Made by a program: the position numbers and the translations under genes. Positions 1-25,628 of a stretch of 25,628 bases of DNA are shown one piece after another. Source of the stretch: a virus; IMG/VR virus record IMGVR_UViG_3300047172_000006, positions 1 through 25,628 of that record; one strand, given 5' to 3'. The notes beneath the pieces were generated by a model. That model saw only the letters and a program-made list of their open reading frames with translations, was not told where the DNA came from and ran no database searches. Every line of letters begins with the position of its first letter. Positions within the stretch are counted from its first letter, which is position 1.

Positions 1-322
1 GAGTAGGCGACCGCTTGGGCGGCGGAGGCGGCGGCGTCGGCGGAATGGGCGGCTGCGTAGGCGGAGTAAGTGGCGGCAGCTTCGGCAGCTTCGGCAGCTT
101 CGGCAGCTTCGGCGGCGGCGGTGGCGGTGGCGGAATGGACGGCGGCGTAGGCGACGGCTTGGGTGGCGTAGGTGGCGGAGGCGGCGGCGGTGGCGGAGTA
201 GGCGACCGCTTGGGCGGCGGAGGCGGCGGCGTCGGCGGAATGGGCGGCTGCGTAGGCGGAGTAAGTGGCGGCAGCTTCGGCAGCTTCGGCAGCTTCGGCA
301 GCTTCGGCGGCGGCGGTGGCGG
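1..322. repeat. 195-bp in-frame tandem repeat inside the Ala-rich gene
   Basis: Bases 1-127 are identical to 196-322, giving a period of 195 bp, exactly 65 codons. Inside each copy a 9-bp unit (GGCAGCTTC on the plus strand, Glu-Ala-Ala on the minus strand) is itself repeated four times, at about 74-109 and 269-304. The first copy reaches the left edge, so the number of copies cannot be determined here. Confidence 0.9.
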
Positions 323-854
323 CGGTGGCTGCGTAGGTGGCTGCGTAGGCTGCGTAGGTGGCGGAGTAGGCGTAGGTGGCGGCGGCTTGGGCGGATTTTT
401 GAGCATTCTTTGCGTTTTCTACAGATGGGACTAAAGAAAGTATCGCCGCGTGTTGTTCTAATGTTTCCTTATGCAGTGCTTTAGCGAGACTAGCCGCCGC
501 GCGCAAAGCAAGTGGCAAATATCTTTGTATAACTAGCCGCGCTACTTCTTGAGCAAGCTGCAAATCATCCAAAACGCCAGCACTGCCAAGCTGGCCAATA
601 CCAAGGCGGCGCAGTCCTTGTGTACGGGCAAAATCAGTAGACCAGTGGAGATCATTAAGCATAATTTTAAGCCGGCGAAGTACAGGCGAAACACAAGGAG
701 GATCGTCGGAGTGCGGCAAACCCATTGCGTAACATACCGCAGCTTCTACACACATCTTACCGGGGATAGGATCCCCCATTCCGGCTACTAGCCCCGCATC
801 AATGACAGATAGCACCTTACTTGCTAACTGCTCGTCAATAATTGCTTTAGTCAT
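1..854 (-). CDS. Ala-rich repetitive protein with unknown N-terminal domain (3' end cut by window)
   Basis: The start is the ATG at 852-854, which overlaps the polymerase stop as ATGA; 284 codons are visible before the window edge. Residues 1 to about 150 look like a normal folded domain, with MTKAIIDEQL, a segment around IPGKMCVEAAVCYAMGLPHS and LRRLGIGQLGSAGVLDD. I have an impression of similar uncharacterised phage and bacterial proteins but no named family. From about residue 151 the sequence turns into an extreme low-complexity tail of Ala with Tyr, Thr, Ser and blocks of EAAEAA. The tail carries a 65-residue repeat (195 bp) and uses almost only codons ending in C. The tail composition suggests long helix or fibre-like structure, which is inference. 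It is last in the visible replication operon. Function unknown; the reading frame itself is well supported by the coupled start and the continuous frame. Confidence 0.75.
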   Translation of the reverse strand, partial: MTKAIIDEQLASKVLSVIDAGLVAGMGDPIPGKMCVEAAVCYAMGLPHSDDPPCVSPVLRRLKIMLNDLHWSTDFARTQGLRRLGIGQLGSAGVLDDLQLAQEVARLVIQRYLPLALRAAASLAKALHKETLEQHAAILSLVPSVENAKNAQKSAQAAATYAYSATYAAYAATYAATAATAAAEAAEAAEAAEAAATYSAYAAAHSADAAASAAQAVAYSATAAASATYATQAVAYAAVHSATATAAAEAAEAAEAAEAAATYSAYAAAHSADAAASAAQAVAY

Positions 855-2647
855 ACTTTAGCCTCATGTTTGAAAGTGTCGGCGGATTTATCTGCCCAGT
901 GTCGGGCAATCTTTAGCTCAATTCCTAGCGGGATTTTGAAATCGTAATTATAAATGCTTCTCATTATTGTATAAATCTCATTAGTCATGCAATCTATCAC
1001 TATAGACTTTACTTCGTCAAGACATTCTAGTGAACATTCTAGAATAATTGAATCATGCACTGTGTTGAGTATTTGGCAGTCTAGCTCGGCGACGCGCTCC
1101 CATATTGCCCGCAGAGACAACGCTACTACCTCAAAACTGAAGCTTTGTATGGGATAGTTAAATATCGACGTGCTGTTAGTGACGTACCCCGATGATTTAA
1201 TCTCAGTATCCGGCCAGTAAAATATCAGCCCTGATGCTATTCGTAATTGCTTAGTCTTAGCTACTTCATACGTCCATTCTGTTTGCGTTTTGTAGATTAT
1301 TGCGTACTTCTCACGGAATGCTGCGTAATACTTTTTCTCTTTCGGAGTGCCGGAACTTCCGCCGAACAAGGGGCGGAAGGTTTTAGCTTTTGCTGATTGC
1401 CTTCCAATTCCGAGTATTGAAGCCGCTAGCGCGTGTACATCGTCGCCAGATCGGATAGCTGCTTCCGCAACAGCGTCTCTTGTGAGGTCAGCTGCGGCAC
1501 GGAACTCAAGTTGAGCGAAGTCTGCTTCGATGATGACGTATCCCTCTCGAGCGACGAAACACGGCTTAAACGCCCGGTCGAAATTCTGGAACTGCATACC
1601 GCCCTTACGAGCACTAGAACTGAGTCTGTGAGTTTGTACAATAGCTTGGTTAAACGCTGCATACATTCTTTCCCCTTTGTCTGCCTTAGCCTTCATCTTA
1701 GTTAAGTTTTGCATCGGTGTCTTGAGCAAAGATAGGGCAGTAACCACCCTCTTAAACTCTTTTTGTTCTGGTGTAGTCGCTACCAGCGCCGTAAGTACAT
1801 CCTTACTAGTCCCCTTCTCCCCGGTACACGTCTCTATCGGATTTCCCTTGTAATCAAGCACTTCGGGGAACTTCATCTTTTCGTACAAAAATTCCCTCAT
1901 CTGCTTTGGGGATTTCAGGTTAATCCCTCCGGTCATACGCTCAAATTCCTGCATTAGCGCATCGTAGCGGACTTTGTAATCGTCATAGGCTACCGTAACC
2001 CTTTCAGGGTCCATCCCCATGCCATAGCTCTCTACGTCGGCTAGAACCGGCGTGAGTAGATTGCGGCAAAGCGTAACTCTTTCGAGGCGTAAATCGAATA
2101 TCTCTTTTCGCTGCTCCAAGAATATCTTGTGTGTGAGCGCCACGTCTTGCGCGCAATACTTTTCCAGCATCCCGCTAGGTATGTTGCTCGGGCAGACTCC
2201 ACTCTTGACAAGTAAGCTCGCAATTGCGTCTTTATTACCCAAGCCTCGCCGGGTTGCAGTCGCTTCGAGCGACAGTACCGCTTTAAGATTCCCATGTAAT
2301 ACCTTCTCCGCTAGCAGCGTGTCCCATGCGATAACCTTGCGAAGATCCACCCCGCACCTTGCTAGCCATTGCAATTCAAATTTCGCGCCGTGCGCTACGA
2401 TAAAGTCAGCGGCCTCTATATCGTTCACTAGCTCCGTTTGCGCGTATTCATCCCCCCATACCGCCTCTGTACCGTCGTCAAACCATAGAGGATGGGCCGG
2501 TCCTAGCTGCCAGCAAGCAAGCAAGATGCGGTTATCGTTCTCGAGCGCAGACCCTTTCTCAATGTTCGTGGTCTCGAAGTCTAAGACTAAAAAATTATCG
2601 GATAAATACAAGCTAGGGTCGGTGTACATTATACTATAATCACTCAA
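851..2647 (-). CDS. Family A DNA polymerase with 3'-5' exonuclease domain
   Basis: A 598-residue replicative polymerase of the Pol I/T7 type. Exonuclease motif I is LDFETT (D23, E25). Motif II is AHGAKFE (near 85-91), with Gly and Glu where Asn and Asp are common. Motif III is YCAQD (Y164, D168). Polymerase motif A is IIEADFAQLEFR (D376), motif B spans R416, K420 and F424 to G429-G430, and motif C is TVHDS (H531, D532, S533). There is no 5' nuclease domain, as usual for phage enzymes. The start is TTG at 2647, overlapping the helicase stop by 8 bp; an ATG at residue 7 is an alternative. It sits directly after helicase and primase and completes a replication module. The variant exonuclease motif II may affect proofreading, but Glu there occurs in other phage enzymes as far as I recall. 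Confidence 0.96.
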   Translation of the reverse strand: MSDYSIMYTDPSLYLSDNFLVLDFETTNIEKGSALENDNRILLACWQLGPAHPLWFDDGTEAVWGDEYAQTELVNDIEAADFIVAHGAKFELQWLARCGVDLRKVIAWDTLLAEKVLHGNLKAVLSLEATATRRGLGNKDAIASLLVKSGVCPSNIPSGMLEKYCAQDVALTHKIFLEQRKEIFDLRLERVTLCRNLLTPVLADVESYGMGMDPERVTVAYDDYKVRYDALMQEFERMTGGINLKSPKQMREFLYEKMKFPEVLDYKGNPIETCTGEKGTSKDVLTALVATTPEQKEFKRVVTALSLLKTPMQNLTKMKAKADKGERMYAAFNQAIVQTHRLSSSARKGGMQFQNFDRAFKPCFVAREGYVIIEADFAQLEFRAAADLTRDAVAEAAIRSGDDVHALAASILGIGRQSAKAKTFRPLFGGSSGTPKEKKYYAAFREKYAIIYKTQTEWTYEVAKTKQLRIASGLIFYWPDTEIKSSGYVTNSTSIFNYPIQSFSFEVVALSLRAIWERVAELDCQILNTVHDSIILECSLECLDEVKSIVIDCMTNEIYTIMRSIYNYDFKIPLGIELKIARHWADKSADTFKHEAKV

Positions 2648-3839
2648 TAATCCCGCGACTGTAGTCCACCGTACAAGTAAACTTGTCGTGTAATCCGCTC
2701 AGTTTATTCTTACAAAGCGATACGCCAATTAGGTTATTAACCTTCATAGACTCGTCCGCCCCCAGTCCTAGCATTAGATCCGCGCAAGCTGGCAAGCCGG
2801 TTTTGCTTGAGTCTACGTCCGACATAGTGAGATAAACCTTATTCGTCGCACTGTCGCCTGCTTGAGTAATTGACACGACTAAGACGTTAAACTCTTTCGC
2901 AATGCTTCGAGCCTCAATACCTGCTGCCTCAAGTTCCGCCGTCCGAGACTCGGACCGCAATTTCATGTTGCGGATTTGGTCAATGACGACAACATCTGTT
3001 TCTCGTCCTGTGAGAGCAGTTCGTAATCCGGCGAACGTCGCGCCTTCCGCAATGTAGATAGATCCGAGTGCAGCCTTTGCAATGCGCTCCGCACTTCCTC
3101 TTCTGTCAGCCCGTATTTCGCTCTTAGATACCTTAAGTAGACGGCCTCGTATTCGATCACGGATATCTGCTCCTGGTTCTTCATTGCAAAAATACAACAC
3201 ATTCAGATTCTGGTGCAGAAAGCCTACCGTCAGATTAATCGAAAACAGCGTCTTGCCCGTTTCCGGCCTAGCGAACACTAATACATGGTGGCCGCGCAGT
3301 GCGCCCCCATCTAACCTATCGTTTAGCTGCTTTGGCCACAGCTTGATGTAGTTTTCCGCCGGCTTGTCTGCAAGTAGATCCTCGGTGTCCAGTACATCAA
3401 TCAACTCGGATTGCGGATCGCTCGCATTACTTGAGTGTCCGACACTGACACTTCGGTACTGTTCAATGAGGGCTTGGATAGCGTCCGATGGACTCCTGTT
3501 TGCGAGTGCAAGGGAAAGCTCCCCTGCGATTCGCTCCCGCTTGATTGCGACAATTTCGGCTGTGACATTACTGGTGGAAGTGTCTGTAGGAATATCTCGT
3601 AAATAGCCTGCAAATGCGGCTGCATGTTTTGGATTGGGTAAGTTTCGAATAACCCGCTCTCGGATAATGTCTCTATCGCACTGTTGTACTGTTCCGTCAA
3701 TTCGATAAAAATCGCCGCAAGCCTTAAAAATAAGGCGTCCAAGTCCACTAAGGGCTTCGGTGTCACCGTGTCTAGCAAACTGTTCATAACACTCCCGGCT
3801 GTTGAGCATAGCTGCCAATATCGTTTGTTCTGTCGTCAT
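2640..3839 (-). CDS. DnaB-like replicative helicase
   Basis: A 399-residue RecA-fold helicase expected to unwind the phage fork. An N-terminal DnaB-type helical region (EQTILAAMLN near residue 4) is followed by a core beginning near residue 165. Walker A is ARPETGKT (190-197) and Walker B is VVVIDQI (283-289, D287). The ATG at 3839 lies inside the primase gene (56-bp overlap) with an AAGG Shine-Dalgarno sequence just upstream; the stop overlaps the polymerase start. Primase and helicase are separate polypeptides here, unlike T7 gp4 where they are fused, but adjacent and translationally coupled. A short family member, consistent with DnaB-like ATPases of phages. The order primase, helicase, polymerase supports the assignment. 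Confidence 0.93.
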   Translation of the reverse strand: MTTEQTILAAMLNSRECYEQFARHGDTEALSGLGRLIFKACGDFYRIDGTVQQCDRDIIRERVIRNLPNPKHAAAFAGYLRDIPTDTSTSNVTAEIVAIKRERIAGELSLALANRSPSDAIQALIEQYRSVSVGHSSNASDPQSELIDVLDTEDLLADKPAENYIKLWPKQLNDRLDGGALRGHHVLVFARPETGKTLFSINLTVGFLHQNLNVLYFCNEEPGADIRDRIRGRLLKVSKSEIRADRRGSAERIAKAALGSIYIAEGATFAGLRTALTGRETDVVVIDQIRNMKLRSESRTAELEAAGIEARSIAKEFNVLVVSITQAGDSATNKVYLTMSDVDSSKTGLPACADLMLGLGADESMKVNNLIGVSLCKNKLSGLHDKFTCTVDYSRGIIE

Positions 3840-4545
3840 TTAATGCCTTTTGAATTGTCGAAACGCTGACGTATTTCAAATCCCTGTCTAGCCTCCAAAC
3901 CCTTAAGGAAGGGTCAAATAGCTGTCCGTACTCGGCTGCCAGCTTAATGGCCTTGGGGTAAGCGTCGCGGTCTAACGCTAGTATGCAGGGCTTGTCGCCC
4001 GCTGCTCGTTTAATTTCGACTACCCGTTCAAGGTTTAGCTGTGTGCCTAGCAGGGCTACCCCTAAAGCCCTTGCTTGGCCTACTTTCTCGGCGCTAAACC
4101 AATCCTCTACGATCACTGCGCGGTTAAAACCGCACGATGGACGTGCATAATGAATCCATGGTTCATTAATCTTTTCTTGGTACGAAAGACACTTAGGGTC
4201 TTTGTCGAATCCGTACGCTTGCACCCCTCGAACGTCTGCGTGGCCCTCTGGTCCCCTGATGTGCAGAATGTACCGGCCTACCTCATCGTCCCAAGCTACT
4301 TGGCGATCAATGCCGTACTGATTGCGGATAAATTCAGCCTCTATTGAGTTATAGGGGAGCCATGAGTATTGCCCAGGGTAGACCTTGCCCAACTTCTTAG
4401 GAATAGCCGCACCTCGAGCGCCTAGTGGCTTTGTGCCGTGGTTGCAGCCAGCACGGAAACATGTGCCCATAGCCTCGCCTTGGTTTCCTGTCCAAAGGCT
4501 CCACGATTCGGAGTGGTGGCACCTTGGGCACATATACGGCAGCAC
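3784..4545 (-). CDS. Zinc-finger TOPRIM primase
   Basis: A 253-residue protein expected to make RNA primers. Residues 1-35 contain a zinc ribbon with C6, C9, C29 and C34. A TOPRIM domain follows, with the acidic residue in AVIVEDWFSAEKV (E147) and the DxD motif in LALDRD (D192, D194). The length fits a primase half of a T7 gp4-type protein. The start is GTG at 4545 with a strong GGAGG Shine-Dalgarno sequence 8 nt upstream, placed within the last codons of the preceding gene. The 3' end overlaps the helicase start by 56 bp. Assignment rests on visible motifs and on the neighbouring helicase and polymerase. Confidence 0.9.
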   Translation of the reverse strand: MLPYMCPRCHHSESWSLWTGNQGEAMGTCFRAGCNHGTKPLGARGAAIPKKLGKVYPGQYSWLPYNSIEAEFIRNQYGIDRQVAWDDEVGRYILHIRGPEGHADVRGVQAYGFDKDPKCLSYQEKINEPWIHYARPSCGFNRAVIVEDWFSAEKVGQARALGVALLGTQLNLERVVEIKRAAGDKPCILALDRDAYPKAIKLAAEYGQLFDPSLRVWRLDRDLKYVSVSTIQKALNDDRTNDIGSYAQQPGVL

Positions 4546-4547
4546 AG

Positions 4548-4838
4548 TTAAAACCTCCCTTTACCTTTCATGTCAGCAAGCGCGGCGGCAAAAGCTTGAC
4601 GCTTTTCCTCGTAACGTACTTCCGCAGCGACTAGTACCCGCTGGTAATACCTAACTCCGTTTTCTGCTAAATCCATTTCTGCCTTCGTGGTTGCTATCCT
4701 TTCGGCAATATCCAATAGCGTTGCGTCAGTCATAATCGTACCAATCGTCGTCGTTTCTGAGTACTCGTCGTCAACTAGGACCGCATGCTCTAAGCTGCGG
4801 CCAAGTTCCCCTGTATCCCACGGATCGCTCTCTGTCAC
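4548..4838 (-). CDS. Small coiled-coil protein of unknown function
   Basis: A 96-residue acidic-then-basic protein. The second half, from about residue 35 (ATLLDIAERIATTKAEMDLA and onwards), is strongly helical and probably a coiled coil; the C-terminus is Lys-rich (MKGKGRF). The start is GTG at 4838 with an AAGGGAG Shine-Dalgarno sequence 7 nt upstream; the stop is 2 nt before the primase start and its last codons form the primase ribosome site. I do not recognise a family. Position just ahead of primase suggests an early or replication-accessory protein (inference). Confidence 0.75.
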   Translation of the reverse strand: MTESDPWDTGELGRSLEHAVLVDDEYSETTTIGTIMTDATLLDIAERIATTKAEMDLAENGVRYYQRVLVAAEVRYEEKRQAFAAALADMKGKGRF

Positions 4839-4840
4839 AG

Positions 4841-5026
4841 TTAGTCTCCCTTTGTGTCCATTTCAGACCCGGTAGTGCGCAGCAAATACTCAGCACGTAT
4901 TGGCTTTTTTGCCGCCTTCAGTAATTCGCGCAGACGTTCGTTCTCTTGTCTGAGTCTCATATTTTCCGCGCGGGCGGTATCTCGCTGATAGCGCACTTGA
5001 TCGATCTCGGAAAGTGTGATGGTCAT
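4841..5026 (-). CDS. Small coiled-coil (zipper-like) protein of unknown function
   Basis: A 61-residue protein whose residues 5-40 form a classic charged heptad helix (YQRDTARAENMRLRQENERL), likely a dimeric coiled coil. The ATG at 5026 overlaps the upstream stop as ATGA, and its last codons contain the ribosome site for the next gene. No DNA-binding basic region is obvious ahead of the zipper, so a bZIP-like role is not supported. Function unknown. Confidence 0.7.
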   Translation of the reverse strand: MTITLSEIDQVRYQRDTARAENMRLRQENERLRELLKAAKKPIRAEYLLRTTGSEMDTKGD

Positions 5027-5286
5027 GGCGTCGCGGCTGTGTGTGTACTAAATTGTGCTGATGTGGTCATTTTTATTGCCTCTTGCGCGTACGCCGACAA
5101 AACGCGTGTCAACTCGCAAAATGCCAACCGGGTCACAAATCCCGAATTACCCATGTTCCCGGGAACATGGCGCCCCGTAACCCCACGCCCAAGACCGAGC
5201 CCGCGCGTAAGTCCTTGAATATGCAACGTCTTTTTAGTCATAATGCGGGCCAGTGCTTGTAGTGTAGATGACTCCCTCAAGGTCAC
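5023..5286 (-). CDS. Hypothetical protein, 87 residues, uncertain start
   Basis: An open frame between Int and the coiled-coil gene, joined to the next start by an ATGA overlap at 5023-5026. The longest version starts at GTG 5286, but a GGGAAG sequence there is too close to the codon; ATG at 5241 (MTKKTLHIQG) is an alternative with weak ribosome site. The middle is Gly/Arg-rich (LTRGLGLGRGVTGRHVPGNM) and contains a perfect 20-bp DNA palindrome. The composition is not convincing for a folded protein, so this could be partly regulatory DNA with only its 3' end translated; a 15-codon ORF at the end (MTTSAQFSTHTAATP) has its own AGAGG site. No family recognised. Confidence 0.4.
   Translation of the reverse strand: MTLRESSTLQALARIMTKKTLHIQGLTRGLGLGRGVTGRHVPGNMGNSGFVTRLAFCELTRVLSAYAQEAIKMTTSAQFSTHTAATP
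5151..5170. promoter_or_regulatory. Perfect 20-bp palindrome, operator-like
   Basis: CCATGTTCCCGGGAACATGG is exactly its own reverse complement; the flanking bases (C on both sides) do not extend it. It lies between the int gene and the small coiled-coil genes. A dimeric regulator site or a restriction/modification target is possible; function is inference. Confidence 0.5.
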
Positions 5287-5343
5287 CTTCCCGGCCCAAA
5301 GTAGTTAATACATTTAACGTTAACATTCTTTGTGAGTATGCCG

Positions 5344-6366
5344 TCAAGGGATTTTTTGACTATGTTCCGATTGAAGGGTTAAGCCTGCGTTACCAGCGTA
5401 CTGTTCAAGTACTCCTGGTTTATGGTGCGCGTAGCGCTGTAGCATCTTAGGGGATGCCCAGCCACCTAGCGTTTGTAAGACTCGCTCAGGCGTACCGTTC
5501 GCCATGTGATAGCTAGCCCAAGCGTGTCGCAAGTCGTGAAAGCGTATGTCACGCAGGCCGGTAGCCTCTTGAGCAGCATTCCAAGGACGTTGGAGGCTTA
5601 CGAGCCGCTTTCCGCCATTAGCCCTACCTTCGGGACCGGTGAACACATATTCGGCTGATATGCCTTTACGTCGCTCTAGGATAGCCAAGGCAGCAGGAGC
5701 TAGCGGGATGCGAATAGGCCGCTTACCTTTAGCTTTCGTAGCCGGGATGACCAGATAGCAGGCGTCTAGGCGTATCCAATCCCATCTCAAGCCACGGACG
5801 TTAGCGGAGCGCAAGCCAGTCAGTACCGCAAACTCGGCTATGTCTCGAGCGTAGGACGGTAGGGCTTCCATGAGGGCGCGGACGTGTGCAGGGTCTACCC
5901 AGCGCTGCTCGGGCTCTGGTAACTCGTACTCTTGGATGTGCGGCGCTTCGCTCAATATCTTTCGCTTGACAAGCAGTTTAAGAACTGAGCGGATAAGAGC
6001 TAAGTGTCGATTCGCTGTGCTGACTGACGCACGTTTAACGACAATCTCTCCATATTGGGCGATTACCTCGGCCGTTAGCTCTTTAACGTCGTGGGCATTA
6101 AAGATCGCAGTAGAGCGGAATATAGACTCGTCCGTATGCAAAGAGCGCTTAGTCACCTTCGCAGAGCGCCATATATTCTGCGCCTCTTTCCAGGAGCACG
6201 CCTTACGCGGTCCACTCAAGAGTTTTTTGATAACATCCGCTCGAGCTTGCTGCTCAACTCGCTTCGCGATTTCTTTGTCCGCCGTGCCCGAACTGCGTCT
6301 AACAGTAACTCCCTTGAGAGTGAATTTAATCTGCCAGTACTCAGAACCTTTTCGCTTGTAGAGCAT
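5344..6366 (-). CDS. int: Tyrosine recombinase / integrase
   Basis: A 340-residue site-specific recombinase that would integrate the phage into the host chromosome. An N-terminal arm-binding-like segment (residues 1-55) and a SAM-like core-binding domain (about 58-140) precede the catalytic domain. Catalytic residues visible are R186 (TGLRSANVRGLRW), the beta-hairpin Lys near 211-213 (TKAKG), H277 and R280 (FHDLRHAWASY), W303 in the usual His/Trp position (GGWAS), and the nucleophile Y312 (RYAH). All are intact. The ATG at 6366 lies inside the excisionase gene and has an AGAGGA sequence about 12 nt upstream. Being transcribed with Xis and upstream of the replication genes is unusual but the frame is intact. 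Confidence 0.96.
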   Translation of the reverse strand: MLYKRKGSEYWQIKFTLKGVTVRRSSGTADKEIAKRVEQQARADVIKKLLSGPRKACSWKEAQNIWRSAKVTKRSLHTDESIFRSTAIFNAHDVKELTAEVIAQYGEIVVKRASVSTANRHLALIRSVLKLLVKRKILSEAPHIQEYELPEPEQRWVDPAHVRALMEALPSYARDIAEFAVLTGLRSANVRGLRWDWIRLDACYLVIPATKAKGKRPIRIPLAPAALAILERRKGISAEYVFTGPEGRANGGKRLVSLQRPWNAAQEATGLRDIRFHDLRHAWASYHMANGTPERVLQTLGGWASPKMLQRYAHHKPGVLEQYAGNAGLTLQSEHSQKIP

Positions 6367-6527
6367 GATACTAACAATTCCTCTATTTTAATGCGGTCAA
6401 ACCGCCACCGCGATCCTATCTTAACGCCAGGAAGTTTGCCATTAGCAGCGTGCAAAATCACCGTCTGCGGGGTTAAATTCAGTAGTTTCGCTACTTGTTT
6501 CGCAGTCATTCCTTGATAAAATTCCAT
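6216..6527 (-). CDS. xis: Excisionase-type winged-helix DNA-binding protein
   Basis: A 103-residue protein with the MerR-like/HTH_17 pattern typical of excisionases near its N-terminus: MTAKQVAKLLNLTPQTVILH (residues 7-26) and then KLPGVKIGSRWRFDRIKIEELL, the wing and capping helix. The C-terminal part is basic (ARRTKKSRSELSS). It overlaps int by 151 bp, a common Xis-Int arrangement. I chose ATG 6527 because the longer frame to 6596 adds residues unrelated to the domain; ATG 6509 is another option with AAGGA directly ahead. Its predicted role is directing excision and possibly repression of the upstream genes. Confidence 0.85.
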   Translation of the reverse strand: MEFYQGMTAKQVAKLLNLTPQTVILHAANGKLPGVKIGSRWRFDRIKIEELLVSCSTSEKVLSTGRLNSLSRELLLDAVRARRTKKSRSELSSKLERMLSKNS

Positions 6528-6771
6528 AGTCGTGCATCTTGTAGATTCTATTGTAATAGTGGTGTGATGGAATTCGCACTTTGGATAACGGCTCATTATC
6601 TCGCAAATGCACGTATCGAAGGAAATCTCTACAAGCTAGATTTTGGACGGCGCATCGGTGAGCAGATATGCAGCCAATGCATGGGGCCGGTACCTTGTCC
6701 GATAAGTCGATCCTCGTGTTAATGCAGTGAATGTCGGTAAGTTCTTGATACTGATAGCTTGAACGTGTCAT
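6442..6771 (-). CDS. Small Cys-rich protein (C4 motif), unknown function
   Basis: A 109-residue frame on the minus strand in the interval between the PAPS-reductase gene and Xis. From ATG 6771 it has a C-x2-C-x5-C-x6-C motif (C31, C34, C40, C47: PCIGCISAHRCAVQNLAC) followed by RDFLRYV and, later, RIPSHHYYNRIYK. This spacing and the following F..YV and P....Y.R pattern resemble small Cys-rich proteins I recall from other proteobacterial phages; a metal site is likely. The last about 28 codons overlap Xis in another frame and may be non-conserved. No good Shine-Dalgarno sequence is visible. Assignment is moderate. Confidence 0.55.
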   Translation of the reverse strand: MTRSSYQYQELTDIHCINTRIDLSDKVPAPCIGCISAHRCAVQNLACRDFLRYVHLRDNEPLSKVRIPSHHYYNRIYKMHDYGILSRNDCETSSETTEFNPADGDFARC

Positions 6772-6784
6772 TATTGTATAATCT

Positions 6785-6826
6785 ATGCTTATCCGGTTAG
6801 CACCCATGACCGCTATCCGTGGTGGC
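6785..6826. repeat. 42-bp direct repeat, copy A
   Basis: Identical over 42 bp to 7690-7731. On the minus strand it encodes the last residues ATTDSGHGC plus the stop of the PAPS-reductase gene and 12 bases beyond. Its first 15 bases (ATGCTTATCCGGTTA) recur inverted at 7857-7871. Confidence 0.95.
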
Positions 6827-7546
6827 GGATGTCAGACAAATCGGGCCGCACTCAATATCTTCTTCCGGCGTCAAGTCGCCGTGATCCTGCGGAAGCTCGT
6901 CAAGGAATATGCGCATACCGTGCAGACGGCACAGACGCACGCCTAATTCCCGGCTCTGCTTGGCACGCCTATCAAATACTGCCGGGAAATGCCGTCTCAC
7001 ATTTGACCAGTATTTTGGCGAGGTCGCTTTTACGCATCCAATGCAATTGTTGTTTTTGAATCCCAGCCCGTACATAGCTGGCAGTGCTATACCCGCGCGC
7101 CGCAAGGCCGTATAGCAATCTGCCTTTTTGAGGTTATATTTTCGGAGAATCCACCATAAAGACAGTTCCGGGTTATTGGCTTCAAAGTTGGCAATGCGTT
7201 TGCTTTCGTCCGCAGTGAGGCCGAACACATGCAAGTCGTCCGGTCGCTGGTAAGCAAATCGAGGCATTTTTTTCATCTCGACGGTGCAGCGCGCTCCCTT
7301 GACCCCGCTCATGTATCGTGTTTGCTCAAAAACATCGCTGATAGTTCCGTACTTATCGGAATGGATAATCTCTATTTCATGATCGATCCATTCTTCAACG
7401 CGATACAAAAACGCACTGTTGTCAGGGTGTTCTTCCGCCAGCGTGTCGCAGTAAACTACACGGACGTTATCGCCATTCTCCACGGCAATCTTGGCGGCTA
7501 CCGCGCTGGCAGCCCCGCAAGAAAACCAAACGACTGTGCGCCTCAC
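6797..7546 (-). CDS. PAPS-reductase-family (PP-loop) protein
   Basis: A 249-residue phosphoadenosine phosphosulfate reductase-like protein of the type carried by many phages. The ATP pyrophosphatase loop is WFSCGAASAV (S9 to S14). Further family features are VYCDTLAEEHPDN, ARCTVEMKKMPRF, HVFGLTADESKRI, LGFKNNNCIGCVKATSP, GVRLCRL and EEDIECGPIC near the end. Start: GTG 7546 has AGGAGA 7-8 nt upstream and overlaps a 36-residue ORF as GTGA, so I prefer it to the ATG at 7642 that adds 32 unrelated residues. The usual C-terminus CGPxC is followed here by LTSATTDSGHGC, whose end is encoded by the 42-bp repeat and matches a methyltransferase tail. Real substrate in phages is not settled; a role in nucleic-acid sulfur chemistry or sulfur metabolism is possible. 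Confidence 0.92.
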   Translation of the reverse strand: MRRTVVWFSCGAASAVAAKIAVENGDNVRVVYCDTLAEEHPDNSAFLYRVEEWIDHEIEIIHSDKYGTISDVFEQTRYMSGVKGARCTVEMKKMPRFAYQRPDDLHVFGLTADESKRIANFEANNPELSLWWILRKYNLKKADCYTALRRAGIALPAMYGLGFKNNNCIGCVKATSPKYWSNVRRHFPAVFDRRAKQSRELGVRLCRLHGMRIFLDELPQDHGDLTPEEDIECGPICLTSATTDSGHGC

Positions 7547-7653
7547 CGGCCTATCTCCTGTGAAGAAGGCCTGCGAGTCTGAGAGCGTAAGACCACCCGT
7601 TGCGGGCCGCCCGGTTCGGTCGTGACGATGGACCGTTGGCATTTAGCGATCAT
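7543..7653 (-). CDS. 36-residue ORF coupled to PAPS-reductase gene
   Basis: ATG 7653 has a GGGGA Shine-Dalgarno sequence 6 nt upstream and the TGA overlaps the GTG start of the PAPS-reductase gene. The peptide (MIAKCQRSIVTTEPGGPQRV then a basic, Gln/Arg/Ser-rich end) resembles no family I know. Together with the reductase it fills the interval between the 42-bp repeats, so the two may have arrived as one cassette. It may be only a translational coupling leader. Confidence 0.45.
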   Translation of the reverse strand: MIAKCQRSIVTTEPGGPQRVVLRSQTRRPSSQEIGR

Positions 7654-7689
7654 GATTGTTCCCCAGTGGATTGAAAAGTAGATGCTTCC

Positions 7690-7731
7690 ATGCTTATCCG
7701 GTTAGCACCCATGACCGCTATCCGTGGTGGC
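7690..7731. repeat. 42-bp direct repeat, copy B
   Basis: Perfect second copy of 6785-6826. On the minus strand it encodes the C-terminal ATTDSGHGC and stop of the methyltransferase remnant. The bases outside the 42 bp differ between copies. Confidence 0.95.
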
Positions 7732-7836
7732 TCTCACGAACTCCGCCGCGACTTGCGGGACGATGGCATTGCCGTAACCGCGCAGGCGCCCCATGCGGGC
7801 GGCCTTGGGGTCGTTTTCGTTGTAGTAGTTAATCAA
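7702..7836 (-). pseudogene. C-terminal remnant of a phage DNA cytosine methyltransferase
   Basis: Forty-four codons open from a TTG at 7836 (stop codon two codons further upstream) to TAA at 7702. They read YYNENDPKAARMGRLRGYGN followed by AIVPQVAAEFVRA. The stretch RGYGNAIVPQVAAEF is the hallmark C-terminus of phage C5-cytosine methyltransferases, where the conserved GNA(I/V) contacts the core. The catalytic PCQ loop, SAM-binding motifs and target recognition domain are all absent, and there is no ribosome site. I infer a deletion that removed the body of the gene and left the tail between repeats. Confidence 0.8.
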
Positions 7837-7855
7837 GATTTAGTACCTGTGAATG

Positions 7856-8098
7856 TTAACCGGATAAGCATGGTATAATCTTCCGTGCGGTAAGTTTGCG
7901 AAGGCGCTGCGTCTCACCACCGCTGAAATTTCCCGTTTCCCAGTTTTTACCAGCGTCTTTCTTAGAATCAGGCGCTAACTCTAATGCTATCGGTACTGAT
8001 AGCTCTACGTGCGTCATGTTCCCCTCAGTGTGCGTAAAGACTTCGCAGCCTAGCCAAGTGCGAAATGTGTGTGAAGAAATCGCGCCTTGAACGGTCAT
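7856..8098 (-). CDS. Hypothetical protein, 80 residues, C-terminus set by a repeat
   Basis: ATG 8098 overlaps the stop of the DUF7666 gene as ATGA. A second candidate start, ATG 8017 (MTHVELSVPIALELAPDSKK), has a strong GAGGGG site just upstream and may be the true one, or both may be used. The body is hydrophilic and basic near the end (ETQRLRKLTARKI). The final PCLSG and stop are encoded by the 15-bp inverted repeat, so the gene may be truncated by the same rearrangement that damaged the methyltransferase. No family recognised. Confidence 0.55.
   Translation of the reverse strand: MTVQGAISSHTFRTWLGCEVFTHTEGNMTHVELSVPIALELAPDSKKDAGKNWETGNFSGGETQRLRKLTARKIIPCLSG
7857..7871. repeat. 15-bp inverted copy of the repeat end
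   Basis: TAACCGGATAAGCAT is the exact reverse complement of the first 15 bases of the 42-bp repeats at 6785 and 7690. With copy B it brackets the methyltransferase remnant as an inverted repeat separated by 152 bp. Confidence 0.85.
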
Positions 8099-8760
8099 TT
8101 TAGTATCTCATCAAATTTAGTTGCCACGGCGTCTTGCAATCTTTTTCTGTTGGCGGCGAAATAGGCGGAGTAAGTGGCGGCGGAGGTGGCTGCGTAGGCT
8201 GCGTAGGTGGCGGAGTAGGCGTAGGTGGCGGCGGCGGATTGGGCGGCGGCGGCGGCTTGGGCGACGGCGTAGGCGGAGTAGGCGTAGGTGGCGGCGGAGG
8301 TGGCGGAGGCGGCTGCGTAGGCGGCGCGGGATGCGTATTCGGCGGAGGCGGGGGCAGCTGCGTAGGTGGCGGAGGATGCGATGCGCGCTTTTAAAAGTAA
8401 TTCTTTATTCCCTGTTTTCAAAAAATTAACCACCACATCAGGCGCGTTCCATAAGTGTAATACGCTACTTGCTGATTCTCTTGCATCTTTGTGCAGCAAT
8501 TCCATAGCGTCAAATCGCGCAACAATGCGCCGACGGCTGGCACAAATTTTATCTTGCTGCTCTTGAATTTCCCCATCTAGATCCACTAAGCAAAGTATGC
8601 TTCCAGGAGCGTGTTTACACGCATCCGATACATGCCTAGAGGCGTGAAAACCTCTGTTGCAAATAGATATTTTACCGTCAAATTGTAACCACTCACCGTC
8701 CGCAGGGACCGGCGAACCGTCCCTTAGTTTAGTTCCGACAAAATGGTAAGCTCGAATCAT
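8095..8760 (-). CDS. DUF7666-like protein with Ala/Tyr/Ser-rich tail
   Basis: A 221-residue protein. Residues 1-120 match the pattern of the DUF7666-type phage domain as I recall it: MIRAYHFVGTKLRDGSPVPADGEW at the start, then ICNRGFHASRHVSDACKHAPG, LCLVDLDGEI, RRRIVARFDAMELL and LHLWNAPDVVVNFLKTG. From about 128 to 202 it becomes a low-complexity Ala tail with Tyr, Ser and Thr, then ends in a normal segment KRLQDAVATKFDEILK. Ala-rich tails on this head occur elsewhere in phages. The start has CGGAG 9 nt upstream and overlaps the stop of a 24-residue ORF. Biochemical function is unknown. The tail shares 52 identical bases with the Ala-rich gene at the left edge. Confidence 0.8.
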   Translation of the reverse strand: MIRAYHFVGTKLRDGSPVPADGEWLQFDGKISICNRGFHASRHVSDACKHAPGSILCLVDLDGEIQEQQDKICASRRRIVARFDAMELLHKDARESASSVLHLWNAPDVVVNFLKTGNKELLLKARIASSATYAAAPASAEYASRAAYAAASATSAATYAYSAYAVAQAAAAAQSAAATYAYSATYAAYAATSAATYSAYFAANRKRLQDAVATKFDEILK

Positions 8761-8831
8761 TGCGCGTTACTCCGCTTCATTACGAGTTTCCAATAGCGAA
8801 TAGATCGCCAACAAATACGGACGTTAGTCAT
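8757..8831 (-). CDS. 24-residue ORF upstream of DUF7666 gene
   Basis: ATG 8831 with an AGGAG Shine-Dalgarno sequence 10 nt upstream, ending in a TGA that overlaps the next ATG. The basic peptide MTNVRICWRSIRYWKLVMKR is followed by SNAQ. Tight spacing on both sides supports translation, at least as a coupling ORF; function unknown. Confidence 0.45.
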   Translation of the reverse strand: MTNVRICWRSIRYWKLVMKRSNAQ

Positions 8832-8833
8832 GT

Positions 8834-8992
8834 CTATTTAACTCCTACGATAAGTATTGAAATGTAAAGTATTGAAAACCCGATAATAACGTAATCCATG
8901 TGCAGGGCTAGATTATCCAATCCGCGTCGTAAGACCGCCGCTAGGTGCGCGGCTAACTTTCGGTTCATCTTTCTGCGATTGTTCATCATCAT
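8834..8992 (-). CDS. Small single-pass membrane protein
   Basis: A 52-residue frame starting at a run of ATG codons (8992, 8989, 8986). The N-terminal half is basic (NNRRKMNRKLAAHLAAVLRR) and the C-terminal half is one transmembrane helix (MDYVIIGFSILYISILIVGV). It is the first gene after the leftward promoter. The stop overlaps the ribosome site of the next ORF. No strong Shine-Dalgarno sequence, so the start is uncertain; a start at ATG 8968 is possible. Function unknown. Confidence 0.5.
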   Translation of the reverse strand: MMMNNRRKMNRKLAAHLAAVLRRGLDNLALHMDYVIIGFSILYISILIVGVK

Positions 8993-9036
8993 GAAACGTA
9001 TATTAGACGTTATTCGATAAATTGCAAGGGGCAATA

Positions 9037-9052
9037 CGCCCCGCAAGGGGCG
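9037..9052 (-). promoter_or_regulatory. GC hairpin in leftward leader
   Basis: Six-bp stem CGCCCC/GGGGCG with a four-base loop (GCAA on the plus strand, TTGC on the minus). It lies between the predicted leftward start site and the first gene. No T-run follows, so it is a leader hairpin rather than a clear terminator. Confidence 0.5.
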
Positions 9053-9083
9053 CGTAAAACAGTAAATTGAGAATCCTGTCACA

Positions 9084-9113
9084 ATTATAACAGACAGATT
9101 TATTGATTCTTAA
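9084..9113 (-). promoter_or_regulatory. Predicted leftward sigma70 promoter
   Basis: On the minus strand, TTAAGA (9108-9113) lies 18 bp upstream of a perfect TATAAT (9084-9089). It would start near 9077 and drive the small membrane protein and the rest of the left arm. Confidence 0.5.
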
Positions 9114-9302
9114 GATCGGCGAACAGCAGATAGACGCTCTCAAACGAAAACTATTTGGCCCCTTCGTTAAGCACGGTGGGTTATAATGCGCTCTCCTTAC
9201 GGTTAACTATGTGGGTATGTAACACATTTTTAATGTATATAATTACAGTCATTAGTAGCGTCGCAATGGTTGTAATAACAATGGAGGCAGGGCCACAGGT
9301 TC

Positions 9303-9330
9303 CGCGTACGCGTTACAGCGCGCTGTAGCG
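9303..9330. promoter_or_regulatory. Two adjacent palindromes
   Basis: CGCGTACGCG (9303-9312) is a perfect 10-bp palindrome, directly followed by TACAGCGCGCTGTA (9314-9327), a perfect 14-bp palindrome that extends by two further pairs after one mismatch. These are operator-like sites; binding protein unknown. Confidence 0.45.
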
Positions 9331-9362
9331 CCCCGCAAGAATCGTGCCAACTCTAATAAACC

Positions 9363-9371
9363 TGTGGATAA
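9363..9371 (-). promoter_or_regulatory. DnaA-box match
   Basis: TGTGGATAA is the reverse complement of TTATCCACA, an exact match to the strongest E. coli-type DnaA box. Only one copy was seen. In a non-coding region with palindromes and A/T-rich DNA it may mark an origin or a host DnaA regulatory contact, but a single 9-mer can occur by chance. Confidence 0.4.
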
Positions 9372-9491
9372 CTCACCGAGACTGACAATAATCGTACACA
9401 CTCAAGCTAAGCCATTGACTCGCAAGGCAGTGTTAACGCATGAGTAATGCGCAGGCTAGTGGCTAATAGGGGTTAAAAAGAGGCCCCAGGA

Positions 9492-9522
9492 GGGGGGTCA
9501 GTCTTGGCTATATCGACCCCCC
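9492..9522. promoter_or_regulatory. G/C-stem hairpin
   Basis: GGGGGGTC (9492-9499) pairs perfectly with GACCCCCC (9515-9522) across a 15-base loop. No T-run on the plus strand; on the minus strand a CTCTTTTT run follows about 13-18 bases after the stem, so a leftward terminator is conceivable. Confidence 0.45.
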
Positions 9523-9708
9523 GGTGGTAGTGTTGTGTGCACCGATATCCGCGTTCTTTTAGGGGCAAAAATCGTCATTTCTCAGTGATCGCGAATTACA
9601 CTGTTAGTTCGTACAGAACGAGTCCTGAGTTTTTAGTTTTTCTGGTATAACTCGTATTTAACAGTAGATTATTAACTACAAATTAACTATAATGTAACCT
9701 AAAATCCC

Positions 9709-9738
9709 TTGACAGGTTTTTAGACATAAAGTTATAAT
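9709..9738 (+). promoter_or_regulatory. Consensus rightward sigma70 promoter
   Basis: TTGACA (9709-9714), 18-bp spacer, TATAAT (9733-9738): both hexamers are perfect. Transcription would start near 9745, immediately before the inverted-repeat and hairpin leader and some 300 bp before the first rightward gene. Confidence 0.75.
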
Positions 9739-9757
9739 TGTTTGCAAGACGCTTTCT

Positions 9758-9961
9758 TCCTACGTATTCGTATACGAATTCGATGACGACTACGAATACG
9801 AGGAACACTAACTTGACATGATAAGCGCCCTTTAAGGGGCGCATTAATCAAGTATATCTTAACCTGATAATGATAAGCGGCCTTTAGGGGCCGCGTCATA
9901 TCAAGACAGAATAACATGCGACTACGAAGTCGAATTCGTCATCGAATACGAATACGTAGGA
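9758..9961. repeat. 16-bp inverted repeat enclosing two hairpins
   Basis: TCCTACGTATTCGTAT (9758-9773) is repeated in perfect inverted form at 9946-9961. Left of centre, ATTCGTATACGAAT (9766-9779) is itself a 14-bp palindrome. Short blocks such as CGAATTCG and TCGATGACGA recur in both arms in shuffled order. Transcribed from 9709-9738, the two arms could close a roughly 200-nt structured RNA. Confidence 0.7.
9819..9894. repeat. Two 51-bp-spaced related GC hairpins with stem covariation
   Basis: ATGATAAGCG begins at 9819 and again at 9870. Copy 1 stem: GCGCCC (9825-9830)/GGGCGC (9837-9842). Copy 2 stem: GCGGCC (9877-9882)/GGCCGC (9889-9894). The loops are TTTAAG and TTTAGG. The fourth stem pair changes from C-G to G-C between copies, so pairing is kept while sequence changes. 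Confidence 0.7.
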
Positions 9962-10013
9962 GAGTACCTGTATAAATACCTGTATGAGATTCATTTCAGC
10001 GGCTTCCGCCGCC

Positions 10014-10042
10014 TTGACAGAGATACTGGATTATTCAATAAT
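10014..10042 (+). promoter_or_regulatory. Strong rightward promoter just before first late-side gene
   Basis: TTGACA (10014-10019), 17-bp spacer, AATAAT (10037-10042). Predicted start near 10049, only about 2 nt before ATG 10051, so the first transcript might be nearly leaderless. A small GCGGC/GCCGC hairpin (9999-10012) sits just upstream. Confidence 0.6.
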
Positions 10043-10050
10043 GTCTGTTA

Positions 10051-10347
10051 ATGAATACATATCTGTACCTGATTCCGCTGGCGGAAATCCGCTGGCGAAA
10101 CGCGCAAGCAAAGAAATTAACCTTACTGGCTAAGTTCCCGTTTGATTCTCGATCCCAAGCGCCTGCGCTTGGGAAGGCGCCGCGCAGCAAATACGCGGAA
10201 TACCGGCTTGAGGGTGAGTGGTTCAGGCCAAAAGTGCTTGGCATGATATGCGAAGGCCTGGGGTTAAGGTACAAAAACCACCCGTATGGACCTAATCAAG
10301 CCAGAAAGACTCTAAAAGAAATGACCCTTAGTACCCATCAAATATGA
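10051..10347 (+). CDS. Hypothetical protein, 98 residues, possible frame change near N-terminus
   Basis: The frame from ATG 10051 reads MNTYLYLIPLAEIRWRNAQA and then a more protein-like part from about residue 29: KFPFDSRSQAPALGKAPRSK, YAEYRLEGEWFRPKVLGMIC and LGLRYKNHPYGPNQARKTLK. A second frame begins at ATG 10041 (MSVNEYISVPDSAGGNPLAK, then RASKEINLTG and stop at about 10131) and reads as the more natural N-terminus; skipping one base at that stop would join it to KFPFDSRS. So either the gene starts at 10051, or it is frameshifted. No Shine-Dalgarno sequence precedes either ATG. No family recognised. The stop overlaps the next start as ATGA. Confidence 0.55.
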   Translation: MNTYLYLIPLAEIRWRNAQAKKLTLLAKFPFDSRSQAPALGKAPRSKYAEYRLEGEWFRPKVLGMICEGLGLRYKNHPYGPNQARKTLKEMTLSTHQI

Positions 10348-10532
10348 AAAAACTAGAGCCAGAAATTGTAGACGCAATTGAAGCAATTCGCCGCAGAAAG
10401 CGAGATATCCGTAATTCCGTCCGTAGGGCTGCGAAGCTGAGTCGAGAGGATGTGAACGTCTTTGGCTCCCGGCTGGCTCGTCTGAACTTCCATTCGGACG
10501 ATATTCCGTCTTTTGACAAGAAATGGTCATAA
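10344..10532 (+). CDS. Small basic protein, unknown function
   Basis: A 62-residue helical, basic protein: MKKLEPEIVDAIEAIRRRKR, then DIRNSVRRAAKLSREDVNVF and a C-terminal SRLARLNFHSDDIPSFDKKW. The start overlaps the preceding stop as ATGA. The Arg-rich helix could bind nucleic acid (inference). It is followed directly by the late-operon promoter. No family recognised. Confidence 0.55.
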   Translation: MKKLEPEIVDAIEAIRRRKRDIRNSVRRAAKLSREDVNVFGSRLARLNFHSDDIPSFDKKWS

Positions 10533-10536
10533 TAGC

Positions 10537-10566
10537 TTGACATTATAGTACAATATCTGCTATTGT
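10537..10566 (+). promoter_or_regulatory. Promoter with dyad over the -10 box, upstream of late operon
   Basis: TTGACA (10537-10542), 18-bp spacer, TATTGT (10561-10566). A 7-bp inverted repeat TACAATA/TATTGTA (10549-10555 and 10561-10567) with a 5-bp centre overlaps the -10 element, an operator-like arrangement. It would start the morphogenesis transcript near 10573. Confidence 0.6.
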
Positions 10567-10601
10567 ATATAGCAAGACACCTTTTTATTTCTTGTAAGCA
10601 A

Positions 10602-10690
10602 GCCTCTGTACTGTTCTAGAGAGGCGTCTAGAAGCCTCCCGCCCGATGCAATGTCGGGCATTTATTTCCCCTGCGAAGCGTTAACTTCGC
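10602..10690 (+). promoter_or_regulatory. Structured 5' leader of the late operon
   Basis: GCCTCT (10602-10607) can pair with AGAGGC (10620-10625); the same GAGGC (10621-10625) can instead pair with GCCTC (10634-10638), so the two hairpins exclude one another. A third hairpin GCCCGA/TCGGGC (10641-10646/10654-10659) is followed by ATTTATTT, resembling a weak terminator. A fourth, GCGAAG/CTTCGC (10673-10678/10685-10690), follows. This layout is attenuator-like. Confidence 0.5.
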
Positions 10691-10717
10691 TGAACTATCT
10701 CAATTAGGAAACCATTT

Positions 10718-10969
10718 ATGGCCGTAGAAAAAATGTCTAGCATCAAGCCGACCGCGCCGCGAAAGCCTCCTGCTGTCGAACCGACTAAGGGCGAGTCAGG
10801 GCAGCCGGGAGTCAAGTACGGGGATCTTCGCTCGCTCAAGATCGGTAATCCGGCTAAGTCCGAGATGGCACATCATTTTACCTCAAGCGACAGTTCTGGC
10901 GGGAAGGCTGGTAAGGAAATGAGCAACGAAGGCTCGGTTTCTAAAGCCGGCAAGCCTGGTTATCCGTAA
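10718..10969 (+). CDS. Small Pro/Gly/Ser-rich protein, unknown function
   Basis: An 83-residue hydrophilic protein, probably disordered: MAVEKMSSIKPTAPRKPPAV, then a Gly/Ser/Lys-rich second half ending SKAGKPGYP. AGGA lies about 9-10 nt ahead of the ATG. First gene of the late transcript. Similar short disordered proteins stand at the head of morphogenesis operons in other phages, but I cannot name a family. Confidence 0.6.
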   Translation: MAVEKMSSIKPTAPRKPPAVEPTKGESGQPGVKYGDLRSLKIGNPAKSEMAHHFTSSDSSGGKAGKEMSNEGSVSKAGKPGYP

Positions 10970-10972
10970 ACC

Positions 10973-11137
10973 ATGTCTAAAGGCGTACCAAAGCCAAAAG
11001 AAACCATGGCGGAGCTTCTGGCCCGCTTTGTCGATTTCCCGGCTTATGCGCCTTCTCAGGCGGAATTAACGAATGAACGACCTAAGCTTAGGGCTGCGTA
11101 CACCGAATTCGTGAAGCGAAAGAGGAAGCGTGCTTGA
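10973..11137 (+). CDS. 54-residue basic protein, unknown function
   Basis: ATG 10973 begins 3 nt after the previous stop; 54 residues: MSKGVPKPKETMAELLARFV, then DFPAYAPSQAELTNERPKLR and a very basic C-terminus FVKRKRKRA. The TGA overlaps the TTG start of the GroES gene, and the last codons supply that gene's AGAGGA ribosome site. Tight packing and natural composition support a real gene. Function unknown. Confidence 0.6.
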   Translation: MSKGVPKPKETMAELLARFVDFPAYAPSQAELTNERPKLRAAYTEFVKRKRKRA

Positions 11138-11553
11138 AGATTCAAGAATCAGGGGTAACGCTTGATCGCAAGCGGCTTGAATTCATCCCGGCCGACGCTA
11201 CGATTAAGCCGATCGGGGATCGAATGTTTGTCAAGCCGCTCCCGGCGCTTACCTCAAGCGTCCTTTCGGTCGTACATGAAAGCAAAGCCCTCCGGGGAGT
11301 TGTTCTTGCTGTTGGCCCCGGCTACCGCGAAAAGAAGCGTTATCGCAATTCGCGTGGTGAAGTGCGCGCGGTGGGAGAAACGGGACGAATTACTCCTACT
11401 CAAGTCAAAGTTGGCGACGTGGTGGAACTGGGCGGCCTTGAAATCGGCGGGTACAACTTCCCCCGAGTGATTGTCGGGCACGACGAGTGCATCATCTGCC
11501 AAGAGAAAGATGTGGCGTTTGTTGTAGTCGAAAATGACGCAGCGGCTGCTTGA
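11134..11553 (+). CDS. groES: Phage GroES-like co-chaperonin
   Basis: A 139-residue Cpn10 family protein. The core begins IKPIGDRMFVKPLP (about residue 25), matching the GroES strand that in E. coli reads IRPLHDRVIVK. A short mobile-loop-like stretch (SSVLSVVHES) is followed by ALRGVVLAVGPG, then a basic insertion (YREKKRYRNSRG), then VKVGDVVELGGLEI and a C-terminal DECIICQEKDVAFVVVE. It would cap host GroEL, as T4 gp31 does. TTG 11134 is the likely start, with AGGA 7 nt upstream and TTGA overlap. Coat folding in P22 depends on GroEL/ES, so a phage-encoded GroES ahead of the P22-type coat is functionally sensible (inference). The last 20 bases overlap the next gene. Confidence 0.88.
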   Translation: MKIQESGVTLDRKRLEFIPADATIKPIGDRMFVKPLPALTSSVLSVVHESKALRGVVLAVGPGYREKKRYRNSRGEVRAVGETGRITPTQVKVGDVVELGGLEIGGYNFPRVIVGHDECIICQEKDVAFVVVENDAAAA

Positions 11554-11911
11554 GAAAGAACCGGAAATCGTAGCAGAGCTACTACCGGAGCCTAAGAAGT
11601 CAAAGAGAGGCGCTAATCTTAGACCTTATCACTTCAAGCCAGGGCAGAGCGGAAATCCAGGAGGAAGGCCGGTAGGCGCTAGGAATACCCTCACTGGCGG
11701 GTTTCTGAAAGCACTTTCAGCAGACTTTGAGAAGCACGGTGCAAACACGATCCAGCGTGCTAGAAAAAAAGATCCGGTCTCGTACATGAAAATCATAGCC
11801 GGGATGCTTCCTAAGCAGCTAGAGAAAGTGCAGCCCCTTGAGGAACTTTCAGACGCGGAACTTTCAGCGGGGATTGCGTTGCTCAAGTCCAAGTTAAGTG
11901 TCTCAAAGTAG
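11534..11911 (+). CDS. DUF5681-type protein, probable small terminase subunit
   Basis: A 125-residue protein with the DUF5681 signature FKPGQSGNPGGRPVGARN (about residues 35-52) after a basic N-terminus, then a helical region (LTGGFLKALSADFEKHGANT and YMKIIAGMLPKQLE) and a C-terminal acidic helix. Proteins of this kind sit directly before large terminase genes in many phages and are presumed DNA-recognition subunits. ATG 11534 overlaps the end of groES. The role in packaging is inferred from context. Confidence 0.75.
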   Translation: MTQRLLEKEPEIVAELLPEPKKSKRGANLRPYHFKPGQSGNPGGRPVGARNTLTGGFLKALSADFEKHGANTIQRARKKDPVSYMKIIAGMLPKQLEKVQPLEELSDAELSAGIALLKSKLSVSK

Positions 11912-11985
11912 CCATTACCCGCGTACTACGCACCTGACCTTCCGAGATTCGGACGGTACACACCCTATCATCTGGATTACTTTAC

Positions 11986-13425
11986 TTGCCGCAGGCTGCA
12001 ATTTCAAAACCCTTAAGCGGCAGCCCCGCGATAGCGCCGGAGAAGCTTTTAAAAAAGCTTGAGTTAGAGCTAAGTAAGCGAAAAAACCTCAAAAAGCTAG
12101 CGGATTATCGGCCGTATCCTAAACAAAAAGAGTTTCATGCGAACGGCGCTAAGTACACAGAGCGCCTGTTCATGGCAGGTAACCAGTTAGGAAAAACCCT
12201 TTCAGGCGGGTTTGAAATGGCTATGCACCTAACCGGAAGATACCCTGACTGGTGGGAAGGTAGGCGCTGGGATAGGGCTGTAAACGCATGGGCAGCAGGC
12301 ATTACGGGCGAGTCTACTCGAGACACGATCCAAAGGATTCTAGTAGGTAGACCAGGCGAACACGGTACAGGCGCGATACCGAAAGAATGCTTAGTTGATG
12401 TAGTTATGGCGCGGGGTACGCCTAACCTCTTGGATAGCGTCAAGGTACGGCACGAAAACGGCGAGTTATCTCACCTTACGTTCAAGGCGTACGAGAAAGG
12501 CGTCGCGAAGTTTGCAGGTGAAACGCTTGATATTGTTTGGCTTGATGAGGAATGCGAGCTAGACGTTTATACTGAATGTCTCACTCGTACAAATGCGACG
12601 AACGGAATCGTCTTTATGACATTTACCCCTTTGTTGGGTATGTCTAAGGTAGTTTCTCGGTTTCTGCTTGAAACTCCTACGTCTGCGATTGTCACTAAGA
12701 TGACGATAAGCGATGTAGAACACTACTCGAAAGAGCAGATAGAAAAGATCATTGCACAGTATCCCGCTTACGAGCGCGAAGCGCGGCTAAACGGTACTCC
12801 GATGCTCGGTTCTGGACGAGTATTTCCAGTACCAGCGTCCGAAATTACCGTAGAACCGTTCCCTATTCCAACCCATTGGCCTAGGCTGAACGCGCTAGAT
12901 TTCGGATGGGATCACCCTTCTGCGGGTGTGTCGGTAGCTTGGGACCGAGACACCGACTGTATCTACATTACGCACGCGCACCGCGCTCGAGAGCAAACCC
13001 CCTTGATGTTTGCGGCGGCCGTAAAGCCTTGGGGCGACTGGATACCTTGGGCATGGCCGCATGACGGCCTACAGCACGATAAAGGCTCAGGGGACCAGCT
13101 AGCCGCGCAGTACGCGATGGCGGGCCTAAAGATGCTCCCACAACGCGCCACGTTTGAAGATGGAACTAATGGGCTTGAGGCGGGTGTCATGGAAATGCTC
13201 GACCGCATGAATACCGGGCGGCTCAAAGTGTTTTCTACCCTTGCAATGTGGTTCGAGGAATTTGAACTTTATCACCGCAAAGACGGATTGATAGAAAAGA
13301 AAAAAGACGATCTTCTTTCCGCTACGCGGTACGCGGTCATGATGCGCAGAGAAGCGAAAGTAAAACAAGCAAAGCGTCGCTTTGTTGATTACAAAGCAGG
13401 GTCTAGCACTTCTTGGATGAGCTAA
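11986..13425 (+). CDS. terL: Terminase large subunit
   Basis: A 479-residue packaging motor and nuclease. YRPYPKQKEFHANGA (about 41-55) precedes Walker A MAGNQLGKT (63-71). Walker B is LDIVWLDEE (181-189) with catalytic acid near E188. The RNase H-like nuclease begins LNALDFGWDH (301-310; D305, D309). Type: P22/Sf6-like headful group. No ATG or GTG precedes the conserved region; TTG 11986 is the only usual start, with no clear Shine-Dalgarno sequence. A competing 55-codon frame from GTG 11899 overlaps this start in another frame and ends at 12061-12063. The stop overlaps the next ATG as TAATG. Confidence 0.96.
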   Translation: MPQAAISKPLSGSPAIAPEKLLKKLELELSKRKNLKKLADYRPYPKQKEFHANGAKYTERLFMAGNQLGKTLSGGFEMAMHLTGRYPDWWEGRRWDRAVNAWAAGITGESTRDTIQRILVGRPGEHGTGAIPKECLVDVVMARGTPNLLDSVKVRHENGELSHLTFKAYEKGVAKFAGETLDIVWLDEECELDVYTECLTRTNATNGIVFMTFTPLLGMSKVVSRFLLETPTSAIVTKMTISDVEHYSKEQIEKIIAQYPAYEREARLNGTPMLGSGRVFPVPASEITVEPFPIPTHWPRLNALDFGWDHPSAGVSVAWDRDTDCIYITHAHRAREQTPLMFAAAVKPWGDWIPWAWPHDGLQHDKGSGDQLAAQYAMAGLKMLPQRATFEDGTNGLEAGVMEMLDRMNTGRLKVFSTLAMWFEEFELYHRKDGLIEKKKDDLLSATRYAVMMRREAKVKQAKRRFVDYKAGSSTSWMS

Positions 13426-13622
13426 TGTCTAAAAATCGACCAATTCTAAGCACTAAGCAGCCCTTGGCTGCGATAAAGCTTACAAAGCCTTTACAAGATC
13501 AACATACGGTATCTGCTTCGGTTTCCTTAGAGCAAAAAGCGCTAGCAGATTCAAAAGCAGTGTGGGACGCCCGCCTTGCAGAACTCAAAGCCATTCGCCG
13601 ATCAGCCGGTTACGAAGATTAA
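13425..13622 (+). CDS. Small protein between terminase and portal
   Basis: A 65-residue protein from ATG 13425, which overlaps the terminase stop. The N-terminus MSKNRPILSTKQPLAAIKLT is followed by a helical C-terminal half (LEQKALADSKAVWDARLAEL). An in-frame upstream ATG at 13413 lies inside terL and is less likely. Unknown function; small ORFs at this position are common in P22-like late operons. Confidence 0.6.
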   Translation: MSKNRPILSTKQPLAAIKLTKPLQDQHTVSASVSLEQKALADSKAVWDARLAELKAIRRSAGYED

Positions 13623-13628
13623 ACCCTA

Positions 13629-15737
13629 GTGGATTACCCAGAAGTACCCGCAACTACGGATGAGGATATTGTCCGCGAAGCTCGCATGTGCCTTGAGCTT
13701 GCTATTGAGTGGGAATCGGATAATCGTAACCAAGCGTTATTAGATTTTGAGTTTAGGAACGGGGACCAGTGGCCTGTAGACGTTCGGAGAGACCGTGAGA
13801 CCGACGCCAGGCCATGCATTACTGTCAATCTTACTGATGCAGTCGTGCGTAGAGTTAGTAACGCTTGTAGGGAAAATCGCCCGCGCATTAAAGTTGACCC
13901 GATTGACGACGCAACTACCGAGACAGCCAAGGTAGTTAACGGCATGATACGGCACATAGAGAATATCTCTGGTGCTGATTACGCTTACGATACGGCCGTA
14001 GATTCCGCCATTACAGGCGGATGGGGTTACATCAGCGTAACTACCGATTACGTCGATTACGATTCGATGGATCAAGAAATTAAAATAGAAGCGCAGCGTA
14101 ACCCGTTTCGCATCTATTTCGACCCTAGTTCCATGCTGCCGGACGGCTCCGATGCGCAGTGGTGCGTAGAGTCCGATTTCATTAGGCGGGACGAATACCG
14201 CGCTAAGTTTGGGCACTTAGACCCAGGTGGGTGGAACTTTCAAGGCGTTGGGGACAATATCCCTAACTGGTCAAACAAAGAACAAATCCGAGTTGCGAAG
14301 TACTGGCGAATTGAGCACAAGAACGACAAGGTTCTACTGCTTTCAGATGGTACAACGTCACTTAAGTCTAAATTTAACGCTCAAGCATTCGCCCTTGCAG
14401 GTGTTACCGTCGTAAAAGAGAGGGATACGGTTGTACCTGTTGTTAAGTGGTATCTCTGTAGTGCTTTCCGTGTTTTGGAAAGTGGTAGTTGGCCGGGTAA
14501 GTATATCCCTGTGGTTCCGGTCTATGGTCGTTCTCTTGATGTTAACGGCAGAGTCAAGCTTAAGGGCATGGTCCGCGATTTACGCGACCCCGCCCGTATG
14601 TACAACTACTCTGAAACGGCTAAGACAGAAGCTTATGCGCTTCAGCCTCGCGCGCCTTGGCTTGGCGCGGAGGGCTTCATGGACGGGCACGAACCGGCAT
14701 GGCGCGACGCAAATCGCAAACCAATTGTCGCGCTTGAATATACGCCGACAAAGAACGTAGACGGTACGCCTAATCCGCCTCCGATGCGTCAGCCACCTCC
14801 TCCATTAGGTGCTGGTTTCCAAGAATGGTCGCAGACTAACCAATCTAATTTCATGAACGTTGCAGGTATGCCGCACGATCCCGGAGCGGATGCAAAAGGG
14901 GAAGTAGTCTCAGGCGTAGCGCTTAAGCGCCGGCAGGGATTATCCGATATTGCGCATTTTGATTTCTACGATAATCTTACTAGGTCCATGCGGCATTTAG
15001 GCAAAATCATCCTTGACCTTATCCCCCACATTTACGATACGCAGCGCATGCAGCGCATTGTAAAGCCTGACGGTTCTTCGCAAATGATAGGGATTAACCA
15101 AAAGAAAGTAGACCCTATTACTGGCGCAATCCTCGAAGTTAAAAACGACCTTACAGTAGGCCGCTATGACATTTCCATTGATACCGGACCTGGTTATCAG
15201 ACTGCGAGAGAAGAAGCTACTGCCGCTAAATTGGAATTACTTGCTACCCCCCTCGGAGAAATGGCGGGCAAGGTTGCAGGCGATCTCATTGTTAGAGGGA
15301 TGGACTGGGACGGCGCAGACGAGATTGCGGACAGACTGCAAGCCCAAATCCCCGGAGCAATGACAGACCCTAACTCAGACTTGCCACCAAAAGCTCAAGC
15401 GATTGTAGCCGGCCTACAAGCTCAGTTGAAACAAGCGCAACAACAAGCAATGGCGTTTGAACTTGAACTTAAGAGCAAGCATCATTTAGAGCAGATGAAG
15501 CAAGACGGCGAGACTGCACGTACTCGAATGGAAATTGCGGCTAAGATTCACGACGCAACATTGAAAGCCGATACAAGCAAGTTTGATACGCACGTTCGCA
15601 GCGTTACCTCTCGAGACGTTGCCGAAATTCAGACAGCCGGCCAATTAATGAATACGCACGCCGAAGCAAGCCACGAAAAAGAACTTGCAAAGATTACGGC
15701 TAAATCCGCTGAAAAAGCGGAAGCATCTAACGTTTAA
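13629..15737 (+). CDS. P22-type portal protein
   Basis: A 702-residue portal (P22 gp1 family; P22 portal is 725 residues), the dodecameric ring for DNA entry and exit. Typical early features: EIARxC-like helix near residues 15-35, FRNGDQWPVDVRRDRE, RPCITVNLTDAVVRRVSNAC, GGWGYISV, then PFRIYFDPSS. Later are GMVRDLRDPARMYNYSETA and VSGVALKRRQGLSDIAHFDF. The C-terminal 120 residues are a long helix rich in Gln, Lys and Glu, corresponding to the P22 barrel. The start is GTG 13629, 6 nt after the previous stop. The stop is 2 nt before a tRNA gene. Confidence 0.95.
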   Translation: MDYPEVPATTDEDIVREARMCLELAIEWESDNRNQALLDFEFRNGDQWPVDVRRDRETDARPCITVNLTDAVVRRVSNACRENRPRIKVDPIDDATTETAKVVNGMIRHIENISGADYAYDTAVDSAITGGWGYISVTTDYVDYDSMDQEIKIEAQRNPFRIYFDPSSMLPDGSDAQWCVESDFIRRDEYRAKFGHLDPGGWNFQGVGDNIPNWSNKEQIRVAKYWRIEHKNDKVLLLSDGTTSLKSKFNAQAFALAGVTVVKERDTVVPVVKWYLCSAFRVLESGSWPGKYIPVVPVYGRSLDVNGRVKLKGMVRDLRDPARMYNYSETAKTEAYALQPRAPWLGAEGFMDGHEPAWRDANRKPIVALEYTPTKNVDGTPNPPPMRQPPPPLGAGFQEWSQTNQSNFMNVAGMPHDPGADAKGEVVSGVALKRRQGLSDIAHFDFYDNLTRSMRHLGKIILDLIPHIYDTQRMQRIVKPDGSSQMIGINQKKVDPITGAILEVKNDLTVGRYDISIDTGPGYQTAREEATAAKLELLATPLGEMAGKVAGDLIVRGMDWDGADEIADRLQAQIPGAMTDPNSDLPPKAQAIVAGLQAQLKQAQQQAMAFELELKSKHHLEQMKQDGETARTRMEIAAKIHDATLKADTSKFDTHVRSVTSRDVAEIQTAGQLMNTHAEASHEKELAKITAKSAEKAEASNV

Positions 15738-15739
15738 AT

Positions 15740-15815
15740 AGCGGGGTAGCTCAGTTAGCAGAGCAGGCGGCTCATGCCCGCTGTGTCGCAGGTGCAAATC
15801 CTGCCTCCGCTTCCA
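15740..15815 (+). tRNA. tRNA-Met (anticodon CAU)
   Basis: A full 76-nt cloverleaf. Acceptor AGCGGGG (15740-15746) pairs with CTCCGCT (15805-15811) with one G-U. D stem GCTC/GAGC has an 8-base loop. Anticodon stem GGCGG/CCGCT and loop CTCATGC give anticodon CAU at 15773-15775. T stem GCAGG/CCTGC has loop TGCAAAT. CCA is encoded (15813-15815). CAU reads Met, or Ile if C34 is lysidine-modified. Odd features: discriminator base U73 instead of A, an A1-U72 pair, and A18 with G55 in place of the universal G18 and pseudouridine-55 pair. It lies inside the late operon. Confidence 0.93.
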
Positions 15816-15828
15816 ATATTTATCGACC

Positions 15829-15845
15829 CCCGCTTGATGAGCGGG
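15829..15845 (+). promoter_or_regulatory. Hairpin between tRNA and scaffold gene
   Basis: CCCGCT (15829-15834)/AGCGGG (15840-15845) with a 5-base loop, no T-run. CCCCGCT (15828-15834) is also perfectly complementary to the tRNA 5' acceptor arm AGCGGGG (15740-15746). Probably an mRNA-stabilising or processing element (inference). Confidence 0.5.
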
Positions 15846-15906
15846 AATGACGGCGAAAATCCAGTTACTCACTCTGTCTAGTGAGGTTATATATCGTGGA
15901 ATACCC

Positions 15907-16875
15907 ATGTCAATCAAATCAGTTACTAATGCGAATTTAGCGGAATACGTGGCGGAACGTTCTATTAAGCCTACCGAGATTCAAAACGGCGATCAGATGA
16001 CTAATGCAGTCACAAAGATTGCGGAAGTCAAAAATCCGGTAGTAGAGGCAAAAGAGACTAAGCCGAATGCGGCTAATGCTCCCGACCCCGGCGAACAAGA
16101 ACCGACCGCGAAGAAGAAAAACCCTGTCCAGCCTCGGATTGATGAGCTTACCGCCCAAAAGCGGGAACTCGAGGAATTTGCAGAATCCGAGTACGAATTG
16201 CGGTTACGCGCAGAGAGACGCATAGGTGAACTGGAAAACCAGCTTAAAGAAGTTAAGCCGGAAGTTAAGCAAGAAGCGTCTAAGGAAGATATTGAGCCGG
16301 ACCCTACAAAGTATACGGACCAGAAAGAGTTTCTAAAAGATTGGGGCGCTTGGAATCGCAAAGAGGCTGCTAAAGAGTTTAGAGCAGAACAAGCGCGGCA
16401 AGAGCAAGCCAAGATTCAGGAACAACAGAACGCGCGTATAGCTGCACAAATTGAACAAGCAAAGCAGGATTTACCTGATTTTGTCGAAGTCATTGAAGCA
16501 GCGGGCAAAGAAAATCCCTTCGTACCGGAACATATCAAGCTGGCAATTCTTGATAGTGACGTAGGCGCGCATTTGGCCTATCACATTCGCAAAAATCCAG
16601 AAGATGAAAAACGCTTGTACTCGCTTACCCCCGCTAAGGCTTTGCTAGAGCTTGGAAAGCTTGAACTTAAGTATCTCAAGGAAGCTAAGAAAGACGCTTC
16701 CGCGAACATAACCTCACCACAACAAACAATCGAAACAACTAAAGCACCTACCCCCCCGCCAAAACTTAAAGGCGCAGAAGGCGGCATAGTTTCAACAAAC
16801 TTAGCCGCACCGATGAACTTTAAGGATTACAGAGCGCAGCGCTTAGAACAGCAACGCGCACGTAATCGACGGTAA
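15907..16875 (+). CDS. Scaffolding protein
   Basis: A 322-residue, highly charged helical protein positioned between portal and coat, the place of P22 gp8. The sequence has NPVQPRIDELTAQKRELEEF and a long Glu/Lys/Arg/Gln coiled coil, then KYTDQKEFLKDWGAWNRKEA, a moderately conserved DLPDFVEVIEAAGKENPFVP and HLAYHIRKNPEDEKRLYSLT, and a basic C-terminus ending RLEQQRARNRR. In P22 the basic C-terminal helix-turn-helix binds coat; the basic end here would serve likewise (inference). ATG 15907 (MSIKSVTNANLAEYV) is preferred over ATG 15847, which adds 20 residues and has a Shine-Dalgarno-like sequence too close. Confidence 0.85.
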   Translation: MSIKSVTNANLAEYVAERSIKPTEIQNGDQMTNAVTKIAEVKNPVVEAKETKPNAANAPDPGEQEPTAKKKNPVQPRIDELTAQKRELEEFAESEYELRLRAERRIGELENQLKEVKPEVKQEASKEDIEPDPTKYTDQKEFLKDWGAWNRKEAAKEFRAEQARQEQAKIQEQQNARIAAQIEQAKQDLPDFVEVIEAAGKENPFVPEHIKLAILDSDVGAHLAYHIRKNPEDEKRLYSLTPAKALLELGKLELKYLKEAKKDASANITSPQQTIETTKAPTPPPKLKGAEGGIVSTNLAAPMNFKDYRAQRLEQQRARNRR

Positions 16876-16907
16876 AAGTAGGCGCTCCTTAACGGAGTCT
16901 AATTTTA

Positions 16908-18212
16908 ATGGCTAATAACCTTCTGACAATTTCTCAGATCACTAACGAGGGCCTTATGGTCCTTGAAAATGATCTTTGCTTTGCGGAGCATGTGAACCGC
17001 TCGTACGCCGATCAATTCGCCCTTTCTGGTGCAAAGATCGGTTACACGGTTAACGTCCGCAAACCCCCTCGCTACTTGGGCACGACTGGTCCGGCGCTTA
17101 ACGTGGAAGATACGAACGAAACGTACATTCCCGTTACCCTTACCACGCAGTTTCACGTTGACGTGCAGTTCACAACGGCCGACTTGGCAACCAGCGTTGA
17201 CATGTTCAAAGAGCGAGTTATCAATCCGGCAGTGGCTACGGTTGCGAACAAAATTGATCGCGACGGCGCAGTGTTTGCTTACCAGAATACCCCAAATGCA
17301 GTGGGTACCCCTGGAACGCCTCCGGCTAGTTTCTTGAGCTTTACCCTTGCGGGAGCGGTCCTCGACGGGGAGGCGGCCCCTCGCGACGGCAAGCGAGTAG
17401 TCATTCTCGATCCGTTCAGCATGGCCTATGCACAAGACTCGGTTAAGGGTCTCTTTAACCCGCAAGCCCAGATTTCTGAGCAGATTCAGAAAGGCATGAT
17501 TGCAAAAAACTTTGCTGGCTTTGACTGGTACATGGACCAAAACGTGGTTTCGTACACGGTTGGCGCTGCTGGCGGAACGCCGACCCTTGCGAATAACACT
17601 TCAAGCGCATGGCTTGCTTCCGGTTGGGCTGCTACGGGCACTGTGCAAACGACTGGCTGGACTGCTGCGGTTGCGCCTCGTTTGACTGTTGGCGATATCG
17701 TTACTTTCACTGGCGTGTTCTCGGCTAACCCGCAGTCTCGTGGTGCTTACGGTTCTAACCGCCAGCGGCAGTTTGTTGTTATTGCTCCGGTTGGCACGTT
17801 GACCAATGGCACGTACAACGCAGCAACAGGTGTCTATAGCTCTACTGCTGGCGGATTGCTTGACTTCTCTGTCAAGAATTGCGGTATCTACGGTGGACAG
17901 TTCCAGAACATCACGGCACAGCCGGCAGCTAACGCAGCTATGCAAATCTGGGGCAGTGTTGGCGCAAGCGCTGGTGTCGTGTCTCCGCAGTCGATTGCGA
18001 TGCACAAGGACGCGATTGCACTTGCTTTCGCGGATTTGGATCTACCGGGCGGTGTTGATATGGCTGCGCGGGCGGTTGACGAGGAAGCGGGGATTAACTT
18101 CCGCGTGGTTCGTCAGTACACCATCAATAACGATGCTCTGCCGTGTCGCTTTGACGTTCTGTACGGATATGCGTCTTTGTACCCCGAACTTGCCGTCAAA
18201 ATTGCCGGTTAA
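16908..18212 (+). CDS. Major capsid (coat) protein, P22 type
   Basis: A 434-residue coat protein matching the P22 coat family (P22 gp5 is 430). The N-terminus MANNLLTISQITNEGLMVLE, then LCFAEHVNRSYADQFALSGA and GYTVNVRKPPRYLG, is characteristic. Later GKRVVILDPFSMAYAQDSVK, the predicted inserted I-domain (about residues 220-320, beta-rich, Thr/Gly/Asn-rich) and a C-terminal GGVDMAARAVDEEAGINFRV and DVLYGYASLYPELAVKIAG follow. GGAG lies about 10 nt before the ATG. It would build an icosahedral procapsid with the scaffold and portal. Confidence 0.95.
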   Translation: MANNLLTISQITNEGLMVLENDLCFAEHVNRSYADQFALSGAKIGYTVNVRKPPRYLGTTGPALNVEDTNETYIPVTLTTQFHVDVQFTTADLATSVDMFKERVINPAVATVANKIDRDGAVFAYQNTPNAVGTPGTPPASFLSFTLAGAVLDGEAAPRDGKRVVILDPFSMAYAQDSVKGLFNPQAQISEQIQKGMIAKNFAGFDWYMDQNVVSYTVGAAGGTPTLANNTSSAWLASGWAATGTVQTTGWTAAVAPRLTVGDIVTFTGVFSANPQSRGAYGSNRQRQFVVIAPVGTLTNGTYNAATGVYSSTAGGLLDFSVKNCGIYGGQFQNITAQPAANAAMQIWGSVGASAGVVSPQSIAMHKDAIALAFADLDLPGGVDMAARAVDEEAGINFRVVRQYTINNDALPCRFDVLYGYASLYPELAVKIAG

Positions 18213-18230
18213 TTATAGGAGAATGTAAAA

Positions 18231-18656
18231 ATGCCTTTCACTAATGCCGGTCCTTCTAGCGAAGTTACGGTTAATACACAATCCCCGCGCAGCACCGCGC
18301 AATTTGATCAAACTATTGGCGTCAATATGACGCCGGTAGCGGTCGCAACAATCAGCACCGCTGAGCAGAGCTTTGGCGCTAACGGCGCTTCTTTTGCAAC
18401 GGCCGCTACGGGCATTTTGCCCGGAGACGTTATTACGGCGGTTTCCCCTCCGTCTAGCGCCCTTGTTGCTGTGAGTGGTTTCCGCGTGGATACCGCTACG
18501 TCTGATAAGTTTTACATCAGTTTTACTAACCCGACTGCGGGTTCTGTGACGCCTCCCTCTGGTGTGTGGCTTATTACCGTTCGTCGCTTTGTGCAGTCTG
18601 CTACGCCGACCCCGGCGACGCTTTCGACTGTTCCTAGCTCGATCACTCTCAACTAA
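18231..18656 (+). CDS. Beta-rich virion-type protein, possible head decoration
   Basis: A 141-residue protein directly after coat, with TAGGAG 9 nt before the ATG. Thr/Ser/Ala-rich and predicted mostly beta: AVATISTAEQSFGANGASFA, ATGILPGDVITAVSPP, then GFRVDTATSDKFYISFTNPT and GVWLITVRRFV. The position after coat and the composition suggest a capsid decoration or head fibre protein. It shares a motif pattern with the next gene (PG-x2-P-x-D-x-I, a V-rich strand, an F strand, a final L.I.R strand), so the two may be paralogues. No named family recognised. Confidence 0.7.
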   Translation: MPFTNAGPSSEVTVNTQSPRSTAQFDQTIGVNMTPVAVATISTAEQSFGANGASFATAATGILPGDVITAVSPPSSALVAVSGFRVDTATSDKFYISFTNPTAGSVTPPSGVWLITVRRFVQSATPTPATLSTVPSSITLN

Positions 18657-18665
18657 CCTGGATTC

Positions 18666-18688
18666 GCAGCGGGACCGCAAACCGCTGC
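18666..18688 (+). promoter_or_regulatory. Intercistronic hairpin
   Basis: GCAGCGG (18666-18672)/CCGCTGC (18682-18688), 7-bp perfect stem with 9-base loop, just after the stop of the first putative decoration gene. No T-run follows. It may limit readthrough or protect the coat mRNA 3' end. Confidence 0.5.
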
Positions 18689-18709
18689 TTCCTATAAAGG
18701 ATCATTCTC

Positions 18710-19051
18710 ATGCCAGGTAAAGCAATTTATTCCCTTGGTAATCTTATTATAGACACGGCTGTTTATTTACCGGCTGCCGCGTATCCTACGATTGCGGCCA
18801 GCGGTATCGGTACGACTACGATAACGATTCCGGGTGTTCAGCCTTTGGACATTATTTCTTGGAACGTGCAGGGCCTTCCGGCTCACTTGGCACTTGAAAA
18901 TGTCTATGTTTCTGCTCTTAACACTGCGGTTTTTACGTGGTCTACGGACACTTCGGGCATTTCTGCCGGTACTGTTCCTGTCATGCTAGAAATCACTAGA
19001 GCAGACGGCGCAAATCTTGGAACGTCGATTTTGCCTACTACTTTAGCTTAA
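18710..19051 (+). CDS. Second beta-rich virion-type protein, likely paralogue of the previous gene
   Basis: A 113-residue protein with AAGGA 8 nt before the ATG. MPGKAIYSLGNLIIDTAVYL, then TTTITIPGVQPLDIISWNVQ, ALENVYVSALNTAVFTWSTD and GTVPVMLEITRADGANLG. The pattern of strands parallels the preceding 141-residue protein. Probably capsid decoration or neck-associated; function is inferred from position only. Confidence 0.7.
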   Translation: MPGKAIYSLGNLIIDTAVYLPAAAYPTIAASGIGTTTITIPGVQPLDIISWNVQGLPAHLALENVYVSALNTAVFTWSTDTSGISAGTVPVMLEITRADGANLGTSILPTTLA

Positions 19052-19054
19052 AAC

Positions 19055-20023
19055 ATGTCTACCGTAACCAGTACAGCGCAAGACTTGATTACAGGGGCTT
19101 TGCGTAATATCAACGTTCTAGCAGCCGCAGAGACCCCTGCTGCTTCTGACTCGGCGGATGCGTTACAGGTGCTTAATGACCTTCTAGAAAGCTGGTCTAT
19201 TGAAAACCTTAACGTGTACTCGGTTGTCGAAAATATTTTGTATTTTACCGCCGGCCAGTACCAATACACAGTAGGTAATCCAGTTGGCGGTACGTTCTTA
19301 GGAACTTTGATAGCAGGAAGCCCGATCATATCGGGCGTAACTGCTATCCCTTCTAATCTCATTGTCGGCGGTACTCTTACTGACGTACAAGCATCTATTC
19401 CGGCCGGTACATTAATTACGGCGATTGGAATCAACACCATTACGATGAGCAAAAATGCATCATCGACGGTCTCTAGTCTTGAACAAATAACGTACACGGT
19501 TCCGGGAAACTTCGCGATTCCGCGCCCTTTGCGCATTACAAACGCATTCACTCGAGTAACTACGTCCGGTACTTCCGGCCTTGACTACCAGATTGATTGT
19601 GAAACAACCAAAGAAAAATACAACGCCATTGGTTTGAAAGGGCTTCCCGGCTCTCCGTGGCCTATCCTGCTTTGGTATAACCCTACGTTTCCTTACGGTA
19701 ATCTGTACTTCTACCAAGCGCCACAAAGCGCCGCCGAACTACACCTATTTACCGACACCATATTTAGTGATTTTACGACGCTGAACCAGTCGGTTTCTTT
19801 GCCACAAGGCTACGCTCGAGCGATCAAAAAAAATCTAGCTATTGAATTAGCACCAGAATACGGAAAAGCGGTATCTCCTACGTTGCAGCGACAAGCCGAC
19901 GAATCATTAAAGATGGTTCGCGCCTTGAACAGTCAGCCAGCGGTTACGGCTTTTTACGACGGTGACCTAGTGTTCAACAAGCGAACGGACGCAGGGTTTA
20001 TCCTCAACGGCGGATTCGGCTAA
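19055..20023 (+). CDS. Head-completion / tail accessory factor, P22 gp4-like
   Basis: A 322-residue protein in the place of P22 gp4, the first adaptor below the portal (P22 gp4 is 166 residues). The N-terminal helix STAQDLITGALRNINVLAAA followed by SADALQVLNDLLESWSIENL is typical. The C-terminal part has GSPWPILLWYNPTFPYGNLY, ELHLFTDTIF, LPQGYARAIKKNLAIELAPE and a closing helix. An insertion of about 60-70 residues (GSPIISGVTAIPSNLIVGGT and onwards to TITMSKNASSTVS) of the repeat-type often seen in phage beta-domains accounts for part of the extra length. ATG 19055 lies 3 nt after the previous stop. Confidence 0.85.
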   Translation: MSTVTSTAQDLITGALRNINVLAAAETPAASDSADALQVLNDLLESWSIENLNVYSVVENILYFTAGQYQYTVGNPVGGTFLGTLIAGSPIISGVTAIPSNLIVGGTLTDVQASIPAGTLITAIGINTITMSKNASSTVSSLEQITYTVPGNFAIPRPLRITNAFTRVTTSGTSGLDYQIDCETTKEKYNAIGLKGLPGSPWPILLWYNPTFPYGNLYFYQAPQSAAELHLFTDTIFSDFTTLNQSVSLPQGYARAIKKNLAIELAPEYGKAVSPTLQRQADESLKMVRALNSQPAVTAFYDGDLVFNKRTDAGFILNGGFG

Positions 20024-20026
20024 CGC

Positions 20027-21793
20027 ATGGCCGCTAAAGGCTATGATCCTGGTTTCGTCGGACCTTCTTATCAAGCGCCGATGGCGCTCCAAGATGCGGA
20101 AAATTGCATCAATTGGTACGTAGAGGTTGCCGAAGTAGACGGCGCTAAAGAACCTGTAGCGCTCTTGGGCTGTCCTGGCTTGAATGCCATTATCTCTACA
20201 CAGACTGGGCAAGTGCGCGGATTGTGGGTACTCCCAGGCGGATTAACCGCCCTTGCCGTGGCAGGTAACGCGGTCTATCTTATTAAACAGACTACAGCAG
20301 CCACCGCTACACAAATAGCGCAATTTTCAGCAACCGCTGTAGGCACGATGGCAACCAATTCCGGACCAGTATGCATTCGAGATAACGGGGTTATCTTCAA
20401 TGGCGAAGGCGGCTATGCCGTCATAGTAGACGGATCTACTAGCCTGTACTATTACAGCATTGCTGGGGCTACTACGTTTCAATTTACAGGTAGCGTTACG
20501 AGCGGATCCCCCGTTATTACGTTGCCAGGCACTTTGCCTACTGGCTTGCTTATATCGCCTACGGCTACGCTGTCTGACACTGGCGGAGCGTTTAACGCCA
20601 ATTCCGTCATATCATCCATAAATTATTCTGCGCCGTCAATTACGGTTAACGCTAATGCGGCGGTTACAGTGGCTAGCGACACATTCACGTTAACTATTCC
20701 GCAGTTCGGCGTCTTAAGCGATCCAGGCTATCTAGGCGCTACGCGAGTTACCTTTGTTGAGGGATGGCTTACTTTCAATCAGCCAGGAACGCGGACATTT
20801 TTCCAGACTGGCCCCACGCCTTACACGCTTAACTTTCCCGGCACGATGTACGCCTTGAAAGACTCAAGCACGGACAACATCGTCACGCAGTTTGAGAATG
20901 ATCGGGAAGTGTGGTTTGTCGGAGAGCGCACCAGCGAAGTCTGGTATAACGCAGGAAATAGTTCTGGTGTTAGTTTCTCTCGAGTGCCGGCTGTAGGGCC
21001 GCAAATAGGATGCTCCGCTACGCACTCCATTACTCGGCTAGGGCAGAATCTTTGTTGGCTTGCCCGTAACGAGCAAGGCGAAAACGTAGTCATACAGACT
21101 AATCAATATTCGTATGATCGAATATCAAACCATGCCATAGAGGCTGCTATTGCTTCTTACCCTTTAGTTTCCGATGCAATTGGGTACGCTTACGAAGAAG
21201 CCGGCCACGTCTTTTACGTATTGACATTTCCGACTGCGGATACTACCTGGGTATATGACGTTACGGCATCCGCATTACTTGGTAAATCGTGCTGGCATCA
21301 GCGGTTAAGCTACAACAGCACTACGGGGCAGTTTCACAGGCACCGTTCTAACTGTTTTATGAACATGCAGAATCTTCGCCTTGTCGGTGATTACCAGACA
21401 GGACAGATACACCAGATGAGCCGTGCGTACTACACCGATAACGGAGCGCTGCTTAAGTGTCAGCGCAGAGCGAAGCACGTATGGTCTAAAGGGAACCGCG
21501 AACGGGTATTTCAGACTTCTATGCAGGTGGAATTTACTCCCGGCGTAGGGTTACAAACGGGACAAGGATCTAGCCCACAAGCGATGCTCAGGTGGTCCAA
21601 TGACGGCTCGTTTACGTGGTCTAATGAACACTGGCAGTCCATCGGAGCGGCGGGTCAGACTCGAAACCGCGCTAAATGGAATCGTTTAGGTAATGCTCGG
21701 GACAGAGTGTACGAGTTGAACTTCACGGACCCAGTACCTAGAGACATTATTGGCGCTACGCTGTTCGCGGAAAGCCAAGAAGAAGTAGCGTGA
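20027..21793 (+). CDS. Packaged-DNA stabilisation protein, P22 gp10-like
   Basis: A 588-residue neck protein that plugs and connects to the tail (P22 gp10 is 472). The start YDPGFVGPSYQAPMALQDAE, NCINWYVEV and LLGCPGLNA is typical of this family. Blade repeats follow: VRGLWVLPGGLTALAVAGNA, REVWFVGERTSEVWYNAGNS, LCWLARNEQGENVVIQ and MLRWSNDGSFTWSNEHWQS, then a C-terminal RARNRAKWNRLGNARDRVYE-like end (sequence shows RNRAKWNRLGNARDRVYELN). An inserted segment about residues 150-225 (FTGSVTSGSPVITLPGTLPT onward) resembles the insertion in the gp4-like protein. The stop overlaps the next start. Confidence 0.93.
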   Translation: MAAKGYDPGFVGPSYQAPMALQDAENCINWYVEVAEVDGAKEPVALLGCPGLNAIISTQTGQVRGLWVLPGGLTALAVAGNAVYLIKQTTAATATQIAQFSATAVGTMATNSGPVCIRDNGVIFNGEGGYAVIVDGSTSLYYYSIAGATTFQFTGSVTSGSPVITLPGTLPTGLLISPTATLSDTGGAFNANSVISSINYSAPSITVNANAAVTVASDTFTLTIPQFGVLSDPGYLGATRVTFVEGWLTFNQPGTRTFFQTGPTPYTLNFPGTMYALKDSSTDNIVTQFENDREVWFVGERTSEVWYNAGNSSGVSFSRVPAVGPQIGCSATHSITRLGQNLCWLARNEQGENVVIQTNQYSYDRISNHAIEAAIASYPLVSDAIGYAYEEAGHVFYVLTFPTADTTWVYDVTASALLGKSCWHQRLSYNSTTGQFHRHRSNCFMNMQNLRLVGDYQTGQIHQMSRAYYTDNGALLKCQRRAKHVWSKGNRERVFQTSMQVEFTPGVGLQTGQGSSPQAMLRWSNDGSFTWSNEHWQSIGAAGQTRNRAKWNRLGNARDRVYELNFTDPVPRDIIGATLFAESQEEVA

Positions 21794-22035
21794 ACAACAA
21801 TCAAATCCCTACGTACGCTCAAGCGCTTGTTGACCAAAAAGGCAACACGTCTCGTCCCTGGTACTTTTGGTTCCAGTCTGTATATCAGTTCATATCCGGC
21901 AGTAACGCCACTACCGGAACTCATACAGCTACATTCACGGCGACTAATAAACCAGGTACGGCAACGACTGCGCCCAGCAAATGGCTTCCGATCGTAATAG
22001 GCGGAATTACCTATTACATTCCTTTGTGGCAATAA
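21790..22035 (+). CDS. Small virion-type protein
   Basis: An 81-residue protein from GTG 21790, overlapping the gp10-like stop as GTGA. MNNNQIPTYAQALVDQKGNT, then SRPWYFWFQSVYQFISGS, an Ala/Thr-rich linker, and KWLPIVIGGITYYIPLWQ at the C-terminus. The end looks like a single beta-hairpin. Short proteins of this design follow neck genes in other podophages; a tail-knob or needle-anchor role is possible but unproven. Confidence 0.65.
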   Translation: MNNNQIPTYAQALVDQKGNTSRPWYFWFQSVYQFISGSNATTGTHTATFTATNKPGTATTAPSKWLPIVIGGITYYIPLWQ

Positions 22036-22058
22036 ATCCTAATCTTTAACAGGCTACC

Positions 22059-22430
22059 ATGCACACTTGCACCCCGTATAAATTTACCACTACCGCGTCT
22101 ACTAACTTGCAGCAAGTAAGCGGAGCGTCCGAGACTTGCAAAATCGCGGGCATTGTTGCTCAAGATACAGCCGCATACGATATCTTCGTTAAACTGTACT
22201 GGTCGCGTCAAGGGGAAGTACCCGTAGTCGGAACCACGGTTCCTGACATTCAATTTGGCGTCCCTGCTCCTAGCACTACAGTAGCACCAGGACAGCTAGT
22301 GCAGTCGTTTGCGCTTCCTATTGGGCGCATGGGTCCGCTGTACGTTTGGGTTACTCAGTTACCTTCTGCGACGGATACGACCGCTACCTCAGCGGGCGAC
22401 GGAATTATTACCCTTCTATTGCAGCAGTAA
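22059..22430 (+). CDS. Hypothetical virion-type protein
   Basis: A 123-residue beta-rich protein: MHTCTPYKFTTTASTNLQQV, IAGIVAQDTAAYDIFVKLYW, FGVPAPSTTVAPGQ, PIGRMGPLYVWVTQLPSATD and a closing GDGIITLLLQQ. Compatible with a head or tail surface protein (decoration-like fold). The start is ATG 22059, with a weak CAGG upstream. The next gene's conserved part starts 4 nt after its stop. No named family recognised. Confidence 0.65.
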   Translation: MHTCTPYKFTTTASTNLQQVSGASETCKIAGIVAQDTAAYDIFVKLYWSRQGEVPVVGTTVPDIQFGVPAPSTTVAPGQLVQSFALPIGRMGPLYVWVTQLPSATDTTATSAGDGIITLLLQQ

Positions 22431-22434
22431 CCCC

Positions 22435-22815
22435 TTGTCCGATTATCAGCAAATGCTGAAAGATGCGGGAATAGACGAAAACGTAATACGGCCTCTGTAC
22501 GAACACGAGCAAGACGTGGTTCCGTGCGAAGGTAAGTTTTACGTGGCGGACTCCACCATCCACGGCAAAGGTGTATTTGCTTCCGCCGATTTCGCTAAGT
22601 TTCAAATAATCGCGCCTGCCCGAATTGGGCATAATCGTACCCCAATCGGCAGATATGCAAACCACGCATTTACCCCTAATTGTAGATTTATCAGTTACGG
22701 CGGCAAAGATTTGCATCTACAAGCAATGACGGATATTGCAACCGGCGACGAATTGACAGTTCATTACAAAGACGCTTTAGCAACTAGCGTTAAATCTCTC
22801 AAACATTCGCAATGA
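22435..22815 (+). CDS. SET-domain protein (probable protein-lysine methyltransferase)
   Basis: A 126-residue protein from TTG 22435; the frame is open further upstream but that part lies inside the preceding gene. SET motifs are in order: STIHGKGVFASADF (40-53), a conserved R in ARIGHNRTPIGRYANHAFTP (62-81) followed by NC (82-83), and DIATGDELTVHYKD (100-113) with the terminal Tyr 111. Together these form the SAM and lysine-substrate pocket of a minimal SET domain, with no pre- or post-SET Cys cluster. Target unknown; virion or host protein methylation is possible. Stop overlaps the cupin-like gene as ATGA. Confidence 0.85.
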   Translation: MSDYQQMLKDAGIDENVIRPLYEHEQDVVPCEGKFYVADSTIHGKGVFASADFAKFQIIAPARIGHNRTPIGRYANHAFTPNCRFISYGGKDLHLQAMTDIATGDELTVHYKDALATSVKSLKHSQ

Positions 22816-23285
22816 ACATTATTCCGCAGTGGGATAATTTGCCGGCGATTAGCTGGAAAAACAAGGTTGCGCTATTGACTTACGAGACTTCAAAGTTAAA
22901 GCAAACGGAGTGCCCAGTTACTCACATATTTGAGCCTGGTCGCTACATTAGGGAAATGCGTATTCCGCAAGGAACTCTGTTTTTCGGCCGCGAACATTTA
23001 CTAGGGCATGAGTGCCAACTAAACGAAGGGGCACTTACCCTAGTTGCCCCCGATGGGAAGTTTACGTTTACCGGCTTTGCGTCGATTCATTCTAAGCCGG
23101 GATTTCATTCAGTCTTTTACACCCTGACTGACTGTGTATGCCGGACGGTTCACCCTAACCCCTCTGATAGCCGTGACATTGATGCGCTAGAAAAAACCAT
23201 ATTTGGATCGGCACAGGACCTTATAGAAAAGGGGCGGCTTGTCAGTGATTCATTAAAGGAATTAGAAAAAACATGTCAGGCGTAG
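22812..23285 (+). CDS. Cupin-like fold protein, phage type
   Basis: A 157-residue protein with a jelly-roll (cupin-like) pattern known from other podophages: CPVTHIFEPGRYIREMRIPQ, GTLFFGREHLLGHECQLNEG, ALTLVAPDGKFTFTGFASIH and SKPGFHSVFYTLTDCVCRTV. His/Glu residues (H62, H66, E67 and later H93, H99) could bind metal. The C-terminal helix (DIDALEKTIFGSAQDLIEKG) is charged. ATG 22812 overlaps the SET stop, indicating co-translation. Function unknown; family recognition is from recollection of pattern. Confidence 0.75.
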   Translation: MNIIPQWDNLPAISWKNKVALLTYETSKLKQTECPVTHIFEPGRYIREMRIPQGTLFFGREHLLGHECQLNEGALTLVAPDGKFTFTGFASIHSKPGFHSVFYTLTDCVCRTVHPNPSDSRDIDALEKTIFGSAQDLIEKGRLVSDSLKELEKTCQA

Positions 23286-24046
23286 CAACAGCTATAGGCG
23301 CGGCTGCGGTAATAGGAGCAGGAGCAACAGCGTATGCCGCTAGCTCCTCCGCAAGCTCCGCTAAAAACGCGCAGAACATTGCTCAGAATCAATACGCTAA
23401 CGACGTATCGCTTGAGTCGCCATATAACAGTGCCGGCGTAGGCGCGCAAAGCCAGCTTAACTATTTGCTAGGCACTGGCACTCCGGGGCAGGGCAATACG
23501 GCTAGTTCAAGCACTGCGGGTGGGTACGGTTCGCTTAATGCGCCGTTTACTACGCAAATGTTCCAACAGTATTCCCCTGCGTACCAGTTCCAGCTTCAGC
23601 AAGGCAAACAAGGCGTCCTGAATGGTTCCGCATCTAGTCAAGGCGCGCTTTCAGGCGCAGCATTAACCGGTCTCGATCAGTACAATCAAGCGTCAGCTAA
23701 TACCGCATTTAATAACGCTTTCAATCAGTACCAGACACAGCAATCTAACATCTACCAAAGACTTGCGAATACTGCGCAGCTTGGGCAAGCCGCTGCAAGC
23801 GGAGTCGCACAGCAAGGCTCCGCGCTTTCTGGACAAGCAGGACAAGCAGCCGTAGGCCAAGGGACGGCTATGGCTAATGGAGCTACTGGTGTAGCCTCAA
23901 ACTTAGGGCAGGGCGCGGTTAATGGCGCACTGTACGCGCAGTATGGCGCAGGCGGCCCTAGCAACGTAGGGCAGTCTGACTACTTGAACAACGCACAAGA
24001 CGCGCTAGACAGTAACTCCACTATTCAAAACCTGTACGGACCTTAA
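23273..24046 (+). CDS. DNA ejection protein, P22 gp7 position
   Basis: A 257-residue Ala/Gln/Ser/Gly-rich protein with a hydrophobic N-terminal helix (AIGAAAVIGAGATAYAASSS), then PYNSAGVGAQSQLNYLLGTG, YSPAYQFQLQQGKQGVLNGS, GALSGAALTGLDQYNQASAN and NNAFNQYQTQQSNIYQRLAN. This pattern is the typical podophage ejection or DNA-transfer protein, packed in the virion and injected to form the trans-envelope channel. The start overlaps the cupin-like gene by 13 bp. Assigned by motif and order. Confidence 0.85.
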   Translation: MSGVATAIGAAAVIGAGATAYAASSSASSAKNAQNIAQNQYANDVSLESPYNSAGVGAQSQLNYLLGTGTPGQGNTASSSTAGGYGSLNAPFTTQMFQQYSPAYQFQLQQGKQGVLNGSASSQGALSGAALTGLDQYNQASANTAFNNAFNQYQTQQSNIYQRLANTAQLGQAAASGVAQQGSALSGQAGQAAVGQGTAMANGATGVASNLGQGAVNGALYAQYGAGGPSNVGQSDYLNNAQDALDSNSTIQNLYGP

Positions 24047-24049
24047 AAC

Positions 24050-25381
24050 ATGGCAATAGGTGACTTTAATCCCGTACAGAGTCCTGACGCGGGGCAGACA
24101 ATTAATACTATTCTTGGTATTCAAGCCAAGAAGCAAGCCTTGCAGACTGGACAATATACGCAACAGTCTGCTCAAGCATCTGCTCAGAATGACTCTAGAA
24201 TAGCAGACGAACAAAGCCGCATTGCGGCGTATGTAAGTAATCCGGCGAACAAAGGCAAAAAAGCCGCCGATATGGCTGATGACATTAACTCCGTAGCTCC
24301 TACAACCGGGCAGGCGTATTTAGCTAACAGAGTAGGGCTAGAACAGAAAGAGACGGAACTTAAGGCGGCACAATCGAAACTGTCGGAAGATAACAAAGGT
24401 GCGGCAGCTAGCGTAATAGGCTCGTTTGTAGGGTCTAAGTTTAAGAACGCGGACTTAGCAAACCAAATGGACATAGCCACTAAGGCTAACCCGCAGTTAG
24501 CTCCTGTGCTGAGTCACTACAAAGACTTGCTGTTGTCTGGGCAGATACCGGACACGGACGGTAATACCCCTAATCCGCAACGTGACGCTTTGGTTAATCA
24601 AGCGACCACTAGTTTAGGAGGCAAGAGTCCCCTTACGGGCGGCCTTACGGACACAGGCCCAACACTTAATCAAACGACCACTAACGCGAACACTGGTGCG
24701 GTTACGATTGGAGCACCAGCGGCTACCAAAGGGCTTTCGCCTACCCAGCAACCAGGGTACATCGCATCTGCTACAGGGGCAGGGGCCCGAGCTACCGGTA
24801 CGGCTAGCTCTGACATTGAACGCGGCAACCAAGTTAGCGCGCTTGTGCAGCCGTCAAAAGCGGCTATTCCTCTTACGCAACAGATTGATGACCTTGCGAA
24901 TCAGATAAATTCGGGCAAACTTGCGGCAAGTATATCGAAAGCCGCAGCGGCAGTTGGCATGTCGGCTGACACTTATGCGAGGCAATTGCTTGAAAAAGAC
25001 CTAGGACAAGTCAAAGCTATGGCCATTCAATCGGCCGGGTCTGATTCAAGGGCGAGCACTATCTTGTCCGGCTATCCTACCGCAGAATCCGACCCGCAGA
25101 CAATACACGCGGCTATGGATCTCACTCGGGGCACGTTTCGCCAAAACGTTGCTCGCGGCGAGTTACTCAATAAGGTTAAATCTAAAGACTCGTCGTTGCA
25201 GGGATTCCAACATGCGGACGATACTTTGACTGGTAGCCAAGATCCCCTTATGCATGAGTTTAAAGCTCTGAATACCAAAGAGGCGCGCGCTGCTTTTTAC
25301 AAGCGGCATTTTTCTACTATGCAAGAGGCTCAAGAGTTTCGCAACAAAGTAGCCGGAATGTCTCATGACATTAGCCAGTAA
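24050..25381 (+). CDS. DNA ejection protein, P22 gp20 position
   Basis: A 443-residue, Ala/Gln/Lys-rich, largely helical protein: FNPVQSPDAGQTINTILGIQ, AKKQALQTGQYTQQSAQASA, a Thr/Ala-rich low-complexity middle (about 190-265), then LTQQIDDLANQINSGKLAAS and a C-terminal helical domain with FYKRHFSTMQEAQEFR. ATG 24050 lies 3 nt after the previous stop. The gene order (gp7-, gp20-, gp16-like) argues for an ejection protein. Confidence 0.8.
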   Translation: MAIGDFNPVQSPDAGQTINTILGIQAKKQALQTGQYTQQSAQASAQNDSRIADEQSRIAAYVSNPANKGKKAADMADDINSVAPTTGQAYLANRVGLEQKETELKAAQSKLSEDNKGAAASVIGSFVGSKFKNADLANQMDIATKANPQLAPVLSHYKDLLLSGQIPDTDGNTPNPQRDALVNQATTSLGGKSPLTGGLTDTGPTLNQTTTNANTGAVTIGAPAATKGLSPTQQPGYIASATGAGARATGTASSDIERGNQVSALVQPSKAAIPLTQQIDDLANQINSGKLAASISKAAAAVGMSADTYARQLLEKDLGQVKAMAIQSAGSDSRASTILSGYPTAESDPQTIHAAMDLTRGTFRQNVARGELLNKVKSKDSSLQGFQHADDTLTGSQDPLMHEFKALNTKEARAAFYKRHFSTMQEAQEFRNKVAGMSHDISQ

Positions 25382-25628
25382 CTCCATAGACCCGGAGATT
25401 GCAGAAGCGTATGGCTCCGCTCCTACGTCGACGGCACCAGCAGCTAACGCTGCGTCGTATGATCCTGAGATATCCGAAGCGTTTAAGGATACGGGCAAAA
25501 AAGACGACAAAAAAGGATTTAGCTTATTTGATAAGGCTAGGAATGTTTACGGTAGCTTTGTAGAGCCGGCTGTCACGATGGCCACTGGGGCAATCGCGAA
25601 GCCGGTATCCGATATAGCGGGGCTAGCT
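25365..25628 (+). CDS. N-terminus of a large ejection protein (cut by window end)
   Basis: Eighty-eight codons from ATG 25365, overlapping the previous stop by 17 bp. MTLASNSIDPEIAEAYGSAP, a second similar DPEISEAF motif at about residues 33-40, a charged segment TGKKDDKKGFSLF and the start of a hydrophobic helix (VYGSFVEPAVTMATGAIAKP). Position and composition suggest the P22 gp16-like protein or a large virion transglycosylase; the visible part does not decide. Confidence 0.65.
   Translation, partial: MTLASNSIDPEIAEAYGSAPTSTAPAANAASYDPEISEAFKDTGKKDDKKGFSLFDKARNVYGSFVEPAVTMATGAIAKPVSDIAGLA

What the first reader, a model, noticed from the sequence alone, without database searches (positions are those of the whole stretch)
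6785..7871. Recombining repeats around a PAPS-reductase cassette have swapped C-termini with a dead methyltransferase
A perfect 42-bp repeat at 6785-6826 and 7690-7731 encodes the same tail (ATTDSGHGC, stop) at the ends of two unrelated proteins. The typical family C-terminus of the reductase ends at CGPxC, and the extra tail here comes from the repeat; the second copy ends an N-terminally deleted cytosine methyltransferase. A 15-bp part recurs inverted at 7857-7871, ending the 80-residue gene. The 36-residue ORF plus reductase between the repeats could excise or duplicate by recombination, so this looks like a mobile or recently exchanged cassette next to int/xis.
Basis: partly seen in the sequence, partly recalled or inferred. 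Interest (0 to 1): 0.68.

Follow-up and report, generated by a model that had tools for sequence, protein, structure and literature searches.

The report
Phage transposon carrying single gene cassettes
The repeats are the ends of a small transposon that lost its own transposase and now carries a sulphur-chemistry enzyme gene plus the remains of a DNA methyltransferase gene; sister elements carry other single genes, often DNA-modification enzymes, in unrelated phages.

Summary
The sequence observation is right; the interpretation has to change. The 42-bp repeat and its inverted 'part' are terminal inverted repeats (TIRs) of a transposable element at 6784-7872, flanked by a perfect 8-bp target duplication (GTATAATC at 6776-6783 and 7873-7880). 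The same 23-bp TIR occurs in 55 stretches of public viral contigs. Of 36 inverted TIR pairs, 26 have identical 8-bp flanks, against 0 of 1,260 mismatched pairings. Ten paired elements encode an IS1595-family transposase (closest named relative ISAcr1). About 25, this one included, encode none and carry one or two passenger genes. The tail shared by reductase and methyltransferase is not a swap: it is encoded by the IS left end, and some intact transposases with this end also stop in ...SGHGC*. An intact methyltransferase cassette (L014+L058) ends ...ATMDSGHGC*; the window copy has an internal, not N-terminal, deletion. The left end is duplicated around the reductase, which I read as a gene-capture intermediate (inferred). 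This is a new variant of a known kind: an IS1595-type mobile insertion cassette in phages, with passengers including several DNA-modification enzymes. Transposition itself was not tested.

The parts
6776..6783 (+). Left copy of the 8-bp target-site duplication, GTATAATC
   Evidence: Identical to 7873-7880; 26 of 36 TIR pairs show the same arrangement
6784..6806 (+). Outer left TIR (TATGCTTATCCGGTTAGCACCCA); the first base differs from consensus C
6785..6826 (+). First 42-bp copy = outer left end of the element; read on the minus strand it encodes ATTDSGHGC and stop for the reductase
   Evidence: left-end comparison
6797..7546 (-). Passenger gene: PAPS-reductase-like protein (phrog_424), probable GTG start at 7546 (longest ORF runs to 7642)
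7543..7653 (-). 36-codon ORF overlapping the reductase start as GTGA; no family match
7681..7688 (+). GATGCTTC, the 8 bases outside the internal left end; no partner copy found, possibly a trace of an older insertion site
7689..7731 (+). Internal left end (second 42-bp copy plus the terminal C); encodes the tail of the methyltransferase remnant
7702..7836 (-). Remnant of a C5 cytosine methyltransferase gene with an in-frame internal deletion (44 codons left of about 301)
   Evidence: Compared with the intact cassette L014+L058; phrog_363
7850..7872 (-). Right TIR (inverted copy), CATGCTTATCCGGTTAACATTCA read on the minus strand
   Evidence: right-end comparison
7873..7880 (+). Right copy of the 8-bp target-site duplication, GTATAATC
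7856..8098 (-). 80-codon ORF in whose last codons the element inserted; the TIR now supplies its end
   Evidence: in the joined flanks the insertion lies at 95% of the restored ORF

Best explanation
Shown: 6784-7872 has the anatomy of an inserted transposable element. It has the two distinct ends of an ISAcr1-like IS1595-family insertion sequence and the 8-bp target duplication of that family, but no transposase. It carries a PAPS-reductase-like gene and a dead methyltransferase remnant instead. Autonomous elements with the same ends and an IS1595-type transposase exist in other viral contigs. The shared protein tail corresponds to the C-terminus of the transposase frame, encoded by the IS left end, which supplies the stop codon to whatever gene is placed against it. 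Inferred: (1) such cassettes move when a transposase from an autonomous relative in the same cell acts on their ends in trans. (2) In this element a methyltransferase cassette sat next to a reductase gene with a second identical left end beyond it; a deletion fused the reductase in frame to that left end, and the unit from the right end to the outer left end then transposed together into the end of a small gene near int/xis. The internal left end and the decaying methyltransferase would be leftovers of that capture. (3) Expression comes from read-through transcription of the leftward phage operon; no promoter of its own was shown.
For: Perfect 8-bp duplication around 6784-7872. 26 of 36 TIR pairs with 8/8 identical flanks, 0 of 1,260 control pairings, ninth base at chance. 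Ten paired elements with a transposase 58-79% identical to that of L050, which carries DDE_Tnp_IS1595 and Zn_ribbon_IS1595. ISAcr1: 64.6% identity, related TIR, 8-bp duplication. Transposase C-termini ...SGHGC* in L011, L017, L018 and the intact methyltransferase cassette ending ...ATMDSGHGC*. Same passenger in three contigs and different passengers beside near-identical transposases; flanks unrelated. Removal of the L027 element restores a DUF5131 gene across the join. Both window left ends are closest to the L014 methyltransferase cassette.
Against: No empty site for the window insertion was found and no sister phage. Ten of 36 pairs lack a perfect duplication, including the intact methyltransferase cassette L014+L058. 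The first base of the outer left TIR departs from consensus. Mobilisation in trans is inferred; no transposase was found in this contig. The capture history is one of at least two that fit.
Confidence: 0.92

Rival explanations
1. Homologous recombination between dispersed 42-bp repeats: phage recombinases exchange or excise the 905-bp interval between the two direct copies, and no transposase is involved.
For: The two copies are identical and in direct orientation, so recombination between them is possible.
Against: It does not explain the inverted third copy, the 8-bp duplication around copies 1 and 3, or 26 independent TIR pairs with duplications.
Confidence: 0.04
2. Nested insertion: a reductase cassette was in place first, a methyltransferase cassette inserted into it at GATGCTTC, and recombination between the two right ends removed one of them; the outer left end was then made identical by gene conversion.
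For: Explains why the flank of the internal left end (GATGCTTC) differs from the outer duplication. Two other elements carry reductase-like genes alone (L015, L022). Tandem insertion at one target is seen in L061.
Against: Needs an extra conversion step to make the outer left end identical over 42 bp to the methyltransferase cassette end. This is a rival to the history only, not to the nature of the element.
Confidence: 0.35
3. Integron-like or int-mediated cassettes: the repeat is an attachment site used by the tyrosine integrase encoded at 5344-6366.
For: An integrase gene and an excisionase-like gene lie next to the element, and passengers are gene-sized with a repeat at the 3' end.
Against: Target duplications of exactly 8 bp at many unrelated sites and inverted termini with a DDE transposase in autonomous copies are not products of tyrosine integrases. 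No relative of this integrase was found in the viral contigs.
Confidence: 0.01
4. Assembly artefact: the direct 42-bp repeat was made by misassembly of two phages that share the IS end.
For: Single metagenomic contig; no second copy of this phage was found.
Against: The reductase reads in frame into the repeat, the outer ends carry a perfect duplication, and both ends of the methyltransferase remnant match an independent contig.
Confidence: 0.03

Closest known systems
ISAcr1 (IS1595 family insertion sequence; Acidiphilium and Acidithiobacillus plasmids)
   Same: Transposase of the autonomous relatives 64.6% identical; TIR CTTGCCTATCCGGTTGACTCCCA shares the core TATCCGGTTGAC; subterminal TACTAGAT motif; 8-bp duplication.
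   Different: The window element has no transposase, has another TIR start (CATGCTTATCC), lies in a phage, and carries passenger genes.
Mobile insertion cassettes (MICs, e.g. IS231-MIC231) and transporter IS (PMC3129680)
   Same: Transposase-less element with IS ends around passenger genes, expected to be moved by a cognate transposase in trans.
   Different: Those named there belong to bacterial genomes (IS231-MIC231 is from Bacillus cereus s.l.). Here the ends are of the IS1595 family, the elements lie in viral contigs, and the passenger often uses the stop codon inside the TIR.
IS1595-family IS with passenger genes (Siguier et al. 2009, cited in PMC3129680; paper not readable here)
   Same: Same family; that paper is cited for the frontier between IS and transposons.
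   Different: From the sources at hand I cannot say which passengers were described there; phage-resident single-gene cassettes with DNA-modification genes were not found in the papers searched.
Integron gene cassettes
   Same: Works alike in economy: one gene, little else, with a recombination sequence at the gene end.
   Different: Different enzymology: paired inverted termini and target duplications instead of attC and integrase.
Phage PAPS-reductase-like proteins (phrog_424; PptA, PDB 21fy)
   Same: The cargo protein belongs to this family.
   Different: L003 to L010 encode relatives without these TIRs nearby, so the gene also lives outside the transposon; the window protein has an IS-encoded tail.

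Membership tests
IS1595 family (autonomous relatives of the element) | Transposase with C-terminal DDE_Tnp_IS1595 domain | tested here: met
   L050 E 3.6e-32, L024 E 9.9e-29, above cut-offs; 8 further paired elements by tblastn
IS1595 family (autonomous relatives of the element) | N-terminal zinc-ribbon domain | tested here: met
   Zn_ribbon_IS1595 in L050 and L024
IS1595 family (autonomous relatives of the element) | 8-bp target duplication (PMC8101967) | tested here: met
   26 of 36 pairs exact, ninth base at chance
IS1595 family (autonomous relatives of the element) | TIRs related to those of a named member | tested here: met
   ISAcr1 TIR, 5 and 4 differences over 23 nt from CATGCTTATCCGGTTATCACCCA
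Mobile insertion cassette of the IS1595 family (the window element) | IS ends in inverted orientation with target duplication | tested here: met
   6784-7872 with GTATAATC on both sides
Mobile insertion cassette of the IS1595 family (the window element) | No transposase gene but passenger gene(s) | tested here: met
   No tblastn match to the transposase in the window; reductase-like gene inside
Mobile insertion cassette of the IS1595 family (the window element) | Moved in trans by a cognate transposase | not testable with these tools
   Needs a transposition assay
Integron gene cassette | attC site and integron integrase; no target duplication | tested here: not met
   Inverted TIRs with 8-bp duplications and DDE transposase in relatives
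PAPS reductase (the passenger) | PAPS_reduct domain above the family cut-off | tested here: inconclusive
   21.6 bits against a cut-off of 22.5; phrog_424 E 3e-44; fold resembles PAPS/APS reductases and Fe-S thiolases alike

The most novel reading that the evidence does not exclude
A transposon lineage largely resident in phages works as a gene-cassette exchange system. Gene-sized units consist of a right TIR with a ribosome-binding site close behind it, one open frame, and a stop codon inside or near the left TIR. They carry DNA-modification and other probable anti-restriction genes and are moved in trans between unrelated phages by IS1595-type transposases. The window shows a capture intermediate in which a new gene has been added between two copies of the left end.
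Probability: 0.45. Interest if true: 0.82.

Novelty: new variant of a known kind. Interest (0 to 1): 0.68.

Why it matters
How phages gain single extra genes ('morons') is usually put down to illegitimate or relaxed homologous recombination. This family shows a defined alternative that leaves scars: transposon ends with target duplications around one gene. Among the passengers identified are several kinds of DNA methyltransferase, a Mom-like modifier, three PAPS-reductase-like genes and a TnpB. That suggests, without proving it, that counter-restriction genes are shuffled between phages by transposition. The TIR is a simple search key for finding unknown passenger genes that are likely to be useful to phages. 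It also explains why unrelated proteins share an odd C-terminal tail, a trap for annotation.

Tried and rejected
Exact 39-mer of the repeat in viral contigs: none. Relatives of the 80-aa ORF: none in viral contigs or phages. Relatives of the integrase: none in viral contigs. So presence or absence in sister phages could not be checked. Exact empty-site 24-mer: none. Megablast of the window against phages found little beyond the methyltransferase C-terminus. The transposase has only weak hits in the phage records, 25-27% identity in two faecal records. The integron, int/xis and simple-recombination readings were rejected because of the TIR pairs and 8-bp duplications. The idea that passengers are always co-oriented with neighbouring genes was dropped: 19 same strand against 9 opposite with crude ORF calls is too weak. 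Terminase phrog_2 was found in only 9 of 26 records holding elements, so the viral status of every contig is not proven; the window itself has portal, head, ejection and polymerase genes. My first ORF picking chose antisense frames of several transposases, corrected. No paper describing phage-borne IS1595 cassettes was found, but the library lacks most subscription journals and holds no preprints.

Full report
WHAT WAS REPORTED AND WHAT IS THERE. The 42-bp repeats at 6785-6826 and 7690-7731 are identical and occur nowhere else in the record. A third, inverted copy lies at 7854-7871. An 18-base probe allowing 3 mismatches finds exactly these three sites, against 0.03 expected in shuffles. Both the reductase ORF (6797-7642, minus strand) and the methyltransferase remnant (7702-7836, minus strand) end in ATTDSGHGC-stop. 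The window is a phage: portal, major head, head-closure, DNA-ejection, DNA polymerase, helicase, integrase and excisionase-like genes.

THE REPEAT IS A TRANSPOSON END. A 20-base core of the repeat matched 11 stretches of viral contigs, most with unrelated flanks. In several of them an inverted second copy lies 0.4-1.6 kb away, with an identical 8-bp direct repeat outside both ends. A scan with the 23-base consensus CATGCTTATCCGSTTRNCACCCA gave 55 stretches. Of 36 inverted pairs examined, 26 have identical 8-bp flanks and 28 have at least 7 of 8. Pairing left flanks with right flanks of other elements gave 0 of 1,260 with 8 of 8. The ninth base agrees in 6 of 26, the chance rate, so the duplication is exactly 8 bp. 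In the window the duplication GTATAATC flanks copy 1 (6776-6783) and the inverted copy (7873-7880). The mobile unit is therefore 6784-7872, and copy 2 is internal. For L027, removing the element and one duplication restores a DUF5131 frame, and the Pfam match (E 1.8e-61, residues 14-211) spans the join at residue 172.

WHICH TRANSPOSON. Ten of the paired elements encode a transposase (L050 itself and nine others 58-79% identical to it). L050 and L024 carry DDE_Tnp_IS1595 and Zn_ribbon_IS1595. These domains and the 8-bp duplication are features of the IS1595 family (PMC8101967). The closest named element found is ISAcr1 of Acidiphilium plasmids: 64.6% identity, TIR CTTGCCTATCCGGTTGACTCCCA, duplication GAATCAGC. 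The window has no transposase, so it is a non-autonomous derivative: a mobile insertion cassette in the sense of PMC3129680.

WHERE THE SHARED TAIL COMES FROM. The left end of most autonomous elements overlaps the 3' end of the transposase gene. The transposases of L011, L017 and L018 end ...HPRASGHGC-stop, and several others end ...SGHG-stop. The intact methyltransferase cassette L014+L058 ends ...ATMDSGHGC-stop. Native reductases end shortly after their last cysteine, e.g. L003 CGVLCTTT-stop. So the tail is what this frame reads when it runs into this IS end. The stop codon of the passenger, or of the transposase, often lies 13 or 16 nt from the outer left end, inside the TIR. The start codon commonly lies 27-45 nt from the right end, in several cases with AAGGAG directly behind the TIR.

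THE METHYLTRANSFERASE. L014+L058 holds a 301-aa C5 methyltransferase (PF00145) between these ends. The window keeps its first 13 codons and its last 31, fused in frame. So it is an internal deletion, not an N-terminal one.

THE REDUCTASE. The passenger matches phrog_424 and the solved protein PptA (PDB 21fy, E 1e-57). The library gave no paper on that PptA. The predicted fold (mean pLDDT 80.6) resembles PAPS/APS reductases and Fe-S thiolases. 'PAPS reductase' is thus a family label; the substrate is unknown. Two other elements with target duplications, L015 and L022, carry different members of the same family, while L003 to L010 have no such ends near the gene.

MOBILITY AND MODULARITY. L043 and L054 share 90% identical transposase regions but the DNA upstream of them is unrelated. 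L011/L037 and L035/L038 share right ends and transposases with different DNA between. The same 97-aa passenger cassette occurs in three contigs, whose flanks are unrelated. L061 has two cassettes in tandem sharing one target, with three copies of GAAAGAAC. Passengers identified: D12 adenine methyltransferases (L019, L033), C5 (L014+L058, L025), N4/N6 (L050), other methyltransferases (L066; fragment L031), Mom-like (L056), PAPS-reductase-like (window, L015, L022), TnpB (L052). Many small passengers have no known family. The exact TIR pattern is rare in cellular genomes: 7 stretches in 84,980 species genomes against 55 in viral contigs. The sizes and sampling of the two collections differ, so this is only an indication of phage residence.

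HOW THE WINDOW ELEMENT AROSE (inferred). The two left ends are identical over 42 bp, and both are closest to the methyltransferase cassette L014 (2 mismatches; other left ends compared have 5-11). So both left ends probably come from the methyltransferase cassette lineage. My preferred history is that a reductase gene lay between two such ends, was fused in frame to the outer one, and moved together with the older cassette, whose methyltransferase has since decayed. A nested insertion at GATGCTTC followed by loss of one right end is the main alternative. Neither is proven.

LIMITS. No transposition was observed and no empty site for the window insertion was found. Ten of 36 pairs lack perfect duplications. 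Only 9 of 26 records tested contain the phrog_2 terminase, so not every contig is proven viral. The primary IS1595 paper of 2009 was not readable here, so earlier descriptions of similar passengers cannot be excluded.

Noticed in passing
window 8095-8760 (-): 221-aa ORF with an N-terminal DUF7666 match and an Ala/Tyr/Ser-rich tail encoded by degenerate GC-rich repeats (8146-8379).
   Followed up: no
window 15740-15815 (+): A tRNA-Met gene lies directly behind the portal gene.
   Followed up: no
L052 4200-5335: A TnpB-like gene (OrfB_IS605 and Cas12f1-like TNB domains) is the only gene between IS1595-type TIRs; the 8-bp flanks do not match.
   Followed up: partly
L056 9835-10531: A Mom-like DNA-modification gene fills a 697-bp cassette whose stop codon lies inside the TIR; its right flank GATGCTTC is the same octamer as the flank of the internal left end in the window, perhaps by chance.
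   Followed up: partly
L061 3546-4580: Two different cassettes inserted in tandem at one target, giving three copies of GAAAGAAC.
   Followed up: partly
L042 13871 and 13957; L048 2436 and 2522: The right end of an autonomous element is present twice, 86 bp apart, in two near-identical contigs.
   Followed up: no
L069 480-613; L071 6768-6959; L073 3117-3288: Very short elements (134-192 bp) with these TIRs and 8-bp duplications (7 of 8 in L071) in bacterial genomes, including Nitrotoga and Accumulibacter.
   Followed up: no
window 7543-7546: The stop of the 36-codon ORF and the probable GTG start of the reductase overlap as GTGA, a pattern of translational coupling.
   Followed up: no
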